Source: a virus | IMG/VR virus record: IMGVR_UViG_3300037296_000177 | Span: 1 to 39,628 of that record | Length of the DNA stretch: 39,628 nt | Direction: 5' to 3' (one strand) | Shown: one piece after another, positions 1 through 39,628 of the stretch | How the letters are laid out: every line of letters begins with the position of its first letter | Position numbering within the stretch: the first letter of the stretch is position 1 | Position numbers and translations under genes: made by a program | The notes under the pieces: generated by a model | The model's input: the letters and a program-made list of their open reading frames with translations, nothing else | Told to the model about the DNA's origin: nothing | Databases searched by the model: none

Positions 1-78
1 CTTAGAAATCAGGCAGAGACAGCAATAGAAAAGCTCATAGAGCTAGCCGAAGCGGTAGAAGAAAATGAAAATAAATGA
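1..78 (+). CDS. DUF1382-like small early protein, 3' part
   Basis: This is the last 25 codons of the 64-residue gene that is complete at 39385-39579. Codon 1 of the window falls exactly on a codon boundary (L-R-N-Q...), and the stop is TGA at 76-78. The start of the next gene at 65 overlaps this stop by 14 bases in another frame. The gene looks partial only because the circle was cut here; see the entry at 39385. Confidence 0.9.
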   Translation, partial: LRNQAETAIEKLIELAEAVEENENK

Positions 79-127
79 GTTCGTTTTTATAAGTGCCCGC
101 CAGTGTGGTAAGAACTACTCGAGAGCA
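1..127. repeat. Terminal direct repeat, left copy
   Basis: These 127 bases are identical to 39502-39628. An exact overlap at the two ends of a contig is the usual sign of a circular molecule assembled with a fixed k-mer, and 127 is a common assembler k-mer length. The repeat falls inside coding sequence, and both genes it cuts are restored when the ends are joined. That argues against a genuine terminally redundant linear genome. Confidence 0.95.
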
Positions 128-313
128 TTAGCGGCAGAAATGGTCACAAAACAGGTCACTGAAATAGAGCCCCTTCTTTGCCAGCAAAATAATTTTACCT
201 TGTTATGCTTGCATGAGGCGGAAGCCAATCAAAACAAGCCAAGGCAGAATTTATTTAATGCTATTGAATTGGAACTAAAAAATGAAAATAGAACCCGTCA
301 CAAACGGCCCTAA
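65..313 (+). CDS. Small hypothetical early protein (82 aa)
   Basis: I do not recognise this protein. It has 82 residues, starts at an ATG that overlaps the previous gene, and has a purine-rich GAAGAA stretch just upstream as a possible ribosome-binding site. The N-terminus (MKINEFVFISARQCGKNYSR) has a short hydrophobic strand and a GKNYSR segment that is not a true P-loop. No signal peptide or membrane segment is visible. It is the last gene of the long early operon that crosses the circle junction, and the terminator at 340-366 follows it. Translation coupling with the preceding DUF1382-like gene is likely. No function is assigned. Confidence 0.65.
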   Translation: MKINEFVFISARQCGKNYSRALAAEMVTKQVTEIEPLLCQQNNFTLLCLHEAEANQNKPRQNLFNAIELELKNENRTRHKRP

Positions 314-339
314 CTTTACGAACAAAAGCCGCTTAAATT

Positions 340-366
340 AGCCATTCTATTGAGTGGCTTTTTTTT
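340..366 (+). terminator. Rho-independent terminator of the early operon
   Basis: An 8-bp stem (AGCCATTC at 340-347, GAGTGGCT at 352-359, one G-T wobble) closes a 4-nt TATT loop and is followed by a run of T from 359 to 366. It lies 26 bases after the stop at 313 and closes the early operon before the winged-helix gene. Confidence 0.88.
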
Positions 367-397
367 GCCTGTTATTCCCGTCTATGGAGTGTCGCCC

Positions 398-970
398 GTG
401 TTGCGTAATAGTCTTATTTTCCCTTTGTTATCCGAACCTGCAGCAATGAAACGGGGCGGTTTAACGGTGAATTACCTAGAGAAAACCGATAACTTTAGAT
501 CGACGAGCGAAGAGATCCGCGCCGAACTTCATAAAATGAAAGCCGATAAGCTGGTTATATCAAAATCTGGCGGTATCTGGACACTAACCGACAACGGTTT
601 GGCCGCATGGATGAGTGAAAAAGTATCACCAAAGGCATGTGCAAAAAAGGTTGTCGCGAGTGTGCCGAGTGGCGGAAAAATAACAAATAATGCCCCCATT
701 TTGGAAAAAACGGTTTCTGTTACTGATTTGGTAACGCCATCTACGCCGCCAGTGGGGCAATTGCAAGATTTTACCGAATTACTAGCCGAGCTGGCGACGC
801 TGCAGGACGTCAATCAACTTAAAGCGAAGGTTGCGCTAATTAGTGAGCTTTACAAGTGGCTACACCCCGAAATAGGCGATCTGTTCGCCGAAATCATAGA
901 CGAGTTAGTCAAGCACCAGGATATCGCGCGAATGGCGAGAAAGTGCCTTTTAGGCGTTGCCCGGTCATAG
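398..970 (+). CDS. Winged-helix DNA-binding protein, putative regulator
   Basis: The chosen GTG start at 398 has GGAG at 386-389, eight bases upstream, and gives 190 residues. The open frame extends back to 350, but that would begin inside the terminator; ATG 446 is a shorter alternative. Residues 1-75 look like a winged helix: a helical stretch with KTDNFRSTSEEIRAELHKMK, then a strand-turn-strand wing (LVISKSGGIWTLTDNGL). A Ser/Thr/Pro-rich linker follows, then a helical C-terminal half from about residue 120. It stands alone between a terminator and the integrase region, so it may regulate int or bind the adjacent repeats. It could also be a plasmid replication or copy-control factor. The family is not identified; the fold assignment is inference. 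Confidence 0.7.
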   Translation: MLRNSLIFPLLSEPAAMKRGGLTVNYLEKTDNFRSTSEEIRAELHKMKADKLVISKSGGIWTLTDNGLAAWMSEKVSPKACAKKVVASVPSGGKITNNAPILEKTVSVTDLVTPSTPPVGQLQDFTELLAELATLQDVNQLKAKVALISELYKWLHPEIGDLFAEIIDELVKHQDIARMARKCLLGVARS

Positions 971-1378
971 GCTTAAGCCTGGTTATTTGTGGGTTTATCG
1001 CCACTCCAAAACGCCATCTTTTGTTTGCCGGCGCCAAACCCCGAAAGTTTCGGCTAAAATGACTGGTTGCAGCGCACTTGTGGGCAATCTCTTTGAGAGC
1101 GCCGCCCCATGCCACCCTAGGCCCTAATAATAATAAATAAATACTATAAATTAAGTATTATTTATTTATTTCTACAGGGTGTTTCCTAGGGTGTTGTCTA
1201 GGGTGGTGCGGGTTGCTTGGGGGTGTTATCCCCTGTCCTATTTTAAGTTAGGGTAAAACCCCGAAAACGGGTTTAATTTGCGGCTTTGCACTGATTACGG
1301 TGTTTTTTAGGGTGGGGCTGATTTTGACCACCCCACCCGTGATAATTCTAGCAATCATGCGGTCTGTAGCTTATTGGG
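971..1378. other. Non-coding region with AT palindrome and TAGGGTG repeats; candidate attP or origin
   Basis: This stretch has no credible gene. It holds an imperfect AT-rich palindrome (about 1129-1170) with perfect inner arms AATACT (1140-1145) and AGTATT (1154-1159) around an 8-base centre. Around it are copies of a TAGGGTG-type heptamer: inverted CACCCTA at 1113-1119, then CAGGGTG 1175-1181, TAGGGTG 1187-1193, 1199-1205 and 1308-1314, a partial TAGGGT at 1249-1254, and C-rich CCACCCCACCC near 1327. A crossover core flanked by arm-type repeats next to an integrase gene is the usual layout of a phage attP. An AT-rich stretch beside iteron-like repeats would also fit a plasmid origin. Confidence 0.5.
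1129..1170. repeat. AT-rich inverted repeat (candidate recombination core)
   Basis: Arms AATACT and AGTATT flank ATAAATTA. Pairing continues outward for about ten more A-T pairs with single-base bulges. The 8-base centre resembles the spacer length of loxP-type sites, but outer arm symmetry is only partial (9 of 13 by my alignment). Its position 230 bases before the recombinase gene supports an att or resolution site; direct evidence is lacking. Confidence 0.55.
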
Positions 1379-1387
1379 GTGTTTTGG

Positions 1388-2446
1388 GTGCTATCTGTTA
1401 CAGACATACTGCGAGATAAAGGTTTAATCGACGAGTGGATCGACTGGGCCGAAATGAACAAAGGGTTAGCCCATTCAACGACCGGCAAGTACCGTCAGGC
1501 CGCGACCAGATTAAAAGAATATCTACACGCCCAAGGTGTGACATTTGAAACAGCCAGTCATGATCAAATTGAATTATGGGCGGGTTTAGTATTATTCAAA
1601 GAGTACAAGTTAACCGCCCCCGCAAGAAAACCGCTTATAGCAGCGATTAGGAATCTATACCGTTATTTAGAACGTCGCCCAGATAAAAAATTTACTCATA
1701 ACCCCGCCGCATTAATCGAAACCCCCCGCGTCGGGCGTAGTAATGGCACCCAGCTGCAGTTACATAATTTAGAGCGCATTCTACAACAGCCCGACCTTGA
1801 TACATGGGAGGGCGCGCGCGATCTTGCCATGCTTATGATGTTGGCTGGCACCGGTTTACGTGTTGATACCCTGGCAAAGTTAAATGCCAGCAACATACGC
1901 CGCACTGAATTTAAAGGCGCCGATCGTTACTTAATTAAAACGCTCACCAAGGGAAAAACTGAGATAGAGGTGCCTTTGCCGCTAGAAGCGCAAGTCGCAT
2001 TGCAATTCTATTTAGCCCACCCAGAAACCCAAGAAATCGACCGCGAGATCCAAACCAATAACCAGGCCGATGCTGTGCTCTTTGTTACCAGGGGAAATCG
2101 TATGGTAAAAAAAGCTAAGTATCACGGCGAAGCGCGCCGCATAAGTTCAAAAAGTATCGACGATCGTATTAAGATATACGCAGAGAAAGCAGGCATACCC
2201 AATGTCGAGAGTCACGCCCACGCATTCCGCCACTTGTTCGGCACAGAAATGGCGGAAGATGACGCCAGCCCATTTGAGATACAGGCGTTAATGGGGCATA
2301 AAGACATTAGGTCGAGCCAGGTATACATCCATATGGCCACACGTAAAAAGACCGAGCGCAGCGACACATCTAACCCACTTGGTAAGGTATCGACCCCTAT
2401 GTCAGATATGGCTAAGCAGTTCTTTAACCCCCCCACCCCCTCTTAA
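1388..2446 (+). CDS. int: Tyrosine recombinase / phage integrase
   Basis: This is a XerC/D-type site-specific DNA recombinase. The frame is open from GTG 1379, but GTG 1388 has GGGGTG at 1376-1381 at good spacing, giving 352 residues. An N-terminal SAM-like core-binding domain (about 10-110) precedes the catalytic domain. Counting from 1379, the catalytic residues are visible: Arg161 (TGLRVDTL), Lys191 or Lys193, His281-x-x-Arg284 (HAFRHLFG), His307 (MGHKD) and nucleophile Tyr316 (QVYIHMA). The length fits the family, and it lacks the extra domains of N15-type protelomerases. It presumably acts on the palindrome region just upstream, either integrating the phage or resolving plasmid multimers; which of the two cannot be told from sequence. 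Confidence 0.93.
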   Translation: MLSVTDILRDKGLIDEWIDWAEMNKGLAHSTTGKYRQAATRLKEYLHAQGVTFETASHDQIELWAGLVLFKEYKLTAPARKPLIAAIRNLYRYLERRPDKKFTHNPAALIETPRVGRSNGTQLQLHNLERILQQPDLDTWEGARDLAMLMMLAGTGLRVDTLAKLNASNIRRTEFKGADRYLIKTLTKGKTEIEVPLPLEAQVALQFYLAHPETQEIDREIQTNNQADAVLFVTRGNRMVKKAKYHGEARRISSKSIDDRIKIYAEKAGIPNVESHAHAFRHLFGTEMAEDDASPFEIQALMGHKDIRSSQVYIHMATRKKTERSDTSNPLGKVSTPMSDMAKQFFNPPTPS

Positions 2447-2782
2447 TAATAATTATATTAATTTTACCATAACCCCTTTGGTCCCTTTGGGGTCGTGTTG
2501 GTTCTTAGAACTCCTATATTCCCAACCCCTTCATGCTCTATGCACTACGAATCTAGGGGCCTGCGGTAGTGTGTAGAATTGCCTTTAAGAACGACCTAAA
2601 CCAAGTACAATAGATCTTGCTCACTTAACCAGGCACTACCAACCATTACCAAACCTAACCGCGCATTAGTAAGAAAAGCGCGGTTAGGCTAAAGCAATCA
2701 ACGGTACTATCTGGCCTCACTCCAAAGCAGCAACGAACAAAAGCGCGGTAAGAAGTACAAACTAATAAATATAGGGGTGCGT
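2447..2782. other. Intergenic region with two stem-loops
   Basis: No gene is supported here. An ACCCC...GGGGT stem-loop lies at 2472-2493 without a T tract, 25 bases after the int stop. A perfect 11-bp stem-loop lies at 2654-2688. An 11-base direct repeat AAAAGCGCGGT occurs at 2674-2684, where it forms part of the second stem, and again at 2739-2749. The region between 2640 and 2660 repeats ACCAACC/ACCAAACC-type words. The end of this stretch should hold the promoter of the next gene, but no clear -35/-10 pair is visible. Confidence 0.5.
2654..2688. repeat. Perfect 11-bp stem-loop
   Basis: CCTAACCGCGC (2654-2664) and GCGCGGTTAGG (2678-2688) pair perfectly around a 13-base A-rich loop. There is no T run on either side, so it is not a standard terminator. 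Part of the right arm is repeated at 2739-2749. It could be an operator, a replication hairpin or a structured leader. Confidence 0.6.
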
Positions 2783-3382
2783 ATGACGTCATCTAGTGAG
2801 GGTTTACCTAAAGTACAGGCACAATGCAAAGGGGTGGGGGCAAGGCATGCAGAACCCCCCACCCCCCACGGACAGGGTGGGTACCTAGATAACTGTAATA
2901 ATCCTAAGCCGCCTTTAAGGGAAAATAAAAATTCGAACGATGACAAAATGGTTAATAACCCATATCATGCCCGCCCCGATCTAAAGCAAGTAGACTTATT
3001 TTGGATTGAAACCGGTCCTAAGATTTTAACCGAGCACCATATACCCGTTTATACCGGCCGCGCCGCTCCAAGCATTCCGCCGCAATTTACAGATATAAAC
3101 TTGCCGCCAATGTGGCAGAGAATCGCCGCGTCTATCGGCTCAGAGCGTTTTCTAGAATTAATGGGGCTTATGTGGGATTTTGCCCCGCGCGACGGTGAGC
3201 GCCAGCGTGTGGACGTGCCCAGTCGCGAAACTTACACCCGATTATTTAGAAATGGGGTTATCCGCCAATGTGCAGCCATGGGGCTAGATAGCAATCAAAC
3301 CGTGCGAACGTTAAACCAGAAAAAAATCCCGGTATCAGAAACGACCGTAAATAGAGTTTTAAAATATATTCCTTGGGAGTAA
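2783..3382 (+). CDS. Mor-like HTH regulator (putative)
   Basis: The chosen ATG at 2783 has AGGGG five bases upstream and gives 199 residues; GTG 2777 and ATG 2948 are alternatives. Residues 1-55 are low-complexity and unlike a domain, and their DNA contains a 10-bp G/C hairpin (2831-2865), so translation from 2948 is possible. The C-terminal 90 residues resemble the Mor/C family of phage Mu middle/late activators: an amphipathic helix (WQRIAASIGSERFLELMG), a VDVPSRE turn, an RLFRNGVIRQ helix, then an HTH (KKIPVSETTVNRVLKYI). Such proteins activate phage operons as dimers. The target would be a middle or late promoter, but the match is by motif only. Confidence 0.65.
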   Translation: MTSSSEGLPKVQAQCKGVGARHAEPPTPHGQGGYLDNCNNPKPPLRENKNSNDDKMVNNPYHARPDLKQVDLFWIETGPKILTEHHIPVYTGRAAPSIPPQFTDINLPPMWQRIAASIGSERFLELMGLMWDFAPRDGERQRVDVPSRETYTRLFRNGVIRQCAAMGLDSNQTVRTLNQKKIPVSETTVNRVLKYIPWE

Positions 3383-3387
3383 AGAAA

Positions 3388-3801
3388 ATGGTTCACCGCG
3401 TTGTATTAATTTTTTTCGCCACCTTGCTAGGTGGCTGTATTTGGCATCCTGGGCCAGTGGGTGATATTAAAGATTTGATAGATAAAAATCTTAGCCGCGA
3501 GGGGTGGCAATATGTCGAGCATTACGAACACATGGGAAAGTTAACGATCGCCGTTTCTGTGCCCCCTAGCTTGTCAGATTTGGCATTTAGGGACGATCTA
3601 GAACGTAAGTTTTTGATAAGGACAGCAAGTGGCGCTTGCCCTACCGGGCTTTATATTAATATGGATAAAAGCCTGGGCCGTCCATTCAATCCAGCTACGG
3701 CAATAATTGGCGATGAATTTAAAGGCGTAGAATCGTTTGTAATCGATATTAAAGCGCAGGACGGGGCGTTGATAGGGTCTTATGATTGTTTAATGCCCTA
3801 G
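3388..3801 (+). CDS. Small outer-membrane or periplasmic lipoprotein
   Basis: The ATG at 3388 has GGGAG nine bases upstream and gives 137 residues; the frame is open five codons further back from a TTG. The N-terminus MVHRVVLIFFATLLGGC is a typical type II signal sequence with lipobox LGGC, so the mature protein should be lipidated. The rest is a soluble domain of about 115 residues with two more cysteines (TASGACPTG and SYDCLMP), possibly forming a disulfide. It is co-directional with the Mor-like gene six bases after its stop. A phage lipoprotein outside the lysis cassette is often a lysogenic-conversion or superinfection-exclusion factor, but nothing in the sequence proves this here. Confidence 0.75.
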   Translation: MVHRVVLIFFATLLGGCIWHPGPVGDIKDLIDKNLSREGWQYVEHYEHMGKLTIAVSVPPSLSDLAFRDDLERKFLIRTASGACPTGLYINMDKSLGRPFNPATAIIGDEFKGVESFVIDIKAQDGALIGSYDCLMP

Positions 3802-3868
3802 GGCTTGCAAAACCCCGCATACGGGTTATTATGTGCGAGCTGAACATGTGGAGTGGACAGTGAGCCCT

Positions 3869-3902
3869 AAAGGCCGGTAATTTTTAATTACCGGCCTTTT
3901 TT
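3869..3902. terminator. Bidirectional terminator between convergent units
   Basis: A perfect 14-bp stem (3869-3882 with 3886-3899) with a TTT loop is flanked by T on the right and A on the left, so it can stop transcription from both sides. It separates the + strand lipoprotein gene from the - strand gene at 3918-4091. Confidence 0.92.
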
Positions 3903-3917
3903 ATTGGGGTAATGAAA

Positions 3918-4091
3918 TTAATGTTTTAGTTGTTGCTGTGATAGCTCGATAATTCTTTCTATGTACGCTTTCCCCACCGCATTAGCACACTCATTCGCCC
4001 AAGCGATAAAAACGGGCTGCAGCGCGGGCGGTACGGTTTGGGTTGCGGGCCAGTCACTTATCATAGATGATACGGCGGCTTGTAATTTCAT
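3918..4091 (-). CDS. Small hypothetical protein after parB (57 aa)
   Basis: This short - strand gene starts at the ATG complement of 4089-4091, with GGAG eight bases upstream on the same strand, and ends at TAA (complement of 3918-3920). The product begins MKLQAAVSSMISDWPATQTV and ends with a Lys/Gln-rich helix, IERIIELSQQQLKH. It is probably helical, cytosolic and without a signal. It lies 160 bases downstream of parB in the same direction, with a parS-like element between them, so it may be a late member of the par transcript. A 44-codon + strand frame overlaps it but has no ribosome-binding site. The function is unknown. Confidence 0.62.
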   Translation of the reverse strand: MKLQAAVSSMISDWPATQTVPPALQPVFIAWANECANAVGKAYIERIIELSQQQLKH

Positions 4092-4120
4092 GGTCTAGAC
4101 TCCAATGTTTTTGCAAGTTT

Positions 4121-4151
4121 GGGCGGTGTTAGAGCACCGCCCTTTTATTTT
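4121..4151 (+). terminator. Rho-independent terminator facing the par operon
   Basis: An 8-bp perfect stem (GGGCGGTG 4121-4128, CACCGCCC 4135-4142) with a 6-base loop is followed by TTTTATTTT on the + strand. No + strand gene lies directly upstream. It could be a second barrier that protects parB from antisense read-through, or the end of a short antisense RNA against the 57-residue gene. Confidence 0.75.
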
Positions 4152-4161
4152 AAATTCTTTA

Positions 4162-4178
4162 AAGTTTCAGTGAAACTT
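4162..4178. promoter_or_regulatory. Secondary parS-like palindrome
   Basis: AAGTTTCA-G-TGAAACTT is a perfect 8+1+8 palindrome sharing the GTTTCA/TGAAAC half-sites of the main element at 4204-4251, with its centre about 72 bases away. A related half-site lies at the same distance from the other main element, near 7825. It is a likely ParB binding site. Confidence 0.7.
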
Positions 4179-4203
4179 CAAATACAGTTCTTACTACTTC
4201 CCA

Positions 4204-4251
4204 AAAAACCCTTATAAATCAAATACTTATAAGGTTTCACCAGTGAAACTC
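4204..4251 (-). promoter_or_regulatory. parS-like centromere element, copy A
   Basis: Core GTTTCAC-CA-GTGAAAC (4234-4249) sits just past the parB stop, followed on the - strand by a TATAA...TTGAT.TATAAGGGTTT block. Read on the - strand, the whole element matches copy B at 7751-7796 at most positions. The half-sites resemble the GTTTCAC/GTGAAAC arms of classical parS sites, but with two extra bases at the centre. ParB binding is inferred from this and from the location beside parB. Confidence 0.78.
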
Positions 4252-5222
4252 TATTTAACACCTAGGTTTTTAAGCGTTTCTTTAAACGATTTAAACAGCT
4301 CAGCGGCGGTTAAATCTTCGGTATCTAAACTCATCGTTATTTTAGACCCCTTTTCTTTCTTGGCCGCGATGGCTAATTTATCCCCGATTAAAGCTTGGTA
4401 TTCGTTTGCCGCTTTAGGCGCTTCGGCCTTGGTATTATTAACCGATTTAATCAAGTCGTTAATGACTGCAGCTGCCGCCATTTTTTTGCCAGCGGCTTTA
4501 AGGTTGTATGCTCTTTTTTCGACAGTGGCTTTCGTAGATGACGACTTTAATAACGATCCCAATTTTGCCGCGCTAGTGACCGGCATCGAAAGCGGGTCGC
4601 TGATTAATGCCATTACCGCCACATTATGCAAAACAAACTCAGCCGCCAAATATTTAGAAACGTGAGATTTTGGCTTGCCTCGGCGGGCGGCCAATTCTGA
4701 CGCTGTGCTAAATAGTTCCGCTTCTAATGCTGCAGCGTAAGATTTTGCCCGCTCCATTTCGCTAATATCTTCGCGGTCGTCATTCTCGCTGTCCATTTCA
4801 AGCCATGCGTCGACATCGCTCATATCCTCACCACGGGCCAAAACTTTATACCCGAGTACAGAGCAAGCATAAGTGCGGCGACGGCCTTTAATGATTTCGT
4901 ACAAAAAGCCGTCGGGGTCATTTTCTAGCTTTCTGACCTTGATGGGATCTTTTTGGCCGATCGCTCTAATCGATTCGATAATGTCGGCGCAATCATTTTC
5001 GTTTAATTTTGTTTGATCACGGTCATGCAATCGCCAAGGGCGGATCACTGCCGGGTCGATTTCAAGATCAAGGCGTTGGTGATGTATTACTTTTTGATCT
5101 TCTTTACGGGTTAATGAATCCAGCACCGGCAGTACCGGCTTTTTAGTAACTGGCTTTTCATCGCTTGCCTTATCGTCTAAAAATAAACTAGCCATATTTA
5201 CCGTGTTTCTTTTCTTACTCAT
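4251..5222 (-). CDS. parB: ParB, centromere-binding partition protein
   Basis: ParB binds parS and loads ParA so that plasmid copies are moved apart. The 323-residue product has an N-terminal arm for ParA contact (1-45). Next comes the ParB/sulfiredoxin-like domain, with GQKDPIKVRK (89-98) and the arginine patch IIKGRRRTYACSVLG (110-124), which is the CTP/DNA-clamp region of the family. The acidic segment SENDDREDISEMERAKSY (145-162) follows, then an HTH (ELAARRGKPKSHVSKYLAAE, about 176-195) and a C-terminal dimerisation region. The gene overlaps the end of parA by 8 bases, so the two are translationally coupled. A parS-like site begins right after its stop. The length fits plasmid ParBs of type Ia systems. 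Confidence 0.93.
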   Translation of the reverse strand: MSKKRNTVNMASLFLDDKASDEKPVTKKPVLPVLDSLTRKEDQKVIHHQRLDLEIDPAVIRPWRLHDRDQTKLNENDCADIIESIRAIGQKDPIKVRKLENDPDGFLYEIIKGRRRTYACSVLGYKVLARGEDMSDVDAWLEMDSENDDREDISEMERAKSYAAALEAELFSTASELAARRGKPKSHVSKYLAAEFVLHNVAVMALISDPLSMPVTSAAKLGSLLKSSSTKATVEKRAYNLKAAGKKMAAAAVINDLIKSVNNTKAEAPKAANEYQALIGDKLAIAAKKEKGSKITMSLDTEDLTAAELFKSFKETLKNLGVK

Positions 5223-6444
5223 TTTCTAGCCCCAATTTCTTTTTCTGTTCATCCATTTTTAAATTCAATCGCTCGCGGCGGTCTTGCATGCTCGGCCATT
5301 GGTTTAAAATTTCCTGTTCAATCATTCCGCAAGCATACTCAACAGCGGCCAACGGTTTAGCCTTTGGTCGGCGATCTTCCAAAATAGTGCCGAAAGTCAT
5401 TGCCGCATTAGCGATCTCTGAAAGCATAGGTACCTCGGCGGCTAATACGCCATCGCCAAACGCGGCGCGCATATACCCTAAAAAGGTTTTATCGGCCTTA
5501 TGGTTTTTTTGAACCTTGGTCGCTAAGATTTTCATAAAAGAATATTGCTTATCAGGCGCGATTCCTTCTAGAACACTTTCAATTAAGCGGAAAAACTGCA
5601 GCGTAGAACTAAAGTCGTAAAGCTGCGGCGGGGTTGGCACAACAAACGAATCGGCGGCGCATAAAATATTCATAGAGATCATGCCCAGCGCAGGCGGGCT
5701 ATCAATAATCACAACGTCGTAATTATTTTTAATAGAATCTAGGCCACGGCGCAAAGTAAAAAAGGCGTTTAATTTCTCCTCTCTCGACTTCATTTGCCCA
5801 ATCTTGGCGCCCATTTCTAATTCCAAATTATAAATTTGTAGGTTAGCGGGTATTAGATCCAGGTTAGGCCAATAGGTTTTTTTAATCGCATAATCGATAC
5901 TGCCCTGCTCGCCCCGAAAATAAGGCAAAAGTGTTTCGTCCTCATCGATGTGCAAATCAGGAATATAGCCGAAAGTAGTTGTCCCACTTCCTTGGCTGTC
6001 TAAGTCAGCCAGGCAGACGCGATAGCCTTGTGACGCGATGTATTGCGCCAATAAAACCGCTGTAACGGTTTTACCTACCCCACCTTTAAAAGACTGCACC
6101 GCGATAATTTGCGGCTGCTCGCCTAATGCTCGTTTCGGTAATGTGTTGCATACCGCGCGAAAGGCGTTTAATTGGTCTAAGCGATAACCGCTTACCTGGC
6201 CCCCGTCGCTGATTTGGCCGTCGATAAAATCAGGTACTAAGCCTTTTTCTATAAGCCCTTTTATTTTATTGGCGATCGTCGAGTGATGCTGGCCAACATC
6301 GGCCGCGACTTCTTTTCGACTCCATAAACGTTCCAGCACCTTTTTATCGTTCGGCTTTCGGCTTTCAGCTTCTACCGCCTCCAAAACTCGCTCGCCTCTT
6401 GCGAGTGCCTTTCTAACTAAATCTAATCCAATATTGCCTTGCAT
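5215..6444 (-). CDS. parA: ParA, partition ATPase (type Ia)
   Basis: ParA is a Walker-type ATPase that binds DNA non-specifically and moves ParB-parS complexes; type Ia members also repress their own promoter. The 409-residue product carries an N-terminal HTH (SRKEVAADVGQHHSTIANKI, about 42-61), as in P1 and F plasmids. The deviant Walker A is KGGVGKT at 120-126, A' is CLADLDSQGSGT (about 144-155) and Walker B is VVIIDSPPALG (244-254). The start has AAGGA seven bases upstream. It is the first gene of the - strand operon, and its promoter must lie in 6445-6570. The N-terminal HTH predicts autoregulation there. Confidence 0.95.
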   Translation of the reverse strand: MQGNIGLDLVRKALARGERVLEAVEAESRKPNDKKVLERLWSRKEVAADVGQHHSTIANKIKGLIEKGLVPDFIDGQISDGGQVSGYRLDQLNAFRAVCNTLPKRALGEQPQIIAVQSFKGGVGKTVTAVLLAQYIASQGYRVCLADLDSQGSGTTTFGYIPDLHIDEDETLLPYFRGEQGSIDYAIKKTYWPNLDLIPANLQIYNLELEMGAKIGQMKSREEKLNAFFTLRRGLDSIKNNYDVVIIDSPPALGMISMNILCAADSFVVPTPPQLYDFSSTLQFFRLIESVLEGIAPDKQYSFMKILATKVQKNHKADKTFLGYMRAAFGDGVLAAEVPMLSEIANAAMTFGTILEDRRPKAKPLAAVEYACGMIEQEILNQWPSMQDRRERLNLKMDEQKKKLGLENE

Positions 6445-6535
6445 GGGTAAATCCTTAGTGACTTCAATTTTTCATTAATGCTATAGAATTGAATCGGGCA
6501 GCACAACAGATATTTTCAATAAATATAAAAAAGTG

Positions 6536-6563
6536 TTGCTTTTCGGTGTTTTGCGTGTAAATA
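6536..6563 (+). promoter_or_regulatory. Candidate sigma70 promoter for the structured RNA
   Basis: TTGCTT (6536-6541) and TAAATA (6558-6563) are spaced by 16 bases, with TG directly before the -10. It points + strand, away from parA and into the hairpin-rich region. This is a by-eye match only. Confidence 0.45.
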
Positions 6564-6569
6564 TGCACA

Positions 6570-7418
6570 CTTAGGCAAGAAAGGCATAAACTTTCTAAGG
6601 CCTAGAGTTAGACAAAAATCGTTATATTTTGATTGATTTGGAGCAAGAAAAAACACAAAAAAGAAATAATGCCGAAAGGCCAGGGCCGTTTTTTTACACC
6701 TACAATGTCAAAAAACCTAAGACCCAGAAAGACAAAAGCCCACCGAAGCTGAAAAGCTAGGGCAGGCATTTTGCAGAGAACAGAGATTAAAAGATAACCG
6801 CTGCGACTCACACAATCACAGTATAACCGCTTTTAATTCCTGCGCCAGCAATCCGCCACTTTATACGCTGAAACTATCGTTTAGATAACGTTAGAGGCTC
6901 GCTTTTGCGTGTCTGTAAAACACTCTAAATCATCGGCGGGGGTCGCTTCATGCCCTGCAAAAAGTAAAACCGCCAAATGTAGCCGCTCTTTGCTTGTACG
7001 TCCGTGGTTTCGATCGTAAGAAACCTGTCTCGCTGGGCTTAGAGTGTGACCCCCCGATCAGAGGACCCAGGGGGGCGCGTGGAAGGATTACAGGAACTTT
7101 ACGACATGCAGGCAAAGGGGCGTTGATCAGGCTAGACCCCAAGCCGCTATTATTTAGGCCACGCCTCAAGCATGGGCTAAATAATAGCGACTAAACCACC
7201 CAAGCCAGTAAAGCTTTAGTGTTCGTATACCGAGGCCCTGTAATCGCGTTAGGCGCGGGGAAACCGTTATCGGTTGCATAGCTAACCAGCTGTATGCCTA
7301 GTTCATAACAGCCCTTAAGTTCATCATTTTGCATTCTTGCAACTTGGCGTCTTTAGGGAAGAACTAACAGCCCGAGGCGAGGCCGAGACACTGCGGGGCG
7401 GTTGGGACTCTTTTCTTT
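6570..7418 (+). ncRNA. Candidate large structured non-coding RNA
   Basis: Nested, mostly perfect stems run through this span. GCC-GAAA-GGC is at 6671-6680. GCCC/GGGC (6738-6741 with 6760-6763) encloses AGCT-GAAA-AGCT (6747-6758), and TTAGAG/CTCTAA is at 6891-6896 and 6923-6928. GGCGG/CCGCC is at 6935-6939 and 6970-6974, and GGTTTC/GAAACC at 7006-7011 and 7020-7025. A 6-bp C/G stem is at 7050-7075, and a 13-bp stem at 7145-7157 with 7177-7189. AACCG-TTAT-CGGTT is at 7262-7275, GCATAGCT/AGCTGTATGC at 7276-7297, and a long helix with an inner TTGCA hairpin at 7312-7358. GAAA caps favour the + strand. Size and phage context resemble giant phage RNAs such as GOLLD, but I cannot confirm membership. 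Confidence 0.55.
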
Positions 7419-7661
7419 ATTAGTGCCCGCTATTCATTAATCAATTAAACCTATATTAAGCATATTGATTTAATTGCCATTATTATTAAATATTGTTTTT
7501 AGATCGGTGCGTCGCCCTTGGGTGTTTTTTGTATCTTATTACGTTATGCTTACTCGGCATCCTGCTAAGGTGTTTAAGTATGGCTTGGGGGCATTTAGAC
7601 CTTTGCTAGACTGATTGATATAAAATATTGTCGAGATATATTTATCATGTTTTATGGGTAT

Positions 7662-7698
7662 ATAGTCATTGGCTTTCGGCGAATGACTATTACTTTTT
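7662..7698 (+). terminator. Terminator before the late operon
   Basis: A 9-bp perfect stem (ATAGTCATT 7662-7670, AATGACTAT 7682-7690) with a short inner extension is followed by TACTTTTT. It would end any + strand transcript from the hairpin region and insulate the terminase operon. Confidence 0.75.
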
Positions 7699-7750
7699 CA
7701 TCCTCTGAATTATTCTAAGTTAAAGCCTTTTTACTATAAAACTAACCAAA

Positions 7751-7796
7751 AGTTTCACTGGTGAAACTCTATAAACCCTTGATCTATAAGGGTTTA
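7751..7796 (+). promoter_or_regulatory. parS-like centromere element, copy B
   Basis: AGTTTCAC-TG-GTGAAACT (7751-7768) is an 8+2+8 palindrome followed by CTATAAACCCTTGATCTATA and AGGGTTT. Bases 7773-7780 and 7788-7795 also form an 8-bp inverted repeat. It matches copy A (4204-4251) in inverted orientation. It lies 110 bases upstream of the terminase gene, where ParB binding could affect late transcription. Confidence 0.78.
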
Positions 7797-7822
7797 AAGC
7801 CAACCCCTAAGAATATTTATCC

Positions 7823-7840
7823 AAAGTTTCACCGCTGGCC
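7823..7840. promoter_or_regulatory. Partial parS-like half-site
   Basis: AAAGTTTCACCGCTGG keeps one clear GTTTCAC half-site. Its centre is about 72 bases from copy B, the same spacing as the pair at 4162-4178 and copy A. The second half is degenerate, so this is weaker than the other three sites. Confidence 0.5.
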
Positions 7841-7856
7841 CCTCAAATCCCCTCGC

Positions 7857-7875
7857 GCCTAACTTAATGTTAGGC
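7857..7875 (+). promoter_or_regulatory. Hairpin covering the terminase start region
   Basis: GCCTAAC (7857-7863) and GTTAGGC (7869-7875) form a perfect 7-bp stem with a TTAAT loop that ends one base before the ATG at 7877. It would hide the only weak AGG ribosome-binding site, so it may limit terminase translation. Confidence 0.55.
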
Positions 7876-7876
7876 C

Positions 7877-8809
7877 ATGACAAAAACCGCCGCCCAAAAT
7901 TCTAATTTATCCTTTTATTGCCTCATGCCATGTGGGCAAAGATTTAAGGCCGAACCCGAAACCGAAATTGAAAGTCGTGGTGAAAGGGTGCCCGCTGCAC
8001 CGTGTCCAAAGTGCAAAAACATGGCGGCTCAGGTCGGTTGGGAGCGTAACCTTGCCAAAGCAGCAGGTAAGCAAACAGGGCCAAAAACCGACGCCGGCAA
8101 AGCCAAAACGGCGGCCAATCTTGAAGGCTACCCCACCGAAGAACAGAAAAAAAACACCCGTTTAAATGCCCTAAAACACGGCGCCTTTGCGAAGACGGCA
8201 AAGTATTTCCCCGCGCGCCCTGGGCAATATGACCGCTGCGACTCGTGCACAGTCGATTGGAACGACTGCAGCGCCAACGAGGTTTGCATTAGCCGAACCG
8301 AAGTTTTTATGCGCCACCAAATCGCGCAAGAAACCGATAACCCGTCTTTATTGCGATCGCTGCAGGCCGACAACCAAGCCAACATACAAATCGTATTAGA
8401 AGATTTATTTATGAACATCGCGTCTAACGGTGCCATGTTTAAAAACCCGAAAACGATTACCGATTTTAAAAATAGCGAAACCCATATCGCAAAATATGTA
8501 GACCCTGAAACGGGCGACTACAAAACAATCTTCGAACACACCGCTAACCCCGCGGTAAAACTCGCCATCGAATTAATGAACAAAAACGGCATGACCTTGG
8601 CCGATTTAGGCATGACCCCAAGATCCCAAGGCGAAGTGCAACAACTAAAAGGCAACTTAAGCGGCGACAGCAAAGGCGCATTAGACGCCGCGAAAGAAAT
8701 GCGCGCCAGTATGGGCGATTTAAAAGAGCTGCTAAGCCGTGGTAAACGCGACAAGGCCAATGACCCCGTATTAATCGAATATAACGCCGAACAAGGCAGC
8801 TCAGAATGA
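7877..8809 (+). CDS. terS: Terminase small subunit (putative), two Cys clusters
   Basis: The gene lies directly upstream of the large terminase and overlaps it by ATGA, so it is most likely the DNA-recognition subunit of the packaging motor. The 310-residue product is longer than typical small terminases. Residues 15-46 form a zinc-ribbon-like set (Cys15, Cys19, Cys43, Cys46 with CPKC). A basic, Gly/Lys-rich stretch follows (61-103, ending in NTRLNALKHG), then a second cluster at Cys121, Cys124, Cys131 and Cys137. The C-terminal half is helical and charged. This is the first gene of the late operon. Its role rests mainly on position; a zinc-binding DNA-recognition role is inference. Confidence 0.7.
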   Translation: MTKTAAQNSNLSFYCLMPCGQRFKAEPETEIESRGERVPAAPCPKCKNMAAQVGWERNLAKAAGKQTGPKTDAGKAKTAANLEGYPTEEQKKNTRLNALKHGAFAKTAKYFPARPGQYDRCDSCTVDWNDCSANEVCISRTEVFMRHQIAQETDNPSLLRSLQADNQANIQIVLEDLFMNIASNGAMFKNPKTITDFKNSETHIAKYVDPETGDYKTIFEHTANPAVKLAIELMNKNGMTLADLGMTPRSQGEVQQLKGNLSGDSKGALDAAKEMRASMGDLKELLSRGKRDKANDPVLIEYNAEQGSSE

Positions 8810-10467
8810 ATCCCCACCGCCTAAGTGGGGCAGAGCGCCGCAATCTAGCCGAAGCGGCCCAGCTTGAAATAATGCGCTATAAAGATAATCACTATTTATG
8901 GCATCTACACGTACACGGCGTAAAACTCGACGCGATGCAAATCATCAAATGCGAAGAAATGGACGCCAACAACTACACGATCGACACGTCTTGCCGGCGA
9001 ACGGGTAAAACCGCCGTTAAAGCCCTTTGGCAGCTTAAATTCTTAGCCTGTAATGGTGATCAAGAATTGGGATGCGTCGCCCCTAGGCTAGATCAGGCAA
9101 AAACAAACATTACCTATATGACCGACGCCATCGCCCGATCGGAAATACTGACAAATTTTGTATTGTACAAAAATGGCCGCAAACAACTAAGCGACGAATC
9201 ATTCCAATTTTATAACCGCTCAAAAGCCCGCGCCTACGGCATTATGTCGCAAGTAGACGGCGGCGATTTAACCATGGCCGACCTAGAAGAAGTCGACGAC
9301 ATGCCGAAAGATCGGCTTTACAGTAACTTTTTATTAATGCTTACCGGTACCCGCCGACTCGGCGCCGATATCAACGCCAAAAACGACCCTATGATACGCG
9401 TAACCGGGGTATTTAAGGGCTCAGATACCTTAGAAAGCATGATCGACTCGGGCGAGTATCACATGTTGCCCCTGGTCGATATCCACCTAGGCATCGCCAT
9501 GGGCATTTTACAGCCCGAATTTGCCCGCAAAATGCAAAAAGAGTTACCCCAAGAAGAATACATAAGGCAGCTATTATGCGAGCGCATAGTGGGTTCGGGC
9601 TTTATACGGTTTAGAAAATGGCGCGCGGCAGTCGCCGCCGGCATAGAGGGAAAACTAAACAGAGCCAAGCCGCTACCAGGTGGCCGCTATCGTAAGCGGG
9701 GCAACCTAGTATTAGGCATGGACGCCGCCGGCCACGGTGAACGCCCCGAAGCCTCTAAGTGGGTAATCACCATAGGCGAACAGCTCGGCAATTTCATATG
9801 CCCAATTTATGTAAAATACTGGTCAAGCACCGCCGACGAAGGCCAAGTAATTAACGATATCGCCGCTATTTGGGAATATTTCCGCCCCGATTACGGCATG
9901 GGTGACGCCTTCGGTGTGGCCGTGATCGCCGCCGTGAATGACTTATTATACGATCGTAATATTATTAGTATTAACCGCCACGAATACGGCGAATCCAGCG
10001 CGTCCACTTGGCCGAACTGGGCATTTTCCCCTGTGCAATTCCAGGGCGCGACAAAACACCAGATGGCAACCACCGCGCGCACTCTGATACATACCGGCCG
10101 TTTTGCCTTGCCGTATATCCCCGAAATAGAAATTAAAAACGGGGAAGACCTCGCCACCGAAGAGCTAGAAGACTGGCAAAGATTCCATCACCAGGTAAAC
10201 AACATAACCGCGAAAGCCGTGTCGGGGCTTACCTTTTTGACCTACAAAATGACCGACACAAAAATCGGCGATGATGGCTTCGACGCCTTAATCGCCATGG
10301 TCGCGGGTTTTGGGCGCTTATTAGGCACCGACAACACCCCGCAAATACTTATCGCCGGGGGTAATCGCGCCGCCGGTGCACACTCGCCCCATGACCTGCA
10401 GCGCGAAAGCGGCGACCATTTAGAAAAATTAGGATATTCGCATGGCCTCGATCAGCTCGTATATTAA
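8806..10467 (+). CDS. terL: Terminase large subunit (packaging ATPase/nuclease)
   Basis: This is the motor that translocates and cuts phage DNA at the portal. The 553-residue product has a Walker A-like loop SCRRTGKT (62-69), Walker B with catalytic acid LTMADLEEVD (155-164) and a coupling segment FLLMLTGTRR. The C-terminal RNase H-like nuclease domain shows metal-binding aspartates at Asp306 (LVLGMDAAGHG) and Asp367 (YGMGDAFG), with a third acidic site near GDDGFDALIAM. The ATG overlaps the terS stop as ATGA, and the 3' end overlaps the portal gene by 26 bases. Length and motif order are normal for the family. Confidence 0.93.
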   Translation: MNPHRLSGAERRNLAEAAQLEIMRYKDNHYLWHLHVHGVKLDAMQIIKCEEMDANNYTIDTSCRRTGKTAVKALWQLKFLACNGDQELGCVAPRLDQAKTNITYMTDAIARSEILTNFVLYKNGRKQLSDESFQFYNRSKARAYGIMSQVDGGDLTMADLEEVDDMPKDRLYSNFLLMLTGTRRLGADINAKNDPMIRVTGVFKGSDTLESMIDSGEYHMLPLVDIHLGIAMGILQPEFARKMQKELPQEEYIRQLLCERIVGSGFIRFRKWRAAVAAGIEGKLNRAKPLPGGRYRKRGNLVLGMDAAGHGERPEASKWVITIGEQLGNFICPIYVKYWSSTADEGQVINDIAAIWEYFRPDYGMGDAFGVAVIAAVNDLLYDRNIISINRHEYGESSASTWPNWAFSPVQFQGATKHQMATTARTLIHTGRFALPYIPEIEIKNGEDLATEELEDWQRFHHQVNNITAKAVSGLTFLTYKMTDTKIGDDGFDALIAMVAGFGRLLGTDNTPQILIAGGNRAAGAHSPHDLQRESGDHLEKLGYSHGLDQLVY

Positions 10468-11830
10468 TAAGATACCCGGTGGAAAATTTGTAAAAGGTGT
10501 TTTTTTAGGCGCCCCCGACCCCGTCGAAGAAACGACGGCCACCGGCACAACGCAAGACAACCCACTAACAGGCTACGACGACCTATACGAAAAAATGCGC
10601 GGTCGAATGGATCTACGCGGCGTTATTGACGAATTAAAGCGCTTTGATCAAGACGACGGGCGCGTTAAAAAAGTACTAAACCGCATAAAACGCGATGCGG
10701 TAAAAGGCCTGTTACAGCTCAGTTTTAACGGGGTAGAAGACCAGGCGATCAGCCAGCTATGGCGCGAATTCATAACCCGCACAAAATTAGATAAGCGCGA
10801 AAAACTCGGCAGCGAAGCGCGATTATTAGCCCGCGACGGAAACTTACCCATTCAATGGGTGGTTAATAAATCCGGCCAAGTTTGCCGCGCAATCCCTATG
10901 CCGATAGGCACATTAGAGGCAGATTGTGACGACCTAGGGCGCTTTAACAACCCCGCCCAAGCATGGCGCCAAGTCGATATCGCCGGCAAAGTATTAGCCA
11001 CGTTTCCCGCGTTATTAATTACCAACGGCCGTTTAGACCCCGAAAATTTCGAACGCCCCGACAGCCTCGGCCGGCCTTATTTAGACGCCGCCCGCCCCGC
11101 CCTGCGACGATTACGCATGCAAGAAGACGACCTAGTAATACGCCGTCGAACTCGCGCGTCTAATCGCTCTTTGCACGTATTAGAAGGTGCCAACGAGAAA
11201 GAATTAATCGGCTATGAAAACGAAGTAATTAAACGCCGCCAAAGCCCCGACCAAGATTTTTACACCAATAAAAAAGGGGCTGTAACCAATATTAGCGCCG
11301 ACGCCAATTTCGACCAGGTAAAAGACATAGAAATGAACCTCGATGCTTTTTTTGCCGTGGCAGGCCCTAAAGGCCTTTTCGGTTATATCGACGGAATGTC
11401 GCGGGATATCCTAGAAGACCTTAAAAAAGACTATTACGAAGAAGTAGACGCGATTCAAGACGTGCTCGCCGACGTATACCGCGCGGGCTTTGAATTAGAT
11501 TTATTACTTAAAGGAAAAGACCCCGCCGCGTATGACTTTACAATCAAATTTGCCGAACGCATGACCGAAAGCCCAAGCCAACGCGCCGACCGCGCCCTAA
11601 AACAACAAAGTATTGGCGCCAGTCAGCAAACAGTCCTCGAAACCGCCGGGCTCGACCCAGTAAAAGAAAAAGCGCGAATAGCGGAAGAACGGAAAAACCC
11701 CAGCGACTACAACTTAAACCCCGAAACCGACGGCGATATCGATTTAGACAACCCCACCCAGCCCAAGGTGAGTATTACCCCTGGCAACGCCAAAAAAGGC
11801 GAAAGTCAAACCCACATAACCAATAAATAG
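10442..11830 (+). CDS. Portal protein
   Basis: The portal forms the dodecameric ring at the capsid vertex through which DNA enters and to which the tail connects. The 462-residue product follows terL with a 26-base overlap and precedes the Mu F-like head gene, the standard place for a portal. It shows the usual alpha/beta clip and stem regions (MDLRGVIDELKRFDQDDGRV; KLGSEARLLARDGNLPIQWV), a long helical stem (YYEEVDAIQDVLADVYRAGF) and a charged, disordered C-terminus. It resembles portals of Mu-like head modules (gp29 type) in gene order, but exact subfamily assignment is not possible by eye. Confidence 0.82.
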   Translation: MASISSYINKIPGGKFVKGVFLGAPDPVEETTATGTTQDNPLTGYDDLYEKMRGRMDLRGVIDELKRFDQDDGRVKKVLNRIKRDAVKGLLQLSFNGVEDQAISQLWREFITRTKLDKREKLGSEARLLARDGNLPIQWVVNKSGQVCRAIPMPIGTLEADCDDLGRFNNPAQAWRQVDIAGKVLATFPALLITNGRLDPENFERPDSLGRPYLDAARPALRRLRMQEDDLVIRRRTRASNRSLHVLEGANEKELIGYENEVIKRRQSPDQDFYTNKKGAVTNISADANFDQVKDIEMNLDAFFAVAGPKGLFGYIDGMSRDILEDLKKDYYEEVDAIQDVLADVYRAGFELDLLLKGKDPAAYDFTIKFAERMTESPSQRADRALKQQSIGASQQTVLETAGLDPVKEKARIAEERKNPSDYNLNPETDGDIDLDNPTQPKVSITPGNAKKGESQTHITNK

Positions 11831-11839
11831 GGCGACCCC

Positions 11840-12928
11840 ATGGCAACCAGCCCCGCAAGCGCACAAATAAAACGGGCGACGAAAGCCGCCCAAGACCAAA
11901 GCGTTACTTTAGACGGCCAAGCCCTCGCAAATTTGCGCGAACGCTACCAAATCGCCGTTAATGAAATCGCCGCCATTATCAACCGCCTTGGCATCGATGG
12001 CACCGTGCGCCAAGATCGCCTCGGGCAACTATTAAACCAAGCGACCGACATAATCGACAAACTAGGCAGCCAACACGCCCAATACCTAAGCGAATGGATG
12101 CTAGACGCTGCAGTCGTCGGCGCCCAACCGTTCGCGGCCACGATCGGCGGCACCATAACCCATAATTTGCCCCTGCAAACCGTACAAGCCCTAGACCGTT
12201 TTATACACGCCGACGGCCTTTCACTATCGGCCCGCATTCATACCAATACCGAAGACACCAAGGCCCGCGTACGCCGCCACCTAACCCGCGCCATCGTCAG
12301 TGGTGAAAGTGCCAGCGTCGCCGCCGCAAACGACCTACTAGAGCGTGGGGCGGTCCCTAACAACGTCAAAAAAGCCCTACTCAGCGCTAGCCCTGAAAAG
12401 CTGCGCAGTATCGTAAAACATACCGTATTAGACGAACCCGGCAGCCCCTACCAAACCATGCGGCGCATATACCGTACCGAAATAAATCGAGCCTTCGGTA
12501 CCGCCTACAATGCCAGCGCGCAAGAACACCCCGACGCCGTCGGCCTGCGGTTTTTATTAAGCCCACGCCACCCAGAACACGATATTTGCGACATGCACGC
12601 AAAGGTTAATAAATGGGGCTTGGGCCGTGGCGTTTACCCGTTCGATAAATGCCCCTGGCCTGCTCACCCGAACACGCTATCGTTTACCGAAGTCGTATTT
12701 GATGAAGAAATAACAAGCGCCGATCGCCGCGATGAATCCCGTATCGATTGGCTAAAAAATCAAGATAGAAGCACACAGGCGGCCGTATTAGGCTCGCAGA
12801 AAAAAGCCAAAGCGCTAAGACTAGGAATTCTAACCGAACGCCAAATCGCCACGCCCTGGTATAAATTAAAACTTCGGTATGCGAAGACCGGGCACCTTTT
12901 AACAATAGAAACAAAATCAAACGATTAA
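11840..12928 (+). CDS. Mu F-like minor head / head morphogenesis protein
   Basis: Proteins of the Mu gpF / SPP1 gp7 family ride with the portal inside the procapsid and may be ejected with DNA. The 362-residue product has a helical N-terminal two thirds and the family signature at its C-terminus: RTEINRAFGTAYNASAQEHP (212-231), then a Cys/His block with Cys250, His253, Cys271 and His276 (DICDMHAKVNKW...KCPWPAHPNTLSF). The start follows GGGCG nine bases after the portal stop. An 88-base gap with a strong hairpin separates it from the capsid gene. Confidence 0.87.
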   Translation: MATSPASAQIKRATKAAQDQSVTLDGQALANLRERYQIAVNEIAAIINRLGIDGTVRQDRLGQLLNQATDIIDKLGSQHAQYLSEWMLDAAVVGAQPFAATIGGTITHNLPLQTVQALDRFIHADGLSLSARIHTNTEDTKARVRRHLTRAIVSGESASVAAANDLLERGAVPNNVKKALLSASPEKLRSIVKHTVLDEPGSPYQTMRRIYRTEINRAFGTAYNASAQEHPDAVGLRFLLSPRHPEHDICDMHAKVNKWGLGRGVYPFDKCPWPAHPNTLSFTEVVFDEEITSADRRDESRIDWLKNQDRSTQAAVLGSQKKAKALRLGILTERQIATPWYKLKLRYAKTGHLLTIETKSND

Positions 12929-12981
12929 CAAAAAAGCTTACATATCCCCACCTATGCCCCGTTCTTTGCTTATTTAATGCC

Positions 12982-13019
12982 CATAAACTGCCCTTAATGA
13001 ATAAAAAGGGCAGTTTATG
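12982..13019 (+). promoter_or_regulatory. 14-bp hairpin burying the capsid gene start codon
   Basis: Bases 12982-12995 and 13006-13019 are a perfect 14-bp inverted repeat with a 10-base A-rich loop. The right arm contains the AAGGG ribosome-binding site and the ATG (13017-13019) of the capsid fusion gene. There is no T tract, so it is not a usual terminator. It should block initiation unless it is melted or cut. Confidence 0.85.
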
Positions 13020-15635
13020 AGTGTGTTAAACCCACGGGTAACAAAAAACCAACTAATCCAACTTAGCAGCCAAGATAATGCCGCCGCTAGCCTGTTTTTT
13101 TGCTCAGAACTCGACCCCGCACAAACCAACGAAAGCGGCCAAGTAGTTACTTGGGAAGAAGGCATAAGAACAGGGCATTTTTCCTCGCCCGTTTATGGCG
13201 ATTTTGATGTAACGCTCACCGACCTTTACCAATTCGTTAAAAACTTTCACGCCGGCACCGCTGGGCAAAAAATCCTTTTCGACTACGAACACCAAAAGCA
13301 GCGCGGCCACGGTACCCCGTTTGAAGTGATTAACATGAAAGTCGAAGGCAGCCGCCTATTAGTACAGGCCCAATGGACCCCCGCCGGACGTAAAGCCGTT
13401 AAAGAACAAGGTTTTAGATACCTTAGCCTAGAATTTCACCCTAATTTTACCGACAACGAAAAACGCGGGCCGTTTGGCCCTACGGTCGTAGGCGGTGCGA
13501 TTACCATTCGCCCATTCGTTAAGCGCATGCAAGCGATCGACCCACACAAATTATCAGAATCACCCCAACAGGCCGCGCCAGTGGTCTTTTACAACCATAA
13601 AATGGAGTCCTCAAATATGAAGGATTTACAAACCCTTAAAAATTACCTCGCTGGCCTTGTTAGCGGTGGAAAATTAACTAAAGCACTTTCGGAACAATTG
13701 CTAAGCCTAGGCGTAAAGCTTTGCGAATCTGCCGGCGAAGACAAAGCCGCGATCGCGATCGCCTGCAGTGATGTACAAAGCCAAGCCGATAGCCTAGTCG
13801 TACAACTTGCAGAAGGCGCGCAAACGCTAAATATCACGCTAACCGAACCGAAACCCGTCGCAAAGCCAGCCGAAGACGCTAAAGCGTTAACGTCCGACGA
13901 TGTGGCCGGTTTAGTGGCTAAAGTATTAAGCGATCGCGATGCGGCAATCCAGGCAACACAAACCACCGCCGCGACGAATAAAGCCGCGCTAGTAAAAGCG
14001 TTGTCAGAAATTCCAGAAATTACAGACGCAGAAAAAACCCAGGCACTAAAACTTGCCGAGCCTATTTTGGCAAACGTAGTCACAGCAGAAGGCTTGGCCG
14101 GTGTGGTGAGCTTGGCTAAAAATGGCGGCGAACAACTGGTCGCAATGCGTAAATTAACCGATGGCGGTTTTGGCGGCCAGGGTATGGCGGCAGGCGGCGA
14201 AGGTGCGATCGGCGGGGCGGGCGTAGAAGTTCAAAAGATTATTGATACAAACTTAACGACCACGTCGTTAGGTCGCCAAAATAAACTGCAGCTATCAGAA
14301 AGTAACGGCCACGCCGCGATCGTCTTAGCGCAGTTTGATGCAATCCATGGCGCAACCTTAGAACAAGAACGCTTAGCGCTATCAGAAGGCACCGACCTAA
14401 GTAATACCAATTTACCGGCCGCGCTGCAGCGTACCGTAATTCGTGAAGCGCTAGCCGATACCAAGGTGCTCGATTTAGTCGCGTTCGATTACAAAGCCAG
14501 CACAGGTACGACGGTTACATTTCCGTATGAAGTGCGCGAAGGCACGCTTACAAATTACGGTATCACCGCCGAAGGCCAAGGCATGCAAGTGATCGGGGTG
14601 GGCCAGAAAATGGACTCTATGGTTCTAATCGCCCGTAAAGTCGCGATGATGCTTTCTAATGAAGTAATCCACTTCTCGAAAGCCTCGCTTATTAACTGGG
14701 ATGCAATGGCGCGCGCGATCGTTTCAAACGCCGAAGTCATGAAAGAAACCCTAGCGGCTTGGATTATGAATAGCCTAGTACGTTATGCCGATGCGTTCGA
14801 AGCGGTAGACGTCGCGGGCGAAGATATCGCCGCACAATTAGACGGCTCAAGCGGTTTAATTAAATTGGCTAAATTCCCGCTAGTGCAAGCGTTCCAGCAA
14901 GTTGATATTCAAGGCGCGGCCGTCGGCAGTGAAGAAAACCCAATCGTTTTAACTGTATCCAGTGCGGTGATTAAACCTTGGGGTCCTAAAGTTACGGCCG
15001 GCACGTATTACCGCGTCGAAGACTACACACTCGGCCTTATTCGCCTAGTAACCGAAACCGGCGCCGAAAAGAATACCACCTCGAGCAGCGCGACAATTTC
15101 GTACAGCCACGCAACCAATTGCGAAATGTTAAACGAAGACGATTACGCGTCGACCACCGATACAAAAGAGCGCCTAGATAATTTGCTCGACTCTATCGGC
15201 GATCAACGGGCATTTATGGGCGATACCCGCTTCGTAAACCTTGATTTTATGCTTTCGTCAGAAACGTTTAACAACATGCTAAGCAAAGCCAAAGGCTATG
15301 TAAAAGACGTGCGCAACGAAGACAAAAAACTGTCAGCGATCGGCGACGCCGCCGGCACCAAAGGCCTACCATTCTTTAAAACTAACCGCTATGCAGCCCT
15401 AGGTCAGCAGCGCTGTTTATTGGGAGTACGCGGCGCAATGTCGGTAATGCTAACTAAGCCTTATGGCATTGATAGCGGCCCGATTGAAGTAATGGACCCA
15501 ACAACAGGCACGCCAACAGGTCAAAAAATGTTTTATGGCGAAGAATATATCGGTTTAAAAGTGCCGAAATTATTAGCCGGTTATTACCGCACAGTTGGTT
15601 GGTATTCAGTGGCTAAGCGTAACGCAATGGGCTAA
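13017..15635 (+). CDS. Prohead protease-scaffold-major capsid fusion
   Basis: One 872-residue frame holds what are often two or three genes. Residues 1-190 match the Mu gpI-type prohead protease (FFCSELDPAQ..., WEEGIRTGHFSSPVYGDFDV, KILFDYEHQKQRGHG, GFRYLSLEFHPNFTDN). Residues 200-390 are Ala/Lys/Glu-rich and helical, like an internal scaffold. Residues 400-872 look like an HK97-fold major capsid protein (LVAFDYKASTGTTVTFPYEV, QRAFMGDTRFVNLDFML, GEEYIGLKVPKLLAGYYRTV). The first ATG follows AAGGG but lies in a hairpin. Codon 201 (ATG 13617) is in frame with GGAG nine bases upstream and could give a protease-free scaffold-capsid product. Self-cleavage to mature capsid is expected from the family but not visible. 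Confidence 0.88.
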   Translation: MSVLNPRVTKNQLIQLSSQDNAAASLFFCSELDPAQTNESGQVVTWEEGIRTGHFSSPVYGDFDVTLTDLYQFVKNFHAGTAGQKILFDYEHQKQRGHGTPFEVINMKVEGSRLLVQAQWTPAGRKAVKEQGFRYLSLEFHPNFTDNEKRGPFGPTVVGGAITIRPFVKRMQAIDPHKLSESPQQAAPVVFYNHKMESSNMKDLQTLKNYLAGLVSGGKLTKALSEQLLSLGVKLCESAGEDKAAIAIACSDVQSQADSLVVQLAEGAQTLNITLTEPKPVAKPAEDAKALTSDDVAGLVAKVLSDRDAAIQATQTTAATNKAALVKALSEIPEITDAEKTQALKLAEPILANVVTAEGLAGVVSLAKNGGEQLVAMRKLTDGGFGGQGMAAGGEGAIGGAGVEVQKIIDTNLTTTSLGRQNKLQLSESNGHAAIVLAQFDAIHGATLEQERLALSEGTDLSNTNLPAALQRTVIREALADTKVLDLVAFDYKASTGTTVTFPYEVREGTLTNYGITAEGQGMQVIGVGQKMDSMVLIARKVAMMLSNEVIHFSKASLINWDAMARAIVSNAEVMKETLAAWIMNSLVRYADAFEAVDVAGEDIAAQLDGSSGLIKLAKFPLVQAFQQVDIQGAAVGSEENPIVLTVSSAVIKPWGPKVTAGTYYRVEDYTLGLIRLVTETGAEKNTTSSSATISYSHATNCEMLNEDDYASTTDTKERLDNLLDSIGDQRAFMGDTRFVNLDFMLSSETFNNMLSKAKGYVKDVRNEDKKLSAIGDAAGTKGLPFFKTNRYAALGQQRCLLGVRGAMSVMLTKPYGIDSGPIEVMDPTTGTPTGQKMFYGEEYIGLKVPKLLAGYYRTVGWYSVAKRNAMG
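13604..13619 (+). promoter_or_regulatory. Internal ribosome-binding site and in-frame start
   Basis: GGAG at 13604-13607 lies nine bases before ATG 13617-13619, which is codon 201 of the capsid fusion and sits at the protease/scaffold boundary. This mimics the nested scaffold starts known from lambda C/Nu3 and Mu I/Z, but here the nested product would include the capsid protein. Confidence 0.65.
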
Positions 15636-15665
15636 GCGTTCGCGCTCAAACCCGTTGTTTTAAAT

Positions 15666-15693
15666 TTGGTACCGTAATCAATTACGGTACCAA
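15666..15693 (+). promoter_or_regulatory. Strong hairpin after the capsid gene
   Basis: TTGGTACCGTAAT (15666-15678) and ATTACGGTACCAA (15681-15693) are perfect inverted arms with a 2-base centre. There is no T tract after it. It probably stabilises the capsid mRNA 3' end or marks a processing point, giving more capsid than downstream products. Weak termination is possible. Confidence 0.6.
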
Positions 15694-15739
15694 TCCCCAC
15701 CCAATATTTATTTAAAATCAAAATTCTAAAAGGTGCCCC

Positions 15740-16213
15740 ATGCTAAAACCTTTTCACAATCGCAGTAAAATAATCAAAGTCATTGACGGTGTTCACATTC
15801 CACCAGGTGAAGTACGCAGCATTCCCGCGCACCTACACCCCGTGCAAACCACAACCCCAGAAATCAACTCGAACCAAACCTTAGTCGACCTACTAGAAAA
15901 ATCAGTAAAAGACATTAGCGCCAAGCTAAGCGACTTAACGAACGTCGATTTAGAAAAAATTCACGGTCTGGAATCCCTCGCCGAAAATCCGCGCAGCACG
16001 CTATTAGAAGCCATACAACGGGAGGCGATGGCCCGCGCCGAAGATCCTAAAGACGAAGAATACAAGCGCCTTAAAGAACTTACCGAAAGCCTACAGGGCA
16101 AAACCGCGGAAGAGCTCGAAGCGCTGCGCCTGGCTGAAATTGAAGGCAGTGACGACGCGGCCACTATGGCAGTAATCGACGCCGCAATCGAACTTGTAAA
16201 AGCGGGCGAATAG
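15740..16213 (+). CDS. Hypothetical virion-region protein (157 aa)
   Basis: I do not recognise the family. The ATG follows AAAGGTG. The N-terminus (IIKVIDGVHIPPGEVRSIPAH) looks like a short beta hairpin. After residue 55 the protein is almost wholly helical and highly charged, with heptad-like Leu spacing (LVDLLEKSVKDISAKLSDL; RLKELTESLQGKTAEELEAL), so a coiled coil is likely. It lies between the capsid and lysis genes. That would fit a head-tail joining, capsid-associated or packaging accessory protein, but no function is assigned. Confidence 0.7.
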   Translation: MLKPFHNRSKIIKVIDGVHIPPGEVRSIPAHLHPVQTTTPEINSNQTLVDLLEKSVKDISAKLSDLTNVDLEKIHGLESLAENPRSTLLEAIQREAMARAEDPKDEEYKRLKELTESLQGKTAEELEALRLAEIEGSDDAATMAVIDAAIELVKAGE

Positions 16214-16224
16214 GAAAAATAAAA

Positions 16225-16758
16225 ATGGATATTAGGCACTATCAAAATGCAGTGATTGACCCCGTATTACTCGCCATGGGCGGCCGATTTTACAGCCCCA
16301 ATGCGTCGATTTTATTGTGTGCAATCGCTAATCATGAAAGCGCCCGCGGTCGTTGGGTCGCCCAATTAGAAGGTGGTCCCGCCGCCGGTTTATTTCAAAT
16401 TGAGCCCGATACCGCCCGCGATATTATCCACCGCTATTTATTTCAAAAACGCCCCGACTTAAAACAGCAAATCGATATCGGTTTCTTAAGTCACTTTTCT
16501 AGCCCGGTGAACTGGCCCGCCGATACGCCAAACGCGCTAAGAAATGCGTGTTTGCGCGATCGCTTTTTAAACGTGGTATTAGCCCGCTTAAAACTCGCCA
16601 TGGATCCAAACCCGTTGCCAAAACTAACAGGCCGCCCAATCGAAGAAGCGATCGAAGCGGCTTACCACTATTACAAACGCATATACAACAGCCCAGGCGG
16701 CGACGCCGAATTACACGAATTTAGCCGCGACTTCCCGCGCGAACTATTCAAAAAATAA
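16225..16758 (+). CDS. Endolysin: lytic transglycosylase / lysozyme-like
   Basis: This enzyme would cut peptidoglycan glycan strands at lysis. The 177-residue product has a soluble lytic transglycosylase-like core: catalytic Glu38 in AIANHESARGRW, followed by GGPAAGLFQIEPDTARD (50-66), the family's GLxQ[IV] substrate-cleft motif. No signal peptide is seen, so export would need a holin. It is followed at once by two membrane proteins, forming a compact lysis cassette placed unusually between head and connector genes. The start uses AGGAAA about eight bases upstream. Confidence 0.82.
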   Translation: MDIRHYQNAVIDPVLLAMGGRFYSPNASILLCAIANHESARGRWVAQLEGGPAAGLFQIEPDTARDIIHRYLFQKRPDLKQQIDIGFLSHFSSPVNWPADTPNALRNACLRDRFLNVVLARLKLAMDPNPLPKLTGRPIEEAIEAAYHYYKRIYNSPGGDAELHEFSRDFPRELFKK

Positions 16759-16768
16759 AAGGTTAATA

Positions 16769-17218
16769 ATGATGAAAATGAAAAGCTTACTGTTAAGTAT
16801 CATTGCCGGCGCAACGTTAATCGCCTGCGCCGCGCTGCCAAGCTTTGCCAGCGACCCCGCCCCTATGGATTTTACCGTCGCGTCCGACGTGTCAGTCGAA
16901 TACCAGGAACACGCCCCCGCGGTTAGATATGAGCCCTCAATCAACGAATTAATCGATCGCGTCGTGGGTTGGGCGCCTGATTGGATTGTTGAACCTATTA
17001 AAATTTGGGCTAATTACCTAATTATTGGCTCATCGATCTTGATGCTATTTTTACGGTTATTGATTTGGGTATTGCCTACCACTATAGCCAACCGCTTTAA
17101 CTGGTTATTGGGTCCGGTTGCGACCGCTTTTCGCCAATTAACCCGAGTGTTAGACCTTATCGCAATCAACTCTAGTTCAAACACCGGCGGCCCTAATAAA
17201 AAGCGTGGCGGGGGTTAA
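16769..17218 (+). CDS. Exported membrane protein of the lysis cassette
   Basis: The 149-residue product starts with a signal sequence (MKSLLLSIIAGATLIACAAL). Two readings are possible: lipobox LIAC with Cys20 lipidated, or signal peptidase I cleavage after SFAS. A strong transmembrane segment follows at about 82-105 (YLIIGSSILMLFLRLLIWVL), and the tail is basic (NKKRGGG). Position after the endolysin and before another small membrane protein suggests a holin or a spanin partner. The topology does not match a classical holin class, so the call is open. Start ATG 16769 has AAAGG at 16759-16763. Confidence 0.65.
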   Translation: MMKMKSLLLSIIAGATLIACAALPSFASDPAPMDFTVASDVSVEYQEHAPAVRYEPSINELIDRVVGWAPDWIVEPIKIWANYLIIGSSILMLFLRLLIWVLPTTIANRFNWLLGPVATAFRQLTRVLDLIAINSSSNTGGPNKKRGGG

Positions 17219-17220
17219 TA

Positions 17221-17466
17221 ATGACCGAATCGCAACGCCATGACTGGCACAACCGAGCGGCTTTTGCGTGGGTTATTTTATGCGGTGTTGCGGCGGCTTG
17301 GGTATTTACCCTAGCCTCGGCCGTTGCGTTTAGCGGTCGCGTGGTATCGCTAGAAGTAGAGCTGCGCACCGTGCGCGAATTTGACGAGAAACAACGCCTC
17401 GAAGATAACCGCCGCTGGGCTCGCATAGAAGACAAACTCGACGACCTATTAAAAAAGGCAGGCTAA
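17221..17466 (+). CDS. Small membrane protein with coiled coil (i-spanin or holin-like)
   Basis: The 81-residue product has a hydrophilic N-terminus, one transmembrane helix at about 14-36 (AFAWVILCGVAAAWVFTLASAV) and a periplasmic-length charged helix at 43-80 (SLEVELRTVREFDEKQRLED, ARIEDKLDDLLKKAG). This N-in, C-out form matches an inner-membrane spanin, though it is short, and also some one-pass holins. The gene starts two bases after the preceding stop, so the pair is probably coupled. Together with the endolysin it completes a lysis unit. Confidence 0.68.
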   Translation: MTESQRHDWHNRAAFAWVILCGVAAAWVFTLASAVAFSGRVVSLEVELRTVREFDEKQRLEDNRRWARIEDKLDDLLKKAG

Positions 17467-17470
17467 TACC

Positions 17471-18094
17471 GTGAATTTAAATAAAACCGAAGCCCTCGAA
17501 ATCATCACCGCCGCCAATCCGCACTTTTTCGCGAGCGTCGACGACACGGTTTTAAACGTTACTAAAAATAGCGTGCTCGCCGGCGCGCTTGTCTTAATTA
17601 ATACACATAAACCATTAATAAAACGTGGGGCTTTAACGCTAAAGGGCGGCGAAACACGCTACGCCGCCCCAGGTGACGCGATCAAAATTATTGGCAGCGA
17701 CTACGGCATACACCACTTAAAACACTTTCAGCCGGGTCATGCTAGCTACCCACGCGGTATACCGAGTGCGTATTTAGATCACGACGACCAAGGCCCACAT
17801 ATACGCTTAAGTAATGCGGTACCAGGATCGACCCAGCGATTTGTTGGTACCTTATTGGGTTACGACTACCAAGCCCGTTATAAAATAGACAGTGACGATT
17901 TAAACGCCAGCAATGTGCCTCATACGCTGCAGCCCGTCATAGAAGCCGCTAGCCAGGTAGAAACCGCGCGCCGCCACATATTGGCCGCGCAATATAAAAC
18001 CGTTGGCGATGGGCATAAAAATAAAGGCGTAATCAGCCCAGAAATCGCCCACGGCTCGCTATTAAAAGCCTTCCAAGAATTAACCGTGGCATAA
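17471..18094 (+). CDS. Putative head-tail connector / neck protein
   Basis: Start GTG 17471 gives 207 residues. The N-terminal helix (NKTEALEIITAANPHFFASV) resembles the first helix of small head-completion proteins. A beta-rich middle follows (GETRYAAPGDAIKIIGSDYG; PRGIPSAYLDHDDQGPHIRL), then a C-terminal helical segment. No membrane segment or signal is present. It sits four bases before the HK97 gp10-like gene and upstream of the tail terminator and tail tube genes, where a connector is expected. Assignment is by position and style, not by a diagnostic motif. Confidence 0.6.
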   Translation: MNLNKTEALEIITAANPHFFASVDDTVLNVTKNSVLAGALVLINTHKPLIKRGALTLKGGETRYAAPGDAIKIIGSDYGIHHLKHFQPGHASYPRGIPSAYLDHDDQGPHIRLSNAVPGSTQRFVGTLLGYDYQARYKIDSDDLNASNVPHTLQPVIEAASQVETARRHILAAQYKTVGDGHKNKGVISPEIAHGSLLKAFQELTVA

Positions 18095-18097
18095 ATC

Positions 18098-18574
18098 ATG
18101 ACCGCACTAACGGTATTAAACGACGCGAATAACGTCGCTAATCGGCTAATAAAGCAAGCGCGTTTAATCCCTGTAGAACTTGATTTAAAAGCGCGTAAAA
18201 CGGCGTTATTAGTACAGCGTGACGCGCGCCGAAATGTTCCCAAAGCACACAGCGAATTAGTAAACGCCATCACCTTTGAAAAATTAAGAAACGGCGAATA
18301 TCAAATCGAAGTAGCTAAAGATTATGGGCGATCGGTTGAAGAGGGCAGCGGTCCCGGTGGCCTTGCCCCCATACAATCAATTATTGATTGGCTGCAAGTG
18401 CGAAGAATTACCCCAAACAATCCAGAAATGGAAATCGACGAACTGGCTTTTTTAATACAACGAAAAATAGCCAGCCGAGGCAGCCCCGCACAACCTTACA
18501 TGGCGCCTGCTGTGGCCGCCCGCAATACCACTTTATTAACGCTTGTTAGCCAGGGGCTAAAATATGTACGTTGA
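18098..18574 (+). CDS. HK97 gp10-like head-tail joining / tail-completion protein
   Basis: The 158-residue product fits the HK97 gp10 / Mu virion-morphogenesis type: a basic helical N-terminus (ARKTALLVQRDARRNVPKAH), a small beta region (YQIEVAKDYGRSVEEGSGPG) and the family's ending, where a RKIASRG turn precedes QPYMAPAVAARN. These proteins join the completed head to the tail. The 3' end overlaps the next gene by 11 bases, indicating coupled translation. Confidence 0.75.
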   Translation: MTALTVLNDANNVANRLIKQARLIPVELDLKARKTALLVQRDARRNVPKAHSELVNAITFEKLRNGEYQIEVAKDYGRSVEEGSGPGGLAPIQSIIDWLQVRRITPNNPEMEIDELAFLIQRKIASRGSPAQPYMAPAVAARNTTLLTLVSQGLKYVR

Positions 18575-18977
18575 ACGATTTGACGCAATGCTTGCATGGT
18601 TGGCGCTGGTTTTTCCGGCGATGGAAATAACCGGCAATCTAACCGCGATCGACAATCAAAACGCCGCCCAGTTAAAAAACGGCATCGCCACCCTAATACC
18701 CGGACCGGGGCACAGCTACGCGAAAACCTTAATCGGACAAGCCCCATTAGGTCGGCAAGTGATTAGTCTAGTCATACAAAAAAAATTCAGTGATACCACG
18801 CAAGGCGAAGATCTAACCCGTGCAGAGCTGGCCCTTATGGACGTGGTAAGAAAGTTACAAAATGATCCCAATCTACCCCCCGAGGCGAGCGGCTTAATCG
18901 TTCGCGACATTGTGAACAGCCAGCAAGCCAAGGCGCCAGACCTTGAAATAATTGCGACGTTTGAGGTACTAGACTAA
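18564..18977 (+). CDS. Tail terminator-like protein
   Basis: The 137-residue product has the size and mixed alpha/beta pattern of tail terminator proteins (lambda U / Mu gp37 type), which cap the tail tube and set its end. It begins with a helix (MLAWLALVFPAMEI), has a long middle helix (TRAELALMDVVRKLQNDPNL), and ends in a strand LEIIATFEVLD typical of the fold. Gene order (gp10-like, this, small protein, tail tube) supports it. The identification is by position and profile only. Confidence 0.65.
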   Translation: MYVERFDAMLAWLALVFPAMEITGNLTAIDNQNAAQLKNGIATLIPGPGHSYAKTLIGQAPLGRQVISLVIQKKFSDTTQGEDLTRAELALMDVVRKLQNDPNLPPEASGLIVRDIVNSQQAKAPDLEIIATFEVLD

Positions 18978-19147
18978 TGACAAAAAAACAAAACCCCGCG
19001 TTCAAAATGGGCGGTTTATATAGCCGCGACGAACACGGCATCGATACATTAATCGAACGCACAAGCGAACCCGCACCGACTGCGCGATCGTTGGCGAAAA
19101 AAGACGCCCCAAGACCCCCCCAAAAACCCGTTAAAGAAAAGGCCTAA
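18977..19147 (+). CDS. Small tail-region protein (56 aa)
   Basis: The ATG shares its first base with the stop of the preceding gene (TAATG), and the stop TAA at 19145-19147 is two bases before the tail tube ATG. The product begins MTKKQNPAFKMGGLYSRDEH and ends in a Lys/Pro-rich tail (KKDAPRPPQKPVKEKA). It is basic and probably disordered. A short gene just before the tail tube or sheath also occurs in Mu-like phages. Tight packing and coupled starts support a real gene, but the function is unknown. Confidence 0.68.
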   Translation: MTKKQNPAFKMGGLYSRDEHGIDTLIERTSEPAPTARSLAKKDAPRPPQKPVKEKA

Positions 19148-19149
19148 CC

Positions 19150-20085
19150 ATGCGCGCAAATCTAAAGGCCATAACGGCCAAAATGGAAACCATTTACGGC
19201 ACCGATGCAACGCCACAACCGGCCGATGCGCTAGTGCTAGACAAAGATACAAAAATCACCCCGCTAGAGCACGATACGGTCGATAACAGTTTGCTGCGGC
19301 CGGCAATGGGGGCCGATGCGTCTTTACAGGTTGGCGGCTACGGCGAGATTGAGTTATCGCTACCGTTCGCCGGTGCGAGTGCATTAGGGACGGCCCCCGT
19401 GTTTGATTCTATTTTGCGAGCGTGTGGTTTAAGCGCTGCAGTGTCGGCCGGGTCTTGTGTCACTTATGGCCTAATATCGTCGGGCTTTGAGTCAGCATCT
19501 TGCTATGCGTTTGAAGACGGTGACGTTACTAAGCTTAGCGGCTGCCGTGGGTCGGTTTCTTTTGAAATTAAAGCGAAAGCTAAACCAATGATCAAAGCCA
19601 AGTTAACCGGCTTGTCAGTCGGTCCTATTGCGGGATCATTGCCGGCGGTTAATCTATCACCGGCCAACGTAAAACCGATCGAATTTGCCAACAGCTCGAT
19701 GATGTTTAATGGCTCCCCGGTAATTATGGAAAGCCTCACCATCGATCTAGGCTACGACGTCAGCTATACGAACCTGGTTAATTTAGAATCCGTTGATATT
19801 GTAAACCGTTCGGTTTCGGCAAAGCTCAGCATACGCCGCCCCAAAGTATCCGAATTAGATTTGTTTGCCCTGCGCAAAAACGGCGCTATGAATACGCTGT
19901 ATTTTAAACAAGACCTAGGCGCGACGAATTATATTGAACTGTATGGTAGAAATGCCCAAATAAGCGGTTTAAGCACGGGCGAAAGCGACGGCCACGATAC
20001 GATCGATATCGATTTGCGCTTAGTCGGCGGCGCCGATGATGAATTCGAATTAAATTTTGGCGCGCTCAAGTTCGACCGAGTGTAG
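19150..20085 (+). CDS. Major tail tube protein
   Basis: The 311-residue product polymerises into the tube through which DNA passes. Features seen are a short N-terminal helix, YGTDATPQPADALVL, the beta-rich core typical of the HK97/lambda gpV fold (ITPLEHDTVDNSLLRPAMGA; ELSLPFAGASALGTAPVFDS), and an extra C-terminal domain with KVSELDLFALRKNG and IDIDLRLVGGADDEFEL. It is followed by the frameshifted tail chaperone genes and the tape measure, the canonical order of long-tailed phages. The absence of a sheath gene favours a non-contractile tail. Confidence 0.87.
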   Translation: MRANLKAITAKMETIYGTDATPQPADALVLDKDTKITPLEHDTVDNSLLRPAMGADASLQVGGYGEIELSLPFAGASALGTAPVFDSILRACGLSAAVSAGSCVTYGLISSGFESASCYAFEDGDVTKLSGCRGSVSFEIKAKAKPMIKAKLTGLSVGPIAGSLPAVNLSPANVKPIEFANSSMMFNGSPVIMESLTIDLGYDVSYTNLVNLESVDIVNRSVSAKLSIRRPKVSELDLFALRKNGAMNTLYFKQDLGATNYIELYGRNAQISGLSTGESDGHDTIDIDLRLVGGADDEFELNFGALKFDRV

Positions 20086-20114
20086 TCCCCCTTTTATTAT
20101 TTGGAGATATTTTA

Positions 20115-20477
20115 ATGGCCGCTATTAGCCTAGTTATTCAAGCAAAACCGCAGGTATGGATACCTATTAACTTACACGCCCCAATCGACGGCGCGTTTTC
20201 TAAAATACAAATAGAGCTGCTCGTTGAACTAGAATCGCGCGATAAAGTCGATGCTATTTTTGCCAAAGCGGCAAGCGCGGGTAAATCTGTAGACCAGGGC
20301 ATTTTTGAAGCGACGGTAATTAATTGGCGCGGGATCGGTAGCGATAGTGAAACCGAATTACCGTTTAATAAAGCGAACGTAAAAGCGGCGATTGCCCAGG
20401 CGTGGTTATTAGAGCCTAGCGCCCTAGCAATTATGCAAGCGCACCGCGGCATTGTTGAAGCAGAAGAAAAAAACTAA
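20115..20477 (+). CDS. Tail assembly chaperone, short (gpG-like) form
   Basis: The 120-residue product corresponds to lambda gpG in position and size. It would coat the tape measure during tail assembly and leave before tube polymerisation. It is a mixed alpha/beta protein beginning MAAISLVIQAKPQVWIPI. Its last sense codons are GAA GAA AAA AAC before TAA (20475-20477), and they contain a -1 slippery heptamer. A fraction of ribosomes should therefore continue into the 20474-20848 frame to make a 244-residue fusion (G-T type). A TTGGAG ribosome-binding site precedes the ATG. Confidence 0.88.
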   Translation: MAAISLVIQAKPQVWIPINLHAPIDGAFSKIQIELLVELESRDKVDAIFAKAASAGKSVDQGIFEATVINWRGIGSDSETELPFNKANVKAAIAQAWLLEPSALAIMQAHRGIVEAEEKN

Positions 20478-20546
20478 AACAGCTAGCGGCCTTTTTCGCC
20501 GGGCCGCCGGCTACGACCCCCGAAAGCCTGCAGCAATCGCTGCAGG
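20468..20546 (+). promoter_or_regulatory. Programmed -1 ribosomal frameshift signal
   Basis: A AAA AAC lies at 20468-20474 in the correct phase for a -1 slip. A 6-bp stem (20486-20491 with 20502-20507) begins 11 bases later, and a second 7-bp hairpin CCTGCAG-6-CTGCAGG follows at 20527-20546. The zero-frame stop is directly after the heptamer. This is the standard arrangement for tail chaperone frameshifting. Confidence 0.9.
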
Positions 20547-20848
20547 GGCTAGGCGTTAGCGCAGAACAAATAGATCACTACCTCGCACACGACAAAAAAC
20601 AAAAAGCCAAAGAACCCGCTAAAAATGTCATTTACGCCATTAACTTACCCGCGTTTGAATGGTTTGACGAAGTGCACGACTGCCTTAAATTTTTACCGCT
20701 ACCCCACGGGCCTGCAATTTGCCAAGGCTTAGATCTGGCACAAGTGGCCGCCGACCTGCAAATCAGCCCGCGCGACTATGGCAAAGACGATTACCAGCGC
20801 TTAAAGCGCCTAGGCCAATACGTGGCCAAAGAATATAACCAGGCGTAG
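20474..20848 (+). CDS. Tail assembly chaperone extension (gpT-like), reached by -1 frameshift
   Basis: This frame has no start codon of its own in a sensible place but is open for 124 codons from the slip point to TAG at 20846-20848, three bases before the tape measure ATG. After the slip the protein reads ...EEKKLKQLAAFFAGPP, then a helical region (LQQSLQGLGVSAEQIDHYL) and FEWFDEVHDCLKFLPLPHGP. The C-terminus is RLKRLGQYVAKEYNQA. By analogy with lambda, the T domain binds tail tube subunits and brings them to the chaperone-coated tape measure. Annotation without the frameshift would leave this as an unexplained 370-base gap. Confidence 0.9.
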   Translation, partial: LKQLAAFFAGPPATTPESLQQSLQGLGVSAEQIDHYLAHDKKQKAKEPAKNVIYAINLPAFEWFDEVHDCLKFLPLPHGPAICQGLDLAQVAADLQISPRDYGKDDYQRLKRLGQYVAKEYNQA

Positions 20849-20850
20849 CC

Positions 20851-23547
20851 ATGACAGACAATATCAAAGTAATTATATCGGCCGACGGCCAAGGCTACGT
20901 TAAAACCCTTAATCGGTCGGCGAATGAAACTGTAAAATGGCAGCGCACAGTTAACACCCAAACCACGCAAGCGGCCGCGGCCTATAACGGTGGCATTAAT
21001 AAAATTGAAACCCGGTTAAATGGGTTAAATAATAAGCTCAATTCTGGCGCCGCATTAATTGCGGGATACCTTAGTTTTGGCGCGCTTAAAAGTGGCACCT
21101 CGGCGATTTATGAACGCGTATCGTCTATAGAAGACTTACGCACTCAGTACGCTTTTCTGCTCGGCTCAGAAGCCGAAGCGGCCCGCCAAGAGCAATACTT
21201 AATCCGCTTATCAGGGCAACATAAAAAGAGCGTTGGCGATTTAGCCGAGCAATACAGCGGCTTACTTGTTATTCGTCGCGCGGGCTTAGTAACAGACGCC
21301 CAGGCGCGTAATTTAATGGAGGGCATGAGTAACGCCCAAAGTGCAACTAAAGCCAGCGCCGAGCAGCTTAAACAATCGCTTTACGGCGTTAGCCAGGCAT
21401 TAACCTCGCCCATTCTTAGGATGGAAGAATTTAATCAGGTCGTTGAACCGTTGCCCGGCTTAATTAATGCCATGGATGAAGCCAGCGGTTTAGGTGCTGG
21501 CGGCATGCGTAATTTAGTACTCGAGGGGAAAGTTACCTCGGCGTATTTTCGTGATGTATTAATAAAATCGTTTGAAAGTTATGAAGGCGCAGCCGTTGCC
21601 ATGGCTGATACGCTCAGCGGCAAACGCGCCAGCGCTGCGCGCGATTATGATTTGTTAGTGCGCAAACTAGAGCAACCCATTAACGAAAGCATGAAAGCGG
21701 TGCTAGAAGGCACGAGCGAGGCCTTGCAGTTCTTTACCGAAAACGCCGAAGATACCGCCTTATTATTAGGCGGCGCTTTAGCCGGGGCGATTGCATTTTA
21801 CACCGTTAAAATGGGGGCGGCGGGCCTAGTGACCGTTGCGGCCACCGTTGAAAAACGCAATCTTATACAAGCCAGTATTGCCCAAGCGCAACAAGAAGCC
21901 GCCACGGCCGCCATTGCAGTAAGTGCAGCTAATGCCAAGGTCGCGGCGTTAACTCGTCAAAAAGGAGCGGCTTTAGGCGCTAAGGGTGCCGGCAATGCGT
22001 TGGCCGCGGCAGAGTTACAGGCGGCCAGTGCAACGACTGCCCATAAAACGGCAATTGATCGGCTCGCGATGGCTCAACGAGGAGCAACGACCGCCGGGCG
22101 CGGGTTATTAACGCTGTTAGGTGGGCCGCTTGGTTTAGCCTTTACCGCGTTAAGTGTGGGCACGGCATTTTTAACCATGGGGCGCGATGCGGAAACGTCG
22201 ACCGGGGGAATCGATAATGTGATTGATCGCCTCGATCGCGCCTTGGGAAAAATGAAAAAGTTTGAGCTGCGCGGCTTGCGAACCGATTTGGCGATCGCTG
22301 AAAAACAATATGAAGAGCATCTAGAAAAAACATTAGAAGCAGAAAAAACCCGCGATTATTTAAAGCGCCGCGGCTCATCACGCGAAGCGATCGCAACCCA
22401 AGACGCACTTAAAAAGCGGCAACAATTACTAGAATTAGAAGAGCGGATTGTAGCGGTTAAAGCCAAGGTGAAAACCTTAGAAGCCCCAGAGCCCGGCACT
22501 AAACCCAGCAGCGTACCAGGGGGCGGGATTGCGCCCCCTGTAATTCCAAGTGGCGGCAAAGACTTAACGCTAATGCTACAAAGCGCAGAGGCCGCTAATA
22601 CGGCGATTTATGCCACCGAAACCGCTCGAATCCAGGCAATTTATAGTCAGCGCCATGACATGATTATTGCTAACACGACGGCCACCGGTGACGCCCGAGA
22701 AAAGGCGTTGCAAAAAAATACCGCTAAGTATCTTAACGAATACCAAAGCGCCAGCGCCCGAGATAGCGCCGCCCGCACTCGGGATAAACGCGAACTAGCA
22801 CAATTAGAATATGATTTAGTATTAACCGCGACTGAGAAAATAGAAGCGGCTCACAAGGCGCGTAATGCAAACATAGCCCGACTAACCAAAGAGGGCAGCG
22901 CGCAACAAGCGGCGTTAATGCGTGGCAGTTTTGCACAGTACAAAGCTGATTTAGACGCCCAACAGCAGACGATCACCAGTGATCAAAAAGCCTGGGCCGA
23001 CTCAATCACAAAATTTGCCGATCCGTGGGCCGGTGCGGCGGCGAGTACCGCCCAGATTTTTGGCAATATTTCCGAGGTGATGAAAGAGGGAAATAGAGCC
23101 TCGTTTGAAGAGTCTAAAAAATGGGCCAGCGCCCAGGCGATTATTAACGGTGCATTAGCAGCAACCAGAGCGCTAGCAGAAGGCGGGCCGTTTTTAGGCC
23201 CTGCTTTGGCGGCCTCTATTGCCGGCGTTACCGCGATACAAATCAAAAAAATTAACGACCAAGAATATACCCCGGCGGCGCACGGTGGTTTGGGTTATGT
23301 GCCCGACGAACAAACCTATCTCTTGCAAAAAGGCGAACGGGTATTAAGCCCGAACCAAAACCAAGATTTTACTAATTTTATAAGCTCGGGTGGAAATAAA
23401 AACGCGGGTGAATTTATTTTTAATATGAACTTTTATTCCATGGACCCGCGCGGCGCGTATCAATTATTTATGGACAATAAAGGCGCGGTAGCAAATGCCG
23501 CGCTTAGTGAATTTAAACGCCGTAATATAAATTTAAAGGCCGCGTAA
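20851..23547 (+). CDS. Tape measure protein
   Basis: The 898-residue product sets tail length; at roughly 0.15 nm per residue it suggests a tail of about 130 nm (family rule of thumb). It has the usual form: a helical N-terminal region with an early tape-measure domain (DLRTQYAFLLGSEAEAARQE; SNAQSATKASAEQLKQSLYG), and hydrophobic segments at about 300-345 and 420-450 that may insert into the host membrane. Long charged coiled coils follow (about 470-570 and 640-740). The C-terminus has AAHGGLGYVPDEQTYLLQKG, common in these proteins. No peptidase or lysozyme domain was recognised. Confidence 0.92.
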   Translation: MTDNIKVIISADGQGYVKTLNRSANETVKWQRTVNTQTTQAAAAYNGGINKIETRLNGLNNKLNSGAALIAGYLSFGALKSGTSAIYERVSSIEDLRTQYAFLLGSEAEAARQEQYLIRLSGQHKKSVGDLAEQYSGLLVIRRAGLVTDAQARNLMEGMSNAQSATKASAEQLKQSLYGVSQALTSPILRMEEFNQVVEPLPGLINAMDEASGLGAGGMRNLVLEGKVTSAYFRDVLIKSFESYEGAAVAMADTLSGKRASAARDYDLLVRKLEQPINESMKAVLEGTSEALQFFTENAEDTALLLGGALAGAIAFYTVKMGAAGLVTVAATVEKRNLIQASIAQAQQEAATAAIAVSAANAKVAALTRQKGAALGAKGAGNALAAAELQAASATTAHKTAIDRLAMAQRGATTAGRGLLTLLGGPLGLAFTALSVGTAFLTMGRDAETSTGGIDNVIDRLDRALGKMKKFELRGLRTDLAIAEKQYEEHLEKTLEAEKTRDYLKRRGSSREAIATQDALKKRQQLLELEERIVAVKAKVKTLEAPEPGTKPSSVPGGGIAPPVIPSGGKDLTLMLQSAEAANTAIYATETARIQAIYSQRHDMIIANTTATGDAREKALQKNTAKYLNEYQSASARDSAARTRDKRELAQLEYDLVLTATEKIEAAHKARNANIARLTKEGSAQQAALMRGSFAQYKADLDAQQQTITSDQKAWADSITKFADPWAGAAASTAQIFGNISEVMKEGNRASFEESKKWASAQAIINGALAATRALAEGGPFLGPALAASIAGVTAIQIKKINDQEYTPAAHGGLGYVPDEQTYLLQKGERVLSPNQNQDFTNFISSGGNKNAGEFIFNMNFYSMDPRGAYQLFMDNKGAVANAALSEFKRRNINLKAA

Positions 23548-23548
23548 C

Positions 23549-24139
23549 ATGCAATTACCCATTGAACTATCTGAACTAATAATAAGTAATGCTAGCAACG
23601 AAGAAAGCAACCGCAACCCCGGCGGCATTCGCACAGTAAAAGGTAAGCCGGGGCATTTCCTAATCGCTAAAATGCAAACCCGTGTTTTATTGCACCCCCA
23701 GGCCCGCCGTTTTCGGGCGTGGCTTGAAAGCTTCCAGGGCAATGCCTACGTGGAGGTAGAATTGCCGGTCGCAAGTAGCCCACTAGGTAGCGCGCTAGGC
23801 GTTCCAAAAATAAAAACCGTTGATGGCAACGATGCCCGGCGAGTAATTATAGACGGCTGGGAACTTGGGCAAATAGAGGCATTAAGCCCGGGTGATTTTG
23901 TGCGTTTTGCCAACCATAAAAAAGTATATGAAGTAAAAGAATGCGGCGTCGTGGCGGCCGATGGTAGCGCAGAATTAATATTAACGCGGCCGCTATTGCG
24001 GGCGGTGATTGTGGGCGAATTGCTGCACGTTCGGCCGTCTTTTTGTTTAGGAATTGAGGGTAAAGTGCCAGAGATAAAAGAAGGCAATAACGCCCCACAA
24101 TCATACTCATTTTTAATGGGGGAAATTTGGTGGGTTTAG
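23549..24139 (+). CDS. Distal tail / tail tip protein (putative)
   Basis: The 196-residue product starts one base after the tape measure stop. It is beta-rich (GGIRTVKGKPGHFLIAKMQT; ARRFRAWLESFQGNAYVEVE; SPGDFVRFANHKKVYEVKEC) with no signal or membrane segment. In this gene order it should be a tail tip component that joins the tube to the hub, equivalent to lambda gpM/L-type or distal tail proteins. The exact family is not identified. Confidence 0.68.
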   Translation: MQLPIELSELIISNASNEESNRNPGGIRTVKGKPGHFLIAKMQTRVLLHPQARRFRAWLESFQGNAYVEVELPVASSPLGSALGVPKIKTVDGNDARRVIIDGWELGQIEALSPGDFVRFANHKKVYEVKECGVVAADGSAELILTRPLLRAVIVGELLHVRPSFCLGIEGKVPEIKEGNNAPQSYSFLMGEIWWV

Positions 24140-24151
24140 CCTTTTAAACCC
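24132..24151 (+). promoter_or_regulatory. Short hairpin between tip genes
   Basis: GGGTTTA (24132-24138) and TAAACCC (24145-24151) form a 7-bp stem across the stop codon of the preceding gene, just before the ribosome-binding site of the next. No T tract follows. It may modulate translation or mRNA decay. Confidence 0.45.
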
Positions 24152-24172
24152 TCGATGTACAAAAGGCATTTT

Positions 24173-24709
24173 ATGATTACGTTAGGCCCCCAGGCACAAA
24201 CCCAACTTAAAAACGGCGATTACCTCGCCGCCTCTTGTCTTTCGGTGCAGTTTGGTAGTGTGTGGAAACTTACCAATAGCGGCCACCAAATTCTCGACTA
24301 TTTAGCCAATGGTTTATTAAACGAAATAGAGCCAGGGGTTTTGGATGGCAGCCCAAGCGGCGAGACGAAAACAATAGAAATAAATGACCCAGACGGGGTT
24401 ATTTATGCCGACGCGCTGGCGCATAACCACCGAGGGAAATCAGTTGTTGTCTCTACGGCAATTATTCACCCTAAAAGCTACCAAGTATTAGACGGCACAC
24501 TATACGAAGAGTTTAGCGGCTTTATTGATTCAATGAGTTACAGCAATAAAGTTTTAACCATCACCGCCCGCGATCAATATTCAATGGAATACCAAGGCGG
24601 CCGCCGTAGTAATGACGCCAGCATAAAAAGCCATTTTCCTAATGATACCAGTCACGAACATTTGCCAAATTTACCCGCGGCCATTAAATGGGGGTCTATC
24701 ACACTATGA
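24173..24709 (+). CDS. Tail tip assembly protein (putative)
   Basis: ATG 24173 has AAAGG six bases upstream and gives 178 residues; an in-frame ATG at 24155 has no such site. The N-terminus (MITLGPQAQTQLKNGDYLAA) and the early LSVQFGSVWKLTNSGHQILD resemble tip proteins that precede the J-like gene. The rest is beta-rich, with EFSGFIDSMSYSNKVLTITA. Its stop overlaps the next ATG as ATGA, so the pair is coupled. A tail tip or hub role is inferred from position. Confidence 0.66.
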   Translation: MITLGPQAQTQLKNGDYLAASCLSVQFGSVWKLTNSGHQILDYLANGLLNEIEPGVLDGSPSGETKTIEINDPDGVIYADALAHNHRGKSVVVSTAIIHPKSYQVLDGTLYEEFSGFIDSMSYSNKVLTITARDQYSMEYQGGRRSNDASIKSHFPNDTSHEHLPNLPAAIKWGSITL

Positions 24710-27700
24710 GCGTTTTTGATTACGTTAGCGATCGCCTAAGCTTTAGCGATGACTTCGCAAAATTTGACGATTGGGTTAATGAAACCTGGGAAAGTATCGA
24801 AGATAGTTACAATGATATTTTCGGCGAGAAAGTAAAAACCCAAATACTCGAACGCAGTATTAAAACCAGCGAATACAATTACCCGATAATTTACGGCGAA
24901 CAAACCGTCGGCGGGGCGATTATTTGGTATGGGTCAAGTCGTGAACAAGGCGCGTCAGATGGTGATGATGATGCGCAAGAAGTCTTGCACATGGTTGTTG
25001 GTATTTGCGAGGGTGATATCCAGGCAATCGATAACATATATATTAATGATTACGATAGCACCGACCCCGTTTTCGACTTTGAAAATGGCGGCAAGGCTTT
25101 GTATGTTTATAAAAAATTAGGCCATGCGAATCAAACGGTACAAAGCACGTTAATAGCCGAGTCTAATGCTTGGGATTTAGGCTGGCGCGCCAGCGATACG
25201 TTGTCGGGCTTGGCGTATGTTTATTTAAGAATGGAGCGCCGCAGTAATTTAGGCAACGACGATCCGTTCGGCTCGGGCATTCCTAAAATAACGTTTAAAG
25301 TTAAAGGTCGTCGCGTTCGCCGTGTTGCCGGTGTTAATTATGGCAGTTATTCGACACATTATTCGACGAATCCCATCGAATGCTTTTTTGATTACCTGCA
25401 GCATCGAGCGGGCGGTAATCAAAATATATACGCTGCAGTGGCGCCGTATTGGGCCGAGTGGCGAGCAGCTGCAGAAGCCTGCAACGCGTCAGTAACAAAT
25501 AACGGATTGGCCGAGGCCGTTTTTAAACTTAACTTGACGATTAATACCGCCACCGATGTTGGGAAAAATGCGCGTTTAATAGAACAACATATGCGCGCTA
25601 GAAGTGGTGTCACGTTTGTTCGGCCGCCAGTTTTAGATGTTGCTAAAGCGCCGGCCGTTACGTTGAACGATGATGATTTAGCCGCCCCTTTAGTCATTAG
25701 TACACCGCCGCGAAGTGATCGCTATAACCGTGTTTCTGTGCAATATAGATCTATGGACGCCGCCGGGGAAATTAACGAACTCGATGCGGTATTCCCTGAA
25801 ACGGGCAATACACTGTATCAAACCTGGTTAAGTGAAGACGGCAATCAGCCGAACGAAAAAAGCCAACGTTACCCGGGCATAAATAATGAAGCCGACGCGC
25901 AGCGCATGGCCCGATATTTGGCGTATAGATCACGAACAGAGCGTATTTTGGCGGCAAAAGTTCGGCCCCATTTATTTGGTTTAACGCCGGGCGATGTGGT
26001 TGATTGTGTGTTTACTGAAATATCAGGGCGATACCTGGTAACAAAATTCGACCGCCAAACATTGGCCGCGACGCTGGTCGAGCAAGTGCCAGAATCCGTT
26101 AGCGATGTTGCAATGGTTACACCGCCCGTGCCCCCGGTCACTAAATTACCCAGCCCTACAGAACTGCAACCCCCAGCATTACAAAGCATTAACCACACGC
26201 TGCAGTTATTTACCCCCGCTACGGCAGAGGGTGAACTAAGCACCGTAGTGTTAACCATAGAACCCGCAGTGGTTGACACCGTTTATAGTCATGCTCGAGT
26301 ACGTTATAAAAAATCACTGGGGGAAGCGTGGCAATATCCCGCCGGCAGCGCCGATCCTACGTTTGCCATCGTCTTAAATCATAAAACAGAAACTCGGCTA
26401 ATTGTGGAAGCGCAGCCGGTTAGCCGTTGGAATAAGGCCGGTAGCTGGGGGCAAAGAAAAACCATTGATTTAGGCGTATGGGCTACCCCCAATTTACCTG
26501 GCATTACGGGCTTAACGCTGGCGTCTTTTATTGGCCGTGAGGCGCGTATATCTTGGGCCCCATTATTACCCCGCCCTGAATGGCTGCGCGATTATGTTTT
26601 GCAAGTTGTTGAACTAGGCGTTCAACCGGCGCCCGATACCGTGCTATTTGACGCGGCGACGATGGATGACGAGTTTATTATTAGTGAAGACATTATCCGC
26701 ACCAATAACCTAGGCCGCGATTTAGTGGTGCGAGTAATGCCCAGGGCTAAGCATGGCTTAACCGGTAGCCCTTCTGACTTAATCGTTAACAACCCAAAAC
26801 CCAGCGCCCCTACTGCGATTAGTTTAACGGCCAATGTTAACTCGGTAACGCTAAGCTGGACGCCACCGGCGAATGATGTCGATTTTATCGGCACTAAAGT
26901 TTATTACCGTAAAGGCAATAGCGGGGCATTTAGTAGTATTGACTTTGCGGCCCAGGCTAATCTTTATACGTTGGACAATCTCGATTCGAGCAGTTCGTAT
27001 CAATTCAAAATTTCGAGTATAGACGCGTTCGGCGAGGGGGATTCTACCGGGGTATTATTTGCCACGACTAAATCAGCGATCGCGCCGAGTAGTTTTATAA
27101 TATCCCCTGGGGTTAACCAAGGCCACTTAACATTAACCGCGCCTATCAATTACCAGGGTATTAAACTTTGGTACGGCAACGACACAGAGACTACCGGCGC
27201 GGCCGTTTATAGCGGCCGTGACTTAAGTATTATATTGCCAGAGTTAACCGCTAACACGACGTACAAGCTGTATTATCGGGCGATTGATGGCAAGGGAATG
27301 GAAGGGCCTAATTTAGTCGGCCCTCTACCATTTACGACCGTAAAGCTTAGCCCCTCTGATTTATCGGGCCTATCCCCTTGGGCAACAAAAACAGACGCGG
27401 CAGATGCGGCGTGGATCTCAGATAAGCTATCGGGCGATGCGATTGAATCGTCTAAAATCGCAAACCTCACCGCGGCTAAATTAACAGCAGGATTAATTAA
27501 CGCAACGATCGGTATATCTGCAGGCGGTTCGATTGAGTCGAATAATGCCGGCTATAAAACGGGCATAGGGGTTTATGACGTTGACGGCACTACATACACC
27601 CTAATGACAGCCAATGCCGCGGGTAATGTCACTGCAGGTATTACCGCCGACGGTATTTTAAAAGCGAAAGGCGCAGATATTGAGGGAAAAGTTACTATTT

Positions 27701-29901
27701 CTGGCGGGTCTGGTTATGGCAATTTGATCGATAAACCGTCGAGCCTAGCCGGAATTAACAGCACCGAAGGTAATAAACTGGCAGGGGTTGCAGAGGGCGC
27801 AGACGCCACTGATTACGCGGCGATTAGTGATGATGCGCAAGCAAAGGTCGATGCGATAAACGTTGGGGGTCGGAATTTACTACAATCCGCGAAGCTAGCT
27901 TCAGTCGAGACAACAAAAGAGGTAATTCTTAGGGGGTGGGCCGCAGGGCTCGCTAGTAATGTAAGTGTAAAGGATATGCTGGAAAGTGGTGTTGAGTACA
28001 CTCTTAGTTATGAAATGGAATTGGTGGTAAGAACGGATTCTCCAACTTTGTATGCGCAACACGCGGGCATTCTGCTTTACACCCCCACTGCTGGGACAAG
28101 TATCGGCACGCAAGTAGGCAACCTAGTAAATCTCGGGGATAAGGTTGTCGTGAGAAAAACTTTTATTTGTCCTCCTTTGACTGATCACCAATTTTTATAC
28201 TACACAAATAGGTACACAACTGGGGGAGGGTCCCCGATAGGTTTGGATACTGTAAAATTCACTAATCTTAAACTAGAAAAAGGCAATAAAGTCACAGATT
28301 GGACGCCAGCCCCAGAAGACGTCGAGGCGCATGCCGAAGAAAAAGCACTCGCCGCGCCTAAAACCGTTATCGATGGGGGGTTAATCACAACGGGCGGTAT
28401 AGAGTTAAGCGGCACGTCTGGTTCAATTAAAGCAGGCAAACCCAATTTCAATGTTACTACGCCAGGCTTGTGGCTTGGGATTTACGACAGTGCAGGGGCA
28501 TTCCATTTAGGGGATAGTAAAGATCACATTAAGTACGATAAAACTAGTGGTTTGAGTATTAAAGGGAAAATAGCCGTTGCGGCGGGCACCTCTCCAACGC
28601 TGTACAGTACAGAGTATCTGGATAAAAACGGTTTACCGGAGGGCGCACCTTTTAAATTAGGCAAATCCGTATACAGCGGCACAAATCATTACTCGTCGGG
28701 TTTGGATCTAATACCCGTAGTCCCAGGAGAAGTACTGACTATTGAAATGTGGGCGAAACAAACAGGCAATACTGTTAGGGCTTACATGGGGCTTGAGCAT
28801 TACGACATAAACAAAAACCCTATCAATTCTAATACCGGGGCTATATACCGTGGTCTAACGAACACCATGCTAACTACTGAGTGGATAAACTATAGCGCAG
28901 ATATGCCAATACCTACCTCTCACGCCCCATATAACGGGTCAACAGGGGCGGGTGTGTACTACGTTAGAGTCAGAATACTTTATAACTACAACTCGTCAGG
29001 ACAAGCTTATTACAGCCCTTTTACGTTATATAGAAAAGATCGAACGGCCGTTAAAACAGTTATCGATGGTGGGCTAATTACTACGGGTGGCATTGAATTA
29101 ATCAGCGATGCTGGCGCTGGAAAATACGGAAAAATTTCGTCTGGTAAAACCAGTGTCGTTGATACTGCAAACGGGTTTTGGTTAGCGGCTACAGTGGATG
29201 GGGGCGAGTTGAATATCGGTAGCGATACCAGTTTTATGAGCTATCGGCCCGCGGAAGGATTGACGTTTTCCGGATCTATAGCTACAGCAGACTCTAAATT
29301 TCAAGTGGCCTCGGTCGGTGGTTTCCAGCCTAATATCGATGCACCGGAAAAAGCTGTGTGTTATATCGCTGCGGGATCTGACTACAATGTCGCAGGCCTT
29401 GAGGTGAAAGTTGATAGTGGTTCAAGAGGAGGGCTTAAAATTCACGGCACGGGGAATGCCGTTGATATTTATTCAGGAGGCAGCACCGGGATCAACATAT
29501 ACCAAGATACGCAAGGAGGCGGGCCGCCAGCAAATTTTAGAAAAGGGATAAATATTTGGGACCGGTGTTGGGCAGGTACAGAAGTATCATGTATAAGCCT
29601 AACCAGTGATAACAATATCGGTTTAATTTCATCAGGTGGAAAAACTGGAGGAAAATTCAAGTATTCAGGTAGTTCTAGGGTTGCTGGTGAATCGGCTGTA
29701 TTGATTGATACGGTACAAAACAAGGCCCCACATATTCAAATGCTTACGCATCACACTATTTTTCCCGTGGCTAATAATGGGGCAGTAATATTTGGCGGGC
29801 CTACTGAGGCAACAAGCCGTTTGTTTGCGAGATTACGCGGGAGGTGGTCGGTTCTAGACATTGGCGGCGCGATCTCTGATGGCAATTCGATACCGGCTTA
29901 A
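24706..29901 (+). CDS. J-like tail tip / receptor-binding protein
   Basis: The 1731-residue product (ATG 24706, overlapping the previous stop) is the host-recognition spike of the tail. Residues 1-480 resemble lambda gpJ hub domains (ILERSIKTSEYNYPIIYGEQ; IPKITFKVKGRRVRRVAGVN; MRARSGVTFVRPPVLDVAKA). Two fibronectin III-like domains lie near 700-880 (SAPTAISLTANVNSVTLSWT). After about 930 come collagen-poor, Gly/Ala-rich linkers and two beta modules, each closed by the same 16-residue segment KTVIDGGLITTGGIEL (residues 1219-1234 and 1450-1465). A C-terminal domain ends RWSVLDIGGAISDGNSIPA. From about 27,870 the DNA loses the strong GCC/GCG style of the upstream part, suggesting a swapped host-range module. 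It is the last large late gene. Confidence 0.9.
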   Translation: MSVFDYVSDRLSFSDDFAKFDDWVNETWESIEDSYNDIFGEKVKTQILERSIKTSEYNYPIIYGEQTVGGAIIWYGSSREQGASDGDDDAQEVLHMVVGICEGDIQAIDNIYINDYDSTDPVFDFENGGKALYVYKKLGHANQTVQSTLIAESNAWDLGWRASDTLSGLAYVYLRMERRSNLGNDDPFGSGIPKITFKVKGRRVRRVAGVNYGSYSTHYSTNPIECFFDYLQHRAGGNQNIYAAVAPYWAEWRAAAEACNASVTNNGLAEAVFKLNLTINTATDVGKNARLIEQHMRARSGVTFVRPPVLDVAKAPAVTLNDDDLAAPLVISTPPRSDRYNRVSVQYRSMDAAGEINELDAVFPETGNTLYQTWLSEDGNQPNEKSQRYPGINNEADAQRMARYLAYRSRTERILAAKVRPHLFGLTPGDVVDCVFTEISGRYLVTKFDRQTLAATLVEQVPESVSDVAMVTPPVPPVTKLPSPTELQPPALQSINHTLQLFTPATAEGELSTVVLTIEPAVVDTVYSHARVRYKKSLGEAWQYPAGSADPTFAIVLNHKTETRLIVEAQPVSRWNKAGSWGQRKTIDLGVWATPNLPGITGLTLASFIGREARISWAPLLPRPEWLRDYVLQVVELGVQPAPDTVLFDAATMDDEFIISEDIIRTNNLGRDLVVRVMPRAKHGLTGSPSDLIVNNPKPSAPTAISLTANVNSVTLSWTPPANDVDFIGTKVYYRKGNSGAFSSIDFAAQANLYTLDNLDSSSSYQFKISSIDAFGEGDSTGVLFATTKSAIAPSSFIISPGVNQGHLTLTAPINYQGIKLWYGNDTETTGAAVYSGRDLSIILPELTANTTYKLYYRAIDGKGMEGPNLVGPLPFTTVKLSPSDLSGLSPWATKTDAADAAWISDKLSGDAIESSKIANLTAAKLTAGLINATIGISAGGSIESNNAGYKTGIGVYDVDGTTYTLMTANAAGNVTAGITADGILKAKGADIEGKVTISGGSGYGNLIDKPSSLAGINSTEGNKLAGVAEGADATDYAAISDDAQAKVDAINVGGRNLLQSAKLASVETTKEVILRGWAAGLASNVSVKDMLESGVEYTLSYEMELVVRTDSPTLYAQHAGILLYTPTAGTSIGTQVGNLVNLGDKVVVRKTFICPPLTDHQFLYYTNRYTTGGGSPIGLDTVKFTNLKLEKGNKVTDWTPAPEDVEAHAEEKALAAPKTVIDGGLITTGGIELSGTSGSIKAGKPNFNVTTPGLWLGIYDSAGAFHLGDSKDHIKYDKTSGLSIKGKIAVAAGTSPTLYSTEYLDKNGLPEGAPFKLGKSVYSGTNHYSSGLDLIPVVPGEVLTIEMWAKQTGNTVRAYMGLEHYDINKNPINSNTGAIYRGLTNTMLTTEWINYSADMPIPTSHAPYNGSTGAGVYYVRVRILYNYNSSGQAYYSPFTLYRKDRTAVKTVIDGGLITTGGIELISDAGAGKYGKISSGKTSVVDTANGFWLAATVDGGELNIGSDTSFMSYRPAEGLTFSGSIATADSKFQVASVGGFQPNIDAPEKAVCYIAAGSDYNVAGLEVKVDSGSRGGLKIHGTGNAVDIYSGGSTGINIYQDTQGGGPPANFRKGINIWDRCWAGTEVSCISLTSDNNIGLISSGGKTGGKFKYSGSSRVAGESAVLIDTVQNKAPHIQMLTHHTIFPVANNGAVIFGGPTEATSRLFARLRGRWSVLDIGGAISDGNSIPA
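28360..29100 (+). repeat. Internal duplication in the receptor-binding region
   Basis: Segments 28360-28407 and 29053-29100 encode the identical 16 residues KTVIDGGLITTGGIEL but differ at many third-codon positions. They lie 693 bases apart, each at the end of a beta-sandwich-like module. The pattern suggests an old duplication, or modules brought in from different relatives. Confidence 0.75.
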
Positions 29902-29939
29902 ATTTTAAAAACCTTTTATAAAACATAAGTGAGAACAAA

Positions 29940-30161
29940 ATGGATAATGAAATAAACGAAACCGAACAAAACAACGTGGGCGAGGCGATAGCAGCCGCGC
30001 CGGCGGTTGATCCGTTAATACAAAAACAGGCTGAATTAGAGGCGCAGTATAAAAACATATGCGTGAATGAGGTCAATTTAATTGATCAGCTAAATAAGGT
30101 TCAGGAAGAACGCAAGATGGTGGCGACGGGGTTAAATTTCATTAAATCGCTAGCGGGGTAG
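29940..30161 (+). CDS. Small coiled-coil protein after the tip gene (73 aa)
   Basis: The 73-residue product starts at ATG 29940 with AAGTGAG upstream. After an acidic, Ala-rich N-terminus (MDNEINETEQNNVGEAIAAA) it forms one long amphipathic helix (IQKQAELEAQYKNICVNEVN LIDQLNKVQEERKM). No signal or membrane segment is present. As the last late gene it could be a tip chaperone or a small virion protein. I do not recognise a family. It converges on the repressor gene at 30166 with only four bases between stops and no clear terminator. Confidence 0.68.
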   Translation: MDNEINETEQNNVGEAIAAAPAVDPLIQKQAELEAQYKNICVNEVNLIDQLNKVQEERKMVATGLNFIKSLAG

Positions 30162-30165
30162 GCTC

Positions 30166-30489
30166 TTAAACCATACTCGCCAATAACCCCCGCACAGCCT
30201 CGCGCTGGGCGGGGTTAACTCTCTGCAGTAAATGCAAGTCGTAGCGATCGGCGGGGGTTATTTCAATAGTGCCCAAGTTAGGGCTGCTATCAAATAGAAT
30301 ATAATCGGCCGACCATTTCATACTTGCGCATATTCTTATCAACAGTGAAATACTTAAATTTTCGCCACTTCGGATCGCACTAATGCGCGCCTCGCTGCAA
30401 TCCCATAACAACGCTAGTTGCTTTGGGCTTTTCCCTGTTTGTTTTATTAGCGTATCAATCCGTCGAGCCCGCCGTGTGTCTTGGGGCAT
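30166..30489 (-). CDS. XRE-type HTH repressor, small
   Basis: The 107-residue product has a Cro/CI-type HTH at about 12-48 (LIKQTGKSPKQLALLWDCSE ARISAIRSGE), then a short C-terminal part (WSADYILFDSS...). It lacks a peptidase domain, so it is not a RecA-cleavable LexA-like repressor. The start codon has no strong ribosome-binding site. It is transcribed away from the early gene at 30667. Between them lie two TTTCGT-type operator copies, so it most likely represses the divergent early promoter and itself. Confidence 0.85.
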   Translation of the reverse strand: MPQDTRRARRIDTLIKQTGKSPKQLALLWDCSEARISAIRSGENLSISLLIRICASMKWSADYILFDSSPNLGTIEITPADRYDLHLLQRVNPAQREAVRGLLASMV

Positions 30490-30512
30490 AGTGATTAAAT
30501 ATTAGTCTATTT

Positions 30513-30557
30513 TTTCGTTGTACGTGATATTTAGTTCTAACTTTTCGTAGTGCGAAA
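30513..30557. promoter_or_regulatory. Twin operators for the small HTH repressor
   Basis: TTTCGTTGTACGTGA (30513-30527) and TTTCGTAGTGCGAAA (30543-30557) share TTTCGT-x-GT-x-CG and are exactly 30 bases apart, close to three helical turns. The second is a clean TTTCG/CGAAA dyad. They lie between the divergent promoters of the genes at 30166 and 30667. Confidence 0.75.
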
Positions 30558-30558
30558 T

Positions 30559-30587
30559 TTATGAGGATTTTAATCTGATACTATACT
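30559..30587 (+). promoter_or_regulatory. Early rightward promoter
   Basis: TTATGA (30559-30564) and TATACT (30582-30587) have a 17-base spacer and lie right beside the second operator, about 80 bases before ATG 30667. The -10 is good and the -35 weak, so repression by the neighbouring operator is plausible. Confidence 0.55.
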
Positions 30588-30666
30588 TTTAGCTAATTAG
30601 AACGATTATCAATAGTAAAAACTATTACATTAATATGGATTTAGGACGCTCAAAGAGGAGTTTAAA

Positions 30667-30885
30667 ATGCCACTAAAGCAGCACGAACAAATAGCACCGG
30701 CGACAGAGCCGCCGATTAGAGAAGAAATAGAGTTTCTTTTATACCGCTATATTACAGCCCTGCAATTAAACGACGCAGAAGATAGCGCCATCGCACGGGC
30801 GGTATTAAATATCGATGCCCAGGCCCACATAAAGCAACACAAAAATTATTATCAAAAACGATTTGCTGAAATTCGTAAAAGCTAG
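30667..30885 (+). CDS. Small early protein (72 aa)
   Basis: ATG 30667 follows a strong AGAGGAG ribosome-binding site. The 72-residue product is charged and helical (REEIEFLLYRYITALQLNDA; HIKQHKNYYQKRFAEIRKS) without a signal or membrane segment. It is divergent from the small HTH repressor, in the position where Cro-like or antirepressor genes often lie, but no HTH is evident. Its stop overlaps the convergent stop of the CI-like gene at a shared CTAG. The function is unknown. Confidence 0.7.
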   Translation: MPLKQHEQIAPATEPPIREEIEFLLYRYITALQLNDAEDSAIARAVLNIDAQAHIKQHKNYYQKRFAEIRKS

Positions 30886-31601
30886 CCGCGGATAGCATCG
30901 GCTATGGGGCTAATAAAATCGGTGTTGATCTGGTCGGCATCGAGGCCGCGACGGATTGCGTGGGCGTAAACTGCGCTAATAATTCGTGATTTTTTATTAA
31001 TATCTAAACCGTTAGCGACTCGGTCGGTTAATTCTAAAACGACTCGCATTAGGTCTTGGTCTATATGCTCGCTAGCAACTGCCGACCAAGGTTCTAATGT
31101 TGGTCGCGCTAAATAAAGCAAACCGTCTTTTTCTTTACCGATTAACGCATGCTTTGATAGCTTGCCGGCGAGCAGTTCGGAAATTGCGGGGAATTGATAA
31201 CAGCGCGGGTTTTTAATTTTTTCAACGTTAAAGCCAATACCACGATAAATTGTTAATTCCTTAAAATGACTTTCTTTGCCGCTGCGCTCAAATACATGGC
31301 TTGCATCTTTAATGACAACTACGGCGCGCAATCCGCCAAAGCCCAGTAAAAAAACCTCATTTTCGGGGTTTACGTTATCCGGTGCAGGGTTCACCACAAA
31401 TGGACAGCCCGCCCCGGTCAATAAAAAATTTAGGTTGGCATTTTCTGCGCGGGCGATGATTTTTAAATGATCAGGCCCCGGCACTGTGCCTTTAGATAAA
31501 GCTTCTATTACCGAATTACTTAACCCCAGCGTTTTGCCCCAGGGTGTGATTTTTCGGCCGTCTAATAATGTTTCTAAGCGCGCGCTAAATGAGTCAGACA
31601 T
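30882..31601 (-). CDS. CI-like prophage repressor
   Basis: The preferred start is the ATG complement of 31599-31601, giving 239 residues; the frame is open back to 31676, but that would run through the operators. The N-terminal HTH matches the phage CI type (SFSARLETLLDGRKITPWGK TLGLSNSVIEALSKGTVPGP), followed by HLKIIARAENANLNFLLTG, a motif common in P2/186-like and Mu-like CI proteins. The rest is a 150-residue effector or oligomerisation domain without an obvious Ser-Lys peptidase signature. A helical C-terminus (DKKSRIISAVYAHAIRRG-type) follows. It lies divergent from the gene at 31693, with GTTTAC operators between them, and should control lysogeny. Confidence 0.85.
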   Translation of the reverse strand: MSDSFSARLETLLDGRKITPWGKTLGLSNSVIEALSKGTVPGPDHLKIIARAENANLNFLLTGAGCPFVVNPAPDNVNPENEVFLLGFGGLRAVVVIKDASHVFERSGKESHFKELTIYRGIGFNVEKIKNPRCYQFPAISELLAGKLSKHALIGKEKDGLLYLARPTLEPWSAVASEHIDQDLMRVVLELTDRVANGLDINKKSRIISAVYAHAIRRGLDADQINTDFISPIADAIRG

Positions 31602-31617
31602 AAATAAGCCTTGATTA

Positions 31618-31673
31618 ATCCCGTTTACGGGTTTATTATCCCGTTTACAGTGTTTGCAATGTAAACAGTTTAC
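31618..31673. promoter_or_regulatory. Operator array of the CI-like repressor
   Basis: ATCCCGTTTAC occurs twice exactly 20 bases apart (GTTTAC at 31623-31628 and 31643-31648). An inverted GTAAAC (31661-31666) and a direct GTTTAC (31668-31673) follow. The pair 31643-31648 and 31661-31666 forms a dyad. Spacing on one DNA face suggests cooperative binding. The array spans the divergent promoters of the CI-like gene and the gene at 31693. Confidence 0.72.
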
Positions 31674-31692
31674 CATTTTTAAGGAACTATCA

Positions 31693-31923
31693 ATGGCTGA
31701 TAATGCGCAAAATAACCCAAAGGCAGGTAAAAAGTCTGCTACTCGGTCTTATCGACCAACCCACCGCACCGCAAAACTTATTGCGGATTTTGAAAAAGCC
31801 GAGCGCCGAGAAGGGGGGCAGGCGGAGGAATACTTGGTCGAACTCGGTTTAGCGGTCTGGTTAGCCAATGATCATTTTAAGTATAGATTACCCGACGCTA
31901 GCAGCGCCGAGAACGTGAATTAA
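31693..31923 (+). CDS. Small basic early regulator (possible Cro-like or RHH protein)
   Basis: ATG 31693 has AAGGA seven bases upstream; the frame is open back to 31654 but without a ribosome-binding site. The 76-residue product is basic at the N-terminus (PKAGKKSATRSYRPTHRTAK) and then has two helices (LIADFEKAERREGGQAEEYL VELGLAVWLA), which would suit a ribbon-helix-helix fold. It is the first gene divergent from the CI-like repressor, the classic cro place. DNA binding is inference; no definite family match is claimed. Confidence 0.65.
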   Translation: MADNAQNNPKAGKKSATRSYRPTHRTAKLIADFEKAERREGGQAEEYLVELGLAVWLANDHFKYRLPDASSAENVN

Positions 31924-31939
31924 GACAGGATTGTCACAC

Positions 31940-32497
31940 ATGCTTACTAACACCACTCCAAGACAAGACGATCCCGAATACCGCGGGATCTTTGGCCGAT
32001 TAGATCGCACCCTAGCGACTAATGAGCCTAGGGCGAATTACGGATTAACTCGCCCTGGCTCAATCTTAAATATTGCCGCCGGCGTTGTGCGCAATAGCAA
32101 CTTCGGCATTAAAGCGATGGCGATTGCCACCGGCAAAAAATCAAACGTTTTAAATAACGAATTATCCGGTTGCGATCGTCACAAACTGGGGCTGATTGAC
32201 GCTATTAATCATTCAATGATCGCTGGCGATTATTCCGTGGTAATGGAATGGGCGCGATTAGGTGGGCTAAGCGTTGTGCATTTGCCGCCGGTGGGATTGG
32301 TTGATGATATTGAACTGATGACATGTTATGCGCAATTCATGAAAGAAGTGGGCGACGTAGCCGAACAGTTAAATGAAACTCTCGCCGATCGCAAAGTCAC
32401 GGCGAGTGAAGCCGAAAAAGTAAATAAAGAAGCGCGGGAAGTTATTCAAAGCCTGTATTGCTTCCTTACCCGTTTAGAAGCATTGATAGAAGAATAA
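31940..32497 (+). CDS. CII-like regulator (Phage_CP76 type)
   Basis: ATG 31940 has AGGA nine bases upstream, giving 185 residues; an in-frame TTG at 31931 lies too close to that site. The central part (MAIATGKKSNVLNNELSGCD RHKLGLIDAINHSMIAGDYS) fits the Phage_CP76/CII pattern of P2 and 186-like phages: an HTH that pairs GK..NVLNNELSG with HKL.L.D. It is followed by VVMEWARLGGLSVVHLPPVG. Such proteins activate repressor establishment or other lysogeny promoters. The C-terminal 70 residues are helical and charged, for oligomerisation. It follows the first early gene by 16 bases. Confidence 0.78.
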   Translation: MLTNTTPRQDDPEYRGIFGRLDRTLATNEPRANYGLTRPGSILNIAAGVVRNSNFGIKAMAIATGKKSNVLNNELSGCDRHKLGLIDAINHSMIAGDYSVVMEWARLGGLSVVHLPPVGLVDDIELMTCYAQFMKEVGDVAEQLNETLADRKVTASEAEKVNKEAREVIQSLYCFLTRLEALIEE

Positions 32498-32499
32498 CC

Positions 32500-32832
32500 A
32501 TGACTGCCATTATACAACGCTTACCCCGCCGCCAATTAGGCATTAAAGAGCGATCTTTTAATGTAGCGCAAAATGACGCTGTTTGTTTGTTTCCGCGGCC
32601 CGCCGAGGTGCTTGTGCGGTTTAAGGTGGTTGATGATGAATTACACATGCGCACCGAGTGCCAAGCAATTCCCCCGAGCGGCTGGTACCTGGTACCGCCG
32701 GCGGGACTTTCGGTTTTAGGGTTAAACCTGCAGGTGTGGGTTATTGATACCGAGAGAAAAACCGCGACCATTACTTTTTCGGCTAATCAGGAAGCGCAGT
32801 TATGGCAAATAGACTCAATGAGCAAGGTTTAA
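32500..32832 (+). CDS. Hypothetical early protein (110 aa)
   Basis: ATG 32500 lies two bases after the CII-like stop, with GAAG eight bases upstream, and gives 110 residues; an upstream in-frame ATG at 32458 overlaps the previous gene and lacks a site. The product is mostly beta (DAVCLFPRPAEVLVRFKVVD; GWYLVPPAGLSVLGLNLQVW; KTATITFSANQEAQLWQID) with a basic N-terminus. No signal or membrane segment is seen. Its end overlaps the next gene by 31 bases. I do not recognise the family. Confidence 0.68.
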   Translation: MTAIIQRLPRRQLGIKERSFNVAQNDAVCLFPRPAEVLVRFKVVDDELHMRTECQAIPPSGWYLVPPAGLSVLGLNLQVWVIDTERKTATITFSANQEAQLWQIDSMSKV

Positions 32833-33245
32833 CGCTAGATACTATTTTAGTATTGCCTTGCGATGTTAATTTGGTGGTTGGGCTGCGCGAATTGTGGCGC
32901 GATCTAAATAACGGATCAAATAAAGAGCAATTTTTTAGCGCTGATTTATTAGAGAAAATCGGTGAAAAGCCTAGTGAAAGCTGGGCCGATTTTTGCGCAA
33001 CGATGCAAGACTTTGACGGTATTATTGCCAGAGCATTTAGACAAGATCGCCACTTTATAAGCAGCGATCGTTATAGTTTAGGCATGGTTTTACGCTGCCA
33101 ATGGTTTAGCGCTAATGATTTTAATGAAGTCGTCGACCAGGCGTTAAGCTGGGGCGATGATTTGCTCAAAAATGAATACATAATTTTTAATAATCACGCC
33201 GACTTAAGCGCGGCACTTGTGGGGGCTCACAATGATTCAAACTAA
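32802..33245 (+). CDS. Hypothetical early protein (147 aa)
   Basis: The 147-residue product starts inside the end of the previous gene and overlaps the next by 14 bases, so it is translated as part of a coupled series. It is acidic and mainly helical (NLVVGLRELWRDLNNGSNKE; RYSLGMVLRCQWFSANDFNE; VVDQALSWGDDLLKNEYIIF). No known motif is visible. Location between the CII-like gene and the second recombinase suggests a replication or regulation accessory, without further support. Confidence 0.68.
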   Translation: MANRLNEQGLTLDTILVLPCDVNLVVGLRELWRDLNNGSNKEQFFSADLLEKIGEKPSESWADFCATMQDFDGIIARAFRQDRHFISSDRYSLGMVLRCQWFSANDFNEVVDQALSWGDDLLKNEYIIFNNHADLSAALVGAHNDSN

Positions 33246-33879
33246 ACACCGCCAAACGTTCGATAAATATTTAACCGAACGCGAAGAAAAAAAGCTGTTA
33301 GCACACCTAAAAAATATCGCCGATATTCATACCCAGCGTGACTACTGGTTGGCTATTTTTATGCGTCAAACGGGCGTAAGAGTAAGTGTTATTTGCGGTA
33401 AAAAGAAAACAGCAACACAGAGTAAAACCCTCGGGTTAACCGTGGGCGAGGCGAAAAAAGCCATTGCCAGCAACTTTTTAGAATTACGCGGCGATGTGGT
33501 AAAAGGCGGCGACGCTTTAAAAATTTATGCTAATAAAAAATCGCGGGAGGCACTAAACGAGTTATTGAAAATTCGTAAGAAAATGGGCCATGCCCCCAAA
33601 GATGATGGCGCATTAGTACTGAGTAAAAAGGGCGGCAATATTAGCGCCCGTAATTTACAAGAGCGCTTTAATGATCACGGATTGGCGGCGGTGGGGTTTG
33701 CTATCTCGCCGCACTGGTTTCGACACACCATGGCTAAGCGCATTATGAAAAACAGCACCGCCGACGACAAACTAGGCATCGCCCAAGTGCAGCTCGGGCA
33801 CTCTAGCCGAGAGGCAACCGCCATTTACACCATGCCAGATAAAGAAGACCTAATGAACGCAATGGAAGAACAAAGCTAG
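33232..33879 (+). CDS. Second tyrosine recombinase, catalytic domain only
   Basis: ATG 33232 follows GGGGG six bases upstream and gives 215 residues. All catalytic positions are visible: Arg50 (RQTGVRVS), Lys102 in YANKKS as the likely beta-hairpin lysine, His161-x-x-Arg164 (HWFRHTMAKR), His190 (LGHSS) and Tyr199 (AIYTMP). There is no separate core-binding domain; only about 30 residues precede the catalytic fold. A lysine-rich insertion (VICGKKKTATQSK) follows the first Arg. It is much shorter than the int product at 1388 and lies in the replication part of the early operon. A resolvase or inversion role is possible; an integrase role is less likely. Confidence 0.83.
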   Translation: MIQTKHRQTFDKYLTEREEKKLLAHLKNIADIHTQRDYWLAIFMRQTGVRVSVICGKKKTATQSKTLGLTVGEAKKAIASNFLELRGDVVKGGDALKIYANKKSREALNELLKIRKKMGHAPKDDGALVLSKKGGNISARNLQERFNDHGLAAVGFAISPHWFRHTMAKRIMKNSTADDKLGIAQVQLGHSSREATAIYTMPDKEDLMNAMEEQS

Positions 33880-34127
33880 TGCGCCCGCGCTTCGGTTATT
33901 GGTCACGTTGTGAGAATACCAAGATTTTGCCTACTGTTTGGCAAAAATCTGCGGCCAAAGCGACCCAGTTAAATATTAGTAGATTGGCCCCGCAACAACG
34001 GGCCGAGACTTGGCAACAGATACAAGCCAATAATCCAGCCCTCGCCGAATTGTTAACCGATGCGCGGGAATTAGTAAAAGCGTTTGATGCGCAAGTAATT
34101 ATCGACATTAAGGATTTAAACCCGTGA
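33879..34127 (+). CDS. Hypothetical early protein (82 aa)
   Basis: The GTG start shares a base with the TAG stop of the recombinase gene, and the end overlaps the primase start as GTGA, so this short frame is tightly fitted into the operon. The 82-residue product is basic at its start (MRPRFGYWSRCENTKI) and helical afterwards (RLAPQQRAETWQQIQANNPA LAELLTDARELVKAF). No known family is recognised. A role with the primase-helicase is suggested only by coupling. Confidence 0.66.
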   Translation: MRPRFGYWSRCENTKILPTVWQKSAAKATQLNISRLAPQQRAETWQQIQANNPALAELLTDARELVKAFDAQVIIDIKDLNP

Positions 34128-37100
34128 ATACCGCCGTAAATAATAGTTTAAGCCAGCGTGATATTTTTGAAGATGTAAAAGGTGAAGCCGATTTACGCGA
34201 CATTGTAGAGTGGAAAACCGGCGCGAAGATGCGATCGCTAGGGAGCAAGTCGTGGGGCAAAATCCCGTGCCCGCTGTGCACCCATAACGACTGTTTTAAT
34301 GTTGATAAAAACGACCATATATTTAAATGCTTTAGCTGTAATGCAGGCGGCAGCGTTATTGATTTTGTAGCGCTACATGGCGGCTGTGAACCCATTGACG
34401 CGGCAAAAGAGGTAGCAATACACCTCGGCTTTAATATGGCAGATTATGAGCCAAAGAAAAAAGGCGATAAAAAGACTAGCGAAGATCCAATCGCCGAAGC
34501 TTGGGAGTTTGCGGCGAGCTATTACGCCCAGCATCGCAAAAGCTGTAAGGATGCCGAGTATTTGACAATACCGAAAGCAGAAGGCGGCCGCGGGCATAAG
34601 GAGGGCAGCTTGCAGCGCTTAAATGTGGGTTGGGGGTCGGGTAAGTTACACCAGGCATTCAAAGAAAAGGGCTATGACGACGATTTTATTTTAAGCACGG
34701 GCTTAGTCATGCAAAGCGAAAAAGACAAAAGCTTTTTCGACTATTTCGGCAAAGGGTTTTACATATTCCCGTGGGTTAACGAAGACGGTGTGATCGGCTA
34801 TTGGAGTGCGAAAGATTCCACTAAAAAACGCCCGGGCTGTAAGCTAAGAAACGATTATAAAAAAGCCGGTGTATTGTGGGGAAATCAAAAAGCCATTCGT
34901 CGTGAGTCGGTGCAAATTGTAGAAGGGGAAGATGATCTTTTGTCCATGCTCGACGCGGGCCAGGGCGATACACTTTGCGCGATGGGGCAGGTAAGCCAAG
35001 ATCAAATCGACTTTGTGGTTAGAGAGCGAAATACCCCGCAAAAAGGGCCTAAATCATTGTTTTTTTGGTTTGACCGAGATTCTAATTGGAAAAATGGATT
35101 AGCCCCAGCGGGCTTGCGCTATGTGCGAAAATTTTACCAGGCGCTTTTTAATGTCGGCCATACGGGCATAAATATATGCTCTAATTTTTTAAAGCCTGGG
35201 GAAGACCCAGATGATTATATTCAAAAGGACATACAAACGGCGGCCGCGCGCGTACAGCAAGCGCGAAACCAGTCAATTAACCCAATGTCATACGAGCTAA
35301 TGAGCTTGCCACCCTACACAATGACGCCCGAGGGTGTGGTGATCCCCGAGCAGCTGATTAACTATTTAGGGCAAATAGAATTTTGGCAGTATTTAAGCTT
35401 GTTACCTGAAATGCACCGCGACACCGTGGTCGCCAACGTCTGCAGCTATCAAATAAGCCGCGATGCGGTAATGGGGCAGTTAAAAAAGAAAGCCAGTTTA
35501 TTGCATACCATCGAAGCGGCAAACGAAGAAGCCGGACCAAAAATGATGAAAGAAGAACGCCACCAACGCCGCATAGCGACGATTATTTGGGATTCTTTCA
35601 AAATGCGCGGTTTATTTTTTGTTGTTGAAAATAAAGTGATGCTTTTTTTCGGCCACAAAATTTACACGATCGATGATAATACCGAGTTTAGGGCGTTAGT
35701 TCATCGCGAGTGCGGGTTAAATTCTACGTCGACGTTGTATAAGTTTATTAAGGCTGAACTAGAGGCGCTTTGCTTTAATCAGGGCGAGCACATGAATCAG
35801 TTTAGCTGGATACACCGCGAGCGTGAAGGCGATGAAATTTCGCTGTATTCAAATATGAAGGACAAAGAAAACCGCATTTTAAAATTATGCGATGGCGACA
35901 TAAAATTAATTGAAAACGGTGTGAATGACGACAAGGTATTGCTGCAGGCGTCGGCAAAAATGGAGCCATTCACATATGATGCGTCTGTAGATGTGCCGAG
36001 CGTACTAGGTGATCTTAAGCGTATATTTTTGGACAGCATAAGCTGTGAAATGTACCAGCGTTATTTCGTTCTTGCGCATGCGTTCGCGCCGTTTTTCATT
36101 CCGTTCACTAAAGCAAAGGCGCTTTTAAAGTGCGAAGGCGGTTCGGGCTCAGGTAAAACAACCGGTGCGCGGTTTGCGGGGTTGTTGATGATGGGTAAGG
36201 ATATTATCGGTAAAACCTCGGTAGCGGCGGCCTACTCAATGGGTAGCCGTGAACCTATGATGGTTTTTGATAACATTGAAAATCACAATTTAAATTTAGA
36301 GTTTCTAGATTTTTTATTATTAGTTTCAACCGGTTCAACCCGCGATAAACGATCGCAAGGTACCGACAGCGGCACTGTATCGGAAGAGTTAAACACGATA
36401 GTTTGGATTACGGGCATCGAGCCATTTTCTAAGCCCGAATTAATTAACCGTACTTTTACCCTAAAATTTGATCCTAAATATCGTCGTAAGGATAAGGCGT
36501 TAATGGATGATTTAATGGATGAATTGTTAGAAAAACGCGACCCTATTTTAAGCGCGTTACTGCAAGTATTAGCGCGGGAAGTACTGCCGACAATTCAAGA
36601 TCGCCGCCGTTATTGGGTGAATCATATTCGCAACACATTTCCAAATCACTCCAAAAACAGAATGGATGAATATATCGCGACGCTTATGTGCTTAATCGAT
36701 GCGTTATTGCCTTATCTGCCACTAACAAAAACCGTCGATAGTTTTATCCCTGACGGGAAAAATCACGCCCACCATATTTTAGAGCAATGGTTATCGTATC
36801 AAGATTCTATTACCGGACAAATCGAAAGCGATTCTAACCAAGTACTAGAAGCGTTAGACCGCTTTAGAGATAGCGCTATTTTGCGTTATGCCAATGGCGA
36901 TATAGACCCCACCGCGAAAGGCGCGCCAATTATTACGCTTTATGGGCTTAAGGTTAGTAAAACGGGGGGCTATGGCAGTATGTTAGCCGGCGACAAAAAC
37001 CCTACTGTCATAGAATTCACTTGCAGTACCGCCCAGCTTTTAACCGCTTTTAAGACATCAGCTAAAGACAGTGGCAATAAGTGCCCGTTTAATAATGCGA

Positions 37101-37231
37101 GTCAGCTTGCTGCGCGTTATAGCGATCAGCGCGATTTGCTAATTAAGTCGGGCTGGACAAAAAAACACGCCAAAAAAGTCAATGGAACAACCCATTACAC
37201 CCTGACATGGGTTGAAGATATTCAAGACTAG
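34124..37231 (+). CDS. Primase-helicase, replication protein
   Basis: The 1035-residue multidomain product is the likely replication initiator of the plasmid state. Residues 46-80 are a DnaG-type zinc finger (CPLC at 49-52, CFSC at 69-72, then NAGGSVIDFVALHGG). A Toprim-type primase follows: VQIVEGEDDLLSML (263-276) with catalytic Glu, and FFWFDRDSN (313-321) with the Asp pair. The C-terminal third is a helicase-like ATPase with Walker A EGGSGSGKTT (about 670-680), Walker B MMVFDNIE (about 709-716) and the arginine-finger-like region ITGIEPFSKPELINRTF. Layout resembles phage P4 alpha and N15 RepA. The GTG start overlaps the previous stop. No separate Rep protein was found, which supports this role. 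Confidence 0.87.
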   Translation: MNTAVNNSLSQRDIFEDVKGEADLRDIVEWKTGAKMRSLGSKSWGKIPCPLCTHNDCFNVDKNDHIFKCFSCNAGGSVIDFVALHGGCEPIDAAKEVAIHLGFNMADYEPKKKGDKKTSEDPIAEAWEFAASYYAQHRKSCKDAEYLTIPKAEGGRGHKEGSLQRLNVGWGSGKLHQAFKEKGYDDDFILSTGLVMQSEKDKSFFDYFGKGFYIFPWVNEDGVIGYWSAKDSTKKRPGCKLRNDYKKAGVLWGNQKAIRRESVQIVEGEDDLLSMLDAGQGDTLCAMGQVSQDQIDFVVRERNTPQKGPKSLFFWFDRDSNWKNGLAPAGLRYVRKFYQALFNVGHTGINICSNFLKPGEDPDDYIQKDIQTAAARVQQARNQSINPMSYELMSLPPYTMTPEGVVIPEQLINYLGQIEFWQYLSLLPEMHRDTVVANVCSYQISRDAVMGQLKKKASLLHTIEAANEEAGPKMMKEERHQRRIATIIWDSFKMRGLFFVVENKVMLFFGHKIYTIDDNTEFRALVHRECGLNSTSTLYKFIKAELEALCFNQGEHMNQFSWIHREREGDEISLYSNMKDKENRILKLCDGDIKLIENGVNDDKVLLQASAKMEPFTYDASVDVPSVLGDLKRIFLDSISCEMYQRYFVLAHAFAPFFIPFTKAKALLKCEGGSGSGKTTGARFAGLLMMGKDIIGKTSVAAAYSMGSREPMMVFDNIENHNLNLEFLDFLLLVSTGSTRDKRSQGTDSGTVSEELNTIVWITGIEPFSKPELINRTFTLKFDPKYRRKDKALMDDLMDELLEKRDPILSALLQVLAREVLPTIQDRRRYWVNHIRNTFPNHSKNRMDEYIATLMCLIDALLPYLPLTKTVDSFIPDGKNHAHHILEQWLSYQDSITGQIESDSNQVLEALDRFRDSAILRYANGDIDPTAKGAPIITLYGLKVSKTGGYGSMLAGDKNPTVIEFTCSTAQLLTAFKTSAKDSGNKCPFNNASQLAARYSDQRDLLIKSGWTKKHAKKVNGTTHYTLTWVEDIQD

Positions 37232-37238
37232 ATCACAC

Positions 37239-37258
37239 GCGGCCGATTTTCCGGCCGC
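37239..37258 (+). promoter_or_regulatory. GC hairpin after the primase gene
   Basis: GCGGCCG (37239-37245) and CGGCCGC (37252-37258) form a perfect 7-bp stem with loop ATTTTC, nine bases after the primase stop. There is no T run, so it is at most an attenuator or an mRNA-stabilising element. A smaller GCCT-AAAT-AGGC hairpin follows at 37280-37291. Confidence 0.6.
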
Positions 37259-37322
37259 ATAAAATGTAAAACCAAAACCGCCTAAATAGGCTTAATTACT
37301 CACACACAAAAGCGCTGAAACC

Positions 37323-37718
37323 ATGAATTACAATCTAGAACTTTATAAAGAATTAAATAACCGCAAACGTATAACCCCAGTCGAGCGCAAAGAGCATTTA
37401 CTTATCGCTTATATCGGTATGGTCGTGGGCGACATTATGATCGGTAGCGATAACCCCCCTTGTTATTTGACCGTAGGCCATGGCGATATCGCCGACGCCA
37501 CCGGGATAAGTGTTGCGACAGTTTTTAATTATTTCAATACCGTTAAAGATCTTCATTGCGAAATAGAAGAATGGGCCATTACTCACACAGCAGAGACAGA
37601 CAAGCAAACTCGCGAGGCTGCAAAAGCGATCGTTATTCAGTGGGCCGCAATATTTCCACTTAACGCTAATGCGTGTGGTGTTGAAATAGACATTGCGACG
37701 GCTAAAAGTGGCGCTTAG
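37323..37718 (+). CDS. TetR-like mini-protein (HTH without ligand domain)
   Basis: The 131-residue product has a TetR-type HTH at about 48-80: DIADATGISVATVFNYFNTV KDLHCEI matches the family pattern of Gly-x-Ser at the turn, then Tyr/Asn-Tyr-Phe and Lys-x-Leu. Classical TetR proteins have about 190-220 residues, so the usual C-terminal ligand domain is shortened to one or two helices here. It follows a gene-free gap of 91 bases after the primase gene and could control the downstream small genes. DNA binding is inferred from the motif. Confidence 0.72.
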   Translation: MNYNLELYKELNNRKRITPVERKEHLLIAYIGMVVGDIMIGSDNPPCYLTVGHGDIADATGISVATVFNYFNTVKDLHCEIEEWAITHTAETDKQTREAAKAIVIQWAAIFPLNANACGVEIDIATAKSGA

Positions 37719-37726
37719 GGGGATTT

Positions 37727-38209
37727 ATGGCAGCTCAAAAGAAAATCAAAAAACGTACAAAAAAGCACAATATTAAAGGCCAAGTACAGGCAATAATTCG
37801 CCGTGATTTGCATGAGGTATGGGCGGCCTGGGGCGATTGTTTGAAGGTTGGGCAGTCGGGCGGCGTTTATAGTCTGGGGCACTTAAACCGTGTTTTTAGT
37901 GAAAAGCAGCGCTGGACTATTGTATTGATGAGTTTTAACGACAGCGATTTAGAACAGTATTACAAAGTCGAAATAAAACGCGATCATGAATATTTAGACC
38001 GCCATGAAGTGAGTGAACGGTACCAAGATTGGTTTATTGGTTTTAGAGAAAAGCAGCGCGCCGACCATTTGGTCGGGGTGGGGTGGGTATTGATCCCCGA
38101 CCCTACCGTCGATGTACTGACGGAAATAGACCGCTTCGACGAGCGTTTTAGAAAATGGGGGGCATACCATCGCCAAATAACGAACATTGCTAAGAGTCTA
38201 AAGGGGTAG
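37727..38209 (+). CDS. Hypothetical early protein (160 aa)
   Basis: The 160-residue product begins with a very basic segment (MAAQKKIKKRTKKHNIKGQV) and continues with mixed alpha/beta sequence (SLGHLNRVFSEKQRWTIVLM; VEIKRDHEYLDRHEVSERYQ; VGVGWVLIPDPTVDVLTEID). It has no signal or membrane segment. The ATG follows GGGGG. The basic N-terminus suggests nucleic-acid contact, but no family is recognised. Confidence 0.68.
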   Translation: MAAQKKIKKRTKKHNIKGQVQAIIRRDLHEVWAAWGDCLKVGQSGGVYSLGHLNRVFSEKQRWTIVLMSFNDSDLEQYYKVEIKRDHEYLDRHEVSERYQDWFIGFREKQRADHLVGVGWVLIPDPTVDVLTEIDRFDERFRKWGAYHRQITNIAKSLKG

Positions 38210-38212
38210 GTT

Positions 38213-38458
38213 ATGAAAAATGGTTTAACAGATTTAAATAATCATTTGTTCGCGCAAATAGAGCGGTTAAGTGATGAATCTATAAAAGGCGATGCGCTGA
38301 AAGTAGAAATTGATCGTAGTAAGGCGGTATCTGATATCGCTTCAAAAATAATTTCTAATGGGCAGTTAGTATTAAATGCGGCGCAATTCAAGGCCGACTT
38401 TTCTACCCGTGCAATATTGCCCGATCAGTTCAAAGGAATAGGTCATGATGCTAAATAA
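38213..38458 (+). CDS. Conserved-type small early phage protein (81 aa)
   Basis: The 81-residue product (MKNGLTDLNNHLFAQIERLS DES...) is helical and charged, of a kind often found in early regions of siphoviruses next to HNH genes. It starts three bases after the previous stop and overlaps the HNH gene by 14 bases. No catalytic motif is seen. The function is unknown; the resemblance to small early phage proteins is from memory of style only. Confidence 0.68.
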   Translation: MKNGLTDLNNHLFAQIERLSDESIKGDALKVEIDRSKAVSDIASKIISNGQLVLNAAQFKADFSTRAILPDQFKGIGHDAK

Positions 38459-39047
38459 TGAAGCGCTAGAGTTTATGAGAAAAAACTCAGCCAGCATTAC
38501 CCGCCAAGCAATGATCGACATTATGGCTATCGAATTCGACCTTATGTTAAGCCTGGCGGGGCTTAAGGAAATTTATTCTACTAATAATTTAAAAGGGATA
38601 AATACCCGATTTAAAAAAGGCGCAGTGCCATGGAGCGCGGGTAAAAAAATTGGGACCAGGGGCCGCACTGGCGAGACTCAGTTTAAAAAAGGCGCGCAAG
38701 CCCATAACTTGCAGCCGATCGGGAGCGAAAGAATAACTCATGATGGGTTTATTCAAGTTAAAGCAACGGCAACCGGATATCCCCCGAAAGATTGGGTGAT
38801 GAAAAGCCGTCTTGTTTGGGAAAAGAGCCGCGGCGCTAAAATCCCTAAAGGACATATTTTGCGTTTTATCGATGGCGACAAACAGAACCTAGAGCCGTCT
38901 AATTTATTGCTAGTAAGCCGGGCCGAGCATTGTGTTATGAATCGCTGGATTAAAATTAATGATATGCCGAAAGACGGTTTAATTACTGTTCATTTACTAG
39001 CAAAAATTAAAATCGCGGCGTCTAAGCGCGGTAAGGATTCAATATGA
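38445..39047 (+). CDS. HNH endonuclease with FKKG repeats
   Basis: The 200-residue product has two DNA-binding FKKG-type motifs (RFKKGAVPWSAGKKIG near 55-70; QFKKGAQAHNLQPIG near 79-93) and a C-terminal HNH-like core (RLVWEKSRGAKIPKGHILRF then IDGDKQNLEPSNLLLVSRAE). His137 (KGHIL), Asp143 (IDGD), the Asn of KQN and His162 (AEHC) are candidate active-site residues; the canonical His-His pair before DG is Arg-Phe here. Such genes act as homing endonucleases or help DNA packaging. Its place in the early operon favours a homing or recombination role. It overlaps the next gene as ATGA. Confidence 0.8.
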   Translation: MMLNNEALEFMRKNSASITRQAMIDIMAIEFDLMLSLAGLKEIYSTNNLKGINTRFKKGAVPWSAGKKIGTRGRTGETQFKKGAQAHNLQPIGSERITHDGFIQVKATATGYPPKDWVMKSRLVWEKSRGAKIPKGHILRFIDGDKQNLEPSNLLLVSRAEHCVMNRWIKINDMPKDGLITVHLLAKIKIAASKRGKDSI

Positions 39048-39388
39048 AAATTACAGCAACTCTAGAGCAGGAAATGAAAGTCGAATTCACCGAACCAGAA
39101 AAGGCGAAAGCTTTTTTTATAGATGGGGATTGGAAAAATTCTTTTTATACGTTTAAAAACTTAGAGGATCTAGCAGAATCTTTAATGCTAAATACAAAGG
39201 ACAAGCTTTTATTTCGTGAGCATTGGCACGAAGATAAGGAAATTAAAAGCGGTGCGAAAGTAGAAGGATTCCCCGTTTTCTATAGTCAAGTAGGCGGAAA
39301 ATTGGCAACAGAAGAAAATTCAATAATCGGGCAAATAATCATTAGTGGTGATCATTCCCCCGAAGTTAGTTACTTGGGGGAAATATGA
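39044..39388 (+). CDS. Hypothetical early protein (114 aa)
   Basis: The 114-residue product starts with the ATGA overlap from the HNH gene and itself overlaps the next gene by four bases. It opens with strands (MKITATLEQEMKVEFTEP), has a helix (NLEDLAESLMLNTKDKLLF) and ends in a beta segment (SIIGQIIISGDHSPEVSYLG). It is acidic and cytosolic. No family is recognised. Confidence 0.68.
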   Translation: MKITATLEQEMKVEFTEPEKAKAFFIDGDWKNSFYTFKNLEDLAESLMLNTKDKLLFREHWHEDKEIKSGAKVEGFPVFYSQVGGKLATEENSIIGQIIISGDHSPEVSYLGEI

Positions 39389-39579
39389 AAAGAGCCAGCG
39401 CCGACGAATTACGACAAGGGCTTAAAAGCGCCCAGGTATTTGCTAAGGCAGGGGTCGATTTTGTTTGCATACCAATCATTAGCCAGGCTAATAAAATCGA
39501 CCTTAGAAATCAGGCAGAGACAGCAATAGAAAAGCTCATAGAGCTAGCCGAAGCGGTAGAAGAAAATGAAAATAAATGA
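39385..39579 (+). CDS. DUF1382-like small early protein (64 aa)
   Basis: The complete 64-residue gene (MKRASADELRQGLKSAQVFA KAGVDFVCIPI...) resembles the DUF1382 family found in early regions of lambdoid phages: a Ser-x-x-ELR helix, then KAG.xFV.IPV, then a charged C-terminal helix (EKLIELAEAVEENENK). The molecular role of the family is unknown to me. It overlaps the previous gene by four bases. Its 3' part recurs at 1-78 because of the contig overlap. Confidence 0.78.
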   Translation: MKRASADELRQGLKSAQVFAKAGVDFVCIPIISQANKIDLRNQAETAIEKLIELAEAVEENENK

Positions 39580-39628
39580 GTTCGTTTTTATAAGTGCCCG
39601 CCAGTGTGGTAAGAACTACTCGAGAGCA
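39502..39628. repeat. Terminal direct repeat, right copy
   Basis: This is identical to 1-127. Bases 39566-39628 also repeat the first 63 bases of the gene at 65-313. One copy should be removed to obtain the circular sequence. Confidence 0.95.

Follow-up and report, generated by a model that had tools for sequence, protein, structure and literature searches.

Mirrored arrays of putative ParB-binding centromere sites with IHF-like motifs flank the parAB operon of a circular temperate phage

The window, meaning the whole stretch of 39,628 nucleotides that was analysed, is the record of a complete circular virus in which bases 1-127 are identical to 39502-39628. This 127-base direct terminal repeat reflects a closed circle or terminal redundancy; 127 is also a frequent assembly word length. 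The window contains a head and tail gene set of tailed-phage type (terL, portal, head protein, a Mu-like protease and a tape measure gene), genes for a CII-like regulator, a primase and two tyrosine recombinases, and a parA-parB pair on the minus strand. The phage is temperate and most likely lives as a plasmid, though it carries an integrase gene. A linear phage-plasmid telomere (protelomerase site) was rejected: no protelomerase family was found among the proteins scanned, and the terminal repeat closes the record. The features of the partition locus and of the gene that follows it are these:

4164..4176, minus strand: left outer ParB-type site GTTTCACTGAAAC, including a GTTTCAC at +73 from the main-site start (motif search)
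4206..4216, minus strand: left TATAAGGGTTT block, identical to the right copy (array comparison)
4217..4229, plus strand: left IHF-like site AATCAAATACTTA, exact to WATCAANNNNTTR, 4 bp outward of the core (motif match; orientation as in Legionellaceae relatives)
4234..4249, minus strand: left putative parS core GTTTCAC-TG-GTGAAAC (parB direction), directly past the parB stop (exact match; homologous site at the parB stop in 8 of 8 relatives)
4251..5222, minus strand: parB, 323 aa, with ParB_N domain and Spo0J/Noc-like CTPase plus HTH region (domain and profile searches)
5215..6444, minus strand: parA, 409 aa, Walker ATPase with an N-terminal extension (domain and profile searches; 46-48% identity to Legionellaceae ParA)
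6445..7750, no strand assigned: noncoding region from parA to the right array (no Rfam match; hairpin at 7142-7192; no DNA relatives)
7752..7767, plus strand: right putative parS core GTTTCAC-TG-GTGAAAC, the left core inverted (exact match)
7772..7784, minus strand: right IHF-like site GATCAAGGGTTTA, one mismatch, 4 bp outward of the core (motif match)
7785..7795, plus strand: right TATAAGGGTTT copy (array comparison)
7826..7832, plus strand: right outer GTTTCAC heptamer, +74 from the main-site start (motif search and alignment)
7877..8809, plus strand: terS-position ORF, upstream of terL and first in the packaging/head operon (syntenic homologues before TerL in nearly all TerL relatives; terL is phrog_2)

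ParA is a Walker-type ATPase (PF13614, E 5e-37; phrog_164, E 2.5e-64). ParB matches ParB_N (PF02195) with E 4.7e-5 and 23.8 bits, slightly under the curated cut-off of 26.3, and its profile matches Spo0J, Noc and ParB structures (E ~1e-12) across the N domain and the start of the HTH. The two genes overlap by 8 nt, and a centromere-like site lies at the parB stop. With a Walker ParA, a ParB possessing ParB_N/CTPase and HTH regions, and an operon adjoining a centromere-like site, the locus is predicted to encode a ParABS system. An AlphaFold model of ParB was discarded (pLDDT 36). Phylogenetic reconstruction groups the window ParB with the GTTTCA clade (support 98/81), on a branch so long (1.99) that its exact position in the tree is unsure.

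A 46-base element present twice in inverted orientation had been described in the first-pass annotation, and it was recovered as an inverted repeat of 45 nt (4206-4250 and 7751-7795) that is 84% complementary, with its arms 3500 nt apart. The best ungapped match of one flank to the other scored 27.5, well above the maximum of 13.5 in 60 dinucleotide-preserving shuffles. Within the repeat are exact 16-mer cores at 4234-4249 and 7752-7767, inverted with respect to one another; no other copy of the core was found in the window at up to 3 mismatches. In the outward direction, each array consists of GTTTCAC-TG-GTGAAAC, 4 bp, a TAAN4TTGAT IHF-like site, TATAAGGGTTT, a spacer, and a third GTTTCAC, in this order. 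The block TATAA...TTGAT.TATAAGGGTTT is thus present beside both cores as had been claimed, and the secondary GTTTCA sites that had been placed about 72 bases outward are found as GTTTCAGTGAAAC at 4164-4176 and as GTTTCAC at 7826-7832. These third heptamers share one orientation; counted from where the main site starts, they begin at +73 (left) and +74 (right). The centre lengths also agree with the original description, being 2 bases in the main sites and 1 base in the outer site at 4164-4176. Seven GTTTCAC heptamers occur in the 39.6-kb window, and six of them are inside the two arrays.

A MAFFT alignment extends the similarity of the arrays beyond 46 nt to their whole length of ~85 nt. The spacer before the third heptamer has diverged, with TAAGAA still common to both arrays, and four of the seven differences between the arms are at the four positions that the IHF consensus leaves unspecified. 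The TATAAGGGTTT block (4206-4216 and 7785-7795) does not vary between the arrays. It falls outside the IHF consensus, is missing from the Legionella sites and is a candidate second ParB box.

The eight closest ParB homologues are all from Legionellaceae (plasmids and genomes), and each of them has a perfect GTTTCA-N4-TGAAAC close to the parB stop, at -8 to +13 nt. The 16-mer pattern occurs 0-2 times per genome among ten genomes of 1.3-4.4 Mb, with 8 of its 10 occurrences at parB stops, and once each in the complete 239-kb and 141-kb Legionella plasmids. The site expected in relatives with this type of ParB is there, but its mirrored second copy is not: no such copy was found near parAB in the Legionellaceae relatives examined. 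The third GTTTCAC heptamer was likewise not seen at the Legionellaceae sites. The left array is best read as the ordinary or ancestral parS at the end of parB. As to the centromeres proposed in the first-pass annotation, the conserved half-site, the spacing and the position at the parB stop in all eight closest relatives argue well for the left array and strongly suggest the right one.

Where a site could be detected in more distant ParB clades, it is mostly another palindrome in the corresponding position (for example AATCCGAGTACTCGGATT in a large Legionellales clade and GTTTCCCCGGGGAAAC in an intermediate lineage), a sign that ParB and its site co-vary; at some distant ParB loci no site was seen at the parB stop. 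One Legionellales ParB clade (L082-L095) has AATCCGAGTACTCGGATT or CCGGATATCCGG variants in tandem, about 25 bp apart, across the parB stop, and it reads as a clean case of this co-variation. The locus offers a testable case of ParB-centromere co-evolution, with the half-site of chromosomal parS and a centre 2 bp longer.

The TTGAT block beside the core, whose nature had been overlooked, corresponds by motif to an IHF-like consensus site. Compared with WATCAANNNNTTR, the left copy is exact and the right copy differs at one base. Outward of the core, at a distance of 4-7 bp, 10 of 10 sites have a TAAN4TTG motif in constant orientation and with 0-2 mismatches, one of them with ATG for TTG; among these, the motifs of the eight relatives begin at a distance of 6 or 7 bp. 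By chance, ~1.3% of such sequences would be expected to have the motif with no more than one mismatch at gaps of 4-7, the relatives being not mutually independent. An IHF-like site appears to have been retained across a large distance in ParB.

Exact copies of AGTTTCACYRGTGAAACT are present in 7 stretches of IMG/VR. A ParA/ParB pair is found on only one of these contigs, where the site is tens of kb from parAB. The matches were rejected as parS because of this distance and because several read AAAAAGTTTCACCGGTGAAACTTTTT, and they are taken as chance or terminators. Seventeen viral contigs have the core-plus-IHF pattern, none with a detectable parAB of this type in the stretch examined, and no close relatives of the window ParB were found in viral contigs. 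The core itself was rejected as an intrinsic terminator, neither copy being in the terminator-scan list.

Since the similarity of the arrays covers the whole 85 nt, the right array most likely arose by inverted duplication of the entire array, its functional parts being kept, and this duplicate appears to be specific to this phage. Because the relatives have no counterpart of it, the argument for its function is drawn from internal conservation only. The right core ends ~110 bp before the terS-position ORF. In the TerL-related phages in which a homologue of ORF 2777-3382 was recognised (n = 14), that homologue ends within ~150 bp of the terS-position gene in nine and is separated from terS by 1.2-3.4 kb in five. 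The corresponding slot in the window (3382-7877) is 4.5 kb long and contains parAB and both arrays. The slot between this conserved small gene and terS varies from ~0 to 4.5 kb in the phage group. A search of 40 TerL relatives, including many fragments, found no ParA. The varying length of the slot suggests that the partition cassette is cargo, and from its position before terS the right array is probably part of the packaging-operon leader. On the plus strand, terminator-like sites precede the cassette (3869-3899 and 4121-4142) and a promoter-like site (7615-7642) points to terS, which makes a start of late transcription between parA and terS probable; the scans for promoters and terminators gave no excess of sites over shuffles. 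A second centromere-like array at the start of the packaging genes would be a natural setting in which maintenance as a plasmid could be tied to late gene control.

The noncoding region has a hairpin at 7142-7192 with 23-nt arms and a 5-nt loop, and 150-nt pieces near it fold better than shuffles (z ~-3.8, minus strand). The region matched no Rfam family, and no related DNA was found for it; it is possibly a prophage origin or a regulatory RNA region. By analogy with phage RedRock, the hairpin could be part of an RNA-based prophage origin. At 7661-7705, on the plus strand, a perfect 9-bp stem (ATAGTCATT...AATGACTAT) with an 11-nt loop is followed by a T-rich stretch, possibly a weak terminator of a transcript from the noncoding region.

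These features suggest, with a probability of about 80%, that each element is a full ParB-binding centromere array (parS) belonging to a ParABS system, and that the circular temperate phage carrying them is most likely maintained as a plasmid. Both arrays would consist of a palindromic GTTTCAC pair, an IHF bend site and a third GTTTCAC, as in P1 parS. ParB would load at the core, IHF would bring the third box into the complex by bending the DNA, and ParB-CTP would spread from there, with ParA moving the ParB complex in segregation. The left array at the parB stop would be ancestral, and the right array an inverted duplicate kept at the far end of the cassette. The maintenance genes and the noncoding region would then be enclosed in a domain that ParB could enter from either end. 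Sequence comparison shows the site with its conservation and spacing, the IHF-like motif, and that no second copy was found in relatives; binding of ParB and IHF, the duplication event, the plasmid lifestyle and the partition function are what we infer.

The right array might instead be mainly regulatory, with ParB (together with IHF) in the packaging leader repressing or timing the late genes and so coupling partition in the lysogen to silence of terS and terL. This is a tentative possibility. It accords with the ~110 bp between the right core and the terS-position ORF, with the probable late start between parA and terS to which the terminator-like and promoter-like sites point, and with the direct adjacency of the upstream gene to terS in 9 of the 14 relatives; the partition proteins of the phage-plasmid N15 reportedly affect late gene expression (Ravin et al. 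2008, cited in PMC11652158). A plain operator, however, would need neither an IHF-like site nor a third box at a kept distance, and the promoter and terminator scans are no richer than shuffles. More speculative is a combination of the two functions, in which an IHF-assisted centromere was duplicated in mirror and, through the copy in the packaging leader, the partition complex formed in the quiet plasmid state would silence the late genes as well. If true, one protein-DNA complex would serve both segregation and the choice between lysis and lysogeny.

In the loop suggested as possible in the first-pass annotation, the mirrored arrays would join their flanks around parAB and the noncoding region, here by way of ParB bridging. 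ParB proteins bridge and condense DNA, and the mirror orientation and matched internal spacing of the arrays are consistent with such a loop, yet ParB bridging is independent of site orientation, relatives have one site, and a loop and two independent loading sites would look alike in sequence; this model is considered doubtful. Decay of the right copy into a functionless remnant of a duplication is improbable: the array is absent in relatives and its IHF-like site has one mismatch, but the core is identical at 16 of 16 positions and the third heptamer is intact at its kept offset, while the surrounding spacer has diverged. It is very improbable that the 45-bp inverted repeats are transposon-like ends of a mobile cassette that brought in parAB. 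They do lie near both ends of the variable-length slot from the 2777-3382 gene to terS, but there is no recombinase gene between them, the relatives' core at the parB stop stands without a partner, and the IHF-like site and third box fit a centromere.

The array resembles P1 parS (NC_005856, annotated 58912-58994), which has an A box, 3 bp, the IHF site TAACTGACTGTTT and an A/A palindrome. Since an IHF site is annotated between the A boxes in that record, the layout of the phage array is of the P1 type: a palindromic box pair and a further box are present, and the IHF site between them is present as a motif. Both sites lie just past parB and have a TTTCA-type palindromic box pair and a separate box across the IHF site, and the IHF sites (TAACTGACTGTTT in P1, TAAGTATTTGATT in the phage) have the same direction relative to parB. 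The box order differs, as the pair adjoins parB with the single box outside in the phage and the reverse is found in P1. The half-site is GTTTCAC with a 2-bp centre in the phage and ATTTCA(A/C) with a 1-bp centre in P1, and P1 has one array whereas the phage has two, in which no equivalent of the P1 B boxes was recognised. The likeness is one of site layout, with no sequence link to P1 ParB demonstrated.

As in the phage, the sites of Legionellaceae plasmids (L. fallonii plasmid II, L. antarctica pTUM19329-1, L. steelei and others) combine GTTTCA-N4-TGAAAC at the parB stop with an IHF-like site after it; the proteins are 46-48% (ParA) and 33-46% (ParB) identical. Unlike the phage site, they are single copies with the centre TAAA/TTTA, and have no third box and no mirrored array. 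The half-sites had also been likened to classical parS. Chromosomal parS is TGTTTCACGTGAAACA; the half-site GTTTCAC is shared, but the phage half-sites are 2 bp further apart, so that the likeness is limited to the half-site, and identity with chromosomal parS, which has no bases between the half-sites, was rejected.

Near-identical palindromes are found on both sides of the parA match in 4 of 32 scanned viral parA loci (L171, 7887/9022; L186, 7748/9213; L209, 4053/9920; L240, 7847/9183), and paired flanking centromeres may be widespread in phage-plasmids. In the mycobacteriophage RedRock, parS-L and parS-R are present in the partition cassette of a phage-plasmid, and a noncoding RNA region adjoining parA is the prophage origin (PMC7157519). 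A RedRock parS comprises eight copies of an 8-bp motif in direct repeat, whereas each phage array is a palindromic pair and a single box with an IHF-like site. As in RedRock and pB171, centromere-like sites lie on both sides of parAB in the window, at 4164-4249 and 7752-7832. The par2 system of pB171 is a different partition family, with a small ParB and short direct repeats. Its constructs have the order parC1-parA-parB-parC2, with parC1 and parC2 as centromeres (PMC4270457). Paired centromeres around parAB are thus already known from RedRock and pB171, and the novelty lies in an IHF-type array being combined with mirror duplication and with a position at the packaging operon.

Follow-up and report, generated by a model that had tools for sequence, protein, structure and literature searches.

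What, if anything, is specified by the long interval between the partition gene parA and the late operon of this phage genome? An earlier note read positions 6570-7418 as a giant structured RNA, possibly related to the large GOLLD and ROOL RNAs of phages. We favour, at a probability of roughly 0.4, a more modest reading, in which the gap encodes a long untranslated RNA comparable to that from the orf-less space of phage ICP1. A DNA control segment, the relic of a gene and an RNA from the minus strand all ranked below it, in that order.

A long gene-free gap in a phage-plasmid

The window, i.e. the whole stretch of 39,628 nt that was analysed (IMG/VR record IMGVR_UViG_3300037296_000177), begins and ends with the same 127 bases (1-127 and 39502-39628) and is therefore probably a complete circular genome of ∼39.5 kb. 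Its ParA has an AAA_31 domain and shares 32-35% identity with the ParA proteins of N15, PY54 and phiKO2, while the nearest ParA relative belongs to Legionella plasmids (47% identity). The other genes include those for a ParB-like protein, a CHC2-type primase, tyrosine recombinases, a CII-like activator and terminase, as well as structural genes. The best description of the genome is a ParAB phage-plasmid, and it resembles N15 and other ParAB phage-plasmids in its related ParA, its ParB-like match and its CHC2-type primase. In the Legionella plasmids, in contrast, a replication gene lies ∼435 bp from parA, without a comparably long gap.

The gap between parA and terS (Table 1) is the longest gene-free stretch that we found around the partition and terminase region, which counts in favour of an RNA. 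The claim that no credible gene lies here held for the entire interval from 6445 to 7876, which contains only short open reading frames and has a coding score at shuffle level. The lone frame of at least 15 amino acids with a Shine-Dalgarno-like site encodes 36 amino acids from a GTG start. A frameshift-tolerant codon-usage path score, run on both strands, was 9.1 (plus) and 8.5 (minus) for the gap, compared with 7.6 and 7.3 (±2) for shuffled sequence. In pieces taken from the two flanking genes, it reached 64 (terS) and 54 (parA). As neither strand shows a coding signal, the gap is neither a gene nor a recently decayed gene.

Table 1. Features of the parA-terS region (positions in the window)
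Feature	Position	Strand	Remarks
parA	5215-6444	minus	left flank of the gap
Gene-free gap	6445-7876		1,432 bp, between divergent parA and terS
sigma70-like promoter candidate, TTGAAT-16-TATTTT	6489-6516	plus	start near 6523; consensus match only
Hairpin followed by TTTTGTCT	6738-6767	minus	-15.0 kcal/mol; encloses the GAAA-capped 6747-6758
Inverted repeat, 13-nt arms, 36 nt between	6781-6842		85% complementary; weaker stem
23-nt inverted repeat, 5-nt spacer	7142-7192		87% complementary; single copy in the genome
Weak hairpin followed by TTTTCTTT	7379-7418	plus	-8.2 kcal/mol; end proposed in the earlier note
sigma70-like match, TTGATA-16-TATATT	7615-7642	plus	top score of the whole plus strand; possible late promoter
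Terminator-like hairpin followed by TTTTTCAT (TTTTTC)	7658-7693	plus	upstream of terS
parS-like palindrome, GTTTCAC-TG-GTGAAAC	7752-7767		within the 45-bp element 7751-7795
terS	7877-8809	plus	right flank of the gap; start of the late operon

Stems and folding energy

The stems named in the earlier note are present, but their number, given as at least ten in 6570-7418, is no higher than in shuffled sequence. Perfect stems of at least 5 bp numbered 14 (12.9 ± 2.1 in shuffles), those of at least 6 bp numbered 8 (5.8 ± 1.8), those of at least 7 bp numbered 3 (1.8 ± 1.4) and those of at least 8 bp numbered 2 (0.5); 7 of 44 same-size pieces from the rest of the window had as many stems of at least 6 bp. 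Both GAAA-capped hairpins lie where they had been placed (GCC-GAAA-GGC at 6671-6680 and AGCT-GAAA-AGCT at 6747-6758), and the 13-bp stem at 7145-7189 is perfect and belongs to the 23-nt inverted repeat. This repeat (7142-7192), the hairpin at 6738-6767 and the weaker stem at 6781-6842 are the elements that stand out.

At full length (861 nt, 20 shuffles), the folding energy gave z-scores of -4.4 on the plus strand and -2.6 on the minus strand, and a repeat run with 6570-7418 on the plus strand gave -2.9. A 600-nt piece (6820-7419) scored -1.7 and -1.6, inside the range of coding pieces. In windows of 150 nt, the mean z was -1.44 (plus) and -1.33 (minus), whereas the rest of the genome averages about -0.35. 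Among 850-nt runs of the genome, the region ranks in the lowest 4% by its plus-strand mean and in the lowest 3% by its minus-strand mean. The folding signal is raised, not unique, and the fold as a whole is moderately unusual. Two stretches, 6770-7140 (z -1.25 plus, +0.65 minus) and 7195-7425 (-0.29 plus, +0.07 minus), were at background. As the tested stretches outside 7142-7192 and 6738-6767 were shuffle-like, the signal comes mainly from a few local elements.

Controls were scored in the same terms. In 150-nt windows, Escherichia coli rnpB had a mean z of -1.25, 16S rRNA -1.08, the 16S antisense strand -0.48 and the ICP1 orf-less gap -0.82. At full length, z was -3.6 for ICP1 and -2.8 for 16S rRNA, of which the first 861 nt were used. 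Real large RNAs thus score no better than the gap, so that fold energy neither proves nor excludes an RNA. The lowest z among the pieces tested, -10.6 on the plus strand with 8 shuffles, was that of 31701-32300, a 600-nt piece of mostly coding DNA.

Transcription signals and a putative long RNA

A promoter had been proposed at 6536-6563; this pair was missed by a consensus scan and fell outside the top matrix candidates, and the match at 6489-6516 scores better, with four plus-strand matches genome-wide above it in the matrix. Two of the five top-ranked plus-strand matches fall within the gap, which we counted for an RNA. Matches of this kind are weak evidence, and they are overrepresented in AT-rich gaps. 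At the right-hand side, the T-rich end proposed at 7409-7418 is preceded by a weak hairpin at 7379-7410. The terminator reported at 7662-7698 corresponds to a strong hairpin, located at 7658-7693 (-14.8 kcal/mol, z -3.0), which is the third strongest plus-strand terminator-like site outside genes. The sole protein gene upstream of it, parA, points the opposite way, and this also counts for an RNA. Around the gap there are a fair promoter match (6489-6516) and a good terminator-like hairpin (7658-7693), both of them consensus matches only.

A second arrangement of signals lies closer to terS, where the promoter match at 7615-7642 is followed 15 nt later by the hairpin at 7658-7693 and then by terS. 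The layout of 7615-7693 is similar to that of a lambda-type late promoter and terminator under antitermination; in a PHROGs scan of ten proteins, none was recognisable as Q-like.

Under the reading that we favour, RNA polymerase would start near 6523 from the candidate promoter at 6489-6516, divergently from parA, and produce a rightward transcript of ∼0.9-1.2 kb. This transcript would end either near 7418, behind the weak hairpin, or at the terminator-like hairpin at 7658-7693, ahead of terS and the late operon. We infer the transcription, its direction and a role for the RNA itself as the product. By analogy with ICP1 and with prophages that bear GOLLD, it may act at the RNA level as an abundant transcript of the lytic phase, and a compact, ornate fold would be a further, unproven step.

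The orf-less ncRNA of ICP1 is the closest known parallel. The most abundant transcript of that phage is an RNA of ∼800 nt from an orf-less space of ∼1 kb between gp139 and gp140 (PMC7567579), and lncRNAs are also present in phage K (PMC9241854). The interval 6445-7876 is likewise a gene-free phage space in the range of 1 kb, with similar folding statistics, and it shares with the ICP1 gap the lack of an Rfam match above the gathering score and of a tRNA neighbour. The two differ in that the ICP1 ncRNA was seen by RNA-seq and its phage is virulent.

Counting against a plus-strand RNA are the chance number of stems, the shuffle-like remainder, the minus-strand features and the weakness of promoter matches. 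What is left of the giant structured RNA is a possible long noncoding RNA, in keeping with the absence of genes, the fair promoter candidate, the good terminator-like hairpin and RNA-like folding z-scores; the ornate structure fared less well, with stems at chance level, a signal residing in two or three elements, an ambiguous strand and no homologues.

Alternative readings of the gap

Second in rank, and a tentative possibility, is that the gap serves the phage-plasmid as a DNA control segment and contains no RNA gene. It would then be composed of parS-like sites, a possible late promoter with its hairpin, possibly a packaging site, and spacer, with the 23-nt repeat as a site for a protein or a recombinase. 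A 45-bp element occurs in inverted copies at 4206-4250 and 7751-7795, which bracket parAB and the gap. The shared element contains GTTTCAC-NN-GTGAAAC palindromes (4234-4249 and 7752-7767), and related half-sites lie near 4165 and 7826. The two copies probably act as centromeres for ParABS partition. Consistent with a control segment, the genome encodes a ParB match and tyrosine recombinases, the fold signal is confined to a few local elements, and terS lies directly downstream, the usual place of cos and pac sites, which in tailed phages usually adjoin this gene. However, the elements concerned are mostly in 7600-7876, leaving 6570-7418 unaccounted for, and the gap showed neither iterons nor a consensus match to a DnaA box or to IHF.

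Less probable again is a relic, in which a minus-strand cargo gene or insertion has decayed and left the terminator at 6738-6767 and debris. This would explain a strong minus-strand terminator-like site without a minus-strand gene before it, and two minus-strand stretches (6884-7057 and 7194-7352) look protein-like by eye. However, neither stretch had a match in PHROGs or in tblastn against phages, Pfam (one stretch) and tblastn against plasmids (one stretch) also gave none, and the frameshift-tolerant coding score is that of shuffled sequence. A decayed minus-strand helix-turn-helix gene, an idea that arose by eye, was unsupported by Pfam, PHROGs, tblastn and the same coding score.

An RNA read from the minus strand is improbable as an account of the gap, although part of the gap at least may be read in that direction. 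It could be a small RNA of ∼80 nt running from a promoter near 6848-6820 to 6738-6767, or a longer RNA that comes from beyond 7400 and ends there. No terminator-like site on the minus strand of the genome is stronger than that at 6738-6767, and 6848-6820 is the second-best minus-strand promoter match in the gap. The three strongest stems of the gap are all more stable on the minus strand, among them the hairpin at 6738-6767 (6725-6775 minus: -20.6 kcal/mol, z -4.8) and the repeat at 7142-7192 (-31.7 kcal/mol minus, -25.5 plus), in which two of the three imperfect pairs are A-C on the plus strand and G-U on the minus strand. Once composition is corrected for, however, the difference between strands is small or reversed, as in the full-length z-scores given above and, similarly, in tests of 600 and 700 nt. 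The strand of the putative RNA is ambiguous: the composition-corrected full-length z and the promoter/terminator pair favour plus, whereas the local features, namely the terminator-like site at 6738-6767 and the G-U pairs in 7142-7192, favour minus.

Known RNA families and relatives

GOLLD and ROOL RNAs often lie near phage tRNA genes and have a covarying multi-stem fold with pseudoknots. Many members of GOLLD exceed 800 nt and are located in phages or prophages, and ROOL is a large phage ncRNA whose function is not known (PMC12286853). The gap is like GOLLD (RF02032) in length class and phage/prophage location and like ROOL as a putative large phage ncRNA; it differs from GOLLD in having no Rfam match and no tRNA neighbour, and from ROOL in having no Rfam match and no tRNA island. 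A cmscan of 6445-7876 against all 4227 families of Rfam 15 found nothing at E ≤ 10, a result that for GOLLD and ROOL stands without a positive control, as neither was found in the control genomes. At gathering scores, the whole window had no match, and none of the families suggested for checking (GOLLD, ROOL, HEARO, OLE, RNase P and tmRNA) was matched. ARAGORN detected neither a tRNA nor a tmRNA anywhere in the window. Despite a similar length and a phage genome, membership of GOLLD, ROOL or another described large RNA family is therefore very improbable, with no Rfam family at E ≤ 10 and no tRNA in the window.

Searches for relatives returned only short DNA matches to the gap and no homologue in phages, plasmids, IMG/VR or 369 gammaproteobacterial genomes. 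Across 24 whole IMG/VR phage records, there were again only short DNA matches, and no ParA match. No IMG/VR relatives were found by ParA or TerS and none by primase, and a ParA search of GTDB genome contigs gave none. The TerL search yielded 40 IMG/VR loci and 6 genome loci, and a TerS search one further genome. These terminase relatives share 41-62% identity. Upstream of terS, none of their loci carries DNA related to the gap; other gaps, 300-750 nt long, occur in some of them. One locus (L031) has a transposase instead of parA at the corresponding place. Since no homologue was found, neither conservation nor covariation speaks for the RNA reading.

Three 16-mer scans of IMG/VR gave a single hit, in which 33 nt of a contig (L088, 603-635) match 6735-6766 of the window at 88%; the match is noncoding and adjoins an integrase gene. 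The combined motif was in no other IMG/VR contig and in 0 of 398 genomes of the phylum, the rest of the contig was unmatched, and we treat the match as chance or a lead. Short matches in two gammaproteobacterial genomes (L054 and L055) were chance-like and inside protein-coding DNA. Upstream of terS in the closest terminase relative (L049), two tandem units that have diverged from each other lie at 1137-1370. Each opens with a hairpin (ACCGAC..GTCGGT in one, ACCAAC..GTTGGT in the other), behind which comes a T-rich run; ARAGORN found no tRNA in these units.

Implications for large phage RNAs

It is also conceivable, though we consider it quite unlikely, that the gap stands for a new class of large RNAs of phage-plasmids, of which it would be the first member known, with no sequence relationship to GOLLD or ROOL and a place between the partition and late operons. 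Single-sequence folding cannot settle such cases, as 16S rRNA and the ICP1 RNA score no better than the gap. GOLLD, ROOL and the ICP1 RNA are abundant, and their function is not known. If the long untranslated RNA is real, it would add an example from a temperate phage-plasmid that has no sequence relationship to the others, and large phage ncRNAs would then seem to arise repeatedly.
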